From positions 23,190 to 87,189 of the forward strand of contig JAURKY010000003.1 of NCBI GenBank assembly GCA_030831475.1: a DNA stretch of 64,000 nucleotides, in the 5' to 3' direction. The DNA comes from Burkholderiales bacterium (GTDB lineage Bacteria > Pseudomonadota > Gammaproteobacteria > Burkholderiales > Methylophilaceae). This document shows positions 1 through 64,000 of this stretch, piece by piece (position 1 is the first letter of the stretch; every line of letters begins with the position of its first letter). Below the pieces are notes generated by a model. That model ran no database searches and had not been told where the DNA came from. It saw nothing but the letters and a program-made list of their open reading frames with translations. A program made the position numbers and the translations under genes.

Positions 1-744
1 AGAAAAAATTAAAGATCAAAGGTTTGAAATTTTCCAAACAAATTTTTTAAATCTAGACGAAATTTTAAAAAAAAAAGTATTGAAAAATTGGATGGAATCC
101 TAATGGATCTCGGCGTCTCCTCCCCTCAAATTGATAATCCTATGCGGGGCTTTAGCTTTAAACAAGATGGCGAGCTGGATATGCGAATGGATCAATCACA
201 AAATTTGACAGCCCACTATATTGTAAATAATTTTGATGAAAAAGAATTAGCATTCATTTTTAAAGAATATGGCGAGGAGAGGTTTTCTAAAAAAATAAGC
301 CGTTCAATTGTTGAATACCGCGAAAATCATAAACCGATTGATACTACATTAGAATTATCAAAAGTTATCTCTCAATCAGTACCTAAGAAAGATCCCAACA
401 AAGATCCTGCCACTAGGGTTTTTCAAGCATTAAGAATTAGGGTTAATGATGAGTTGAATGATTTACAAGCTTGTTTACCCAAGGCTTTTGATTATCTAAA
501 AAATAATGGCAGGCTTGCAATTATTAGCTTTCATTCACTTGAAGACAGAATTGTAAAAAATTTTGTTAAATCTAAATTAAAAACAGATTTAATTCCAAAA
601 AATATTCCAATTAGGGCATCAGATATTCAAAAACCAGAAATTATGATGATTGGTAAGGTGATTGAGCCATCTGATTTAGAAGTAAAACATAATCCTCGAG
701 CAAGAAGTGCAAAGTTAAGGGTGATAGAAAGGTTAGCTAATTGA
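1..744 (+). CDS. rsmH: 16S rRNA (cytosine-1402-N4)-methyltransferase RsmH/MraW, 5'-partial, with an apparent -1 frame break at the A10 tract (67-76)
   Basis: DGILMDLGVSSPQID and SFHSLEDRIVKNF motifs; first gene of the dcw cluster; upstream frame (from nt 2) encodes EKIKDQRFEIFQTNFLNLDEILKKK, typical of RsmH. Confidence 0.93.
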
Positions 745-998
745 TGAGGCTTAATCTAATTTTGTTTTTTGTGTTAATTATTTTTGCTCTCGCACTGGTT
801 AATGTGGAACATCAATACAGAAATCATTATTCCAAATGGGATATTGAAAATAAATTAACCATTGATCTTAAAGATGAAAAAACAAAACTTCAAATAGAGG
901 AGTCCGATAAATCTGGAAATGATCGTGTTAATGAATTAGCTCAAAAAAAACTGAATATGTCTTTGCCTGACTCTAAAAATCAGAGGACCTTGAAATAG
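744..998 (+). CDS. ftsL: Cell division protein FtsL
   Basis: Short single-TM protein between rsmH and ftsI; VNVEHQYRNHYSKWD pattern. Confidence 0.85.
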   Translation: MRLNLILFFVLIIFALALVNVEHQYRNHYSKWDIENKLTIDLKDEKTKLQIEESDKSGNDRVNELAQKKLNMSLPDSKNQRTLK

Positions 999-2720
999 AT
1001 GTTTAACAAAGCTAAATCATCCTCAAAATTTTTCGAATTATCAAAATTTAGAAGAAGATTTGTCCTGCTGATTTTATTAACACTTTTTACATCTCTAATT
1101 AGTAGGTCATTTTATTTACAGGGCATGCAGACAGATTTTTTACAAAAAAAAGGACAAGCCACTAGCAATCGAACCGAAATATTGCATGCTTATCGTGGAA
1201 AGATCCTTGATCGAAATAATGAGATACTTGCGATCAGTGCCCCAAGAGAAACAATATGGGCAAACCCCCCTGAAGTTGTGATGAATTTATCTCAAAAAAA
1301 AGAACTGTCAAGGTTGCTTAAATTAAGATTAGATCATCTTGACCAACGATTAGGTAATAAAAATAAACAGTATGTTTACTTAAAACGTCGAGCTTCTCCT
1401 GAATTAGCATCTAAGATTATGGCTTTAAAAATTCCTGGCATTCGAACAGAAAAAAACTATGACCGTTTTTATCCAGAAAGAGAAATAACAGCTCATGTGG
1501 TTGGATTTACAAATATTGATGGAAAGGGTCAAGAGGGTATAGAGCGGCAGGCTAACAATCTACTATCTGGTGTTCCAGGTTATAAAAAGGTTCTAAAAGA
1601 TAATATTGGACGTATTGTAGACGATCTTCAAGAGGTAAAAATCCCAATTGATGGCCAGGATATTAAATTATCGATAGATAAGCGTCTGCAATACAGTGCA
1701 TATAAGGCATTACAAAAGTCAGTTGAGAAACATAATGCATTATCAGGCTCAGCCGTTCTCATTGATGCAAAGTCTGGCGAAATATTGTCGGCTGTTAATT
1801 ATCCGTCCTTTAATCCTAACGGCGGATCAAAACCAACGCAAAAAATTAGGAATAAAATCTTTACTGATATTTTCGAGCCGGGTTCAACAATTAAACCCAT
1901 AACTGTCAGTGCTGCCTTGGAATCAAAAAAGTTTAAGCCAACATCAATCATTGATACTGAGAAAGGATTTTACAGAGTTGGGTCCAGGCTCACAGTCAGA
2001 GATACCCATGCTAATGGGGTGATAACGCTTAGTGAGGTTGTTCAAAAGTCATCTAATGTCGGAACAACAATTATCAGCGAAAAGCTGGATTCTAAGTACC
2101 TATGGTCAACTTTAAATATGTTTGGTTTAGGTTCAAAAACTGGCGTTGAGTTTCCTGGGGAGACATCAGGCATCGTACATCATTTTAAAAAATGGAGAAA
2201 AACGGAACATGCGACAATAAGCTATGGTTACGGTTTAAGTACAAACCTTCTCCAGCTTGCTCAAGCTTATACAGTATTTGCAAATGATGGTGAGCTTGTT
2301 CCAGTGACATTAATCAAAAAAGAGGATCCTACCATCGGCAGGCGAGTTCTAACTAAAAAAACTAGTCAAACCATGTTAGAAATAATGGAGTCCGTTGTAA
2401 GCAGCGAAGGAACCGCACCGCTTGCAAAAGTCCCTGGCTATAGAGTTGCAGGAAAAACAGGGACAGCAAGAAAAATTATCAATGGTAGTTATGAAAATAA
2501 ATACATTGGATCTTTTGTAGGCATAGCGCCTGTTTCAGACCCACGTTTTGTTTTTGCTGTTATGATTGATGAGCCTTCAAATGATGGATATTATGGCGGC
2601 GTTGTAGCTGGCCCCGTATTTAGTAAAGTGATGGCCGATGCTCTTAAATTATATTCAATTCCTCAAGATGGTTTTTTGAATGAAAAAGAAGAGATTATTA
2701 TTGCAGACTCAAACCAATAA
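999..2720 (+). CDS. ftsI: Peptidoglycan transpeptidase FtsI (PBP3)
   Basis: PBP dimerisation and transpeptidase domains, EPGSTIKP, SSNVG, KTGTA motifs. Confidence 0.97.
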   Translation: MFNKAKSSSKFFELSKFRRRFVLLILLTLFTSLISRSFYLQGMQTDFLQKKGQATSNRTEILHAYRGKILDRNNEILAISAPRETIWANPPEVVMNLSQKKELSRLLKLRLDHLDQRLGNKNKQYVYLKRRASPELASKIMALKIPGIRTEKNYDRFYPEREITAHVVGFTNIDGKGQEGIERQANNLLSGVPGYKKVLKDNIGRIVDDLQEVKIPIDGQDIKLSIDKRLQYSAYKALQKSVEKHNALSGSAVLIDAKSGEILSAVNYPSFNPNGGSKPTQKIRNKIFTDIFEPGSTIKPITVSAALESKKFKPTSIIDTEKGFYRVGSRLTVRDTHANGVITLSEVVQKSSNVGTTIISEKLDSKYLWSTLNMFGLGSKTGVEFPGETSGIVHHFKKWRKTEHATISYGYGLSTNLLQLAQAYTVFANDGELVPVTLIKKEDPTIGRRVLTKKTSQTMLEIMESVVSSEGTAPLAKVPGYRVAGKTGTARKIINGSYENKYIGSFVGIAPVSDPRFVFAVMIDEPSNDGYYGGVVAGPVFSKVMADALKLYSIPQDGFLNEKEEIIIADSNQ

Positions 2721-2729
2721 CAAATTTAA

Positions 2730-4160
2730 ATGGAATCAAAATTACAACAGCTTCTTACTAGCGTTGAACATATAACTAATGATAGTAGGAGGGTAAAACA
2801 AGGAAGCTTATTCTTAGCTTATCCTGGCGAAAGGTTTGATGGCAGAGAATTTATTCAGGATGCAATAAATCAAGGTGCTTTAATTATTTTTTATGAAGCT
2901 CTAAATTTTGAATTAAAAAAAAACTTTTCAATACCTGTTTTACCTGTTCTAAATCTTAAAAAACAATTACCCACAATAGCATGTAAATTTTTTAAAGACC
3001 CTTCTCGTGATTTAAAAGTGATTGGTATTACGGGTACTAATGGAAAGTCAACTGTAGCAGGCTTAATTGACCAATTATTAACTTTTTTAAACCAATCCTC
3101 AGCTACTATTGGAACATTAGGATATGGAACAAAAAAAGAATTCTTTGAATTATCTAATACAACGCCTGATACCATAAAACTTCAAGAAATTTTTCATAAA
3201 TTTAAACAAGAAAAAATAAATTATGTGTCTATGGAGGTATCATCGCATGCCATTGATCAAGATAGAGTCAGCGGCATTCATTTTGATACAAAAGTTTTAA
3301 CCAATGTGACGCGTGATCACTTAGATTATCACCATACATTAGAAAATTATCAAAAAATAAAAGGTAGTTTTTTTGAAGAAACAACTTCAAAAAAAATCCT
3401 GAATATTGATGATGAGATGGGCATCTCAATTCATAAAAAGTTAAAGCAAAAAGAAAATATCATTACATATGGAATTAAAAATATTAAAGCTGACTTAAAT
3501 GTAACAAGAATCGTCATAAAAGCTATGACAGAAATTAGTTTAAGCTATCTTAACAAAACTTATTCTTTTAATTTTCCGCTATGGGGTAAGCATAATATCT
3601 ATAATTTGATTGCTTCTCTTGGGACCCTTTTGTCACAAAATTATGATTTGAATGATGTCATCCCTCATATTTCAAAACTTAAATCTATTGAAGGTCGTTT
3701 TGAGGTTTTGCATAGGAATCAAAAGGGTCAACCTCAAGTCATTGTTGATTATGCCCATACGCCTGATGCTCTTGAAAATATTCTAAAAACATTAAAAGTT
3801 TTTAAATCAAAATTCATTATCTTGATATTTGGTTGTGGAGGCGATCGTGATCAAGGTAAACGGTCTGAGATGGCAAAGGTTGCAAAACTGTATGCTGATT
3901 TTAGTATTGTGACCACTGATAATCCTCGCTTTGAAGATCCGAAAAAGATCATGAAAGACATTACAGATCATTTTGAGACAAATTTTATTGAAATTGAAAA
4001 TCGAGAATTAGCCATAAATAAAGGAATTGAGATGATGAATGAGGACTCAATTTTACTCATTGCTGGTAAAGGCCATGAGAAATATCAAGAAGTAAATGGC
4101 ATGAAGAGTTATTTTTCCGACAAAGATGCAGTATTAAAAAAAATAGGTAAAAAATTATGA
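2730..4160 (+). CDS. murE: UDP-MurNAc-L-Ala-D-Glu:meso-DAP ligase MurE
   Basis: GITGTNGKST, DYAHTPDAL, DNPR motifs; dcw position. Confidence 0.97.
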   Translation: MESKLQQLLTSVEHITNDSRRVKQGSLFLAYPGERFDGREFIQDAINQGALIIFYEALNFELKKNFSIPVLPVLNLKKQLPTIACKFFKDPSRDLKVIGITGTNGKSTVAGLIDQLLTFLNQSSATIGTLGYGTKKEFFELSNTTPDTIKLQEIFHKFKQEKINYVSMEVSSHAIDQDRVSGIHFDTKVLTNVTRDHLDYHHTLENYQKIKGSFFEETTSKKILNIDDEMGISIHKKLKQKENIITYGIKNIKADLNVTRIVIKAMTEISLSYLNKTYSFNFPLWGKHNIYNLIASLGTLLSQNYDLNDVIPHISKLKSIEGRFEVLHRNQKGQPQVIVDYAHTPDALENILKTLKVFKSKFIILIFGCGGDRDQGKRSEMAKVAKLYADFSIVTTDNPRFEDPKKIMKDITDHFETNFIEIENRELAINKGIEMMNEDSILLIAGKGHEKYQEVNGMKSYFSDKDAVLKKIGKKL

Positions 4161-5500
4161 TGTTTTCAATCAATGAATTTTTATCAATTATCGAAGGCAG
4201 ATTAATTAACTTAGATAATAACGATAAAGATGAAATTAATGGTATTTCAATTGATTCGAGAACAATCAATCAAGGTGAGATATACATCGCAATAGAGGGA
4301 AAGTCTTTGGATGGCCATTTGTTTGTTGATGAGGCTTTTTCTAAGGGTGCTTCCTACGCTGTTGTATCTAAAGAGTGCTCAATTAATAAGCGCTGTATTA
4401 TTGTTGAAAATACAACCATAGCTTTGGCAAATATTGCTAAAGCTTATCTGAAAAGAATTAATCCTAAAGTCATTGCGATCACAGGGAGTAATGGAAAAAC
4501 AACTACAAAAGACTATCTTGTAACACTTTTAAAGTTGAAATTTAAACAGTATGAAATCTTGTTTACACAAGGTAATTTTAATAATGATATTGGCTTACCT
4601 TTAACATTATTTAAACTTCAACCTCAACATAAAATTGCTGTTCTTGAGATGGGAATGAACCATATGGGTGAAATTGATTATTTATCTAACATTGCACCAC
4701 CCCATATTGCTGTTATTACTAATATTGGAGAAGCTCATATACAAAATTTTGGCTCTCAAGATGAAATAGCAAAAGCTAAAAGAGAGATTTTATTGAATAC
4801 TCGTGATACAGGAACATTTATTTTACCTTTGGAGGACGCATACTATGATTTTCTTGTGGGTGAATTAAAACAAAAAATCATTTCCTTTGGTCATTCAAAA
4901 GCCTGTGATATTTACTATCATGAAGATCATAAAAATTCATATGACTTTTTTGATAAAGATAAACTGATTGTAGGAGGTATTAAATTTAATGCTCGTAGTT
5001 ATGCTGAAAATTTTTGTGCCGCATTGGCTGCCTTAAAAGCTGCTGGGGTTAGTTTGAATAATTTTAAAGTTTCTGATTTGAAATTAAATGCTATTCCACA
5101 AAGATTAGAGTTTAAAAAAACTATTCATGGCCATACCCTCATTGATGATACCTATAACTCAAATCCAACTTCCATGAAGTCAGCTATTGATCTATTAGAT
5201 CATCAATCGGGACATAAAATTTTAGTCATTGGGGACATGGGTGAGTTAGGGGACAAATCTTTGTTATTTCATCAGCAGATTGGCGCATATATTTTAACTA
5301 AAAATATTGATTTGGTGCTTGCTGTTGGAGGTGAATCAAAAAACATCATTGATCAGCTGCGAAATAATGCTTTTTGGTTTGAAAATAAAATTAAACTTAT
5401 AAAATCACTTAAAGAAAAATTAGAATCAAATAGTGTTATCTTAATAAAAGGATCACGTTTTATGAAAATGGAGGAGGTAGTTGCTTCGCTTGAGAAGTAA
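4157..5500 (+). CDS. murF: UDP-MurNAc-tripeptide:D-Ala-D-Ala ligase MurF
   Basis: AITGSNGKTTTKD, DDTYNSNP motifs; dcw position. Confidence 0.97.
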   Translation: MMFSINEFLSIIEGRLINLDNNDKDEINGISIDSRTINQGEIYIAIEGKSLDGHLFVDEAFSKGASYAVVSKECSINKRCIIVENTTIALANIAKAYLKRINPKVIAITGSNGKTTTKDYLVTLLKLKFKQYEILFTQGNFNNDIGLPLTLFKLQPQHKIAVLEMGMNHMGEIDYLSNIAPPHIAVITNIGEAHIQNFGSQDEIAKAKREILLNTRDTGTFILPLEDAYYDFLVGELKQKIISFGHSKACDIYYHEDHKNSYDFFDKDKLIVGGIKFNARSYAENFCAALAALKAAGVSLNNFKVSDLKLNAIPQRLEFKKTIHGHTLIDDTYNSNPTSMKSAIDLLDHQSGHKILVIGDMGELGDKSLLFHQQIGAYILTKNIDLVLAVGGESKNIIDQLRNNAFWFENKIKLIKSLKEKLESNSVILIKGSRFMKMEEVVASLEK

Positions 5501-5506
5501 TGCATT

Positions 5507-6610
5507 ATGTTACTAGAACTTTTTAAATGGCTCTCCCAAGAAATCAATTCATTCAGTGTATTTAATTACATCTCATTAAGGGCGGTATTAGCTGTCATTA
5601 CATCATTGTTAGTCTCATTTTCACTTGGCCCATGGTTTATAAAAAAATTAGGTGATTATAGTTTTGGACAGTATGTCAGAGATGATGGTCCTACTGATCA
5701 CCTCACAAAATCCGGAACACCAACGATGGGCGGAGGACTCATTATTATTTCAGTTTTGATTTCTACATTACTTTGGGCGGATTTAACAAATAACTACGTA
5801 TGGTTATTGATTGTTGTAATTTTGGGATTTGGCCTAATTGGCCTTATTGATGATTACAGTAAAATAAAAAATAAAAAATCTGATGGATTGAAAGCCTCAC
5901 AAAAGTATCTCTTACAATCGATAATTGGTTTTGGGGTAGCTTATTATCTATTAATGAATGCGAATAGCCCAGAGCAAACAGATTTACTCATACCATTTTT
6001 TAAAAATTTAAGTTTTTCTATCGGTGCGATCGGTTTTTTAATTCTCTCTTATATTGTAATTGTTGGAAGCAGTAATGCGGTCAACTTGACAGATGGCCTT
6101 GATGGCCTCGCCATTATGCCCTCGGTTATGGTAATCAGCGCTTTGGGTGTTTTTGCTTATTTGAGTGGAAATTCTATTTTTTCTTCATACCTTGACATAC
6201 CTTATATAGTAGGTGTAGGTGAGCTGACTATTTTTTGTGCAGCCATTGCGGGAGCGGGTTTAGGATTTTTGTGGTTCAACGCATATCCCGCTGAAGTTTT
6301 TATGGGGGATTTAGGCTCACTCTCCATTGGAGCTGCTATGGGTACTTTGGCCGTTATCGTAAGGCAGGAAATCGTATTATTTATTATGGCAGGACTGTTT
6401 GTTGTAGAAACAATCTCGGTTGCACTCCAAGTAAGTTATTTTAGATATACCAAAAAAAAATATGGAGAAGGAAGAAGAATATTTTTGATGGCGCCTTTAC
6501 ATCATCATTATGAAAAAAAAGGATGGAAAGAGAGTCAAGTGGTCGTTAGATTTTGGATCATTTCGATGATGCTTGTTCTCATTGGTTTAGCAAGTCTTAA
6601 AATTAGATAA
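5507..6610 (+). CDS. mraY: Phospho-MurNAc-pentapeptide transferase MraY
   Basis: [21 protein letters not shown]; polytopic; dcw position. Confidence 0.97.
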
Positions 6611-7965
6611 TGGATTTAGTAGATTCGAAGCATATTTTAATTGTTGGCTTTGGGTTAACAGGAAAATCAATAGCCAATTATTGCATTAAAAAAAAAATAC
6701 CATTTTCTATATATGATCAAAAACAATCTACCGAAGTTATCAAGCAATCGTCTTTAAGTGCTCTTGCAAAAAATATTTATGGTGGTCTTTTAACCGAGGA
6801 TATTTTCGAGGATGTTGATGGCGTTGCTATGAGCCCAGGGGTAGACCCTAGAAACTCAATATTTAAAAAGATTAAACAATCTGGCGTGTTATTTTTTAAT
6901 GATTTAGATTTATTTGCTAATGAAATTAAAAATAAATCAATTAAATTAATTGGGATAACTGGTTCAAATGGAAAGACCACAGTTGCATCCCTCATCAAAT
7001 GTCTGCTTGATCAGTATCAAGTAAATGCAAAATTAGTAGGCAATATTGGAAAACCTATTTTAGATATTGTTGATGAGTTAAATAATGATTTTGTTGTCAT
7101 TGAAGCATCAAGCTTTCAATTAGAATTGGGTACCACTCTTCATTTTGATATCGGTGTTATTTTAAATATCACTGAAGACCATATGGATCGATATGATTCA
7201 TTTAAAGATTACATTGAGGCTAAATTTAATTTATTTAAGCGATCGAAGATAAAAATTATCAATTACGATGATCCAGTTACACATGATTGGTTTGATTTAA
7301 ATACTATACGTTTAAGTGCATCTGAGAAAAACTTAAAAAAAGCTGATTATTATCTAGCAAAGGAAGGTAAGGGGTCTTTTACAATTAAAAATCAAAAAAA
7401 TGAAATTAATTTATCCCATTTAAAGTTTGTGGGCGACCATAATTTTTTTAATATTATGGCTGCCATTAGCGTAATAGATCAGTTAGGATTTTCTTTAAAC
7501 AATGTGAATAGTTACCTAAGCAATTTTAAGTTAGAAAGTCATCGTCTTGAATGGGTTAGAGAGCTAAAAGGGATCAATTTTTATAACGATTCAAAAGCAA
7601 CCAATGTTGCATCCTCGGTTGCTGCAATTAGTAGTTTTGAAGAAAAAAAAGTATTGGTCATTATGGGTGGAGATTCAAAAAAACAATCTTTAAGACCTCT
7701 ATATAAGTGTGTTGATAAATTTGTGAAAGAACTTTTTTTAATTGGCAAGGATGCCAATTTATTTATTGATGAGTTTAAGACTCTCAAAAACGTTAATATT
7801 AATTTATGTCAATCAATGCAGGAAGCCTTAAACCTTGCATTTAATAAATCTGAAATGAATGAGATTATTTTATTATCGCCTGCATGCTCCAGTTTAGATG
7901 CCTATAAAAACTATATGGAACGAGGCGATGAATTTAAAGCATTGGTTATGGATCTAAAAGAATGA
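6610..7965 (+). CDS. murD: UDP-MurNAc-L-Ala:D-Glu ligase MurD
   Basis: GITGSNGKTT, NDSKATN, SPACSS motifs. Confidence 0.97.
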   Translation: MDLVDSKHILIVGFGLTGKSIANYCIKKKIPFSIYDQKQSTEVIKQSSLSALAKNIYGGLLTEDIFEDVDGVAMSPGVDPRNSIFKKIKQSGVLFFNDLDLFANEIKNKSIKLIGITGSNGKTTVASLIKCLLDQYQVNAKLVGNIGKPILDIVDELNNDFVVIEASSFQLELGTTLHFDIGVILNITEDHMDRYDSFKDYIEAKFNLFKRSKIKIINYDDPVTHDWFDLNTIRLSASEKNLKKADYYLAKEGKGSFTIKNQKNEINLSHLKFVGDHNFFNIMAAISVIDQLGFSLNNVNSYLSNFKLESHRLEWVRELKGINFYNDSKATNVASSVAAISSFEEKKVLVIMGGDSKKQSLRPLYKCVDKFVKELFLIGKDANLFIDEFKTLKNVNINLCQSMQEALNLAFNKSEMNEIILLSPACSSLDAYKNYMERGDEFKALVMDLKE

Positions 7966-9122
7966 AAATTTTTTCAAGCCAGAAAAATTATCAACTTCCT
8001 ATTTATGATTACAATCTATTTTGGGCTGCATTAATTCTATTAGGATTAGGCCTTGTCATGGTTTATTCCTCCTCAGTAGATAGCGCAGCTGCAAGTAAGT
8101 TATCTAATTATGAGAATTACTATTATTTAGTAAGGCAATCAATCTATATTCTGCTTGGATTTATCTTAGGTTATATCTGTTTTCTGATACCCATTTATTT
8201 TTGGCAAAGAACAGCACCTTATTTATTTATATTAGGGTTAATATTACTGGTAATAGTTCTTATCCCTGGCATAGGAAGAGAAGTGAATGGCAGTCGAAGG
8301 TGGATATCCCTTATTTTTTTCAATTTTCAACCCTCAGAAATCGTAAAACTATTTACCATCATGTATGCGTCGGATTACGTCTTAAGAAAATCAAAACAGA
8401 TGCGAACCATTATTAAAGGGTTTTTACCGATGTTAGGCGTTATTGTTTTAACGGGTTTTCTTTTACTTTTAGAGCCTGATTTTGGTGCGCTAGCAGTTAT
8501 TACTCTAATTGCTATGGGTATTCTTTTTTTAGGAGGTCTGACTTATAAAATATTCTTTAGCCTTTTAATTTTTGCACCTATCAGTATTTACTTTTTAATT
8601 ATAAGTTCGCCTTACCGTATGGAGCGAATAGTAGGCTTTTTAGATCCATGGTCTGATCCATTCGGAAAAGGTTATCAACTTACTCACTCTTTAATTGCAT
8701 TTGGCAGAGGAGAAATATTTGGTGTTGGGTTGGGTGGCGGTGTTGAAAAATTACAATATTTACCTGAAGCACATACAGATTTTATTTTGGCCGTTTTAGG
8801 TGAAGAATTTGGTTTTGTTGGAGTTACCTTTGTGATTGTATTATTTGCCTATTTGGTTTTAAGAATGTTTGGCATCGCAAAAGAATCCATTCAAAATAAA
8901 AAACATTTTGCTGCATTAATGGCTCAAGGGGTTGGCTTATGGTTTGGCGTTCAAGGTATTATCAATATGGGTGTCAATTTAGGCCTATTCCCTACAAAAG
9001 GCTTAACGCTCCCACTTTTATCTTACGGGGGTAGCAGTATTTTAATGAACATGATCGCATTAGCTATTGTTTTAAAAATAGATCATGAAAATAGAAAAAA
9101 TATGAGAGGTCAATTTTATTAA
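7962..9122 (+). CDS. ftsW: SEDS glycosyltransferase FtsW
   Basis: Polytopic SEDS protein; LPEAHTDFI and LPLLSYGGSS motifs. Confidence 0.96.
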   Translation: MKIFSSQKNYQLPIYDYNLFWAALILLGLGLVMVYSSSVDSAAASKLSNYENYYYLVRQSIYILLGFILGYICFLIPIYFWQRTAPYLFILGLILLVIVLIPGIGREVNGSRRWISLIFFNFQPSEIVKLFTIMYASDYVLRKSKQMRTIIKGFLPMLGVIVLTGFLLLLEPDFGALAVITLIAMGILFLGGLTYKIFFSLLIFAPISIYFLIISSPYRMERIVGFLDPWSDPFGKGYQLTHSLIAFGRGEIFGVGLGGGVEKLQYLPEAHTDFILAVLGEEFGFVGVTFVIVLFAYLVLRMFGIAKESIQNKKHFAALMAQGVGLWFGVQGIINMGVNLGLFPTKGLTLPLLSYGGSSILMNMIALAIVLKIDHENRKNMRGQFY

Positions 9123-10173
9123 TAAGCCTCATTTTTTGATTGCAGCAGCTGGAACAGGAGGTCACATCTTTCCAGGATTAGCTATCGCCAATGCATGTTT
9201 AACTAGAAAAATTAAAGTTTCATGGGCTGGGACACCAAAAGGCATGGAGAACGAATTGGTTGATAAAAAAAAGATTCACTTTTATTCAATCAACATGTCA
9301 GGTGCTCGTGGAAAAGGTTTATTTAATTGGCTCAAAATCCCCTTTATTTTATTGAATGCAATTTATCAGTCATTGTTATTGCTTAAAAAAATTCAGCCTA
9401 AAATAATTATTTTGATGGGAGGATATATTTGCGCCCCAATTGCAATTGCAGCTAAGATTAAAAATATCCCTGTGGTTATTCATGAGCAAAATTCAATCCC
9501 AGGTTTAGCTAATAAATATCTATCGCTTATAGCAGATAAAGTATTCCTTGGCCTTAAAAATGATCAATTAAAAGGTCAAGTCATTGGTAATCCTGTAAGA
9601 GAGAGTATTTACAAAATCAAAGAACCTTCGCAAAGATTTTTAAAAAGAAAAGGCGCCTTGAGAATTCTAATTATCGGAGGCAGTCTGGGCGCATTAAGTT
9701 TTAATGAAAAAATACCTGATATCTTATCGAGCCTCTCAAAAGACAAACAATTTATAATCACCCATCAATCAGGTATGAAACACTACCTTGCTTTGATAGA
9801 TAACTATAAAAAATCACAATTAACTGTTTCTGTGAAAGCATTCATTAAAAATATACAAAAATATTATGAATGGGCGGATATAGTCATTGCTCGAGCGGGG
9901 GCCATTACAGTATCAGAATTAAGTATATCTGGAGTTGCAAGTATACTTGTTCCATACCCTCATGCAGTTGATAATCATCAATATTTTAATGCAAGATTAT
10001 TAGAGAAAAAAAAGGGGGCACAAATTATTTTAGAAAGTGAGATAGGTGTTGAATTGTCCGATGCGTTAAAAAAATTATCTCGTAAAAAATGTATTCAAAT
10101 GGCCCGTAATGCAAAAATTAAAGCCTCTTTAGATCCCTGCAACCAAATAATAGATTATTGTTTAAATTCATGA
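9118..10173 (+). CDS. murG: GlcNAc transferase MurG; probable non-canonical ATT start at 9118 (ORF caller used TTG at 9136)
   Basis: AAAGTGGHIFPGLA, HEQNSIPGLANK motifs; AGAGG at 9105-9109 spaced correctly for 9118. Confidence 0.9.
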   Translation: MNKPHFLIAAAGTGGHIFPGLAIANACLTRKIKVSWAGTPKGMENELVDKKKIHFYSINMSGARGKGLFNWLKIPFILLNAIYQSLLLLKKIQPKIIILMGGYICAPIAIAAKIKNIPVVIHEQNSIPGLANKYLSLIADKVFLGLKNDQLKGQVIGNPVRESIYKIKEPSQRFLKRKGALRILIIGGSLGALSFNEKIPDILSSLSKDKQFIITHQSGMKHYLALIDNYKKSQLTVSVKAFIKNIQKYYEWADIVIARAGAITVSELSISGVASILVPYPHAVDNHQYFNARLLEKKKGAQIILESEIGVELSDALKKLSRKKCIQMARNAKIKASLDPCNQIIDYCLNS

Positions 10174-11543
10174 AAGATAAAGTCAAAAAAATTCATTTCA
10201 TAGGTATTGGTGGCTCAGGAATGGGGGGGATCGCGGAGGTCATGTTTAATCTTGGTTTTGAGGTCTCTGGATCCGACCTTAATCCATCGCAAACAGTCAA
10301 ACAATTAAAGAGTATGGGTTTAAAAATATTTGGCAAACATCAAATATCAAATGTAAAAGGTGTTGATGTTGTCGTTGTCTCTGGGGCGATACCTAAAAAT
10401 AATGTAGAAATTAAAGCCGCTCAAAAATTAGGTATACCCATTATTCCCCGTGCCGAAATGTTATCAGAATTAATGAGATTTAAAAAAGGTATCGCAGTCG
10501 CTGGAACGCATGGAAAAACCTCAACAACCAGCATGCTTGCTTCCATATTATCTTCCGGTGGAATGGATCCCACTTATGTGATTGGTGGAAGACTTAATTC
10601 AACTAAAGCCAACGCAAAACTGGGTATGGGTGATTTATTTGTCGTTGAGGCTGATGAGTCTGATGCATCCTTCTTACATTTAAATCCTATCAATGCAATC
10701 GTCACTAACATTGACCGAGATCACATGGAAACCTATCAGGGTGATTTTGATCGACTCAAAAAAACTTTTTTAGATTTTATTCACCAAACACCTTTTTACG
10801 GACATGTTTTTTTATGTCTTGATGATCCAAACATTAAAGCAATATTACCTTTCATTTCAAGAAAGATTGTCACATACGGCTTACATCGAAATGCTCTTAT
10901 ACAAGCAAAGAAAATAAGTCATTTAGGAAATAAAATGACGTTTCAGGTCATCGACAAGTTTTATAAGTCCAAAAAATTCGAAGTAACTATTAATTTACCC
11001 GGGGTACATTATGTTAGAAATGCCCTTGCTGCGATTGCATTAGGATTGGAGTACGGCGTAAGTGTCACTGATATTAAAAAAGGTTTGGATGGTTTCCAGG
11101 GGGTAGCTCGACGTTATGATGTGTACCCTGATATTACCTTATTCAATAAAACGATAATGTTGGTCGATGATTATGGCCACCATCCTACAGAGATTGAAGC
11201 AGTGCTTGAAGCTACAAAAAAAGGCTATCCAGGAAAAAAAATAAGTTTAGTATTTCAGCCCCACAGATTTTCTAGGACACGAGACTCATATGATGATTTC
11301 ATCAAGGTTTTGAAGAGACCAGAAAAATTATTTTTGTTTGACATTTACTCTGCTGGAGAGAGTGAAATTGAGGGTATCTCAACCAAACATCTTATTAACA
11401 AATTAAAAAATAAAAAAACCTTTTACTTGCCTGATATGCGGGCTGCAAAAAAAATCATTGGTGATGAAATTGATGATCAATCTATTTTAATTATTATGGG
11501 TGCAGGTTCGGTTGGAAATTTTGTCCAACAGTTTTTGGGTTAG
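10170..11543 (+). CDS. murC: UDP-MurNAc:L-Ala ligase MurC
   Basis: HFIGIGGSGMGGIAE, GTHGKTSTT, DDYGHHPTE motifs; ATG overlaps murG stop. Confidence 0.97.
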   Translation: MKDKVKKIHFIGIGGSGMGGIAEVMFNLGFEVSGSDLNPSQTVKQLKSMGLKIFGKHQISNVKGVDVVVVSGAIPKNNVEIKAAQKLGIPIIPRAEMLSELMRFKKGIAVAGTHGKTSTTSMLASILSSGGMDPTYVIGGRLNSTKANAKLGMGDLFVVEADESDASFLHLNPINAIVTNIDRDHMETYQGDFDRLKKTFLDFIHQTPFYGHVFLCLDDPNIKAILPFISRKIVTYGLHRNALIQAKKISHLGNKMTFQVIDKFYKSKKFEVTINLPGVHYVRNALAAIALGLEYGVSVTDIKKGLDGFQGVARRYDVYPDITLFNKTIMLVDDYGHHPTEIEAVLEATKKGYPGKKISLVFQPHRFSRTRDSYDDFIKVLKRPEKLFLFDIYSAGESEIEGISTKHLINKLKNKKTFYLPDMRAAKKIIGDEIDDQSILIIMGAGSVGNFVQQFLG

Positions 11544-11548
11544 TTTAA

Positions 11549-12436
11549 GTGGAACAAAATAAAATTTATCAAAATGTGCCATTAAGAGATTTTAATAGTT
11601 GGCGAGTAGGTGGGTTGGCAGAAAATTTTTTGATATGCTCGGATAAGGAAAAATTGGCTGAATTATTGCGTGCCAAAAAAATACCGCAACCTATTACGTT
11701 CATTGGATTAGGTTCAAATACTCTTTTTCGGGATGGTGGTTATCATGGAACCATTATTATGCTTCATAAGGGTATCAGCGAAGTTAAAGAGGAGCCCCCT
11801 GATCTTATTTATGCTGAGGCAGGGTTAAGTTGTTCAAAGCTTTCCAAGTTTGCTGCTAAGTCAGGCTATAAAAATTGCGCTTTTTTTGCAGGCATTCCTG
11901 GAACCGTTGGAGGAGCCTTAGCCATGAATGCCGGTTGTTATGGTTTTGAAACATGGAATTTTGTTAAACAGGTTTTAACCATTGATATGGATGGCCATCA
12001 ACACATAAGACAAAAAGAGGAATTCGAGATTAACTATCGCTATGTCGAACCTAAAAATAAAAAAGAATTTTTTTTAGCAGCCTGGCTTGAATTTGAGAAA
12101 GGCAACAAAGAAGTATCAGAACAAGAAATAAAATCGTTGCTTTTTACTCGCAAAGAGAGCCAGCCTCTTAATTGGCCTACTGGCGGCTCGACATTTAGAA
12201 ACCCAGAGAATCATTATGCAGCAAAGCTTATTGAGGAATGTCAGTTAAAGGGATATCAAATTGGTGGTGCACGTGTGTCTGAAAAACATGCAAACTTCAT
12301 TATTAATACGGGGGATGCATCTGCCGATGATATTGAAAGATTAATAATACATATTCAATCTGAAGTTTATAAAAGTAAGAATATTCATTTAGAAACCGAA
12401 GTTAAAATTATTGGAAATAAACTCAATGACCATTAA
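11549..12436 (+). CDS. murB: UDP-N-acetylenolpyruvoylglucosamine reductase MurB
   Basis: GLGSNTLFRDGG, GIPGTVGGALAMNAGCYG motifs; GTG start. Confidence 0.96.
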   Translation: MEQNKIYQNVPLRDFNSWRVGGLAENFLICSDKEKLAELLRAKKIPQPITFIGLGSNTLFRDGGYHGTIIMLHKGISEVKEEPPDLIYAEAGLSCSKLSKFAAKSGYKNCAFFAGIPGTVGGALAMNAGCYGFETWNFVKQVLTIDMDGHQHIRQKEEFEINYRYVEPKNKKEFFLAAWLEFEKGNKEVSEQEIKSLLFTRKESQPLNWPTGGSTFRNPENHYAAKLIEECQLKGYQIGGARVSEKHANFIINTGDASADDIERLIIHIQSEVYKSKNIHLETEVKIIGNKLNDH

Positions 12437-13331
12437 ATATCAGAATGTCGCTGTACTTATGGGAGGCAACTCAAATGAAAGAGAAATATCTTTAGAAAGC
12501 GGTAAAGCTGTATTAAAGGCATTAAAATCACTATCAATTAAGGCCCAAGCATTTGATCCAAAATTTGATGACTTAGCTCTTTTAGATCAATTTGATTGTG
12601 CGTTTATTTGTCTTCATGGAAAAGATGGTGAAGATGGAAAAATACAAAGTTATTTGGATTCAATGCAATTGCCTTACACGGGTAGTAATGCAGCAGCTTC
12701 TAAAATTGGAATGAATAAATACGAATCAAAGACCATATGGAGCTCGAAAAAAATTCCCACGCCAAAATTTAAACTTGTTGAAAAAGATACCAGTTTTGAT
12801 GAGGTGATCTTAGAAATTAAACCACCATTTTTTTTAAAAGCTTCTAATTCAGGATCTAGCTTAGGGATTTATAGAATAAACACTAAGGAAGAATTCGATA
12901 GGTTATTGATTGATGCCTTAAAAATTGATGATATTGTATTTGCGGAGGAAATGATTTCTGGGAGAGAATACACCGTTCCTATTTTGCAAAATAAGACACT
13001 ACCTATCATTGAAATCATACCAAAAAATGGATTTTACGATTATGAGGCTAAATATATTCGGGATGATACCATTTTTATTTGCCCTGCGAACATTGATCAA
13101 AGCTTAAAAATAAAGCTTGATCAATTAGCATTAGATGCATTTGAATTAATTGGCTGTTCAGGCTGGGGACGTGTTGATTTTTTGGTTAAAGATATTGATG
13201 AGCCATTTATCATTGAAGTTAATACCATTCCAGGTATGACCAGCCATAGCTTAGTTCCTCTTTCAGCCAAAAATGATGGAATCAATTTTGAACAGCTCGT
13301 TTTAAATATTTTGAAGACAGCCCATGTTTGA
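12426..13331 (+). CDS. ddl: D-alanine-D-alanine ligase
   Basis: MGGNSNEREISLESG, ATP-grasp; IIEVNTIPGMTSHSLVP. Confidence 0.96.
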   Translation: MTIKYQNVAVLMGGNSNEREISLESGKAVLKALKSLSIKAQAFDPKFDDLALLDQFDCAFICLHGKDGEDGKIQSYLDSMQLPYTGSNAAASKIGMNKYESKTIWSSKKIPTPKFKLVEKDTSFDEVILEIKPPFFLKASNSGSSLGIYRINTKEEFDRLLIDALKIDDIVFAEEMISGREYTVPILQNKTLPIIEIIPKNGFYDYEAKYIRDDTIFICPANIDQSLKIKLDQLALDAFELIGCSGWGRVDFLVKDIDEPFIIEVNTIPGMTSHSLVPLSAKNDGINFEQLVLNILKTAHV

Positions 13332-14055
13332 AAAAATTGAAAATTTAAGAAAATTAATTTTTTTGATTTATCTATTAATGATCCCATGCATTATTTTTAT
13401 CATTTATCAGCTGCTAATTAGGATTGATCTTCCATTCAAGGAGATCATTATCAAAGATGACTATCAAAATATTGATTTAGCTCAAGTTGAGATGATTAAT
13501 AAACAATATGTCAGGGGAAATTTTTTTGCCATTGATTTAAATTTGATCCGTAAAGCATTTAAAAAATTACCCTGGGTAAGAGAGGTGGGTATCAGAAGGG
13601 TTTGGCCTGATAAGCTTGAGGTAAAAATTGAGGAACATCGTGTGATTGGTCGATGGGTTAATTATGGATTGATCAATGATCAAGGTGAGATTTTTAACGC
13701 GGCTTTTCAAGAAGATTTACCCTCATTTTATGGTTCTAATGAGTTTGCTAAAGAAATGGCAGAAAAATTTTTTGAAATTAACAAAATACTTCAAAAAGAA
13801 TTGATGCAAATTGATACAATAACACTGTCAGATAGATTGTCATGGGAAGTTCAAACAAATAACCAGATGAAAATTTATCTTGGTAGAAAAGATGTTATAG
13901 CAAAATTAGACCTTTTTATAGATCGCTATCAAACTGTATTACAAGAGCTTGACAGTAGAATTGAGTACGTGGATTTGAGATATAAAAATGGATTTTCAAT
14001 CAAAAAATTGATAGAACCCAAAAAAACAAAGGCAATAAATAATACAGCATTATGA
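13324..14055 (+). CDS. ftsQ: Cell division protein FtsQ (POTRA)
   Basis: N-terminal TM, LPWVREVGIRRVWPDKLEVKIEEHR; between ddl and ftsA. Confidence 0.94.
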   Translation: MFEKIENLRKLIFLIYLLMIPCIIFIIYQLLIRIDLPFKEIIIKDDYQNIDLAQVEMINKQYVRGNFFAIDLNLIRKAFKKLPWVREVGIRRVWPDKLEVKIEEHRVIGRWVNYGLINDQGEIFNAAFQEDLPSFYGSNEFAKEMAEKFFEINKILQKELMQIDTITLSDRLSWEVQTNNQMKIYLGRKDVIAKLDLFIDRYQTVLQELDSRIEYVDLRYKNGFSIKKLIEPKKTKAINNTAL

Positions 14056-15290
14056 TAAATGGCAAAGAAGATAAAAATTTAGTGGTTGCCCTTGATGTTG
14101 GCACATCTAAAATTGTTGTCATTGTTGCAGAGATTCAAGAAGATGATGTATTAAAAATCATAGGATTGGGACAACATTTATCTAAAGGCCTTAAAAAGGG
14201 CGTTGTCATTAATATAGACACAACCATACAAGCTATTCAAAGAGCGATTGAAGAGGCTGAATTGATGGCAGATTGTAAAATAAAAGATGTTTATACTGGC
14301 ATTGCAGGCAGCCATATTAAGAGTCTCAATTCTCATGGCATGGTCAAGGTGCGTGATTCTGAGGTGAGTCAAATGGATGTTGATAGGGTGCTGGAGACTG
14401 CCCAAGCAATTACATTACCTCCTGATCAACAAGTGCTCCATGTTTTAACACAAGAATATATCCTTGATGATCAAAGGGAAATTAAAGAGCCTTTGGGCAT
14501 GAGTGGTATGAGGCTGGAAGTAAAAGTTCATATTGTTTCAGGCGCTATTGCTGCTGCTCAAAATATTATTAAGTGTATTAAGCGTTGTGGTCTAGATGTG
14601 GCTGAATTGGTTCTTCAGCCATTAGCTTCCAGTGAGGCGGTGTTGACCCGAGATGAAAAAGATTTAGGGGTGTTATTAATTGACATCGGAGGTGGCACCA
14701 CAGATATTGCCATCATTAAAAATGGATCGATTCAGCATACCGCAGTTGTTCCTATAGCTGGTGATCAAATCACCAATGATATTGCTGTTGCTTTTAGGAC
14801 ACCGATGCAATCCGCAGAGGATATTAAGATTAATTATGGGGCTGCAACAACGTTCATGGCCTCTCCAAGTGAGATTATTGAGATTCCCATGGTTGATGGA
14901 AGAGAACCTAAAAAGATAACGTCGCAAGCGCTATCTGAAGTGATTGAGCCGAGGGTTAAAGAACTTTTTGAATTAATTCGAAATGAATTACAAAGAAGCA
15001 GGATGGGCAATGCGATTGCCTCGGGTGTTGTTATTACGGGTGGGTCTTCCATGATGAGAGGAATGGTAAATTTAGGTGAAAAAGTATTCAATATGCCTGT
15101 TAGAATAGGGATACCCAGGGATGTTGATGGTTTGCTTCAGGTGGTTGAAAACCCAAGATATGCCACAGCGATTGGGTTATTAAAAATGGCTAAAGAAGAT
15201 TTAACTCATGGCGAGTCAAGATGGCCTGATGGAAATTCAGTCATGGACTTGTTTAAGAAAATGAAAATGTGGTTCCAAGGTAATTTTTAA
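14052..15290 (+). CDS. ftsA: Cell division protein FtsA
   Basis: ALDVGTSKI, LLIDIGGGTTDIAI motifs. Confidence 0.97.
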   Translation: MINGKEDKNLVVALDVGTSKIVVIVAEIQEDDVLKIIGLGQHLSKGLKKGVVINIDTTIQAIQRAIEEAELMADCKIKDVYTGIAGSHIKSLNSHGMVKVRDSEVSQMDVDRVLETAQAITLPPDQQVLHVLTQEYILDDQREIKEPLGMSGMRLEVKVHIVSGAIAAAQNIIKCIKRCGLDVAELVLQPLASSEAVLTRDEKDLGVLLIDIGGGTTDIAIIKNGSIQHTAVVPIAGDQITNDIAVAFRTPMQSAEDIKINYGAATTFMASPSEIIEIPMVDGREPKKITSQALSEVIEPRVKELFELIRNELQRSRMGNAIASGVVITGGSSMMRGMVNLGEKVFNMPVRIGIPRDVDGLLQVVENPRYATAIGLLKMAKEDLTHGESRWPDGNSVMDLFKKMKMWFQGNF

Positions 15291-15307
15291 AAATTGAAGG
15301 CTGATTA

Positions 15308-16474
15308 ATGTTTGAGGTTATTGAAAACAAAAAACAAAAAGCGCTAATTAAAGTTATGGGTGTCGGTGGCTGCGGAGGTAATGCCGTGGATTACATGATT
15401 GAAAAAAATGTCACGGGTGTTGATTTTCTTTGTGTTAATACAGACCTACAAGCCCTACAAAAGAGCCAGGCAAATAACATTGTTCAAATTGGAGAAATCT
15501 TAACACAGGGTTTGGGTGCAGGATCAAGACCTGATACGGGCAAACAGGCTGCGATGGATGATAAAGAGATGATTGCTAATGCCATCCAGGGTGCAGATAT
15601 GCTTTTTATTACCGCCGGTATGGGGGGTGGCACCGGGACTGGAGCGACACCCGTGATTGCTCAAATTGCAAAAGAGATGGGAATATTAACCGTCGCTGTG
15701 GTGACGAAACCTTTTGATTTTGAGGGTAAGCGCACACGTGTAGCAAAAGAGGGTATTCAAGAATTAATCAAACATGTTGACTCGTTAATTACAATACCGA
15801 ATGAGAAATTAATGGGGGTCTTAGGCGAGGATGTGACCTTTGTGGAAGCTTTTGGGGCAGCCAATAATGTGCTCTATAGTGCTGTGGCAGGCATTGCAGA
15901 AATCATTAATAGTCCTGGAATGATTAATGTTGATTTTGCTGATGTAAAAACAGTCATGAGCGAAATGGGTATGGCAATGATTGGCTCAGGTTTCTCTGAA
16001 GGATCTGATAGAGCTATTATTGCAGCCAAAGCCGCTGTTGCATGCCCATTATTAGAGGATGTTAATCTCAATAACGCCAAAGGTATTTTGGTCAATATTT
16101 CAGCAAGCCGTGATTTTAAGATGAAAGAATATTTTGAAGTCATGGAGATTATCAAACAATATGCGGCTGAAGAGGCCAACATTATTGTGGGCAATGTCAT
16201 TGATGACTCTATGGTTAACGGTATTCGTGTGACCATGGTTGCGACCGGATTAAACAATAACTCGAGTGCACAGCAAGAGGTATCTGATGATGTGATGACA
16301 AGTTTTGTTTATGAAGATGAATCGTCAGAGACCACAGCTGATGCAGTTGATGATAAAAAAGAGAGTGATGTATTGAATGTATTTACCGACAATTCTGAAA
16401 ACAATCTAGATCGTATGCGCTCTGAGGCCGAGGATGAGTATGATATCCCTTCCTTTTTAAGGAATAACAAGTGA
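15308..16474 (+). CDS. ftsZ: Cell division GTPase FtsZ
   Basis: GGGTGTGATP tubulin signature; C-terminal DEYDIPSFLRNN. Confidence 0.98.
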   Translation: MFEVIENKKQKALIKVMGVGGCGGNAVDYMIEKNVTGVDFLCVNTDLQALQKSQANNIVQIGEILTQGLGAGSRPDTGKQAAMDDKEMIANAIQGADMLFITAGMGGGTGTGATPVIAQIAKEMGILTVAVVTKPFDFEGKRTRVAKEGIQELIKHVDSLITIPNEKLMGVLGEDVTFVEAFGAANNVLYSAVAGIAEIINSPGMINVDFADVKTVMSEMGMAMIGSGFSEGSDRAIIAAKAAVACPLLEDVNLNNAKGILVNISASRDFKMKEYFEVMEIIKQYAAEEANIIVGNVIDDSMVNGIRVTMVATGLNNNSSAQQEVSDDVMTSFVYEDESSETTADAVDDKKESDVLNVFTDNSENNLDRMRSEAEDEYDIPSFLRNNK

Positions 16475-17421
16475 TCTTGCAACGATCGATCAAAGACTCT
16501 GTAAGCGCAACCGGAGTGGGCCTTCATTCAGGCAAAAAAGTTAAACTCACCCTCAAACCTGCACCTGAAAATCATGGCATTGTTTTTTGTAGGACTGATT
16601 TAACATCGCCTATGAAGATAAAGGCTGATCCAACCATTGTTCAAGATACCAAACTATGTTCAGCCATTGGTACAGAGGAATTTAAAGTTGCTACCGTTGA
16701 ACATTTAATGTCTGCCCTGAGTGCTTTAGGGATCGATAATATCCTAATAGAAGTCAATGGCCCTGAACTTCCTATTATGGATGGAAGCTCAATTTCTTTT
16801 ATATATCTTATAAAATCAGTTGGTATCATCGATCAAACACTCCCAAAACAATTTGTTTTTATTAAAGAAGCTATTGAGGTGAATGATGGAGATAAATCAG
16901 CTCGCTTTGATCCTCATCCAGGCTTTTTGATTGACTTTACGATTGATTTTCCACATCCTGCCTTCAAGGATGATGACAGTCATGTTGTGATTGATTTTTT
17001 TAAGGATTCTTATGTCTCAGAAATCAGCCGAGCGAGAACTTTTGGGTTTATGCACGAGGTTGAATTTTTAAGAGCTAATGGTTTAGCTAGAGGAGGTTCA
17101 TTAGATAATGCCATTGTTCTAGATGAGTCTAAAATCATTAATGATGATGGCTTGAGATACACAGATGAATTTGTGCGCCATAAAATATTAGATGCCATGG
17201 GTGATCTTTACCTTTTAGGAAAACCTATCATAGGTAAATTTACTGCCTATAAATCAGGCCATGAATTAAATAATCGACTGCTTAGAAAGTTAGCGGAAGA
17301 AACCGATAAATGGGAAATGAAACCTATGGATGTGAACGACCCAATTACATCCGATTTGGCTCAGAGCTACCTTAAAATGAGTGAGATCATTAACGAAGTC
17401 CCTGAGGTGATTGAGGCTTAA
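16471..17421 (+). CDS. lpxC: UDP-3-O-acyl-GlcNAc deacetylase LpxC
   Basis: SVSATGVGLHSGKKV, TVEHLMSAL, GSSISF motifs. Confidence 0.97.
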   Translation: MILQRSIKDSVSATGVGLHSGKKVKLTLKPAPENHGIVFCRTDLTSPMKIKADPTIVQDTKLCSAIGTEEFKVATVEHLMSALSALGIDNILIEVNGPELPIMDGSSISFIYLIKSVGIIDQTLPKQFVFIKEAIEVNDGDKSARFDPHPGFLIDFTIDFPHPAFKDDDSHVVIDFFKDSYVSEISRARTFGFMHEVEFLRANGLARGGSLDNAIVLDESKIINDDGLRYTDEFVRHKILDAMGDLYLLGKPIIGKFTAYKSGHELNNRLLRKLAEETDKWEMKPMDVNDPITSDLAQSYLKMSEIINEVPEVIEA

Positions 17422-17423
17422 AA

Positions 17424-17606
17424 ATGGTTTTTCTTCGTCTAGCACTCGTTATCCTTCTGATCACTTTTTTAGTTTTATTTATTTTTTATGGTGTGACAAA
17501 AAATAAAAAATACCTTTACGTGATTCGTTCGATTTTCAATTACACGATCCTAATTGGCGCGATTATCGGCTTAACCTATCTTATCCTAAGAGTCTTACAT
17601 ATTTAG
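17424..17606 (+). CDS. Small (60 aa) membrane protein of unknown function
   Basis: Tight co-directional spacing with lpxC and the downstream gene; two predicted TM segments. Confidence 0.6.
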   Translation: MVFLRLALVILLITFLVLFIFYGVTKNKKYLYVIRSIFNYTILIGAIIGLTYLILRVLHI

Positions 17607-17611
17607 TTTGT

Positions 17612-18493
17612 ATGAGGACCGTTTCAATTTTTGGGGGATCAGGTTTTATTGGGTCTAGGCTCATTGCCCATCTAGCTAAACAAAAGATTCAAATAAGACT
17701 GTTTACTCAAAAAAAAATAAAAGCTAACCATTTAAAAGTTTTACCCAATTTAAAATTATATGAATATCAAGAATCCACTGATTTAAAAACTCTCTTAGTG
17801 GGTTCCGATGTGGTGATTAATTGCATTGGGATTTTGCATGAAGATAAGAAAAATAGTTTCCATCAAATTCATGCTTTATGGTTAAAAAAACTCACCCACA
17901 CCCTCAATCAATTAAAGATTAAACGTTTTATTCATCTAAGTGCGCTTGGAGCCTCAAAAGAGGGACCGAGTAACTATTTACAATCAAAATTTGAGGGTGA
18001 AACCTATATTAAGAAGAATTTAAAAACTACCGCCTGGACTATTTTTAGACCCTCGATCGTTTTCGGTGAACAAGACAGCTTTATTAATCTATTTAGAAAG
18101 TTACTTAATTTCCTTCCCATTTTGATGTTAGTCTCCCCTCAATCAAAATTTCAACCCATTGCCTGCGAGGATCTCGTTGAGATGATGTTAAAAAGCCTGC
18201 AGGATAAAAAAACATTTAATAAGACCTACAATGTGGGTGGGCCTAAGGTTTATACGTTTATTGAAATTATTCGTCTAATTCTAGAAGCCTCAGGTCAAAA
18301 AAGAATCATCATTCCTTTGCCAAAAAGGTTAGCTTGGATGACGGTTTGGTTTTTAGAATTGCTTCCAGTGAAGTTAATTACTCGCGACAATTTGAAGTCT
18401 ATGAGCGTTGATAATATAGTGAACATTAATGATGCTTATCAATTTAAATCAACGTTGAAAGATTTGGCGATTTACCTTAAAGAGACAAGATGA
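17612..18493 (+). CDS. NAD(P)-binding SDR/epimerase, complex-I NDUFA9-like
   Basis: [11 protein letters not shown] Rossmann motif; [18 protein letters not shown]. Confidence 0.85.
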
Positions 18494-19614
18494 TTAAGAC
18501 ATACTTAGTTGGAGGTGCGGTAAGAGACCAGTTGCTTAATATACCAACAAAAGATAAAGATTACGTGGTCGTAGGCTCACATCCTGAAGCCATGATTAAG
18601 CAAGGTTTTAAGCCAGTAGGTAAGGACTTCCCGGTCTTTTTACATCCTAAAACACACGAAGAGTATGCGCTAGCTAGAACTGAAAAAAAAGTAGGTCGCG
18701 GCTATCATGGTTTTGAGTTTTATGCTTCACCCGATGTTACTTTAGAGGAAGATTTACAAAGACGTGACATCACCATTAATGCGATTGCCCAAGATGAGGA
18801 AGGTCAATTTATCGATCCCTTTGGGGGCATGGATGATGTTAAACATAAAATTATTCGACATGTCAGTGATGCCTTTGAGGAAGACCCTCTCCGTGTTTTA
18901 AGGGTGGCACGTTTTCAGGCTAAGCTGCCTGAGTTTTCGATTGATCCAGCAACGCAAAAGCTCCTTCAAAAAATTGTTGGAAACGACGAGATTCAATCCT
19001 TATCCTCTGAACGCATTATTGAAGAGATCAAAAAAGGCTTAGTAGAGAAGGGAGCGGCTTTAATGTTTGAGGTCTTGCACGCATGTGGCGCACTGGATGT
19101 CATCATGCCTGATGCCAATTACACTGAAAATCATGCCTCCTTAGAAGCATTATGTAAGCTAGATGCTTTTCAAAATATAGATTTGGATGATCGATTAAGT
19201 TTGGTTTTAATGTTGTTGTACTTCGATCATGGTACTTTTAAAAATTCACTTGATAAAACCATCAAAAAACTAAAAATTAACAGCCGACAGACCAATGTCA
19301 TCAATCATATAAAAAATTCATTTCAAGATCTGATCCATATTCATGATTTGAATGATGAGTCTCGCTTTAATCTGATTAATCAATTTGATTTTTTTAGACG
19401 ACCTGACATCACTTATGCTGTGTTAGATTATGTGAATCTTTTGTGCCACGCTTTGGCTCTTAAGAATTCAGTTGTGGGCCAATTTAAACAACATCTTCAT
19501 CTTTTTGAAAAAAAGTTAGAACAACAACCCTCGATGAGTGATGACCCACTTCAAGGTAAAGCACTCGGTGACAAAATTAAACAATTACGTTTTGAGTTAT
19601 TTAAACAGGCTTAA
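18490..19614 (+). CDS. cca: CCA tRNA nucleotidyltransferase
   Basis: [34 protein letters not shown] motifs. Confidence 0.95.
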
Positions 19615-20236
19615 TTCTTAAGCGTCTCATCGCGTTAATATTTTTAATTTTAAAATCTATAAAGCTTGGTTTTTTTAATGAGTCATTGATCCATATGGTT
19701 TTCAAGCCATACTGCTTGGCTTTTTTTAAATTGGCTAGGGTGTCATCAACAAAGTAAGCCTGTTTGGTTTTTGTATTTCGTATCAGTTTCTTGATACTTA
19801 GTGTGCTTGGCTTCCCATGAAATTTTGAATGCTCGATGGCATGAATAAAGTCAAAGAAATGATGCACGTTCATTTTTTTTAAAATAATCGTTGTATACCT
19901 TTGCGGTGCATTGGTAAAAATAATTTTGCGACCCCTTAATTTTCTAAATATCTGATGAATCAGGTTTTCAAAAATAATATGATCATCATGAAAAGCTAAG
20001 TCATGTGTTTTTTTTAAAAAATCTTTTGGATCAATGTTGTGATGTCGAATCAATCCTCTTAATGTGGCACCGTATTGATCCCAGTAAGTCTGACGAAGAC
20101 TTGAGGCTTTGGTTGAGGAGACACCCAAATGTTTTTGGATGTAGCGATTCATTTTTTCATTGACTTGGGGAAAGATAAATTCATCGGCAAAGTGGAGCGT
20201 GTTATCGAGATCAAAGATCCAGCAAACGCGCCTCAA
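19601..20236 (-). CDS. HAD-superfamily pyrimidine 5'-nucleotidase-like hydrolase
   Basis: [32 protein letters not shown] start directly after argB stop. Confidence 0.82.
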
Positions 20237-21109
20237 TTACTTAGCCTTAATAAGGGTACCTACACCTTGATCCGTTAGGATTTCTAAAAGAAGGGCATGC
20301 TCAACCCTGCCATCGATTATATGAACCGCGCTCACACCACTCTTGGCCGCATCTAATGCCGAATTGATTTTTGGTAACATGCCACCGGATAACGTGCCAT
20401 CCTCAACGAGTTTTTCAATTTCTTTAGGCGTTAGACCCGTGATGAGTTTTTGATTGTTATCTAAAACCCCAGGCGTGTTGGTCATCAATACAAGTTTTTC
20501 AGCCCTCAAGATATCGGCTAATTTGCCTGCGACTAAGTCTGCATTAATGTTATAAGTTTTCCCATCCTCACCAATGCCAATCGGTGCGATGACAGGAATA
20601 AAGTCACCACTATCTAGAAAATGTATGAGTGCTGGATCAATGCTGGCAATATCACCCACTTGACCGAGATCAAGGTCTTTAAGCTTATCTTTTTCATCCT
20701 TGATAATGAGTTTTTTCGCATGAATAAAGTTACTGTCTTGGCCTGTGAGACCCACGGCCTTACCACCATTATTATTAATGAGCTGGACAATCTCTTTATT
20801 GATCTGACCCCCTAACACCATTTCAACGATGTCCATGGTCTCCTCATCGGTGACTCTCATGCCATTGATAAATTCTCCTTTTTTACCCAATTTATCTAAA
20901 TGCGCATTAATTTGTGGGCCACCACCATGAACCACCACTGGGTTCATACCGACGAGTTTAAGCAAAACAACATCCTTCGCAAAGGATTGCTTCAGGCTTT
21001 CATCGACCATGGCATTGCCACCGTATTTGATGACAATGGTCCTATCGAAGAATTTTTTTATGTAAGGCAGCGCCTCACTTAAAATTTTAGCTTTATCGTT
21101 TGGAGTCAT
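20237..21109 (-). CDS. argB: N-acetylglutamate kinase
   Basis: [30 protein letters not shown] motifs. Confidence 0.96.
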
Positions 21110-21139
21110 TCAGCTTATTCATCATTAAAAAACGTTATT

Positions 21140-22675
21140 TTATATCTTTTTGCTTAAGAATTTAGAGTTTCTCTCGGCCTGATAGATTTTTTTTCGATTT
21201 TCAGGCATGTATTCTTTATCAGTGAGTTGAAAACCTTTTTCCAAAAACCAATGTTCCGATTGTGTAGTGAGGATAAAAGCCGTGTCTACTTGCCTTCGTC
21301 TAGCTTCTTTTTCACAATAACTTAAAAGTTTTGAACCGTAACCCTGATTGTAATAATGTTTATCAATGGCAAAGCAGGCAATTTCAATCATCCTGTCGTA
21401 TTCGTAAAGGGCGACACAGCCAATTAAATTAAGGTCGTATTCCATGACGAAATAATGATCGATTTCTTTTTCGATCTGCACCACGGCACGTTCAACCAGA
21501 ACCCCATCCTGACCTAGGGGCTCAATCAGTTGAAATATTTTCTTAATGTCTCTTAGTTTTGCAGGACGAATGGTTTCAAGCGGATACTCGGTCAGTACCG
21601 TACCTGCCCCCTCATCCGTAAAGAGCTCCTCGATCAATGAGCCATTTTTATGTCGATTGATTAAATGAATCTTTTCAACCTTATTTTGAATGGCCTGTAA
21701 GCTACTTTTGAGAATATTAAAATCGCTGTAGGAAATAAAAGGCGCATTTTGTGGTGTGGTACTCGCTTCAATCTGCCCAATTAAATTTTCAGCTTTCTCT
21801 GTGGTGAGTTCGGGAATCAGTTCACCCCTTAAATTAAGGATGCCGTCTGCATTCACATAATAGATCAGTTTTTGCGCTTTTACTGCAGAGGCGACTTGGG
21901 AGGCGACTTGCTCATAGGATAAATTAAACACGTCGCCAATGGGTGAGAAGCCTAAGGGGGAAATTAAAACGATTTCTTTTTGATTTAATTTATTTTGAAT
22001 AGCTTCATGATCGACTTTTCGAATTTGCCCAGTAAATTGCATATCGATTCCTGAGAGCACACCCAAAGGTCTCGCAGTTAAGAAATTACCGCTAGAGATC
22101 TTAATATCACTACCAAATAAAGGCGAGTTAATCAGGCTCGACGACAGTAAAGCCTCTATTTGCGTACGGATACGACCATTAACATCAATCACATGCTTGA
22201 GACTGGCTTGATCGGTGACGCGAACATTATTGACCAGTTGTGAATGAATATGATTTTCTTGTAACACCCCATCAATTTGTGGGCGAATGCCATGCACAAT
22301 CACAATTTGAATATTTAAAGAGCGTAATAGATTAATGTCAAAGGCAATCGATTCGAATTGTGCCTCGGTAAAAACCTCACCGCTCAGCGCGATCACAAAG
22401 GTTTTTTGATTAAATTGGTTAATGTATTTAGCAGATTGCCTGAATTGTTCAATAAAGGTTTGCGAGCTTGATGAGGCTGCATTAAAAAAATCACTGACCT
22501 CACAATGAAGTGCTTGTGATAATTTTTCTAAAAGCCCGACACTGACATTGACCTCACCTCGCTCAATACGAGACAGGTTGCCCGGGCTCATGGCAATTTT
22601 TTGAGCTAAGGCCTCTAAGCTCATTTGATGCAACTTTCTAAGATTTCTTAGATTATTTCCAATTATTTTTTGCAT
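21140..22675 (-). CDS. argA: N-acetylglutamate synthase (AAK + GNAT) with N-terminal XRE/Cro HTH domain
   Basis: HTH: NLRNLRKLHQMSLEALAQKIAMSPGNLSRIERGEVNVS; AAK: VIVHGIRPQIDGVL; GNAT: FAIDKHYYNQGYGSKLLSYCEKEARRR. ATG 22675 preferred over TTG 22684. Confidence 0.9.
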   Translation of the reverse strand: MQKIIGNNLRNLRKLHQMSLEALAQKIAMSPGNLSRIERGEVNVSVGLLEKLSQALHCEVSDFFNAASSSSQTFIEQFRQSAKYINQFNQKTFVIALSGEVFTEAQFESIAFDINLLRSLNIQIVIVHGIRPQIDGVLQENHIHSQLVNNVRVTDQASLKHVIDVNGRIRTQIEALLSSSLINSPLFGSDIKISSGNFLTARPLGVLSGIDMQFTGQIRKVDHEAIQNKLNQKEIVLISPLGFSPIGDVFNLSYEQVASQVASAVKAQKLIYYVNADGILNLRGELIPELTTEKAENLIGQIEASTTPQNAPFISYSDFNILKSSLQAIQNKVEKIHLINRHKNGSLIEELFTDEGAGTVLTEYPLETIRPAKLRDIKKIFQLIEPLGQDGVLVERAVVQIEKEIDHYFVMEYDLNLIGCVALYEYDRMIEIACFAIDKHYYNQGYGSKLLSYCEKEARRRQVDTAFILTTQSEHWFLEKGFQLTDKEYMPENRKKIYQAERNSKFLSKKI

Positions 22676-22681
22676 AAAATA

Positions 22682-22701
22682 CAATATATATGAATATATT
22701 G
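22682..22701. promoter_or_regulatory. Perfect inverted repeat CAATATAT-ATGA-ATATATTG just upstream of argA ATG; candidate autoregulatory operator
   Basis: 8-bp arms, 4-nt spacer, read directly; 6 nt from the argA ATG. Confidence 0.55.
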
Positions 22702-22705
22702 CTAT

Positions 22706-22735
22706 TTTATATCATTTTTAATGTATTTTATACAA
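22706..22735 (-). promoter_or_regulatory. Candidate sigma70-like argA promoter: -35 TTGTAT (22735-22730), 18-nt spacer, -10 TATAAA (22711-22706)
   Basis: Box match and spacing read on the minus strand; -35 abuts the rsmE stop codon. Confidence 0.5.
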
Positions 22736-23462
22736 AATCACCAAAAAGGTATTGTAATAGTGCAAGGGTCGCAATTGGCGCTGTCTCTGTACGTAAAATA
22801 CGCGGACCTAGACTTAAGGTGATGATTTTTTTTGATTGGCATAGTTGAATTTCATCCTCGCTAAAACCACCTTCAGGACCAATCAAGACATTGATGTGGG
22901 AGGGTGTATCCATCGATGCAAGTTGATTGAGCTGTATCTTTGCTTCAGGATCGAGCATGATATTCAGCGCAGCGTCATCCATCTGATTCATACTTTCAGT
23001 TAAAAGGCTGACAGGGTAAATCTCAGGTATCACTGCACGACCTGATTGCTCGCAAGCTGAAATGGCAATTTGTTGCCAGTGCTGTAATTTTTTGTCGCGC
23101 TTCTCGTCTTTTAGGCGCATCTGGCTTCTTGAGGCAATGATTGGTGTGATTGCTTGAACGCCTAGTTCTACTACCTTTTGCACTACCAGGTCCATTTTTT
23201 CATTGGAGGAGAGTGCTTGGAATAGATGAATGTGAATTTTAGATTCATTTGGGTTAGCTAATTGATTAAGAATCTTAACACTGACATCACGTCGATCGAC
23301 ATGTTTGATTTCAGCCTCGTAATCGAATCCATCCCCGTTAAAGAGGATAATCCTATCTCCGACCTTGGCGCGTAAGACTTGGGCTAGATGACGTGCAGCA
23401 AAATCATCCAACGGGATCGTTGTATTTAACTTCAGGCTGCTTGGATGGTAAAATCGTCTCAT
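22728..23462 (-). CDS. rsmE: 16S rRNA (uracil1498-N3)-methyltransferase RsmE
   Basis: RRFYHP start, LIGPEGGFSEDE, SLGPRILRTETAPIATL motifs. Confidence 0.95.
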   Translation of the reverse strand: MRRFYHPSSLKLNTTIPLDDFAARHLAQVLRAKVGDRIILFNGDGFDYEAEIKHVDRRDVSVKILNQLANPNESKIHIHLFQALSSNEKMDLVVQKVVELGVQAITPIIASRSQMRLKDEKRDKKLQHWQQIAISACEQSGRAVIPEIYPVSLLTESMNQMDDAALNIMLDPEAKIQLNQLASMDTPSHINVLIGPEGGFSEDEIQLCQSKKIITLSLGPRILRTETAPIATLALLQYLFGDFV

Positions 23463-23480
23463 TAAATTTATTCGGGAGAA

Positions 23481-24053
23481 ATGAGTTTGGTTAGTTTAAA
23501 TCCACCGGTCTGTGAATTTGGCTGGAAGGCCAAAGACTTTAAGCTCAAAGGCGTGGATGGCAAAGATTGGACATTACAAGCAGCCTCAGGTGAGAAGGGT
23601 TTGTTAATCATGTTCATTTGCAACCATTGTCCTTATGTTAAAGCTATTTTACCGCGTTTGGTGGAAGATATCAGACAATTAGAGTCTCTCGGGATCAATA
23701 CCATTGCGATCTCAAGTAATGATGTGATCAACTTCCCTGAGGATTCGTTTGAGAATATGCAAAAGGTGGCGAGCGAGCATCAATTTAGCTTTCCTTACGT
23801 ATTTGATGAAACGCAAGTTGTGGCCAAAGCCTATGATGCGATTTGTACACCTGATTTTTTTGGCTTCAATAAAGATTTTGAATTGCAGTACCGGGGCCGT
23901 TTTGATGCGACAGGACGGGGCGAGCCACCGCCAGAGAATCGTCGTGATTTATTTGAGGCCATGAAGCTCATAGCTGAAACGCAAGTTGGCCCTCAAGCGC
24001 AAATTGCGAGCATTGGCTGCTCGATTAAATGGAAGGAAGAAGTCGCGAATTAA
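23481..24053 (+). CDS. Thioredoxin-like/AhpC-TSA family protein
   Basis: FICNHCPYVKAILPRL, ISSNDVINFPEDSFE. Confidence 0.85.
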   Translation: MSLVSLNPPVCEFGWKAKDFKLKGVDGKDWTLQAASGEKGLLIMFICNHCPYVKAILPRLVEDIRQLESLGINTIAISSNDVINFPEDSFENMQKVASEHQFSFPYVFDETQVVAKAYDAICTPDFFGFNKDFELQYRGRFDATGRGEPPPENRRDLFEAMKLIAETQVGPQAQIASIGCSIKWKEEVAN

Positions 24054-24119
24054 ACCATGCAATACCTTGATTGAAGGGGCTGTTTGGTTAATAATTAAAG
24101 ATTACGAAAATAATAATGA

Positions 24120-24139
24120 AACATGATATGAATCATGTT
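24120..24139. promoter_or_regulatory. Perfect inverted repeat AACATGAT-ATGA-ATCATGTT in the tkt leader
   Basis: 8-bp arms, 4-nt spacer, 27 nt before tkt ATG. Confidence 0.5.
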
Positions 24140-24166
24140 CACTAAGTTACCACTTTGGGAGGAAAC

Positions 24167-26155
24167 ATGGCATCAAGACAAGATTTAGCGAATGCAATCC
24201 GTGCATTAGCAATGGACGCAGTCCAAAAAGCAAACTCAGGTCACCCTGGCGCACCGATGGGTATGGCAGAAATTGGTGAGGTTTTATGGAACCATCACTT
24301 AAGTCACAACCCTAAAAATCCTGATTGGGCAAACCGCGATCGTTTTATTTTATCGAATGGTCACGGTTCGATGCTCATCTATTCATTGCTGCATTTAACA
24401 GGCTACGATCTTCCCATGAAGGAAATTGAAACATTCCGTCAATTGCATTCAAAATGTGCAGGTCACCCAGAGTACGGTTATGCACCTGGTGTTGAGACAA
24501 CCACAGGCCCTTTAGGCCAAGGTATCAGTAACGGTGTTGGTTTTGCGATGGCGGAAAAACTGCTCGCTAACCAATTTAACCGCCCAGGCCATGACATCGT
24601 CGATCATTACACCTATGTGTTCTTAGGCGATGGCTGTTTGATGGAAGGTGTCTCACATGAGACCTGTGCACTTGCAGGTACATGGGGCTTAGGAAAACTG
24701 ATTGCGTTCTGGGATGATAACGGTATCTCGATTGATGGTCATATCGAAGGCTGGTACACCGATGATACAGCAGCACGTTTTGAGTCCTATGGATGGCATG
24801 CAATACGAAACGTTGATGGCCATGACTTTGATGCGGTGGATAAAGCCATTCAAGAAGCGAAAAAAGTCACCGATAAACCAACCATCATTTGTTGTAAAAC
24901 CATTATCGGTAAAGGCTCACCCAATAAAGCAGGCTCGCATGACTGTCACGGTGCAGCCCTAGGTGAAGATGAAGTGGCTCTCGTTCGAAAAGAAATTGGT
25001 TGGGAGCATGCTCCTTTTGTGATCCCTCAAGATGTTTATGACGGTTGGAACCAGAAAGATAAAGGCCAAGCGCGTGAGGATGAGTGGAATACTAAATTTG
25101 CAGCTTATGAAAAAGCCCATCCAGATTTAGCGGCTGAATTTAAACGTCGTATGGCGGGTGAACTTCCTAAAGATTGGAAGAAACATACCGATGCCATGAT
25201 CAAAGCCGCGAATGAAGCAGGTGAGAAGGTTGCAACACGTAAAGCATCGCAAAATGCTATTGCAGCCCTAGCACCTGTGCTACCGGAATTCATTGGCGGC
25301 TCAGCGGATTTGACCGGTTCAAATTTAACCAGCTGTTCAGCATTCGAACATGTGAGTGGTAAAAAACCAGGTAACTACATCTCTTACGGTGTGCGTGAAT
25401 TTGGTATGGCAGCGATCATGAATGGTATGGCTCTTCATGGTGGTTTCCTACCGTTTGGTGGTACCTTCCATCAATTTACTGACTACATGAGAAACGGCAT
25501 GCGTATGTCGGCACTGATGAAACAGCGTGTGGTTTATGTGCTCACCCATGACTCGATTGGCCAAGGTGAAGATGGGCCGACCCACCAACCAATTGAAACA
25601 ACGTCAGGTTTACGTTTCATTCCACGCATGGAAGTGTGGCGTCCATGTGATGCAACCGAAACAGCGGTGGCATGGACTGCGGCGGTTGAGAATGCAAACA
25701 ACCCAACCAGTTTGGTTCTCACACGACAAGGTACAGGCTTTAATGCGCGTACCGATGCACAAATTGCTGAAATTAGAAACGGTGGTTATGTCCTTTCTGA
25801 CGCAGATGGCAAAGCGGATGTGATTCTAATTGCAACCGGTTCTGAAGTGGATCTTGCCATGAAATCGCAAGCAGCTCTGAAAGAACACAACATCAATGCA
25901 CGCGTGGTCTCAATGCCATGTACCCATGCTTTTGATCGTCAAGACAAGGCCTACCGTGATAGCGTTTTAACTCCAGGTGTGAAACGTGTTGCGATTGAAG
26001 TCGGTGTCACTGACTACTGGGCTAAGTACGTCGGACTTGATGGTGGATATGTCGGTATTAATACCTACGGCGAATCTGCACCTGGCGGTGTTCTCATGGA
26101 GCACTTTGGATTTACTGTAGATAACGTGGTTAAAACCGTACAATCGGTTTTATAA
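24167..26155 (+). CDS. tkt: Transketolase
   Basis: [40 protein letters not shown] motifs. Confidence 0.97.
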
Positions 26156-26177
26156 CAGCACGACTCAATGCTTGAAC

Positions 26178-26208
26178 ATTAAGGCATCTTTTTTAAAGGT
26201 GCCTTAAT
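26178..26208 (+). other. Intercistronic 14-bp hairpin between tkt and gap
   Basis: attaaggcatctttTTTaaaggtgccttaat folds with 14 bp (one G-T) and a 3-nt loop. Confidence 0.65.
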
Positions 26209-26232
26209 TATTTAAACCTTAAGGATGTATTC

Positions 26233-27246
26233 ATGACAATTAAAGTAGCAATCTCGGGCTTTGGTCGAATTGGCCGTTTGGTCCTTCGAGCCATCTATGA
26301 AAATCATTACAAAGACATTGAAGTCATTGCCGTGAACTGTTCACGCGGCACGATTGAAAAGCATGCCCATCTTTTGAAATACGATAGCCAACATGGCCGT
26401 TTTGATGCTGAGGTGACCACTACCGATGATGCCTTTATCGTCAATGGGGATCGTATTCGTTACTTTAATACACGCAACACCGACGAGTTGGTGTGGGGTG
26501 AGCTCGGTGTCGATCTCGTGTTAGAGTGCACCGGTGCCTTTCGTGGCAAAGCCTCGTGTCAGTTTCACTTAGATAACGGCGCTAAAAAAGTACTCATCTC
26601 AGCCCCAGGTGAAAAAGACGTCGATGCCACCATTGTCTATGGCGTGAACCATGATCAAATTAAACAAGAACATACCGTCATCTCGAATGCCTCTTGCACC
26701 ACCAATGGTCTCGCACCGATTGTCAAAGTCTTGCAAGATAACCTAGGTATTGAATCAGGCTTAATGAATACGATTCACTCATACACGAATGACCAAGTGA
26801 TTTTAGATAACATGCATGACGATGTTAGACGTGCACGTTCAGGGGCGGTGTCAATGATTCCAACCAAGACGGGTGCAGCCTCGGCTGTGGGCCTGGTCAT
26901 TCCTGAACTCAAAGGCAAGCTCGATGGAGTTGCGATTCGCGTGCCGACCTCGAATGTATCTTTAGTTGATTTAACGCTCACAACCTCAAAGGCCACCTCG
27001 AAAGAGGAGGTGAATGAGCTTATGAAAAAAGCGTCTGAATCAAATCTTAAAGGCGTTTTGGTTTACAACGAGGAACCTTTAGTTTCGATTGATTTTAATC
27101 ACACTTCGGGTTCAAGTTATTTTGATTCAACCTTAACGAAGGTTAGTGCCGATGGCAAACTCGTCAAAGTCTTTGGCTGGTATGACAACGAGTGGGGCTT
27201 TAGTTGCCGCATGCTGGATACCGCGATTGCGATGATGAAGGCCTAA
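26233..27246 (+). CDS. gap: Glyceraldehyde-3-phosphate dehydrogenase, type I
   Basis: [29 protein letters not shown] motifs. Confidence 0.96.
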
Positions 27247-27248
27247 AC

Positions 27249-28427
27249 ATGGCCACCCTTAAAATCAGTGACGTTGATTTAAGAGGCAAGCGCGTCCTTA
27301 TTCGAGCTGATTTAAACGTTCCTCTCATGTCAGGCAAGATTGCCTCCGACAAACGTATCCAAGCCTCGATCCCGACCATTCAATATGCCATCGATCAGGG
27401 TGCTAAGGTGATGGTGACCTCGCATTTAGGTCGACCGACCGAGGGTGAATACTCCGAAGAAAATTCCTTAGCTCCGATTGCTGATTATTTACGAGAGCAT
27501 TTAGGTGCCTCGGTGCGCCTACAACGCGATTGGGTGTCTCAGCCGTTTGATGTGGAGCCACACGAGTTGGTGGTGCTAGAAAATTGTCGTTTTAACGTTG
27601 GTGAAAAATCCAATGATGAAGCCTTATCCAAACAGTATGCTGCTTTAGCGGATGTGTTTGTCATGGACGCGTTTGGGACAGCGCACCGTAAACAAGCCTC
27701 CACCTACGGTGTCGCTGAGTTTTGTGAGACGGCGTGTGCTGGGTTTTTATTTGCTGAGGAGCTCGAGGCGCTAGAGAAGGTGATGGCCAATCCGCAAAGC
27801 CCCATGATTGCCATTGTCGGAGGCTCTAAGGTTTCAACCAAGCTCACCATTTTAGATGCCCTATCCGATAAAGTGGATCAACTCATTTTAGGTGGTGGTA
27901 TTGCGAATACCTTTTTAAAAGCACAAGGCGTTGAAGTCGGTCAGTCACTTTATGAGGTCGACTTTGTCGAGCAAGCCAAAGCGATCATTAAAAAACTAGA
28001 ACAACGTGGTGCATCGTTACCAAAGATTACCGATGTCATTTGTGGCAAACAATTCGATGCCAATGAACCAGCGATTTTGAAAAAAATTGATCAGATGGAA
28101 GCCGATGACATGATCTTTGATTTAGGCCCTAACTCGATGCAGGGTATTGAAGCCATGATCATGGATGCCAAGACGCTTTTATGGAATGGCCCCATTGGTG
28201 TTTTTGAATTTGCCCAATTCTCGCAGGGCACCCAAGCTCTGGCGCAAGCCATTGCGAAATCAAATGCGTTCTCATTAGCGGGGGGTGGCGATACCATCTC
28301 AGCCATTCAAATGTTCGGTGTTGAAAATGATCTGTCTTACATATCTACCGCAGGAGGCGCCTTCTTGGAATTTGTTGAGGGTAAAAAATTACCGGCCGTT
28401 GAAATTTTAGAGACAAGGGCAGCTTGA
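27249..28427 (+). CDS. pgk: Phosphoglycerate kinase
   Basis: [29 protein letters not shown] motifs; ATG at 27249. Confidence 0.96.
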
Positions 28428-29308
28428 TGGCTTTACTTAAATCCAATCTTCAAAGCTTGCCTCTGATTCATCAGGGTAAGGTGCGCGATATTTATGACAT
28501 TGATCAGACTAAGATGCTTATTGTCACCACCGACCGTCTGTCTGCCTTTGATGTCATTATGGGTGAACCGATCCCTCATAAGGGTCAAGTTTTAACGCAG
28601 ATGGCTAATTTTTGGTTTAATTATTTTAAAGATATTCCCAATCATTTAACGCATGAAAATCCTGAAGATTTCGTCTTGCCTAATGAGATCGAGCAGATTC
28701 AGGGGCGTGCTGTCGTGGTTAAAAAACTCAGACCCATTCCGATAGAAGCGATTGTGCGAGGTTACATTATTGGTAGTGGTTGGAAGGAGTACCAAACAAG
28801 CCAGACCATCTGTGGTATTAAGCTTCCCGAAGGATTAAAACAAGCGGACCGATTACCGCAAGTGTTATTTACACCATCGAACAAAGCCGAACAAGGGCAA
28901 CATGATGAGAACATCACGCTCGATCAATGCAAAAAACTCATCGGCGATGATCTCACACAAAAGGTGAGTGACATCAGTATTGAAATTTATTCAAAGGCAT
29001 TAGCATTAGCAGAATCGAAGGGTATTATTATTGCCGATACCAAGTTTGAATTTGGTCTTGATAGTGACAATCAAGTCACCCTCATGGATGAAGTGTTAAC
29101 CCCCGATTCCTCACGCTTTTGGCCCAAAGAAAGTTATAAAGTTGGTATGTCACCTCCGAGTTTTGATAAGCAGTACGTGAGAGACTGGTTGGAATCTCAG
29201 GCTTGGAACAAACAAGCGCCAGCCCCTAAGCTGCCGCAAAATGTGATTGATGAGACTTCACAAAAATACCAAGAAGCTTTTTTTAAAATAACAGGGCAAA
29301 GTCTTTGA
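28427..29308 (+). CDS. purC: Phosphoribosylaminoimidazole-succinocarboxamide synthase (SAICAR synthetase)
   Basis: GKVRDIYDI, TDRLSAFDVIM, DEVLTPDSSRFWP motifs. Confidence 0.96.
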   Translation: MALLKSNLQSLPLIHQGKVRDIYDIDQTKMLIVTTDRLSAFDVIMGEPIPHKGQVLTQMANFWFNYFKDIPNHLTHENPEDFVLPNEIEQIQGRAVVVKKLRPIPIEAIVRGYIIGSGWKEYQTSQTICGIKLPEGLKQADRLPQVLFTPSNKAEQGQHDENITLDQCKKLIGDDLTQKVSDISIEIYSKALALAESKGIIIADTKFEFGLDSDNQVTLMDEVLTPDSSRFWPKESYKVGMSPPSFDKQYVRDWLESQAWNKQAPAPKLPQNVIDETSQKYQEAFFKITGQSL

Positions 29309-29766
29309 TGATCAATTGGCTTGATAAACGCTCTTTGATTCAACTTTGTATTCTCGTGCTTTTAGTCACAGGTGTTATTAATGGCTGGATTGCATCGATG
29401 AATATTGAAGGCGTGACCGCTCAAAAAATGCATCAAAGTGATCAATTTTTTCCAGCACCCTATGTGATTGGTACGGTTTGGACTCTATTGATGTTGAGTT
29501 TAGCATTTTGTTTTAAAAAGCTTAAAGGTCATCGTTGTTATCAAAAGGGCGTGCTATTTTTATTTTTGATTTGTGTGGCCTATCCCATTTACACCATAGG
29601 GTTTTCATCGTTAGGCCTTATGATTGCTGGTAATTTAATCACCATCGCCATGGCTAGTTTTTTGTCTGGCATTCTTTTTGAAAAATTTAAATGGATTGCA
29701 GGCGTGGTTCTTTTAATTCCTACCTGGGCGGTGTTTGTAACCTACCTTATGTTTTTTATCCACTAA
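29308..29766 (+). CDS. TspO/MBR-like integral membrane protein
   Basis: FFPAPYVIGTVWTLLM and PTWAVFVTYL resemble TspO family; five hydrophobic segments. Confidence 0.55.
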   Translation: MINWLDKRSLIQLCILVLLVTGVINGWIASMNIEGVTAQKMHQSDQFFPAPYVIGTVWTLLMLSLAFCFKKLKGHRCYQKGVLFLFLICVAYPIYTIGFSSLGLMIAGNLITIAMASFLSGILFEKFKWIAGVVLLIPTWAVFVTYLMFFIH

Positions 29767-29802
29767 GAACCACCTGATGTTTTTTTAGAACGTCTTGGAC
29801 AT

Positions 29803-29834
29803 AAAAAAACCTGCCTTCATAAGACAGGTTTTTT
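29803..29834. terminator. Bidirectional intrinsic terminator between TspO-like gene and hppA
   Basis: AAAAAAACCTGCCTTCATAAGACAGGTTTTTT. Confidence 0.85.
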
Positions 29835-29849
29835 AGATGGAGGATCAGA

Positions 29850-31880
29850 CTATAAAATCGGCACAATCAGCAGTGCAACAATGTTAATAATCTTAATCAG
29901 AGGGTTAATTGCTGGACCCGCTGTATCTTTGTATGGGTCACCGACAGTATCACCAGTCACAGAAGCTTTATGAGCTTCTGAACCTTTACCACCGTGGTTA
30001 CCATCTTCGATGTGTTTCTTAGCGTTATCCCAAGCACCGCCACCGGTACACATGGAGATCGCAACAAACAGACCTGTAATAATCGTACCCATGAGGAGAC
30101 CACCTAAGGCTTGAGGGCCTAAGTAGACACCGACGAGAATTGGAACCACCACGGGTAGGAGCGATGGTACGATCATCTCTTTAATCGCAGCCTGGGTCAA
30201 AAGATCCACTGCACGAGCATAATCAGGTTGTGCTTTACCGGTCATGATACCTTTAATGGTTTTAAACTGACGACGCACTTCTTCTACCACAGATGCGGCC
30301 GCACGACCCACCGCTTCCATCGCCATCGCAGCAAAAAGGAATGGGATTAAACCACCAATGAATAGACCAATGATCACCATAGGTTCACTAAGGTCAAATT
30401 TTGTTATAAAACCAAAATGTTCTTCTAATTTGTGAGTGTAATCAGCAAAGAGCACTAAAGCTGCAAGACCTGCAGAACCGATGGCATAACCTTTGGTGAC
30501 TGCTTTTGTAGTGTTACCTACCGCGTCAAGTGGATCAGTAATATCACGCACTTTTTGTGGAAGGCCTGACATCTCAGCAATACCACCTGCATTATCGGTA
30601 ATCGGACCGTAAGCATCTAGCGCAACAATAATACCTGCCATAGATAACATAGACGTTGCAGCGACAGCCACACCGTAAAGACCCGCTAGGTCATAGGATG
30701 CATAAATTGCACCACAAACAGAGAGTACTGGCAGAGCCGTGGCTTTCATTGAGATACCAATACCTGCGATGATGTTCGTGGCATGTCCTGTCTCAGAGGC
30801 TTTAGCTACTTGTTGCACAGGTTTGTATTCCGTACCTGTGTAGTATTCAGTAATCCAAACCAATAAAGCAGTCAACACTAAACCTACCAGTGCTGAATAA
30901 AACACTTGGTCAGCTGACACCATTTGGCCTGCAATTTCAAAACCATTAGGAAAGAGGTAGTGAGATACGAAGTAGAATGCACCTGCGGATAAAATACCAG
31001 CAATCGCTAAACCACGATATAAAGCTGGCATCACATTTTTCATTTTTGAATTAGCTTTCACGAAGAAACAACCAATCACGGAGGCCACAATAGATACTGC
31101 ACCTAACGCTAATGGATAGATCACACCATTGGCATCCGATACCATCAGTGCACCTAATACCATGGTCGCAATGATGGTGACCGCATAGGTTTCAAAAAGG
31201 TCAGCTGCCATACCTGCACAGTCACCGACGTTGTCACCGACGTTATCTGCAATCACAGCTGGGTTACGAGGATCGTCTTCAGGTATACCTGCTTCAACTT
31301 TACCCACTAAGTCAGCACCTACGTCAGCACCTTTAGTGAAAATACCACCACCTAGACGAGCAAAAATGGAAATGAGTGATGACCCAAACGCTAGACCTAT
31401 AAGTGGATTAAGCGATTTTGCATCAGTAATTAATTCACCACCTAAATAATGATAGAAACCAGCCACACCTAACAGACCTAATCCCACCACGAGCATACCT
31501 GTAACCGCGCCGCCTTTGAATGCGACATCAAATGCTTGTGGTAAACCTTTGGTTGCGGCTTGAGCTGTTCTCACGTTTGAGCGCACGGATACATTCATTC
31601 CAATGAAACCACAAACACCTGAGAGTAGAGCACCAATGACAAAGCCAATAGCTGTGTTGGTATCAATAAAATAACCAATGAGAACCGCAAGAATAATACC
31701 AACAATACTGATGGTTTTATATTGACGGGCTAAGTAGGCTGAAGCGCCTTTTTGAATTGCCGAGGCAATTTCTTTCATTTTTGCATTACCGTCGGATAAA
31801 TTGAATATCCATTTCGACATGATGGCACCGTAGAGTACTGCAAGAATTGCCGCAGCCAGTGCTAAGTTTGTAACTGACAT
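29850..31880 (-). CDS. hppA: Membrane-bound H+-translocating inorganic pyrophosphatase; GNTTKA motif suggests the K+-insensitive type
   Basis: [64 protein letters not shown]. Confidence 0.97.
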
Positions 31881-31910
31881 AATTCCTCCATTATGAGATT
31901 TTCAGATCTA

Positions 31911-31950
31911 AGTCTTATATAAGACTACCTACAAGTCTTATATAAGACTT
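31911..31950. repeat. Two copies of the 16-bp palindrome AGTCTTATATAAGACT (31911-31926, 31934-31949; second extends to 18 bp at 31933-31950) in the hppA leader
   Basis: Direct reading; centres 23 bp apart. Confidence 0.9.
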
Positions 31951-31968
31951 ATCAAAAAATGATCCGTC

Positions 31969-31996
31969 ATTATACCTATTTTTAACAGATTCTCAA
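31969..31996 (-). promoter_or_regulatory. Candidate hppA promoter: -35 TTGAGA (31996-31991), 16-nt spacer, -10 TATAAT (31974-31969)
   Basis: Read on the minus strand; palindromes would lie at about +12 to +50. Confidence 0.6.
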
Positions 31997-32015
31997 CGAA
32001 ATTTTTTTAAAAAAA

Positions 32016-32801
32016 TTAGCTGGTCAATGCCATGAAAATACCGATGGATATCAGTAAGATGGCAAACCATTTTTTAATGGTGGCATCCGGTAATTGAAGT
32101 AGCCATGTGGCTGAGAGTTTCACGAAAATAAGGCTGGGCAAGGTTAAAAAAAGAATGGCTGGTAAATAAATTAAACCTAATTGATGATTTGAAGATTCAG
32201 GGTTATTAAGATAAATCACAATGGTAGTGGTGATACCAATAATAAGACCAAAAGTAGCCGCGATACCGACAGCGCGTTTGGCCGGCACATTACGTTTCAC
32301 TAAATGCGGTACAAAAAGTGTCCCGCCACCAATACCCACCAAGCCTGAGATGATGGCAAAGATGAAACCGATACTTTGTGAAAACGGCATAGCTAATTTT
32401 GTACTGCTGGCATACTCCTTTTTTTTGGCCATGATCTGGAATGCAGCAAAAAAGGTGTAGATAATAAAAAAATATTTAATAAAATCGATCCTCAATTCCG
32501 TTAAATAAATCCCGATGAGTATGGAGCCCACGATGACACCCACAACATACTTTTTAAATATTTCACCATCGACATTATTATTTTTAATATGTGTAAGTGT
32601 GGCAGTGATACCGCTGAAGATGATGGATGCTAAAGATGTTGCAATTCCTGACAAAAGAGCTGACTCAAAAGCATACCCGTGAAAGTGAATGAGGCTGTAG
32701 GTCACAATAGGGACGATGATGAGACCACCGCCTATGCCAAATAGGCCCGCTAAGGTACCAATAAAGAATCCTGAAAAGATAAAAATCGCGATTTCAAGCA
32801 T
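32016..32801 (-). CDS. TauE/SafE family sulfite exporter-like permease
   Basis: GFFIGTLAGLFGIGGGLIIVP repeated as GLVGIGGGTLFVP; polytopic. Confidence 0.88.
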   Translation of the reverse strand: MLEIAIFIFSGFFIGTLAGLFGIGGGLIIVPIVTYSLIHFHGYAFESALLSGIATSLASIIFSGITATLTHIKNNNVDGEIFKKYVVGVIVGSILIGIYLTELRIDFIKYFFIIYTFFAAFQIMAKKKEYASSTKLAMPFSQSIGFIFAIISGLVGIGGGTLFVPHLVKRNVPAKRAVGIAATFGLIIGITTTIVIYLNNPESSNHQLGLIYLPAILFLTLPSLIFVKLSATWLLQLPDATIKKWFAILLISIGIFMALTS

Positions 32802-33216
32802 GTTTGTTGCGCGCTAACTTGGCTAAAGTTTTTTTAAGCGGGGACTTTGCAAGTTTTTTTTGCAAACGATCAAGATGGTCATGATGACCCGATGATACCT
32901 TTTTAGCATTTATTTTTTCAACTTGCTCTAAGCTTGGATCACATTTGATATTAATGTCTTGCAATTTTTGGAAATGTTTATTTTGTTTTAAAGAGGCTAT
33001 TAGTTTCGCCTTCATAAGCTTAAGTTTATTAGCCACCGTATTTTTTGAAGTTATAAGGGTGATCACATTATCCTGAAAGTCGCGAACTTTTACCGCATCT
33101 TGAAGGTCTTGAGAAAGCATCGTTTGTAGTAATTTTTTAATGGATTGAAGCTCATGGCTTTTTTGGTTGAGCTTTAAAAAAAAATCATTTTGGAATAACT
33201 TTTTTAATGGTTCCAT
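32794..33216 (-). CDS. DUF721/DciA-like protein
   Basis: Size, N-terminal pattern and position next to M23-secA. Confidence 0.6.
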   Translation of the reverse strand: MEPLKKLFQNDFFLKLNQKSHELQSIKKLLQTMLSQDLQDAVKVRDFQDNVITLITSKNTVANKLKLMKAKLIASLKQNKHFQKLQDINIKCDPSLEQVEKINAKKVSSGHHDHLDRLQKKLAKSPLKKTLAKLARNKHA

Positions 33217-33259
33217 ACTATAATGCTACCTTAATTTTTTAATCTTCATGACTTAATTA

Positions 33260-34153
33260 ATGCGAATTTACTTTTTAGGTAAAAATACCAAAAAAACAAG
33301 AAGTTTTAGTCTCAAAAGCCTTATTGCCCTCTCAATTATTTTGATTATAGGGTTATTTTATTCCGTTGAAAGATACATTGATTTTCGACTGAATCAATCT
33401 GATTTGGATGTGCTGTCTGTGGTTGATAATTCACTCGAATTAGATTCTACCGGATCTAATAAAGCTCAGTTGGATGCTTACATTCGTCAAATCAGTGAAC
33501 TTTATATGCGCCTTAATTACATTGACCAACAAACCGATCGAATTCAACAGATCATGAAAAAACAAATCGTAGGTAAAGAAAAACTTCCTACCTTAGAAAA
33601 GGACGATAAATCAAGCTCAGGAGGACCTTTTATCAACGAAGAGTTAAGACATGAAGATGTTAGTTTAGCTTTGGATAACTTGATGGCCAAAGTTGATGCC
33701 AGAGAGATTCAATACAATCAAATGGAAGCCATGATGCTTAAACAAACGGTTTTAAAATTAACACTTCCAACGCTATATCCTGTTGATGTTCCTTATCGAT
33801 CCTCAAGTTATGGTTGGCGACACGATCCTATTTTAGGTATTCGAGCTTTTCATAACGGTCTTGATTTTGGTGCTGCTCATGGCGAACCTATTAGGGCGAC
33901 TGCTGATGGACGTGTTAAAACAGTGGGAAGTGGCCCTGATTATGGCAAATTTGTTGTTATTGATCATGGTGATCGTCTTGAGACACGATATGCGCATGCA
34001 TCCAAAATTTTTGTTAAAGAGGGTGATCTTGTTCAAAGAGAGGATGTGATTGCGCTGGTGGGTAATACTGGGCGCTCTACGGGTCCTCACCTTCATTATG
34101 AAATTCGTTATAAGAATCGCTCGCTCGATCCTCGTCAATATTTAAAAAAGTAA
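33260..34153 (+). CDS. M23-family (LytM-like) metallopeptidase, membrane anchored
   Basis: YGWRHDPILG, FHNGLDFGA, GNTGRSTGPHLHYEIR. Confidence 0.93.
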   Translation: MRIYFLGKNTKKTRSFSLKSLIALSIILIIGLFYSVERYIDFRLNQSDLDVLSVVDNSLELDSTGSNKAQLDAYIRQISELYMRLNYIDQQTDRIQQIMKKQIVGKEKLPTLEKDDKSSSGGPFINEELRHEDVSLALDNLMAKVDAREIQYNQMEAMMLKQTVLKLTLPTLYPVDVPYRSSSYGWRHDPILGIRAFHNGLDFGAAHGEPIRATADGRVKTVGSGPDYGKFVVIDHGDRLETRYAHASKIFVKEGDLVQREDVIALVGNTGRSTGPHLHYEIRYKNRSLDPRQYLKK

Positions 34154-34156
34154 GTT

Positions 34157-36844
34157 ATGTTTAGAAAAATACTCACAAGCCTTTTTGGCAGCCGTAATGA
34201 TAAATTATTGAAAGAATATGCTAAGCAAGTCGAGCTGATTAATGCATTAGAACCTGATATTCAAAAACTCAAAGATGCTGACTTTAAGAAAAAAACAATA
34301 GAGTTAAAAAAACATGTTGCAGAGGGAGCCAAACTCGATGACTTATTAGTTGAAGCTTTTGCTATGGTGCGTGAAGCCAGCGTTAGAACATTGGGACTAC
34401 GCCATTATGATGAGCAGCTCATTGGTGGGATAGCTTTGCATCAAGGCAAAATTGCAGAGATGAAAACAGGTGAGGGTAAAACCTTGGTGGCTACCCTTGC
34501 TATCTATCTTAACGCACTCGCAGGCAAAGGCACTCATGTTGTGACCGTGAATGATTACCTTGCCAAACGAGATTCTGAGTGGATGGGTAAAATCTATGAA
34601 TTCTTAGGCTTGACCGTTGGGGTTAATTTATCGCGCATGCCCGGCGATCAAAAAAAACAGGCGTACCTTGCTGATGTGACTTATGGTACCAATAATGAAT
34701 TTGGCTTTGATTACCTTCGCGATAATATGGTTTACACCAAGGAGGACCGCGTTCAAAGACCTCTGACATTTGCTGTTGTCGATGAGGTTGACTCAATTCT
34801 GATTGATGAGGCCAGAACTCCTCTGATTATTTCAGGACCCTCTGAACAAACCACTGATCTTTACAAAGATATTGATAAACTCATTCCTAAACTTGTTAAG
34901 CAAGACAAAGAAGACGGCGAAGGTGATTTTTGGATTGATGAAAAAGCTCACCAAGCTATTTTGTCCGAAAAAGGTCATGAAAAGGTGGAAGACATTTTAT
35001 CCAAGGCAGGGATGCTAGCTAAAGATACCAGTTTATATGATCCGTCGAATATCAGCTTGTTGCACCATGTTAATTCAGCCCTCAAAGCCCATCATCTCTT
35101 CATTCGTGATAAAGATTATGTGGTTAAAGATGGATCCATCACCATCGTGGATGAATTTACTGGACGTCTTATGCCTGGGCGAAGATGGTCAGATGGTCTG
35201 CATCAGGCAGTTGAGGCTAAAGAGGGCGTTGCGATCCAAAAAGAAAATCAAATCATGGCTGGCATCACATTCCAAAATTATTTTAGGATGTATGACAAAT
35301 TATCAGGTATGACCGGTACTGCTGAAACGGAAGCGCAAGAATTGGCTCAGATTTACAGCTTAGAGGTGGTCATGATTCCTCCCCATAAACCGACTGTTCG
35401 AAAAGATAATATTGATAAAATTTATCGTACCTCTGAGGAGCGCTATGAGGCGGTATTGGCAGATATCAAAGATTGCCAAAAAAGAGGCCAGCCTGTTTTA
35501 GTTGGTACGACATCCATTGAGAGTTCGGAGCTTTTATCTAAACGACTCACGCAAGCAAAACTTAAACATCAAGTGCTGAATGCTAAACAACATGAGAAAG
35601 AAGCACATATCATCGCCCAAGCTGGACAAAAAGGTGTGATTACGATTGCGACTAACATGGCAGGTCGTGGTACCGATATTGTTTTGGGAGGAAATATTGA
35701 GGCTGATTTAGATGCTTTAGACTCTAAAAACATTGATAAATCAAAAAAACAAAAACAAATGAAAGAGCTTAAAGACAGTTGGCAAAAAAATCATGATGAG
35801 GTGGTTAAAGCAGGCGGCCTTCATATCTTTGGCACCGAGCGTCATGAATCTAGGCGTATTGACAATCAATTAAGAGGTCGATCAGGCAGGCAAGGTGACC
35901 CAGGTTCAAGTTCTTTTTATCTCTCCCTTGAAGATCCTCTCTTAAGAATTTTTGGATCTGACCGTGTTGCATCGATTATGGAAAAATTAGATATGCCGGC
36001 TGGGGAACCCATTCAACATCCATGGGTTAATCGTTCCATTGAAGGAGCTCAGAGAAAAGTTGAAGGAAGAAACTTTGATATACGTAAACAGCTCCTTGAA
36101 TTTGATGATGTGCCTAATCAACAAAGACGAGTGATATATGAGCAACGCAACGATATTTTAAATAGTGATGATTTAGAAGAGACGGTGAACGGCATCGTTA
36201 ATGACGTGCTAGAGCAAACGGTATATGAGTACATGCCGCCAGAGAGTGTGGAGGAGATGTGGGATGTGCCCTCGCTTGAGAAGAGGATGTTAGCTGATTA
36301 TGGTTTGAAAGTAGACATTAAAGCCATGTTAAAAAAAGATCCGAACTTACCTATCGAAGAGATCATTAAATCCATTCAAGTGAATGCACTTAAACAATAT
36401 CGACAAAAAGAAAAAGTGGCCGGTAAAGAGGCGCTGCATCATTTTGAACGCTCCATCATGCTGCAAATTTTTGATCATCACTGGCGCTCGCATTTATCTG
36501 CACAGGATCAATTAAGGCAGGGTATCGGCCTTCGTGCTTACGGACAGAAAGATCCTAAACAAGAATTTAAAAAAGAGTCTTTCACCCTTTTTGAGCAGCT
36601 TTTAGAAACGATTAAATTTGAGATTACTAGGGTCTTAATGCTTGTGGTGGTAAAAGATGAAAAGGAAGCCAAACGTATCGATGAGCAGAATCAAGCCTCT
36701 GTGGATGCTGCCAAATCAAATCGTGAAACTTCCAGCCAAGCTGTAAATAAAACCTCTACTGGTCAAACCAAGGTTGGAAGAAATGATCCTTGTCCTTGTG
36801 GAAGTGGTAAAAAATATAAGCATTGTCACGGAGCATTAGTTTAA
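34157..36844 (+). CDS. secA: Preprotein translocase ATPase SecA
   Basis: [32 protein letters not shown]-terminal [14 protein letters not shown]. Confidence 0.98.
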
Positions 36845-37032
36845 TGAGTGTGATTGATGAAAAAAAAGATATTGATTCACCTTGTGTAGGCGTATGTCAA
36901 TATAACGACGAAGAGGTATGCCAAGGTTGTTTTCGAACTTCAGATGAAATCACGGCTTGGTTTGATATGACGAATGAAGAAAAATCTCAAGTTATCCAGC
37001 TTATTCCTTCACGTATGGAAGAGCTTTTTTAA
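36844..37032 (+). CDS. DUF1289 family protein
   Basis: SPCVGVCQYNDEEVCQGCFRTSDEITAW cysteine pattern. Confidence 0.85.
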   Translation: MSVIDEKKDIDSPCVGVCQYNDEEVCQGCFRTSDEITAWFDMTNEEKSQVIQLIPSRMEELF

Positions 37033-37658
37033 CGCTTTCCTTTAAACTCACATAAATCATAAATACAGCATGTTTGGCATTCAGGCTTGATCGCTTTACA
37101 GGTATAGCGACCATGAAGAATGAGAAGATGATGTGCATCAGCTAGATACTCTTTGGGGGTGAGTTTGGTTAATTTTTTTTCAACCTCAAGGGGCGTTTTG
37201 CCCTTAGCGAGGTTAATGCGATTACCAAGCCTAAATATATGGGTATCAACCGCAATAACAGGTTCCTTAAATAAGGTATTTAAAATTACATTCGCTGTTT
37301 TTCTACCCACACCCGGTAATGACTCTAGAGCTTTTCGATTATTAGGTACTTCACCCTTATAATCCTGATTTAAAATAGCACTGGTCTTTAGAATATGTTT
37401 TGTTTTGTTTTTATATAAACCAATGGTCTTAATAATGTCCTCTGTAGCTTCTAAGGTAAGCTTACTCAGTGCATTGGCATTAGGAGCGATGGCAAATAAT
37501 TTTTGGGTGACTTTATTGACGGCAATATCGGTTGTTTGAGCAGATAAAATAACAGCAATGAGAAGTTGAAAATCAGATTGATAAATGAGCTCAGTGCTAG
37601 GATTGGGGGTATTTTTTTTTAACAAAGAAAAAATAAATGCCCTTTTTTCCGCATTCAT
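37029..37658 (-). CDS. nth: Endonuclease III
   Basis: LLIAVILSAQTTD, LPGVGRKTANVIL, C-terminal 4Fe-4S cysteines; follows rnfE. Confidence 0.95.
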   Translation of the reverse strand: MNAEKRAFIFSLLKKNTPNPSTELIYQSDFQLLIAVILSAQTTDIAVNKVTQKLFAIAPNANALSKLTLEATEDIIKTIGLYKNKTKHILKTSAILNQDYKGEVPNNRKALESLPGVGRKTANVILNTLFKEPVIAVDTHIFRLGNRINLAKGKTPLEVEKKLTKLTPKEYLADAHHLLILHGRYTCKAIKPECQTCCIYDLCEFKGKR

Positions 37659-37661
37659 AAT

Positions 37662-38288
37662 TTATTTTTTTTGATCAATCCAATTGGTTAATGCAATCAA
37701 TAACGCAAGCCCTAAAAAAGCACCTGGCGGCAAGACAGCTAACAAAAAACCCTCATAATTGGAAAAAAATTCAAGACTCAAATCTTTGTAGTTTTGTCCA
37801 AAAATAAGATCAAGCCCTGAAAAGAGCGTACCTTTGCCTAAAAACTCTCTCATTCCTCCCAATAAAACCAACACGAAACATAGTCCAATACCCATGAATA
37901 AACCATCGTAAAAGGATGGTAGGATCGGATTCTTTGATGCAAAAGATTCCACGCGCGCTAAAACAATACAGTTAGTAACAATCAGAGGAATAAAGATACC
38001 CAGGGCTTTGTAAAGTGGTTCTGCATATGCATGAATTGCAAGATCGATGACAGTGACGGAGGCTGCAATGACTAAAATAAAAATAGGCACCCTGATTTCG
38101 TCAGGTATGAATCGCCTGATGGGCGATATGGATGCATTGGCAACTATCATCACAATAACCGTTGCAAGACCTAAACTTAGACCATTCACAACAGTGGTTG
38201 TGACCGCTAAGGTTGGACACAAGCCTAATAATTGAATGACCCCAGGGTTTTGTTTCCATAAACCATCGATGACTGCTTTTTTAAACAT
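37662..38288 (-). CDS. rnfE: Rnf/Rsx electron transport complex subunit E
   Basis: LWKQNPGVIQLLGLCPTLAVT; rnfABCDGE order. Confidence 0.93.
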   Translation of the reverse strand: MFKKAVIDGLWKQNPGVIQLLGLCPTLAVTTTVVNGLSLGLATVIVMIVANASISPIRRFIPDEIRVPIFILVIAASVTVIDLAIHAYAEPLYKALGIFIPLIVTNCIVLARVESFASKNPILPSFYDGLFMGIGLCFVLVLLGGMREFLGKGTLFSGLDLIFGQNYKDLSLEFFSNYEGFLLAVLPPGAFLGLALLIALTNWIDQKK

Positions 38289-38916
38289 TATTAAATCCCA
38301 GTTTATTTTTATTAGATTCAAAAAATAAAAGTGTATTTTTTAACGCTTTTATAACTGCTCTGGGAGTGATGGTGGCCCCAGAAATATAATCAAAATCGCC
38401 ATTATCTTTTTTGACTGCCCATAATTTTTCAGAGGGATTTCCCAATGACGTTTCTTTAAAGATATCAATCCATGGATTTTTTTCAATATCAATATAATCA
38501 CCTAAGCCAGGCGTTTCTTGATGTTTGATCACTCTCGTTGTTATGATTTCACTTTGTTTATTGATTGCCACCAATAAAAAAATGTCTCCTGAGTAACCAT
38601 CAGGGGCTCTTGTTTCTAAAATGATTGCATTTAGCTCATCACCATTTTTGACTCGATAAGCTTTACTTGATTTTTTATTGCCAAGAAGTACATTAGGTTT
38701 AATTTCAAAAAAGTCTTGCTCGACATCATTATCATGCTCAACGCTCTCGATTAAACTTAATAACATCCTTTTTTTTGCTTCTGCTTCACTTTTTAGAATT
38801 ACTGGATTGGTTTTTTCATAGAAAACCCCTAGGACTAATGCAAAGACTAGTCCAAAAATCAGCATTACTAAAATTGTTTGAAATATGATTTTTTGATTAT
38901 GAAAAAAATTAGTCAT
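38281..38916 (-). CDS. rnfG: Rnf/Rsx complex subunit G (FMN-binding)
   Basis: ETPGLGDYI, DYISGATITPRAVIKA (FMN attachment SGAT). Confidence 0.93.
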   Translation of the reverse strand: MTNFFHNQKIIFQTILVMLIFGLVFALVLGVFYEKTNPVILKSEAEAKKRMLLSLIESVEHDNDVEQDFFEIKPNVLLGNKKSSKAYRVKNGDELNAIILETRAPDGYSGDIFLLVAINKQSEIITTRVIKHQETPGLGDYIDIEKNPWIDIFKETSLGNPSEKLWAVKKDNGDFDYISGATITPRAVIKALKNTLLFFESNKNKLGFNNV

Positions 38917-39898
38917 GACCAAATACCTTTGGCTGGCTTAGTTTATCTATAAGAGGCACACATATGTTCATAAAGATCACAGCAAAAGCGATACCCTCTG
39001 GGTAGCCTCCAAAAATACGAATTAAATAAACGAGCATTGCAACCATGAATGCAAAAAATATTTTTCCTTTCGGTGTTGTTGGCCCGCTTACAGGATCGGT
39101 AATAATAAAGAATGCCGCTAAAAATGTACCACCATTGAGAAGATGATAATAGAAGGGTGCAAAGTTATTTGGATTGGCTAAACTAAATAAAGATGCAACT
39201 AAAAATAGTGTTAAAAGGTAAGTTAGTGGAAGATGCCAGGTAATAATTTTTTTATAAATCAAAAATATACCTCCTAATAGGTAGGCAATACCCACCCAAA
39301 TTAAGGGGTTAGCTTTAATGATGGGCTCAGCTAAAACTTGATCAATATTTTTATTTAATAGTAGTTCAGTTTTAAGATAATCAAGGGGTGTTGCAGAAGC
39401 GATTGCATCATAGTTGCTAATGCCAAAGAAAAATAGTTTAAGCTCTTCTCCAAAGCTTACAGATGCATAGGCTGATGGCCATTTGGTCATAATGGCTGGA
39501 AAACTTATCAATAAAATGGCATAGCCAACCATAGCCGGGTTAAATAAATTCGAACCAAGCCCTCCATAAAAATGTTTTGCAAAGATAATAGAAAAAAGCG
39601 AACCTACAACGATGATCCACCAAGGTGCAATTGATGGAATGGATACTGCTAACAGCCATGCAGTGACGATAGCACTATAATCGGTGAGAAAAGGTTTAAC
39701 AGGATAATTTCTGGCTTTTAGAATTAAATATTCTGCAATGAGGACTGTGATGGTTGCAGTTATGATATTAAATAAAATGCCATAACCAAATAAAAAACAA
39801 TGGACCAATATACCTGGTATTAGAGCTACCAAAACTAAAAACATGATATAGGATACGGATGTTGTATCTTGAACAAAGGGGGATTGATTACTGATCAT
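38909..39898 (-). CDS. rnfD: Rnf/Rsx complex subunit D
   Basis: LFNPAMVGYAILLISFP, FFIITDPVSGPTTPKGK. Confidence 0.94.
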   Translation of the reverse strand: MISNQSPFVQDTTSVSYIMFLVLVALIPGILVHCFLFGYGILFNIITATITVLIAEYLILKARNYPVKPFLTDYSAIVTAWLLAVSIPSIAPWWIIVVGSLFSIIFAKHFYGGLGSNLFNPAMVGYAILLISFPAIMTKWPSAYASVSFGEELKLFFFGISNYDAIASATPLDYLKTELLLNKNIDQVLAEPIIKANPLIWVGIAYLLGGIFLIYKKIITWHLPLTYLLTLFLVASLFSLANPNNFAPFYYHLLNGGTFLAAFFIITDPVSGPTTPKGKIFFAFMVAMLVYLIRIFGGYPEGIAFAVIFMNICVPLIDKLSQPKVFGHD

Positions 39899-41430
39899 AG
39901 GCTGTTATCACCTTCTTTATTGACTCGTGCCATAGCCTCTTGAATCGCTTTTCTTTTTTCTTCAACTAATTTAGATTTTTCATCTGATGAAGTTTGAGCT
40001 CGTCTTTGCGCGTTTCTCTCAGCCCTCTCTATTTTTTCACGCTCTAGTCTGGATAATCTAAATTCATTTCTTTCTCGTGCGATATTTGCTTCCTCTTGAT
40101 GCTGTCTTTCTTCGATGATTTCACTTTTTGCAAAACGGTAATATTGCACTAAGGGAATATTGCTTGGACAGACATACGAACAACATCCACATTCGATACA
40201 ATCAAAAAGATTATATTCCTCCACTTTATCAAGTTGTTTGGACTTACTAAACCAATAAAGCTCTTGCGGTTGTAACTCAACAGGGCATGCCTCGGCACAT
40301 CGTGCGCACCTTATACAGGGAAGCACAGGAGCATCATTTTTTAACATTTCAGTCTCTGCACTGATAATGCAATTCATTGCTTTGGTGACTGGAACTTGAA
40401 TTGATGGAAGTGCGAAGCCCATCATGGGGCCACCCATGATAAAGGTCTGATTGTTTATTTTTTGCCCACCAGCATCAGTAATGATCTCTTCTAATGGTGT
40501 ACCAAATAGAACTTCGTAATTTCTTGGTTTTTTGATATTGCCAGTGATTGTAATAATCCTAGAAAGCGAAGGCTCACCAAATTCGAGGAAACGATATATC
40601 GCAACAATAGTTGCTACATTAAACATTTGAATGCCTAATTCACTTGACCTTGTATTTTTAGGAATCTTAATACCCTTCGTAAGGTAAATTAATCTCTTTG
40701 CATCACCGCTAGGATAGATGGTGGGGACTATTTTTAAACTGATATTTTTTTCATTTATTATTGCTTTTTTTATTTTTTCTATGGCATCAAGTTTATTATC
40801 CTCAATTGAGATAATACTTTCTTCAAATTCAAGAAAATCATGCAGTAAATTTATACCTTTGATGAGCTCGTCGATTCTTTCACGCATCAACATATCATCG
40901 CAAGTTATATAAGGCTCGCACTCTGCAGCGTTAATGATTAATGTTGTTAATTTAGCGCCATGATCTTTTTTTGTTAATTTAAGGTGACTTGGAAACGTCG
41001 CTCCTCCAAGCCCAACAATTCCTGATGAAATAAGTAATTCAACTGTTTTTTGATAACCTATTTTTTTCCAATCAATGGGTTTTTTATCAACCCATGTATC
41101 TTTACCATCTGTTATGATCACAACACAAAAATCAGGCAAACCGGAGGGGTGGGGAATAGGTAATTTTTCAATAGATTCTATATAGCCAGAGGTTGGTGCA
41201 TGAATTGCAGCGGAGACATTTCCATCTGCATTAGCTATTAGCTGACCTTTTAGAACATAATCACCAATATTGACATTTATTTTTGCAAGCCTACCGATGT
41301 GTTGCCTAAGCGGCAAGATTATTTTTTTAGGAATACCAAATTTCTTAATTGTTTCGGCTGTAGAAATCGCTTTATGAGTTTCTGCCTGAATACCACCATT
41401 AAACTTAAAAATATTTTCAAAAAGTTTCAA
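39895..41430 (-). CDS. rnfC: Rnf/Rsx complex subunit C
   Basis: [26 protein letters not shown], two CxxCxxCxxxCP clusters. Confidence 0.95.
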
Positions 41431-41990
41431 GGAGTAGCCCTTTCATCAACTCTTAATTTATGAACAGGATATTTCCATTTCCAGTTTTCTGTTGTTTCTT
41501 TGATTGGAACCATATCAATACAATCAACAGGACAAGGAGGAAGACATAATTCGCAACCAGTACATTCTTTTTCAATGATGGTATGCATATGTTTGGCAGA
41601 CCCTAAAATGGCATCCACTGGACAAGCTTGAATGCATAGGGTACAACCAATACATGTTTTTTCATCAATAATAGCCACTGATTTAGGTTTAGGCACTCCA
41701 TGTTCCTCGTTAAGCGGTTTGTAATCAACACCTAACAAGTCAGCCAATTTATGAATGCCATCATCACCACCAGGAGGGCATTGATTAATATCAGCCTCAC
41801 CACTAGCAATTGCCGTAGCATAGGGTTTGCAACCTGGGTAGCCACATTGGCCACATTGGGTCTGAGGAAGAATGGAATCAATTTTTTCAATAATTGGATC
41901 ACCATCAACTTTGAATTTAATAGCTGAAATACCTAATGCAACGCCAATAATGAGTGATAAAAAAATAATGACACCGATGGTAATTAGCAT
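41427..41990 (-). CDS. rnfB: Rnf/Rsx complex subunit B
   Basis: [18 protein letters not shown] and two 4Fe-4S ferredoxin motifs. Confidence 0.95.
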
Positions 41991-42571
41991 TATCGATCTA
42001 ACCCCACAAATCCCATAAAGGCTAAACTCATAATCGCTGCAGTAGTCATTGCAATTGCCGAGCCTTTAAAGGGTCTTGGAATATCGGCTCCCTCAAGGCG
42101 CTCCCTGGTGGATGCAAAAAGAATTAATACCAACGAAAAGCCAAGGGCTCCACCAAAGCCAAAAAAGGCTGATTCAATTAATGTGTGACTTGCCTGTGCA
42201 TTTAGCAAAGGAATACCTAAAACGGCACAGTTGGTAGTGATTAGAGGAAGAAAAATACCAAGCATTTTATATAAGAATGGAAAATGTTTCTCCATAAGCA
42301 TTTCTGTGAATTGAACAACCGCAGCAATTACAACAATAAAAGTGATTGTTCTTAGATAAATAAGGTCGTTAGGTTCAAGTAAATAATGATTAATTGCCCA
42401 GCTGGTCATTGATCCAATGGTAAGCACGAACGCTGTTGCTGCTGACATACTTATGGAGGTCTCTAGTTTTTTTGATACACCCATAAATGGACATAATCCT
42501 AAGATTTTTGTTAAAACAATATTGTTAACTAAAACAGTACTTAAAATTATGAGTAAATAATTATTAATCAT
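41990..42571 (-). CDS. rnfA: Rnf/Rsx complex subunit A
   Basis: [26 protein letters not shown]. Confidence 0.95.
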
Positions 42572-42575
42572 CTGA

Positions 42576-42593
42576 ATAAATTATAATTTATTT
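42576..42593 (-). promoter_or_regulatory. AAATAAATTATAATTTAT element (palindromic core, contains TATAAT) directly upstream of rnfA
   Basis: Identical 18-mer also directly upstream of ohrR. Confidence 0.6.
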
Positions 42594-42705
42594 AAGCCTC
42601 TTAAGCTTCAATATGGTCTAAAAATGATGCATAATATAACAAAATTTATATATAAATAAAAAGAATATTAAATTATTTTAATATAATTATTAATTATAAA
42701 GGATC

Positions 42706-43587
42706 ATGAATCAAAAAATGTTTAAGGGAAGTATTGCTGCCTTAGTAACACCAATGAATGATGACGGCTCAATTGACTTTGAGAGTTTTCTTAATTTGCT
42801 AGAATTTCATATTGATAATTCATCGGATGGCGTAGTTCTGGTTGGAACAACAGGGGAAGCACCAACAATCGATTTTGATGAGCACATTAAGCTTATTGAA
42901 GAAGGTGTAAAGTTTATTAATGGACGAATTCCAGTTATAGCTGGTACTGGTGCCAATTCAACAAAGGAAGCCATCTATTTGACTGAGAAAGCCAAGGAGC
43001 TTGGCGCTGATGCGTGTCTATTAGTTACACCCTACTACAATAGACCTAATCAGGAAGGCTTATATCAACACTATAAAGCTATTAATGACGCTGTTTCAAT
43101 ACCCCAGATTTTATACAATGTACCATGTAGAACTAGCTGTGATTTAGATAATGACACAGTCATTAAACTAAGTAAGTTGGCAAATATTGTTGGTATAAAG
43201 GACGCAACCGGAGATCTTAGTAGAATGAAATCACTTAAGAGCGAAGTGAATAAAGATTTTTTACTTATAAGCGGTGATGATAAAACTTTCCTCAATTTTT
43301 TAGAACAGGGCGGACACGGTGTAATTTCAGTTACAGCAAATGTGGCTCCTAAAATAATGCACACAATTTGTCAAAAAATTTTTTCGGGCAATATTGAGGA
43401 GGCTAAATCAATGAATGATCAATTAAGTGAATTGCATAACTTGATGTTTATTGAACCCAATCCAATTCCAGTTAAATGGGCATTATTTCATTTAAATTTA
43501 ATAAAGTCCCACATTCGTCTCCCCCTAGTTGAACTTGATATAAAATATCATCAAAAAATGGTTAACTGTTTAAGTGATGTTCTTTAA
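42706..43587 (+). CDS. dapA: 4-hydroxy-tetrahydrodipicolinate synthase
   Basis: GSIAALVTPM, GTTGEAPT, YYNRPNQEGLYQHY motifs; SD AAGGA. Confidence 0.96.
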   Translation: MNQKMFKGSIAALVTPMNDDGSIDFESFLNLLEFHIDNSSDGVVLVGTTGEAPTIDFDEHIKLIEEGVKFINGRIPVIAGTGANSTKEAIYLTEKAKELGADACLLVTPYYNRPNQEGLYQHYKAINDAVSIPQILYNVPCRTSCDLDNDTVIKLSKLANIVGIKDATGDLSRMKSLKSEVNKDFLLISGDDKTFLNFLEQGGHGVISVTANVAPKIMHTICQKIFSGNIEEAKSMNDQLSELHNLMFIEPNPIPVKWALFHLNLIKSHIRLPLVELDIKYHQKMVNCLSDVL

Positions 43588-45043
43588 AAATTATTTAATA
43601 TTTTTCCTACTTTTTGGGATATTAGGTTGCTCTACAACCGAGGAATTTTTTGAAGATATCACCGAACCTGATTACGTAAATTCATCTAAAGCAAAACGCT
43701 TGGAAGTACCACCAGATCTATCTGAGATTGAAAGTAATGATAGCTTTAATGTTCCTGGAGAAGCTAAATCATACAAGGAATTCTTAGATAGAGAAGAGAG
43801 GCTTGCTGATGAGTATGAGAACCCCAATAGAAAAAAAGTTGTTGAAAACCCAGATGGTATGAAAATTATAAAATCAGGAAATTTGAGGTGGCTTGTTGTA
43901 AAAAAAGAACCTGATCTTATTTGGCCCCATATTAAAGATTTTTGGGAAGAGATGGGTTTTAGAGTGATTATCTCTAATAAGCGAACCGGAATACTTGAAA
44001 CAGAATGGATGAATACAGATGATATCAAGTTAGATAAAACAGATGGAGTTCTTTCAAATTTTGATAAATGGTTAGATTCACTATCAGGATTTGCCGATAA
44101 AAGAAAATTTAGAACTAGGGTTGAATATGGAGAGGAGGGTGAAACTGAGATTTATATTTCTCAAAGGTCGGCTGAAGCTGCCGCAGATCAACACTCAAGA
44201 ATTTTGAAAGAGAGAACATCAGAATACAATGTTAGTACCATTTATAAAATTGAAGAATATAAGTCTGACGATAAATCAATCAACAAAAAAAAGATAGATA
44301 TTTCAGAGCAGAGAGAGATTGATGATTATGAAATAGATTCAGAACTTCTCACTAGACTAATGATTAAATTAGGAGCAACAAATTTTGATGCAAAAGAAAA
44401 AGTAGATAATCCAGAGGTAATTGTCAAAGCAGAGCTAATATCTAAATCGAATGATATATATATTAAAATGTATGATTCTTATGAAAGGGCCTGGAGAAGG
44501 CTTGGTCTAGCAATTGATATTATAGGTTTTGTTACAGAGGATAAAAATCGTAGTGAAGGAATTTATTATGTAAGATTTAGTGAAACTGAATTACCATCGG
44601 AAAAAACAGAAGATGAGGAAGGGCTTCTTGATAGTTTAATATTTTGGGATCATGATAAAAAAGAAGAAAAAAATGAGCCTAGTGGTAATGATAATGAAGA
44701 TGGTTTAATTGAAGATAATTCTTCTACTGATCCTAATGAACCAAAATTTACTGGTATTGAAGCACCAGAAATTAAACCAGTTGAGGATGAAATTTATGAG
44801 GAGAATAGTCAAGAGAACTGGATTAAAGAGGAAAAAGAAACTTGGTTAACGAAATTATGGCCGAGCTGGGGAGATGATAAAGACGATAATATATTACCAG
44901 CAGGTGAAAAGAGATATCGGATAAGAATAAAACCGGCTGAAAATGGTAATTCTGTTGTTTACATTGATTACTCAAATGAAAAGAAAAATGTAACAGCTGA
45001 TGCAAAAAAAGTACTTTCAATCATCAATGAATACCTAAAGTAA
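43574..45043 (+). CDS. bamC: Outer membrane assembly lipoprotein BamC/NlpB, with long acidic insertion
   Basis: Lipobox LFGILGC; LEVPPDLS; downstream of dapA. Confidence 0.85.
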   Translation: MMFFKNYLIFFLLFGILGCSTTEEFFEDITEPDYVNSSKAKRLEVPPDLSEIESNDSFNVPGEAKSYKEFLDREERLADEYENPNRKKVVENPDGMKIIKSGNLRWLVVKKEPDLIWPHIKDFWEEMGFRVIISNKRTGILETEWMNTDDIKLDKTDGVLSNFDKWLDSLSGFADKRKFRTRVEYGEEGETEIYISQRSAEAAADQHSRILKERTSEYNVSTIYKIEEYKSDDKSINKKKIDISEQREIDDYEIDSELLTRLMIKLGATNFDAKEKVDNPEVIVKAELISKSNDIYIKMYDSYERAWRRLGLAIDIIGFVTEDKNRSEGIYYVRFSETELPSEKTEDEEGLLDSLIFWDHDKKEEKNEPSGNDNEDGLIEDNSSTDPNEPKFTGIEAPEIKPVEDEIYEENSQENWIKEEKETWLTKLWPSWGDDKDDNILPAGEKRYRIRIKPAENGNSVVYIDYSNEKKNVTADAKKVLSIINEYLK

Positions 45044-45804
45044 TGAAATTTTGCTCCCTAGGAAGTGGCAGTTCAGGAAATAGTTATTTGGTCTCAAAAA
45101 ACAACACAAACATTCTTGTTGATTGTGGCTTTTCAGTAACTGAATTGGAAGGCAGAATGGCTCAAAGGCAAATAAAACCAACAGAAATTACAGCGATTTT
45201 TTTAACCCATGAGCATGATGATCATAGTAAGGGTATTTTTGCCCTCGCTGAGAAATACAATAAACCAATCTATTTAACTTATGGCACCTTAAAAATGTGC
45301 CAAAAAAGAATTAAAAAATCATACAACTTAAATATAAATATTATTTCTCCATTAGATACTTTGGAGTTAAATGATTTTATAATCTCCATAATTCCTGTTC
45401 CACATGATGCAAGAGAGCCTGTTCAGTTTAAGTTTCAATCAGAAAAAACTACTCTAGCAATTATTACTGATCTAGGTTTTGGAAACAAAGAGCTAATAAA
45501 TTCAATTAAGCAGATAAATGCATTAATTTTAGAAAGTAATCATGATGAGAATTTATTACATAAATCAAGGTACCCAAAAAATTTAAAGGATAGAATTCGA
45601 AGCAATTATGGTCATTTGAGCAATGAAGAGTCATTGGGAATTCTTAAAAAATTAAATTTAGATAACTTAAAATGGCTTGGAGCTGCTCACCTTAGTAAAG
45701 AAAATAATTCACCAGAGCTAGTAAAAGATGCTTGGAAAAAAGTATTTGAGGACAAGATAAATATTATCGATCCTGATTTAGGCATGCCTTGGGTAAGCAT
45801 CTAA
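45043..45804 (+). CDS. Metallo-beta-lactamase fold hydrolase (YycJ/WalJ-like)
   Basis: FCSLGSGSSGNSYLV, THEHDDHSKGI, GHLSNEES. Confidence 0.88.
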   Translation: MKFCSLGSGSSGNSYLVSKNNTNILVDCGFSVTELEGRMAQRQIKPTEITAIFLTHEHDDHSKGIFALAEKYNKPIYLTYGTLKMCQKRIKKSYNLNINIISPLDTLELNDFIISIIPVPHDAREPVQFKFQSEKTTLAIITDLGFGNKELINSIKQINALILESNHDENLLHKSRYPKNLKDRIRSNYGHLSNEESLGILKKLNLDNLKWLGAAHLSKENNSPELVKDAWKKVFEDKINIIDPDLGMPWVSI

Positions 45805-45859
45805 ATATAAAATATTTTTTATTACTCATAATATTAGATTGTTAGGCTAAAATTTAGTT

Positions 45860-46876
45860 ATGTATTATTTTTTTCGAAGAATATTATTTCTTTTTGATCC
45901 TGAAATTGTTCATTATTTTGTTTTTGGCATACTTAAGCTACTTAATTTTATTGGCTTATTAAATCTTTTTAAGAATCCAAAAAAAGATATTAAGCATGTA
46001 TTCGGTTTAAATTTCAAAAATAGTATCGGCGTGGCAGCAGGATTAGATAAAAATGGTGAATATATTGAAATTTTAGACAAGTTTGGTTTTGGTTTTATTG
46101 AAATAGGAACAGTTACACCAAGACCACAAAAGGGTAATTCAAAACCAAGATTATTTAGAGTTGAGGAACAAGATGCTTTAATAAATAGATTTGGGTTTAA
46201 TAATCAAGGTATTGATAAAGTTTTAGAAAATGTAAAAGAATCAAATTATTCAGCAATTTTGGGGATCAATATTGGAAAAAATTTTGATACCGAAATTAAT
46301 CATGCAGTAGATGATTATTTAATTTGTTTTAGAAAAGCATACAAAATTGCAGACTATATTAGCGTTAACATCTCATCTCCAAATACAAAAAATTTAAGAG
46401 ATTTGCAGTCAGAAGATCATCTAAATATACTTATTAAACATCTCAAGGCTGAGCAAAGCAAATTAAAGAAACTGCATCAAAAATATACACCTTTTTTAGT
46501 TAAGATTTCACCTGACTTAGAACCTATTAATCTTGATGTCATTTGTAAAACTTTGATTGAAAATCATGTTGATGGAATTATTGCAACGAATACAACAATT
46601 GATAGGCAAGATATCCTGTCATCAAAGTATTTTCAAGAACCAGGTGGTTTATCTGGGAGGCCTTTAAAAAATAAATCTACCTCGGTGCTTAAATACATTT
46701 CTAAGAGACTCCAAGGTAAGGTAAGAATTATTGGTGTTGGGGGTATATCAAGCTATGAAGATGCAAAAGAAAAATTTGATAGTGGTGCTGATTTAATACA
46801 AATATATACAGGGTTAATTTATAAAGGCCCAGGCTTGATAGATGAAATACATCGAGGCATTCAGCAAGAGAAATAA
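45860..46876 (+). CDS. pyrD: Dihydroorotate dehydrogenase (quinone), class 2
   Basis: GVAAGLDKNGEYI, NISSPNTKNLRDLQ, IGVGGISS. Confidence 0.95.
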   Translation: MYYFFRRILFLFDPEIVHYFVFGILKLLNFIGLLNLFKNPKKDIKHVFGLNFKNSIGVAAGLDKNGEYIEILDKFGFGFIEIGTVTPRPQKGNSKPRLFRVEEQDALINRFGFNNQGIDKVLENVKESNYSAILGINIGKNFDTEINHAVDDYLICFRKAYKIADYISVNISSPNTKNLRDLQSEDHLNILIKHLKAEQSKLKKLHQKYTPFLVKISPDLEPINLDVICKTLIENHVDGIIATNTTIDRQDILSSKYFQEPGGLSGRPLKNKSTSVLKYISKRLQGKVRIIGVGGISSYEDAKEKFDSGADLIQIYTGLIYKGPGLIDEIHRGIQQEK

Positions 46877-47480
46877 ATCATTACCTTTTTTGTTCTCATA
46901 TAGGCGCTGCCCTTATGCGATGAGAGCAAGAATGGTATTAATTTATGCAAATATTGATTTCGAGCTTATTGAGATATCACTTAAAAGCAAGCCCCCAGAA
47001 ATGCTTAATTTTAGTCCTAAAGGTACTGTTCCAGTTTTGATTATTGATGAGCAAATAATTGATGAGAGCATGGATATTATTGATTGGGTTCTTAATCAGA
47101 ATCCTAATATTGAAATTAATACGCAAAGACCCCAAGAAAAACAGTTGGCACAAGAAATCATCAAGGAAAATGATACAAGCTTCAAAAAAGCTTTAGATGC
47201 ATACAAATATTCAATTCAATACCCAGAAAAAAATATAGATCAGCTATTTAAGGAGGCAACTATCTTCCTTGATTATCTAGAAACTAAATTATCAAGAACG
47301 AGTTTTTTGGTGAATGACTATCTTACATTCGTAGACATTGCCATATTTCCTTTTGTAAGACAACTGGTTAATGTTAATAAGGAAAGATTTCTTAAATTGA
47401 ATTTAAAGGGGGTTGAGAAATGGCTGAAAGTTTTAATTGGCTCTGATTTATTTAAAAATGCAATGAAAAAGCCAGGCTAG
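46842..47480 (+). CDS. Glutathione S-transferase family protein
   Basis: FSYRRCPYAMRARM N-terminal thioredoxin fold; C-terminal helical domain. Confidence 0.85.
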   Translation: MKYIEAFSKRNKSLPFLFSYRRCPYAMRARMVLIYANIDFELIEISLKSKPPEMLNFSPKGTVPVLIIDEQIIDESMDIIDWVLNQNPNIEINTQRPQEKQLAQEIIKENDTSFKKALDAYKYSIQYPEKNIDQLFKEATIFLDYLETKLSRTSFLVNDYLTFVDIAIFPFVRQLVNVNKERFLKLNLKGVEKWLKVLIGSDLFKNAMKKPG

Positions 47481-49732
47481 ACTGCAAGATTTTCTGTGCT
47501 TTTATAGTTTAGAACTATTTTTTCGTTATCATCAATATCGATTTCTACTTCTCCACCATTAACTAATTTACCAAAGAGTAGCTCATCTGCTAATGCTTTT
47601 CTAATTGTATCTTGGATAAGTCGGGCCATTGGTCTAGCACCCATTTGAGGGTCAAATCCTTTTTTACCAAGGAATTCTTTAAGTTTTGGAGTAAAAGTAG
47701 CATCCACTTTTTTATCATGTAATTGATTTTCTAATTGAATTAAAAATTTATCTACAACTTTTAAAATAATTTGATTATCAAGGGGCGCAAAAGAAACAAT
47801 AGCATCTAATCTATTTCTAAATTCAGGCGTAAATATTTTTTTAATTTCAATTTGCTCATCACCAATTTCTCTATGATCAGTAAATCCAAATGTTGATTTT
47901 GAAAGTGTTTCAGCCCCTGCATTGGTTGTCATGATGATAGTTACATTTCTGAAGTCTGTCTTTCTACCATTGCTATCCGTTAGACTTCCATTATCCATAA
48001 CTTGAAGCAATATATTGAATACGTCAGGATGTGCTTTTTCAATCTCATCTAATAAAAGAACGGAGTGAGGATTTTTATTAATGCTTTCAGTTAATATACC
48101 ACCTTGATCAAAGCCTACATAACCAGGTGGCGCACCAATCAATTTTGAGACTGAGTGTCTTTCCATGTATTCACTCATATCAATTCTTATTAATTCAATA
48201 CCAAGCACATAGGCTAATTGTCTAGCCACCTCAGTTTTCCCAACACCTGTTGGACCACTGAATAAAAAGCTTCCAATGGGTTTATTATCCGTTCCTAGAC
48301 CGCTTCTTGCCATTTTCACAGCGGAGGAAAGACTTTCAATAGCTTTATCTTGACCAAAGACAATTGCTTTAAGATCCCTTTCAAGATTTTTAAGAGCACT
48401 TCTGTCGTCTTTGTTGATATTGTTTGAAGGAATTCTGGCTATTTTAGAAATAACTTCTTCGATTTCTTTTGTACCAATTAATTTTTTTTGTTTATTCTTT
48501 GGTAATATTTTTTGCGCAGCTCCTGCCTCATCTATAACATCGATCGCTTTATCAGGTAATTTTTTATCATTGATAAATTTGGCTGATAATTCAACTGCAC
48601 TAACTAATGCATTGGATGAAAATTTAACATTATGATGTTTCTCGAAATGAGTTTTAAGCCCTTTAAGTATTGATATTGTTGTTTGAATACTTGGCTCCTC
48701 AACATCAATTTTTTGGAATCTACGGGTTAACGCATGATCTTTTTCAAAGATTGTTCTAAATTCTTGATAAGTGGTTGCCCCAATACATTTCATTGAGCCA
48801 TTAGCTAGAGCAGGTTTGAGAAGATTTGATGCATCAAGTGTGCCGCCACTGGCAGACCCAGCGCCTATAATCGTATGAATTTCATCGATAAAAAGAATAG
48901 CATCTTTTTTTTCACTTAATTGCTTAAGTACATTCTTTAATCGTTGTTCAAAATCACCTCTATATTTTGTACCAGCAATTAATGAACCTAAATCTAAAGA
49001 ATAAATGATGGTATTTTTAAGTACATCTGGTATTTCATTATCCACAATTTTTTTTGCTAAGCCTTCTGCAATGGCAGTTTTTCCAACTCCAGCTTCTCCC
49101 ACCAGTAATGGATTATTCTTTCTTCGACGACAAAGAATTTGAACTACTCTTTCAACCTCTAAATCACGGCCAATCAGAGGATCAATTTTTCCTTCAGAAA
49201 CCAGTTTGTTTAAATTGATAGTGTAAGTTTCAAGATTTTTATTTGTTTTTGAATCAGCCTCATTTTCTTCAACTGGAGCGTCTTTGCTATCATTTTCTGC
49301 GATTTTTGAAATCCCATGAGCAATATAATTAACAACATCTAGCCTAGCTACACCTTCTTGATGGAGGAAATACACAGCATGCGAGTCTTTTTCTCCAAAA
49401 ATAGCAACTAATACATTTGCACCTGTAACTTCTTTTTTCCCAGATGATTGGACATGCAGCATAGCTCTTTGAATCACTCTTTGGAAACCTAAGGTTGGTT
49501 GTGTATCAACCTCATCTTCACCACTAACGATTGGAGTGTGTTCTTCAATATGATCAGTAATATCAATTCTTAATTTATCTAAGCTTGCACCACAAGCCTT
49601 AAGAACCTCAGACGCAGAGGGATTATCAAGCATAGCAAGCAATAAATGTTCAACCGTTATCAACTCATGACGCTTTTGTCTTGCGTCCATGAAGGCCATA
49701 TGTAAACTAACTTCTAATTCTTGAGCAATCAT
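47477..49732 (-). CDS. clpA: ATP-dependent Clp protease ATP-binding subunit ClpA
   Basis: Two Walker A motifs ([30 protein letters not shown]); next to clpS. Confidence 0.97.
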
Positions 49733-49739
49733 AATTTAA

Positions 49740-50051
49740 CTATATCTTTTCTATAATACATTGCAAGGGGTGTTGTTCCTCTTTAGCAAGATTTATCACT
49801 TGATTCATTTTCATTTCAGCAATATCAAGGGGAAACATACCACAAACACCTATACCTTCAGTATGAATTTTAAGCATCAGTCTAGTTGCATCATCATGCG
49901 TCTTTTGAAACACTTTTTGAATAACATAGACAACAAATTCCATCGGAGTGTAGTCATCATTTAAGATAATGACCTTATAAAGGCTTGGAAGTTTTGGTTT
50001 TATTTTTGATGGTTTGGTTTTTAATTGCTCAGAGTGATTGCCATTTACCAT
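49740..50051 (-). CDS. clpS: ClpS adaptor
   Basis: YKVIILNDDYTPMEFVVYVIQKVF. Confidence 0.96.
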   Translation of the reverse strand: MVNGNHSEQLKTKPSKIKPKLPSLYKVIILNDDYTPMEFVVYVIQKVFQKTHDDATRLMLKIHTEGIGVCGMFPLDIAEMKMNQVINLAKEEQHPLQCIIEKI

Positions 50052-50053
50052 AA

Positions 50054-51316
50054 TTACTTAAATATTTTAACTGTTTTAACTGTTTTGTCCTGGCTATTAA
50101 TAATTTCAAAGGCTGTTCCATGAAATTTGAAACTTGTGTTTGGCTCTGGAATTTCCTCAAAAAATTCTAATACTAGACCATTCAATGTTTTTGGACCCGA
50201 AGTGGGCAGATTAAGTTTTAACTTTTTGTTTAGCTCTCTAATGGTTATTCCACCGTCAACAATCCATCCATCTTGATCAAAAGTTACCTTGGAAAGTTTT
50301 GAGGGTAGCTCAATATTAAATTCTCCAATAATTTCTTCAAGAATATCTTCAAGAGTTATTAAGCCTAAAAAGTCACCATGCTCATTAACAATCAAACCAA
50401 GCTTCTCTTGGTTGTCTTGAAATTGCTGAATTTGTTTATAGAGTGTCGTTCCACTTGGTATAAAGTAAGGCTCATCTTTAATATTTTTAAGATCCTCTAT
50501 AGTGAATTTTTCTTTAGAGTTTTTGAGTAAAAATTTGAATATTTTTTGTATTTCAACAACACCCAAAATAGATTCGTTATCAAAGTTTTTTAAAATGATT
50601 CGATTGTGATGAAAGTTTGAAATTTTTTCTAATATTTCATCAATTGATTGATTTATATTAATTGATTCGACTGATGTGTGAGGCAGCATAATATCTTCAA
50701 TAGTTACTTTTTCTAAATCAATTAAATTTAAAAAAATAGCTTTATTTTTATTAGGTAAAAAATGACCAGAATCTGAAACAATACTTTTTAATTCATCCAT
50801 TGTAATTAAATGCTTTTCATTAAACACCGTTTTAATATTTAGAATTTTAAGAAGGCCAAGAACAAAAAGATTCACGAACCATACAATCGGATAAAGAACC
50901 TTTAACAGAGGAAATAAGATAAAACTACATTTAAGAGCTAATTTTTCTGCATGAGCAGCAGCAATAACTTTGGGGGATATCTCACTAAAGATAAGAATTA
51001 AAAAAGTAGTAAAAATTGTTCCAGCCATAATGAAATATTCATCTTCACCATACAACTCAACAACTAAAACAGTGACAAGTGTTGCAGATGCTGCATTACA
51101 AAAGTTGTTACAAAGTAAAATAACGCTGAGTAATTTATCGGTTTCATCAAGTAATTTATTAGCAAGCACAGCACCTTTATTACCTTCCTTAGCTAAATGT
51201 TTAAGGCGGTATCGGTTAATTGCCATTAAGCTGGTTTCAGCAATTGAGAAGAATCCTGAAAGTATGAGGAGGGCTGCAAGAGACAGCAGCTGGAATTTTA
51301 AAGAGTAGTTAATCAA
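50054..51316 (-). CDS. HlyC/CorC (CNNM/UPF0053) transporter with CBS domains
   Basis: SIAETSLMAINRYRLKHLAKEG; CBS pair; CorC_HlyC C-terminal domain. Confidence 0.92.
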   Translation of the reverse strand: MINYSLKFQLLSLAALLILSGFFSIAETSLMAINRYRLKHLAKEGNKGAVLANKLLDETDKLLSVILLCNNFCNAASATLVTVLVVELYGEDEYFIMAGTIFTTFLILIFSEISPKVIAAAHAEKLALKCSFILFPLLKVLYPIVWFVNLFVLGLLKILNIKTVFNEKHLITMDELKSIVSDSGHFLPNKNKAIFLNLIDLEKVTIEDIMLPHTSVESININQSIDEILEKISNFHHNRIILKNFDNESILGVVEIQKIFKFLLKNSKEKFTIEDLKNIKDEPYFIPSGTTLYKQIQQFQDNQEKLGLIVNEHGDFLGLITLEDILEEIIGEFNIELPSKLSKVTFDQDGWIVDGGITIRELNKKLKLNLPTSGPKTLNGLVLEFFEEIPEPNTSFKFHGTAFEIINSQDKTVKTVKIFK

Positions 51317-51326
51317 TTTAAATTAT

Positions 51327-52262
51327 TTAAATAATTTCCCGCTCGTTTTTTTTATTTTCTTGACTTATGGCTAAATTATTTTGGTTAGTTCCTAGCCACA
51401 TTGCCAAAGGACATCCAACCATTATAGATGAATAAATGCCAAATAATATTCCTATGGTTAATGCAAGGGCAAAATTGTTTAAAATTTCACCACCAAAAAT
51501 TAGCATTGAAATCACAACAGTTTGAGTTGATAGGTGAGTCATGATTGTGCGAGACATGGTTCGAGTAATTGCATTATTTATCACTTCTGCAACATCAGAT
51601 TTACGCATTCTTCTAAAATTTTCCCTGACGCGATCAAAAACTACAACGGATTCATTTACTGAATACCCAAGAACAGCGAGGACAGCTGCTAATACGGTTA
51701 AGTTAAATTCCCATTGAAAAAAGGCAAAAAAACCTAAGATTATAATTACGTCATGCATATTGGCTACTATTGCAGATATTGCGAATCGCCATTCAAAACG
51801 AAGAGATAGATACAGAACAATACCAATGCAAACAAAGAGTATTGCAAGCGCACCATTTTCATAAAGCTCATCACCAACCTGGGCTCCTACAGACTCTACC
51901 CTCATAATCTCAACTTGAGGGTCTTCCTTTTTTAAGCCTTCCACAACTTTCTCTGAAAGTTCAGCAATTGATAAATCACTTCTTAAAGGCAATCTTATTA
52001 GGACATCGTTAGCAGTGCCAAAATTTTGAACTTGAGAGTCAGATAGGTTTATGGTGCTCAAGGTTTGGCGAATTTCATCAATTTTAGCTGGCTGGCTGTA
52101 TTTAACTTCCATAATTGTTCCACCAGTAAAATCTACACCTAGGTTAAGACCCTTAGAAATTAGAAAGAAAACAGCTAGAACAAACGTCAATATAGAAATA
52201 ATCGCTGAAAGCTTTCTATATCGCATAAAGGGTATATCTTTTTTAACTCTAAAGAATTCCAT
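51327..52262 (-). CDS. secF: Protein translocase subunit SecF
   Basis: GVDFTGGTIMEVKY, ESVVVFDRVREN. Confidence 0.96.
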   Translation of the reverse strand: MEFFRVKKDIPFMRYRKLSAIISILTFVLAVFFLISKGLNLGVDFTGGTIMEVKYSQPAKIDEIRQTLSTINLSDSQVQNFGTANDVLIRLPLRSDLSIAELSEKVVEGLKKEDPQVEIMRVESVGAQVGDELYENGALAILFVCIGIVLYLSLRFEWRFAISAIVANMHDVIIILGFFAFFQWEFNLTVLAAVLAVLGYSVNESVVVFDRVRENFRRMRKSDVAEVINNAITRTMSRTIMTHLSTQTVVISMLIFGGEILNNFALALTIGILFGIYSSIMVGCPLAMWLGTNQNNLAISQENKKNEREII

Positions 52263-52264
52263 AA

Positions 52265-54148
52265 TTAATTATTTTCAACCTTATAAATTTCACCAATGGA
52301 TAATTTATTAATATGTCTTTTTTTACCATAGATAAAATTAATTAATGATCTTGAAACCCAAATAGCACTGTACATTGAAGTTAAAATTCCAAGAACATGC
52401 ACAACTGCAAACCCTTTAATGGGGCCTGACCCAAACATAAATAAAGCAAGACCTGCTATTAAGGTTGTAATATTTGAGTCTAAGATAGTACCCCATGCTT
52501 TTTCATAACCTAATCTAATACTTGCCTGAGGCGTATTACCATTTCTTATTTCATCGCGAATTCTTTCGTTAATGAGCACATTGGCATCAATTGCCATACC
52601 CAATGTTAATGCGATTGCGGCTAAGCCAGGCAGGGTTAATGTGGCTTGTATAGCTGAAAGCAAGGCTACCAAGAAAAATAAGTTAGCAGAAAGTGCAATT
52701 ACGGAAACTACCCCAAAGAGCATGTAGTAGAGAGACATCAGGACAATAATTGCTACAAATCCCCACAATGTTGAATTGATACCCCGAGCAATATTTTCTT
52801 TACCCATGCTAGGGCCAACAGTTCTTTCCTCAACAATTTCCATGGGAGTTGCAAGAGAACCAGCCCTTAAAAGCAGGGCAATATCAGTCGCCTCTTGAGT
52901 GTTGCGCATTCCAGTAATTTGAACTCTTCCCCCACCAATTTCACTTTTAATAACGGGTGCTGTAATAATTTCTGAAATATTTTTTTCAATCAAAATTAGG
53001 GCTAATCGTTTACCAACATTTTCACGTGTTACCTGTTTAAAAATATTTGCCCCAGATCCATCAAGGGTAATTGAAACAATTGACTGACCAGTGAGTTGAT
53101 CCACTCCTGGACCTGCGTTGACAATTTTTTCACCCGTTAGAACAACTTCTTTTTTAACTAAATATGGTTTTCCTTCGCGATCTTCATAGAGCTCCAAGCC
53201 AGGAGGGATTTCTCCATTTTGCGCTTTTTCAATGATTTCTGGCGATTGATCATCTGAGACCATTTTCATTTCCAGTATTGCTGTCCTACCAAGAATTTCT
53301 TTGGCTTTTGCAGTATCTTGAACGCCAGGTAATTGAACAACTATTCTATCTTTACCTTGCTGTTGAATAATTGGTTCAGCAACGCCTAACTCATTTACAC
53401 GATTTTCAAGAGTCTCGAGGTTTTGCTTTAATGCAAAGTTGATTGTTGCATCGTCTGAGTATTCAGATAGTTTAATTTGAAGTAGGAAGTTTTTATCATC
53501 TTCAGCTTCATTGAAAACAAACGCTTCAGTTTTTTTTCCACCAAAAACAGATTTACCCTCCATCATTCCGCGTATTAAATTTTTACTTTTCTCAAGATCA
53601 AGCTCTGCATTAAATTTAAATTCCATTGAATTACCCATAATTTTGGAATCAAAATAGGGTATTTTTTCATCCCTTAGAATTTTTCTAATATCATCAAGCA
53701 AAGAATCTGTTTTTTTCTCCGATACCTTTGATAAGTCAAGCTCCATTAAAAAGTGCACCCCACCTCTTAGGTCAAGCCCTAAATACATTGGCAGCGCACC
53801 AAAGCTTGAAAGCCATTGTGGGGAATTTGAAATTAAATTTAGGGCAACTACATAATCATTACCTAAAATTTCTTCTGAAAGCGTTTTGCCAAGAATTTGA
53901 TCTTCTGGTGATTTAAATTTAAATTTAATTGTAGTTGGTTCAATGATAGATCCTACAACTTCAATATTATTTTTTTTAAGGTTACTTTCAACAATACTTT
54001 GAGTGGTAAATTGAATTTTTTCACCCGCCTTGGATGACATGATCTGAATTGCAGGCGATTCACCAAAAAAATTAGGAAGCGTAAAAAGCCCTCCTAAAAT
54101 TAGGGTAAACAAAATTATTATATTTTTCCAGAGGGGAAATTGATTCAT
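52265..54148 (-). CDS. secD: Protein translocase subunit SecD
   Basis: GLDLRGGVHFLMELD, GMAIDANVLINERIRDE. Confidence 0.96.
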   Translation of the reverse strand: MNQFPLWKNIIILFTLILGGLFTLPNFFGESPAIQIMSSKAGEKIQFTTQSIVESNLKKNNIEVVGSIIEPTTIKFKFKSPEDQILGKTLSEEILGNDYVVALNLISNSPQWLSSFGALPMYLGLDLRGGVHFLMELDLSKVSEKKTDSLLDDIRKILRDEKIPYFDSKIMGNSMEFKFNAELDLEKSKNLIRGMMEGKSVFGGKKTEAFVFNEAEDDKNFLLQIKLSEYSDDATINFALKQNLETLENRVNELGVAEPIIQQQGKDRIVVQLPGVQDTAKAKEILGRTAILEMKMVSDDQSPEIIEKAQNGEIPPGLELYEDREGKPYLVKKEVVLTGEKIVNAGPGVDQLTGQSIVSITLDGSGANIFKQVTRENVGKRLALILIEKNISEIITAPVIKSEIGGGRVQITGMRNTQEATDIALLLRAGSLATPMEIVEERTVGPSMGKENIARGINSTLWGFVAIIVLMSLYYMLFGVVSVIALSANLFFLVALLSAIQATLTLPGLAAIALTLGMAIDANVLINERIRDEIRNGNTPQASIRLGYEKAWGTILDSNITTLIAGLALFMFGSGPIKGFAVVHVLGILTSMYSAIWVSRSLINFIYGKKRHINKLSIGEIYKVENN

Positions 54149-54161
54149 TGTTGATAAAAAA

Positions 54162-54443
54162 CTAGATTGATTTCAAAGTACCTTTGGGTAAGAGTGCCTG
54201 AATATTTTGTTTTTGAATTTTAATTTCAACGTTATTAGCAATTTCAATTAATGCATAATTATTATTTAGCTTAGTAATTTTACCTAGCAATCCAGACCCC
54301 ATCATTATTTCATCACCGTTTTTTAGAGCATCTAACATGGCTCTATGCTCTTTAGCTTGTTTCATTTGAGGCCTAATAAGCATGAAGTAAAACAGGACAA
54401 AGATAATTATGAATGGTAAGAAACCCATTAAACCTTCGTTCAT
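54162..54443 (-). CDS. yajC: Preprotein translocase subunit YajC
   Basis: FYFMLIRPQMKQAKEH; next to secDF and tgt. Confidence 0.95.
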   Translation of the reverse strand: MNEGLMGFLPFIIIFVLFYFMLIRPQMKQAKEHRAMLDALKNGDEIMMGSGLLGKITKLNNNYALIEIANNVEIKIQKQNIQALLPKGTLKSI

Positions 54444-54500
54444 TAAAAAATCCTTTAAACTATAAAAAATTAGAGGTGAATTCTATCATAAGACCCACAT

Positions 54501-55622
<1,122 letters not shown>

Positions 55623-55669
55623 TCACCTTAACGATGATAATTCCATGAATCTGAGATAAAATCTATGGT

Positions 55670-56464
55670 ATGAGTGAAAAAGACCCAATAAAAAAAACAA
55701 AAATAACCACAAAAAATAGAGGCTTTTTTTTGTTACCCAATTTATTTACCACAGCATCATTGTTTGCTGGTTTCTATGCAATTGTGCAGTCAATGAATGG
55801 TTATTATGACCATGCTGCTATTGCAATTATGGTTGCTCTTATTATGGATGGTCTTGATGGAAGGGTGGCAAGGCTTACAAACACTCAAAGCCCATTTGGT
55901 TCTGAATATGACAGCCTATCTGATATGGTCTCTTTTGGCGTAGCTCCTGCTTTAGTTATTTATGTTTGGGCTTTACAGCCATTGGGCAGGCTGGGCTGGG
56001 TAGCAGCATTTATATATTGTGCATGCGCAGCAATCAGGCTTGCAAGATTTAATGTGAAGCTTGATATAGATAATAAAAGATATTTCTTTGGACTCCCATC
56101 GCCAGCTGCGGCAACGCTTTTGGCGAGTTTTATCTGGATTTCCTTTGATAATGGCATTAGCGGTAAAGATATTTTCTTTGGGTTTTTTCCTATGCAATGG
56201 TTTGCATTAATTCTTACACTTTTTGCAGCCTTGTCTATGACCTCTGAATTGAGATTTTATAGTGGCAAAGATATTAATTTAAGACACAGTCAACCTTTTA
56301 TTGCCATTATGATTATGATTGTTGTCTTCGCAATCATCTCGCACAACCCAGCAGAAATTATATTTTTAGCTACTTTAGGTTATGCACTTTCAGGTTACGT
56401 GAATTTTTTTAGAACAAAATTAAATGAGAAAGAGAATTTTTTAGATGTCGACATCTTTAAATAA
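55670..56464 (+). CDS. pssA: CDP-diacylglycerol-serine O-phosphatidyltransferase
   Basis: [29 protein letters not shown]-alcohol phosphotransferase motif. Confidence 0.94.
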
Positions 56465-57992
56465 TAAATTAATTATCTTTGACACCACATTAAGAGATGG
56501 AGAACAAAGCCCAGGGGCCTCAATGACCCAAGAGGAAAAAGTTCGTATTGCAAAACAGCTTGAAAAATTAGGCGTCAACATTATTGAGGCTGGTTTTGCT
56601 GCTGCTAGCCCAGGTGATTTTGAGGCCATTAATGCGGTGGCTAAAACGATCAAAAAAAGTACAGTCTGTTCTCTTGGACGTGCAGTCGAAAATGATATCA
56701 GGCGAGCTGGAGATGCTATCAAGCCAGCTAAGCACCAAAGGATACATACGTTTATTGCAACGAGCAAAATTCATATGGAAAACAAGCTGCGTATGAGCCC
56801 GAAAGAGGTTCTAGAAAGAGCTGTACAGGCTGTTAATTGGGCAAAAGAATACACGGATGATGTTGAGTTTTCAGCTGAGGATGCGGTGAGATCTGAGGTA
56901 GATTTTTTGGTTGAGGTTTTTGATGCAGTGATTCAAGCTGGCGCAAAAACAATCAATGTGCCTGACACCGTTGGCTATTCAATCCCTCATTCTTGGGGGG
57001 AGCGCATTGGCTATTTAATTAAAAACGTTCCTAATTCAGACCAAGTTATTTGGTCGACTCATTGCCATAATGATCTTGGTATGGCTGTGGCAAACTCATT
57101 ATCCGCAGTCATCAATGGGGCTAGGCAGGTTGAATGTACCATTAATGGCTTGGGTGAACGGGCTGGTAATGCGAGCCTTGAGGAAATTGTCATGGCAGTT
57201 AAAACAAGAAAAGATATTTTTAATTTGGAATCATCAATCAACACAGAATTTATTGTTCCTACTTCACGGTTAGTTTCGACAATTACAGGCTACCCTGTAC
57301 AGCCCAATAAAGCCATTGTTGGTGCTAATGCTTTTGCTCATGAATCTGGTATTCACCAAGATGGTGTTTTAAAGCACAGAGAAACTTATGAAATTATGAA
57401 GGCCCAAGATGTTGGTTGGGGTGCTAATAAAATCTCTTTGGGTAAGCTTTCAGGAAGAAATGCCTTTAAATCAAGGCTTGCAGACTTAGGTATAGAAATC
57501 TCGGATGAAACTATGCTTAATGCGGCATTTGAAAGGTTTAAAGATTTGGCTGACAAAAAATCTGAAATCTTTGATGAAGATATTCATGCCCTTGTGAGTG
57601 AAGAATATGTTGATGTGACGGTTGATAACTTTAAATTAATCTCACTTAGCGCTTACACTGAATCTGATAAAAAACCTTTTTCTAAAATTATTATGAGTGT
57701 TGAGGGAAAAAATCAGGAGTCGAGCGCTGAGGGGGGTGGTCAGGTTGATGCCACTTTTAAAGCTATAGAATCAGTGGTCAATTCCGATGCTGAATTATTG
57801 CTGTATTCAGTAAATAATATTACAACCGGAACCGATGCTCAGGGTGAGGTTACAGTCAGGCTCTCTCGAGGAGGAAGGGTGGTAAATGGTCAAGGAGCTG
57901 ATACAGATATTGTAGTGGCATCAGCTAAAGCTTACATTAATGCTCTTAATAAGCTTTATTCAAAATTTGAACGAGCTCATCCTCAAGTTTAG
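56445..57992 (+). CDS. leuA: 2-isopropylmalate synthase
   Basis: [29 protein letters not shown], regulatory C-terminal domain. Confidence 0.97.
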
Positions 57993-58001
57993 GTTGGTCA
58001 T

Positions 58002-58667
58002 TTGAATTTAGCCATATTTGATTTGGATAATACTTTGCTTGATGGTGATTCCGATTACAATTGGAGTCTTTTTCTTATTAAGCAAGGAATTTTGGATCAA
58101 AAAAGCTATGAACAAAGAAATGAGCAATTTTATAAGGACTATCAGTCAGGTAGCCTTGATATTGATGCTTATGCAGAATTTCAGTTTAAACCTCTTAAAG
58201 AAAATCCAAGATCAGAACTTGATCAGTTAAGATTAAAATATATTGCAGAGGTCGTATCACCTATGATCTCATCAAAAGCTAAAAATTTAGTTGAAAAGCA
58301 TCGCAGCCTGGGTGATATGTTGCTGATTATAACTGCGACCAATAGTTATATTACCAAGCCTATTGCAAACTTATTTGGCATCGAAGATTTGATTGGTACA
58401 GATTTGGAGGAAATTGATGGACAATTTACCGGAAAAATCCTAGGGCAGGCATCTTTTAAAGAGGGGAAAATTATTCGTCTTCATGCTTGGCTTGAAGAGA
58501 AAAATCTTAAGCTAAATGAATTTAAGCAAACTTTCTTTTACAGTGATTCAAAAAATGATTTACCTCTTCTAAAGCTAGTATCAAACCCAGTAGCTGCGAA
58601 TCCCGATAATATATTAGAGGAAGAGGCTAAAAAAAATAATTGGCCGATAATTAGTTTAAGAAAGTAA
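58002..58667 (+). CDS. HAD-IB family hydrolase (SerB-like phosphatase)
   Basis: FDLDNTLLDGDSD, YSDSKNDLPLL; TTG start. Confidence 0.88.
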   Translation: MNLAIFDLDNTLLDGDSDYNWSLFLIKQGILDQKSYEQRNEQFYKDYQSGSLDIDAYAEFQFKPLKENPRSELDQLRLKYIAEVVSPMISSKAKNLVEKHRSLGDMLLIITATNSYITKPIANLFGIEDLIGTDLEEIDGQFTGKILGQASFKEGKIIRLHAWLEEKNLKLNEFKQTFFYSDSKNDLPLLKLVSNPVAANPDNILEEEAKKNNWPIISLRK

Positions 58668-59447
58668 AATTTCAAAGACGAATTTTGTACCGATGTAGGC
58701 AAGCAAGAGAAAGATAAATCCAATCAGTGATAAATGAATTGCCTTACGTCCTCTGAGACCAAATAAAGTCCTCCCAAACAAAAGTGCACCATAGACAAGC
58801 CAGGCAAGGATGGAAAATACAAACTTGTGATTAAATTTAAAAGCAGCACCAAAAATTTCCTCAGAAAAACTCATGCCTGTAATAAGAGTAATCGTTAATA
58901 AGATAAATCCAACCCAATAAATTGAAAAGAGTTGTTTTTCTAAATCCAGGATTGAGTTGGTACTGGAAAAAATAACATTGTTATTTTTTTCATGAAGATC
59001 TTTTTCAATAAAAAATAGAAATAAAGAAAAAATAGCCCCAAACGCTAAAACACTGTAGCCCAAAATAGCGAGAAGAATATGGGTGAGTGATCCAATTGAA
59101 AAATAATGGGTAATGTAATGATCATTCTGAAAAATTGGGTTGATAGCAATAATAATGATGGCCGGGACTAATGTTATGAGTTCAAGACCTTTATTTTTAT
59201 TTTTGAAATTGAGAATCCAAAAAATAAAAACAGTGATAAAGCTAATAATCAAAAGAGCATTTAAAAAATTTAAGTTAATACCATTAACAATCATAATTTG
59301 GTTACTTAAAAGTAAATGACTAACTAACCCTAAAAATAATGCGATGTTTTTGATTGAGGCACTTAATTTATTTTGGTTTGTTATGAGGTCATAACAAGGA
59401 ATTAGATAAAGAATGAGAGTTAAAGAGTATTCTGTCCAATAATTCAT
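58656..59447 (-). CDS. Cytochrome c assembly (CcsA/HemX-type) inner membrane protein
   Basis: Polytopic, downstream-antisense to ffh as in other betaproteobacteria; LAWLVYGALLFGRTLFGLRGRKAIHLSLIGF. Confidence 0.82.
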   Translation of the reverse strand: MNYWTEYSLTLILYLIPCYDLITNQNKLSASIKNIALFLGLVSHLLLSNQIMIVNGINLNFLNALLIISFITVFIFWILNFKNKNKGLELITLVPAIIIIAINPIFQNDHYITHYFSIGSLTHILLAILGYSVLAFGAIFSLFLFFIEKDLHEKNNNVIFSSTNSILDLEKQLFSIYWVGFILLTITLITGMSFSEEIFGAAFKFNHKFVFSILAWLVYGALLFGRTLFGLRGRKAIHLSLIGFIFLLLAYIGTKFVFEILLS

Positions 59448-59514
59448 GATAATCATTTTATATGCTGTTAAAGACAATTATAATAGAAATAATATATAAA
59501 AATTTATTCATTCC

Positions 59515-60867
59515 ATGTTAGAAAATTTAACCGATCGCCTTCAATCTGTCATTCGAACCATTCGTGGTCAGGCAAGATTTACTGAGGAAAATATCAGTGA
59601 GGCCATGAGAGAGGTTCGAATAGCCCTTATCGAGGCAGATGTGGCACTGCCTGTTGTAAAGCAATTTATTGATCAAGTTAAAGAGAAGGCTATTGGTGCT
59701 GAAGTGTTAAAAAGTGTCAGCCCAGGACAGGCTATTGTTAAGATTGTGCAAGACGAGCTCACCATTTTAATGGGTGAGGAAAATGCTGAACTTAACTTAT
59801 CAACCAAGCCCCCTGCAGTCGTTTTACTTGCAGGTCTGCAAGGTTCTGGTAAAACCACCACAGCTGGTAAGCTTGGCAAAATACTTAAAGAACAAAAGAA
59901 AAAAGTTTTGCTCGTCAGTGCAGATGTGTATAGGCCTGCAGCGATAGAACAATTAAAAATACTTGCAGAGAGTTTACAAATTGATTTTTTCGAAGCAAGC
60001 ATTAAAGATAAACCAGAAAAAATCGCAGCGTCATCACTAACTTATGCTAAGAAAAATTTTCATGACCTAATCATTTTTGATACAGCAGGACGTTTGGGTA
60101 TTGATGAGGCCATGATGAAAGAAATTAAACTTCTTCACAAGACCCTGAGCCCCATAGAAACGTTGTTTGTCGTTGACGCCATGCAGGGCCAGGATGCTGT
60201 TAATACGGCTAAAGCTTTTGGCGATGTTCTTCCCTTAACTGGTGTTGTCTTAACAAAATTAGATGGTGACTCTCGTGGTGGCGCAGCTTTATCTGTGAGG
60301 CACATTACTGGAAAGCCTATTAAATTTATTGGTGTCAGTGAAAAAACCGATGGGCTCCAGGCATTCCATCCCGAAAGAATGGCAAGCCGTATCTTAGGTA
60401 TGGGAGATATTGTTGGCCTTGTTGAAGAGGCACAGAAAAATGTTGATATTAAAGAGGCTGAAAAGCTTGCTGAGAAAGTTAAATCAGGTAAAGATTTTGA
60501 TTTAAATGATTTTAAAAATCAGATTGCCCAAATGAAGAAGATGGGAGGCGTGGGCGCCCTCATGGATAAGATGCCCAGTGAATTATCGGGGGCTGCATCT
60601 AAAATAAATCCAGAGGATGGTGATAAGTCTCTTGTTCAAATTGAAGCTATTATTAATTCAATGACGGCCCTTGAGAGACGAAAGCCCGAAATCATTAAGG
60701 CTAAAAGAAAAATAAGAATTGCGAATGGTTCGGGTACTCAAGTGCAAGATATTAATAAGCTTTTAAAACAATTTGAAGAAATGCAAAAGATGATGAAGAT
60801 GTTTTCGAAGGGTGGAATCGGGAAGTTACTCAGAGGGTTAGGTGGAAAATTTCCCAGGATGCATTAA
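59515..60867 (+). CDS. ffh: Signal recognition particle GTPase Ffh
   Basis: LQGSGKTTTAGKLGK, DTAGRLGID, TKLDGDSRGGAALS. Confidence 0.97.
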   Translation: MLENLTDRLQSVIRTIRGQARFTEENISEAMREVRIALIEADVALPVVKQFIDQVKEKAIGAEVLKSVSPGQAIVKIVQDELTILMGEENAELNLSTKPPAVVLLAGLQGSGKTTTAGKLGKILKEQKKKVLLVSADVYRPAAIEQLKILAESLQIDFFEASIKDKPEKIAASSLTYAKKNFHDLIIFDTAGRLGIDEAMMKEIKLLHKTLSPIETLFVVDAMQGQDAVNTAKAFGDVLPLTGVVLTKLDGDSRGGAALSVRHITGKPIKFIGVSEKTDGLQAFHPERMASRILGMGDIVGLVEEAQKNVDIKEAEKLAEKVKSGKDFDLNDFKNQIAQMKKMGGVGALMDKMPSELSGAASKINPEDGDKSLVQIEAIINSMTALERRKPEIIKAKRKIRIANGSGTQVQDINKLLKQFEEMQKMMKMFSKGGIGKLLRGLGGKFPRMH

Positions 60868-60886
60868 TCTTTTTTAATTTCTAGGG

Positions 60887-60915
60887 TTGACCTAAATTAA
60901 CTATTCTATGATAAT
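60887..60915 (+). promoter_or_regulatory. Candidate sigma70 promoter for tRNA-Lys: -35 TTGACC, 17-nt spacer, -10 GATAAT, GC-rich discriminator
   Basis: Direct reading; expected +1 about 12 nt before the tRNA. Confidence 0.7.
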
Positions 60916-60933
60916 TCCGCTTTGTCCAGAGAT

Positions 60934-61009
60934 GGGGTGTTAGCTCAGCTGGTAGAGCACCGGACTTTTAATCCGTTGGTCGCGCGTTCGATCCGCGCAC
61001 ACCCTACCA
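60934..61009 (+). tRNA. tRNA-Lys (anticodon TTT), CCA encoded
   Basis: Cloverleaf by eye: D-arm GCTC..GAGC, CCGGACTTTTAATCCGT anticodon arm, T-arm GCGCGTTCGATCCGCGC, 3' ACCA. Confidence 0.95.
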
Positions 61010-61032
61010 ATCCTTTTGAATATTCAGACTAA

Positions 61033-61050
61033 AAATAAATTATAATTTAT
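61033..61050 (+). promoter_or_regulatory. AAATAAATTATAATTTAT element (16-bp palindrome ATAAATTATAATTTAT, contains TATAAT) directly upstream of the OhrR-like gene
   Basis: Identical 18-mer upstream of rnfA; 3 nt before ATG. Confidence 0.6.
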
Positions 61051-61053
61051 AGT

Positions 61054-61530
61054 ATGAGTAAATATCCAAATCTTCTTTTAGACAATCAGTTATGTTTTGC
61101 ACTTTACGCATCCACCAATGCGATCATTAGGTATTATCGTTTTTACCTAAAAGAACTTGGTTTAACTTACCCTCAATATTTGGTTCTGATCACACTATGG
61201 GAATCAGATTGTAAAAATGCAAGCGATATTGCTAATCTTTTAAAGCTTGATCTTCCAACCATTTCTCCTATTTTAAAAAAATTAGAAAATTTGGGTCTAA
61301 TTGAACGTCAACGATCCAAGGAAGATGAGAGGATTATCAGAATTAAATTAACCAAAAAAGGCATTGAGCTCGAAGAGCCTGTTGCAAAAATTCAGGAAAA
61401 AGTAGCCTGTAAAACCCATTTATCTGAGAAAGATTTTAACGCACTTAAATCAACGCTTTATGAATTAACTGACTCTATGGAAGTTAATGAAGAAGACAGG
61501 CAAGATTTAAAACTTAATTACTGTAAATAA
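61054..61530 (+). CDS. MarR-family regulator, OhrR-like (organic hydroperoxide sensor type)
   Basis: LDNQLCFALYASTNAI with conserved Cys, LGLTYPQYLVLITLWE. Confidence 0.88.
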   Translation: MSKYPNLLLDNQLCFALYASTNAIIRYYRFYLKELGLTYPQYLVLITLWESDCKNASDIANLLKLDLPTISPILKKLENLGLIERQRSKEDERIIRIKLTKKGIELEEPVAKIQEKVACKTHLSEKDFNALKSTLYELTDSMEVNEEDRQDLKLNYCK

Positions 61531-61558
61531 AAAAGCCTACTTTAAAGTAGGCTTTTTT
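61527..61558. terminator. Bidirectional intrinsic terminator between OhrR-like and globin genes
   Basis: AAAAAAAAGCCTACTTTAAAGTAGGCTTTTTT perfect stem flanked by A/T tracts. Confidence 0.9.
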
Positions 61559-61570
61559 ATTAAATTATTA

Positions 61571-62101
61571 TTATTTTACGATTCTGTATGGACTCTTATA
61601 ATTGGGGTCATTTACAGTGACAATATCGTTTCTAAAACTTTGTAAATCAGCCATGAGTTGGCTAATTTCATAATCAGGTACATTGAAGTAATAGAATGTC
61701 TGTAAACATTCTGTCATGATGATATCAAACTCACGATCAGTAATTTTAAGATGAGGGTGAGTGTCTTTCATATTTTTACCCCGACCAAATTCATCTGGTT
61801 GATAAATTTTCGGACCTCCAGTACGTGCTACCACCCAGTTGGTAAGCATGACCTTAAAGCCTGCCTTGGTGTGAATTTGATCATGAACAGCTTTGATGTT
61901 AGGGTTAGCATTCAAACCACTGTTGGTATAAAGCTTGTCCACTAAATGATCTACCGTGATTGCAATATTGTAAGTACCACCAAGGCGCGTAAAGAGAGAT
62001 TCTTCGCCTTCCCCAGCAGTTGCAAATGATGAAAACGCACCAATCATGCATAGTGCAATTAAGGGCGCAAAGATTTTATTTATTAACTTATTAGATTTCA
62101 T
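61571..62101 (-). CDS. Truncated hemoglobin (group I-like) with N-terminal Sec signal peptide
   Basis: LFTRLGGTYNIAITVDHLVDKLY, DTHPHLKITDREFD (proximal His); signal MKSNKLINKIFAPLIALCMIGAFSSFATA. Confidence 0.85.
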   Translation of the reverse strand: MKSNKLINKIFAPLIALCMIGAFSSFATAGEGEESLFTRLGGTYNIAITVDHLVDKLYTNSGLNANPNIKAVHDQIHTKAGFKVMLTNWVVARTGGPKIYQPDEFGRGKNMKDTHPHLKITDREFDIIMTECLQTFYYFNVPDYEISQLMADLQSFRNDIVTVNDPNYKSPYRIVK

Positions 62102-62161
62102 AATTATTCCTCCAAATTAATCATGTGCTAAGGGGTTATTAACCTCTTAAGTATATTATTA

Positions 62162-62182
62162 GCATACTAATTATTAGTATGC
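62162..62182. promoter_or_regulatory. Perfect inverted repeat GCATACTAAT-T-ATTAGTATGC upstream of the globin gene; candidate operator
   Basis: 10-bp arms around 1 nt; no T tract on either side. Confidence 0.55.
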
Positions 62183-62190
62183 AAACCTTT

Positions 62191-62757
62191 TTATATTTTA
62201 TTTTGTTTGATATCAGAGAGAATTTCTCTAATGGCTAGCAGATTGATAGCTAATACAAATGAACCAGCTAGAAGGTCGTAGATAAAACTTGGGTGGATAA
62301 GTGTGATGAGGCCAGCAGTAATAATTAGTAAATTACTAAATACATCATTTCGGGCTGATAGATAAACTGTTTTAAGTAAACTATTTTGATGGTAATTAAG
62401 TTTTGATAATAAAAAACTACAAAAAGCGTTAATTATTAAGGCCCCTAGAGCGACATAGGTTAAGGTAAAAGCCTCAGGAGGAACAGGGTTGATTAGTTTA
62501 TCTATTATGAGAATGAATGCACTGATGGCTGGCAATAAAAAAACTAATAATAGGAAGTAGGAGATGTATTTTCTGTAAATAAAAGGTAGACTAAGTGCAA
62601 TTATCGCAATAAAATTTGTGGTTGCATCTTCTAAAAAATCAATGCTATCAGCAAAGAGTGCAACCGATCCAATCCTCCTTGCGTAATAAAATTCAACAAA
62701 AAAATACAAAAAGTTTAATAAAATGACGATTGAAATTGTTCTGGTTGATTTTTGCAT
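62191..62757 (-). CDS. Cation diffusion facilitator-like membrane protein, TM domain only
   Basis: GSVALFADSIDFLEDATTNFIAI and SARNDVFSNLLIITAGLI resemble CDF TM motifs; 188 aa. Confidence 0.7.
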   Translation of the reverse strand: MQKSTRTISIVILLNFLYFFVEFYYARRIGSVALFADSIDFLEDATTNFIAIIALSLPFIYRKYISYFLLLVFLLPAISAFILIIDKLINPVPPEAFTLTYVALGALIINAFCSFLLSKLNYHQNSLLKTVYLSARNDVFSNLLIITAGLITLIHPSFIYDLLAGSFVLAINLLAIREILSDIKQNKI

Positions 62758-62798
62758 GTTTATAATGAATTTATTAACGTATATGCGATCATATTAAT

Positions 62799-63815
62799 AT
62801 GATTTTATTAAACAATTTAAAAATGTTTCTTTTGGCTTTTGCTGTTTTGTTTGCAAATACTTTATATGCCTATCCTCCACAAGCAGAGCTCTTCGGTTTA
62901 AATAAATCCATGGTTCAACTCTGGGTGAGTTACCCTAATGGTGTTACAGGAACTGGATCGGGTGTTCTTATCAAAGATAATCATGTAGCTACCGATTGCC
63001 ATGTTTTCGCCGATGCTGAAGGAGTTAATGTAGTCAAATATCATGATACCTTTAGCCCAATCGCTGTTTATGCAGACTGGGAACATGATTTATGTATTTT
63101 AAAGTTTGATAACTTAAATTTACCCCCAGTAAATATTAGAACATCTGAAGATATAAGTTATGAAGAGAAAGTTTTTTCCCTGACTTTTCCTAATGACAAC
63201 CCCGTACCACTTCCTTCTTATGGAAAAGTAAAAGCGCTTTACCCTTTTGATGGTGGAAATATTATTCGTACATCAGCATCTTTTACTGTGGGGTCCAGTG
63301 GAGGAGCGCTCTTTGATCTCGATTTTAATTTGATTGGAATAACGACCTTCAAAAGTCCTGGTAAAAGATATGGCTACTTTTACTGCCTTCCATCGGAGTG
63401 GATTGTTAAATTATTAGAAACTAAAGAATCCAATAGCCTTAAGAGTACGGCCCCACCTTTCTGGAGCCTGCCAGATGATCAAAAACCTTACTTTATGCAA
63501 GTGGTTATCCCTATGAATGAAGAAAATTGGAGCAAGTTAGAAAGAGTTGCCAAGACTTGGATTGAAGATGAGCCTAATAATGCTGATGCATACTATTATT
63601 TCGGTTTAGCCAAGCACAAACAAAAGCACGAAAATGAAGCTATTACAGTTTTTAAAAAGGCTTTTAGCCTTAATGGTAAGCACATTGATTCACTCATTGA
63701 AATTGCTTTAATTGCCAAAGAAACCAGTAATCAGCTTGAATTTGATTGGGCTTACGCAGAAATTTTAAAAATTGATGAAGATTTTTCTGAGTCTTTTTTT
63801 AAAAAGAAAACTTAA
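62799..63815 (+). CDS. Secreted trypsin-like serine protease with C-terminal TPR-like region
   Basis: Signal peptide; GTGSGVLI, ATDCHVFA (His), DWEHDLCIL (Asp), TVGSSGGALFD (Ser); NNADAYYYFGLAKHKQKHENEAITVFKKAF. Confidence 0.85.
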   Translation: MILLNNLKMFLLAFAVLFANTLYAYPPQAELFGLNKSMVQLWVSYPNGVTGTGSGVLIKDNHVATDCHVFADAEGVNVVKYHDTFSPIAVYADWEHDLCILKFDNLNLPPVNIRTSEDISYEEKVFSLTFPNDNPVPLPSYGKVKALYPFDGGNIIRTSASFTVGSSGGALFDLDFNLIGITTFKSPGKRYGYFYCLPSEWIVKLLETKESNSLKSTAPPFWSLPDDQKPYFMQVVIPMNEENWSKLERVAKTWIEDEPNNADAYYYFGLAKHKQKHENEAITVFKKAFSLNGKHIDSLIEIALIAKETSNQLEFDWAYAEILKIDEDFSESFFKKKT

Positions 63816-63817
63816 GT

Positions 63818-63894
63818 TGGCGCGCCCGAAGAGATTCGAACTCCTGACCCCTTGGTTCGAAGCCAAGTACTCTATCCAGCTGAGCTACGGGCGC
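63818..63894 (-). tRNA. tRNA-Arg (anticodon TCG), CCA encoded
   Basis: Cloverleaf by eye; loop CTTCGAA, anticodon at 63858-63860. Confidence 0.93.
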
Positions 63895-63908
63895 ATACCC
63901 ATAGTAAT

Positions 63909-63985
63909 TGGCGCGCCCGAAGAGATTCGAACTCCTGACCCCTTGGTTCGTAGCCAAGTACTCTATCCAGCTGAGCTACGGGCGC
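63909..63985 (-). tRNA. tRNA-Arg (anticodon ACG), CCA encoded
   Basis: Cloverleaf by eye; loop CTACGAA, anticodon at 63949-63951; otherwise identical to the neighbouring tRNA. Confidence 0.95.
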
Positions 63986-64000
63986 GTGGCGTCATTATAA

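What the first reader, a model, noticed from the sequence alone, without database searches (positions are those of the whole stretch)
63818..63985. Tandem tRNA-Arg genes identical at 76 of 77 positions; the only difference is wobble base 34 (ACG vs TCG)
Seen directly: two 77-nt tRNA genes, CCA included, are separated by 14 nt. The sole difference is ttcgAagcc vs ttcgTagcc on the plus strand, which makes the anticodons TCG and ACG. Established knowledge: bacterial tRNA-Arg(ACG) is deaminated by TadA to ICG and reads CGU/CGC/CGA, while CGG usually needs tRNA-Arg(CCG). Inference: a recent tandem duplication followed by one A34 to T34 change created a UCG isoacceptor reading CGA/CGG. In a streamlined genome it could have replaced tRNA-Arg(CCG).
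Basis: partly seen in the sequence, partly recalled or inferred. Interest (0 to 1): 0.75.

Follow-up and report, generated by a model that had tools for sequence, protein, structure and literature searches.

The report
Arginine tRNA copy with switched anticodon
In a group of tiny-genome ocean and lake bacteria, one of two side-by-side arginine tRNA genes changed a single anticodon letter and appears to have taken over from another arginine tRNA that these bacteria lost; it is a clean, old, clade-wide case of a known kind of tRNA evolution.

Summary
In detail: two 77-nt tRNA-Arg genes, 14 nt apart, differ only at wobble base 34 (TCG at 63818-63894, ACG at 63909-63985, minus strand). The window is from an OM43-clade Methylophilaceae MAG (59% complete).

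The replacement idea is strongly supported in relatives. In 31 same-genus genomes the TCG pattern is in 27 and tRNA-Arg(CCG) in none. A closed relative has only ACG, TCG, TCT and CCT. Ca. Methylopumilus shares this state; almost all larger-genome Methylophilaceae keep CCG and lack TCG. The old CCG site is a 21-bp gap in the closed genome.

'Recent' is wrong. The pair predates the OM43/Methylopumilus split and sits in the ancient alaS-Ser(GCT)-Arg(ACG) neighbourhood (E. coli serV-argVYZQ). Near-identity is at least partly concerted evolution: T-stem variants change in both copies together, while the ACG-first, TCG-second order never varies.

Most likely TadA-made ICG reads CGU/CGC(/CGA) and UCG reads CGA/CGG (inferred). 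TCG-present, CCG-absent recurs in other small genomes (SAR86, other Burkholderiales). UCG with CCG loss is already published for Mollicutes, so this is a new, well-resolved member of a known kind.

The parts
63818..63894 (-). tRNA-Arg(TCG), 77 nt, CCA encoded; the derived, second gene of the pair
   Evidence: ARAGORN; sequence and single difference
63860..63860 (-). wobble base 34 of the TCG copy (A on the plus strand, T in the gene); the only base that differs from the ACG copy
63895..63908 (-). 14-nt spacer with no promoter-like TATAAT
63909..63985 (-). tRNA-Arg(ACG), 77 nt, CCA encoded; the parental-type, first gene of the pair, expected TadA substrate
   Evidence: ARAGORN; identical body in outgroups with ACG only
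63994..63999 (-). TATAAT, probable -10 box of the pair, conserved upstream of ACG in relatives
   Evidence: sequence; conservation in OM43 and Methylopumilus loci; promoter activity not tested

Best explanation
The pair descends from the old alaS-neighbourhood tRNA cluster Ser(GCU)-Arg(ACG)n, the counterpart of E. coli serV-argVYZQ. In the common ancestor of the genome-streamlined Methylophilaceae (OM43 and Ca. Methylopumilus) the downstream Arg(ACG) copy changed A34 to T34, giving tRNA-Arg(UCG), and the separate tRNA-Arg(CCG) gene was lost. Decoding today (inferred): TadA turns the first tRNA into ICG, reading CGU, CGC and weakly CGA; UCG reads CGA and, by wobble, CGG. Both are needed, so selection holds the two wobble bases apart while gene conversion or repeated block duplication keeps the rest of the two adjacent genes nearly identical. 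Shown here: anatomy, synteny, distribution, absence of CCG and its empty site in a closed relative, linked change of both copies. Inferred: decoding, modification state, expression, order of gain and loss, gene conversion as the mechanism.
For: Pair read in 25 other genus genomes; TCG pattern in 27/31 and CCG pattern in 0/31 genus genomes. Family survey: the two small-genome genera have TCG and no CCG; 108 of the other 111 genomes have a CCG-pattern hit and none has a confirmed TCG tRNA. Full tRNA set of closed G003 lacks CCG. CCG site: 234-bp gap holding the tRNA in G063, 21 bp between orthologous ORFs in G003. Outgroups have ACG at the same locus; E. coli has recA-recX-alaS-csrA-serV-argVYZQ, all ACG. 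TadA in 14/14 near-complete genus genomes. CGG about 1.0 and CGA 5.5 per 1000 codons in G003, so CGG still needs a reader. T-stem state agrees between copies in 26/26 genomes and changes at least twice on a marker tree.
Against: Decoding and expression are untested. The window's own genome is 59% complete, so CCG absence there rests on relatives. 17 of 31 pairs differ at two positions and three at more, so homogenisation is incomplete. The concerted-change test uses a single adjacent gene tree. Some larger genomes carry TCG together with CCG, so TCG gain does not force CCG loss.
Confidence: 0.85

Rival explanations
1. One reading: a recent tandem duplication in this lineage followed by one A34 to T34 mutation, so that 76/77 identity reflects youth.
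For: The two copies are nearly identical and adjacent; larger-genome Methylophilaceae examined have a single ACG at the locus.
Against: The pair is shared by the whole OM43 genus and by Ca. Methylopumilus; ACG-ACG tandems exist in two other families at the Ser(GCT) locus.
Confidence: 0.04
2. Several independent re-duplications of ACG, each followed by the same A34 to T34 change, rather than one origin plus gene conversion.
For: T-stem state is shared within genomes; in L041, L042 and L044 about 12 to 16 nt of 3' flank is shared by both copies; similar switches did occur in other lineages.
Against: Gene order and the identity of the switched copy are constant in all 31 pairs read; TCG-specific changes such as T45 persist within clades; each re-duplication would need the same mutation again.
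Confidence: 0.1
3. The TCG gene came by horizontal transfer from another lineage such as SAR86, where a similar tRNA-Arg(TCG) exists.
For: Nearly the same anticodon arm occurs in SAR86, Woeseia, Legionellales and Manganitrophus; near-identical TCG tRNAs in two Burkholderiales families suggest that transfer does happen (L103, L105).
Against: The body of the OM43 TCG gene matches its own ACG neighbour rather than SAR86 (T-arm differences), it lies in tandem in the native cluster, and it changes together with ACG.
Confidence: 0.03
4. The TCG copy is a non-functional or redundant variant and CGG is read in another way, for example by ICG or by leftover unmodified A34.
For: CGG is rare; some Mollicutes read CGN with a single ACG tRNA (PMC3711424); genome G346 shows neither TCG nor CCG by pattern.
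Against: The gene keeps a full tRNA structure, CCA and an unchanged anticodon across two genera, and one variant in the acceptor stem is compensated (6/68 in L032, L035, L036), which points to selection on function.
Confidence: 0.05

Closest known systems
tRNA-Arg(UCG) with loss of tRNA-Arg(CCG) in Mollicutes (Yokobori et al. 2013, PMC3711424)
   Same: CCG lost, UCG present, reduced low-GC genome, CGG rare, AGA preferred.
   Different: Many of those Mollicutes also lost tadA, and some replaced ACG by GCG; here TadA and ACG are kept, and the UCG gene is a tandem near-copy of ACG. Unrelated, host-associated lineage.
tRNA anticodon switching (yeast experiment, PMC3868979; eukaryote comparison, PMC3923123; discussed for bacteria in PMC7661048)
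   Same: One anticodon base changes in a spare copy and covers for a missing isoacceptor of the same amino acid.
   Different: Natural, fixed across two bacterial genera, and the loss site of the replaced gene is visible.
E. coli serV-argVYZQ tandem tRNA cluster
   Same: recA-recX-alaS neighbourhood; Ser(GCU) followed by tandem Arg genes.
   Different: All four E. coli Arg genes are identical ACG; here there are two and the second is TCG. In many OM43 genomes about 1.6 kb or more separates Ser from Arg.

Membership tests
Functional bacterial tRNA-Arg gene | Cloverleaf, CCA end, arginine anticodon, A20 and C35 identity bases | tested here: met
   ARAGORN calls both genes; A20 and C35 are read from the sequence. 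Their role as ArgRS identity bases is established E. coli knowledge, not tested here.
Functional bacterial tRNA-Arg gene | Expressed, modified and charged with arginine | not testable with these tools
   Needs tRNA-seq or aminoacylation.
Anticodon switch replacing a lost isoacceptor | New anticodon arose from a gene of another anticodon at the same locus | tested here: met
   Outgroups have ACG at the syntenic site; bodies identical.
Anticodon switch replacing a lost isoacceptor | The replaced gene is absent and its old site is empty | tested here: met
   0/31 genus genomes; closed G003; 21-bp site. Own genome incomplete.
Anticodon switch replacing a lost isoacceptor | The new tRNA reads the orphaned codon (CGG) | not testable with these tools
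   Inferred from wobble rules only.
Concerted evolution of tandem tRNA genes | Copies within a genome share variants that differ between genomes | tested here: met
   T-stem TCTTC or TTCTC agrees in 26/26 genomes, at least two changes on the marker tree; shared 3' flank in one clade.
Concerted evolution of tandem tRNA genes | Gene conversion rather than re-duplication as the cause | tested here: inconclusive
   Both fit; constant order and TCG-only variants favour conversion.
Mollicute-type CGN decoding (PMC3711424) | tadA lost alongside UCG gain | tested here: not met
   TadA over the curated cut-off in all 14 near-complete genus genomes.

The most novel reading that the evidence does not exclude
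Small-genome Pseudomonadota have repeatedly and independently rebuilt the arginine CGN box into the two-tRNA form used by their other four-codon boxes (G34 or I34 plus U34), by switching A34 to U34 in a spare ACG gene and dropping CCG; in OM43 the switched gene is kept one to four bases from its parent by continuing gene conversion, with selection protecting the wobble base.
Probability: 0.5. Interest if true: 0.6.

Novelty: new member of a known kind. Interest (0 to 1): 0.42.

Why it matters
It is an unusually legible case of a tRNA set being rewired: parent gene, derived gene, outgroup state and the empty site of the lost gene can all be read. It predicts that CGG in abundant marine and freshwater bacteria (OM43, Methylopumilus, probably SAR86) is read by a U34 tRNA, which bears on codon-usage models for streamlined genomes. 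A tandem pair that must differ at one base while recombining is also a natural test of how gene conversion and selection balance inside a 77-base gene, and cultured isolates exist to test it.

Tried and rejected
Assembly artefact at the contig end: rejected, since the pair is in closed and isolate genomes. Recent origin: rejected by distribution. Horizontal origin from SAR86-like donors: disfavoured by the body sequence. TCG-pattern hits in other Methylophilaceae genera: those checked with ARAGORN (L088-L095) are not tRNAs. Literature searches for tRNA-Arg with UCG and TadA, or with SAR86, found nothing; a report on this pair in OM43 was not found, but the held library lacks most subscription papers.

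Full report
WHAT IS THERE. The window ends with two tRNA-Arg genes on the minus strand: TCG at 63818-63894 and ACG at 63909-63985, each 77 nt with CCA encoded. They are identical except for the wobble base and are 14 nt apart. In transcription order ACG comes first. A TATAAT hexamer lies just upstream of ACG (63994-63999) and is conserved in relatives, with none in the spacer, so the two are probably one transcript (promoter activity untested). The neighbouring trypsin-like reading frame on the plus strand ends at 63815 and runs convergently into the pair.

WHERE IT COMES FROM. The window is part of a 707-kb, 8-contig, 59%-complete genome and lies at the end of contig 2. A scan of named genomes with the TCG gene's anticodon-to-T-arm sequence brought up OM43-clade Methylophilaceae: KB13, HTCC2181, LSUCC0665 and BACL14 bins. 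The sister genus in the family survey (g38) corresponds to Candidatus Methylopumilus.

IT IS OLD AND CLADE-WIDE. The ACG-TCG pair was read in 25 other genomes of the genus. By pattern, TCG is in 27 of 31 genus genomes; the four without it also have no close match to the ACG partner, so the locus is probably missing from those assemblies. Methylopumilus genomes carry the order Ser(GCT)-Arg(ACG)-Arg(TCG)-Lys(TTT), and all nine g38 genomes of at least 91% completeness have TCG. The duplication and switch therefore predate the split of the two genera; 'recent' is wrong.

THE CCG GENE IS GONE. The CCG pattern is in 0 of 31 genus genomes and 0 of 16 Methylopumilus-group genomes, but in 108 of the 111 other Methylophilaceae sampled. 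At least one of those 108 hits (G079, L081) is not a tRNA by ARAGORN, and G154 and G179 had no hit, so the counts are approximate. The closed genome G003, read whole in overlapping pieces, has 35 tRNAs and a tmRNA; its arginine tRNAs are ACG, TCG, TCT and CCT. In several relatives the CCG gene sits beside the same small ORF, and in G063 it lies in a 234-bp gap between that ORF and the next. The G003 orthologues of those two ORFs are 21 bp apart. That is the empty site of the lost gene.

WHERE THE SECOND COPY COMES FROM. Upstream of the pair lie orthologues of the genes next to Ser(GCT)-Arg(ACG) in other Methylophilaceae; by length and order they look like a 406-aa gene, alaS, recX and recA (names by inference). 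E. coli has recA-recX-alaS-csrA-serV followed by four identical Arg(ACG) genes. Other Methylophilaceae examined have one ACG here, while two other Burkholderiales families have ACG-ACG. The direction A34 to T34 is therefore clear. Whether the second ACG was retained from an old array or arose by a new duplication in the streamlined ancestor is open.

WHY THE COPIES STAY ALIKE. Across the genus the 3' T-stem is TCTTC in some species and TTCTC in others, and both copies agree in all 26 genomes read. On a tree of the adjacent protease-like gene this needs at least two changes, each touching both copies. In one clade (L041, L042, L044) about 12 to 16 nt of 3' flank is also shared by both copies. 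Other changes are confined to TCG (position 45 G to T; the compensated 6/68 pair), so homogenisation is incomplete: of 31 pairs, 11 differ at one position, 17 at two, 2 at three and 1 at four. Order and wobble identity never vary. The simplest reading is gene conversion plus selection keeping both anticodons; re-duplication with a repeated A34 mutation is not excluded.

HOW IT PROBABLY WORKS. TadA is present in every near-complete genus genome, so ACG should become ICG and read CGU, CGC and CGA, as in most bacteria (PMC3711424). UCG should read CGA and, by wobble, CGG. In G003 CGG is rare (1.0 per 1000 codons) but real, and CGA is about five times commoner, so UCG would serve both. In G003 every four-codon box then has exactly two tRNAs, one with G34 (or A34/I34) and one with U34, and no C34 tRNA. 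Arginine CGN is the box where bacteria usually lack a U34 tRNA, which would explain why one had to be made before CCG could be dropped. This step is inference. E. coli CmoA and CmoB found no match in G003, so U34 may lack that modification, but a negative BLAST is weak evidence. The window's own genome has a Gly(CCC) gene that G003 lacks, so the pattern is not perfect in every member.

IT HAPPENED ELSEWHERE. In 199 genomes of the order, TCG tRNAs were confirmed in seven: G000, G067, three of family f19 (1.8-2.1 Mb, no CCG hit), and two larger genomes that keep CCG. In 299 genomes of the phylum about a dozen had real TCG tRNAs. Those tested in larger genomes keep CCG, while the 0.9-Mb G523 (ACG and TCG 64 nt apart, three differences) and the 1.5-Mb G376 have no CCG hit. 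Twelve genomes titled SAR86 or SCGC gammaproteobacteria (1.0-1.5 Mb) carry a similar TCG tRNA and no CCG hit. Legionellales and Woeseia genomes up to 3.6 Mb also showed TCG and no convincing CCG by pattern, so small size is not the only setting.

WHAT IS KNOWN. Mollicutes lost CCG, and several of them carry UCG, in clades that lack tadA (PMC3711424). [quoted passage not shown] Anticodon switching is documented in a yeast experiment, in eukaryote comparisons and in bacterial phylogenies (PMC3868979, PMC3923123, PMC7661048). The present case is a new and particularly clear member, differing from the Mollicutes in keeping TadA and ACG.

VERDICT. Observation confirmed, replacement idea supported, 'recent' rejected. 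Interest is moderate: the kind is known, but the case is clean, old, recurrent and testable.

Noticed in passing
window 63994-63999; upstream of ACG in L021-L046, L277, L301, L319: A conserved TATAAT ends about 9 nt before the mature 5' end of the ACG tRNA, which would leave a primary-transcript leader of only about 2 to 3 nt.
   Followed up: partly
L103 (G226, family f24) and L105 (G239, family f39): Near-identical tRNA-Arg(TCG) genes in two different Burkholderiales families, in genomes that keep CCG; a candidate for horizontal transfer.
   Followed up: no
G346 (family f31, 1.2 Mb, 100% complete): Neither the TCG nor the CCG pattern was found; how CGG is read there is unexplained.
   Followed up: no
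L269 and L292 (Candidatus Manganitrophus): Arg(CCG) and Arg(TCG) genes lie about 0.55 kb apart in genomes of over 4 Mb from another phylum, with an anticodon-to-T-arm stretch close to the OM43 one.
   Followed up: no
G000:C1:14150-14220 (L007): The window's genome has a tRNA-Gly(CCC) that the closed relative G003 lacks, so tRNA sets differ within the genus.
   Followed up: no
L041, L042, L044: About 12 to 16 nt of 3' flank is shared by both Arg copies in this clade only, the mark of a recent conversion or duplication tract.
   Followed up: partly
window 62799-63815: A trypsin-like reading frame ends 2 nt short of the 3' end of the TCG tRNA and is convergent with it; the same gene neighbours the pair across the genus although its sequence varies widely.
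   Followed up: no
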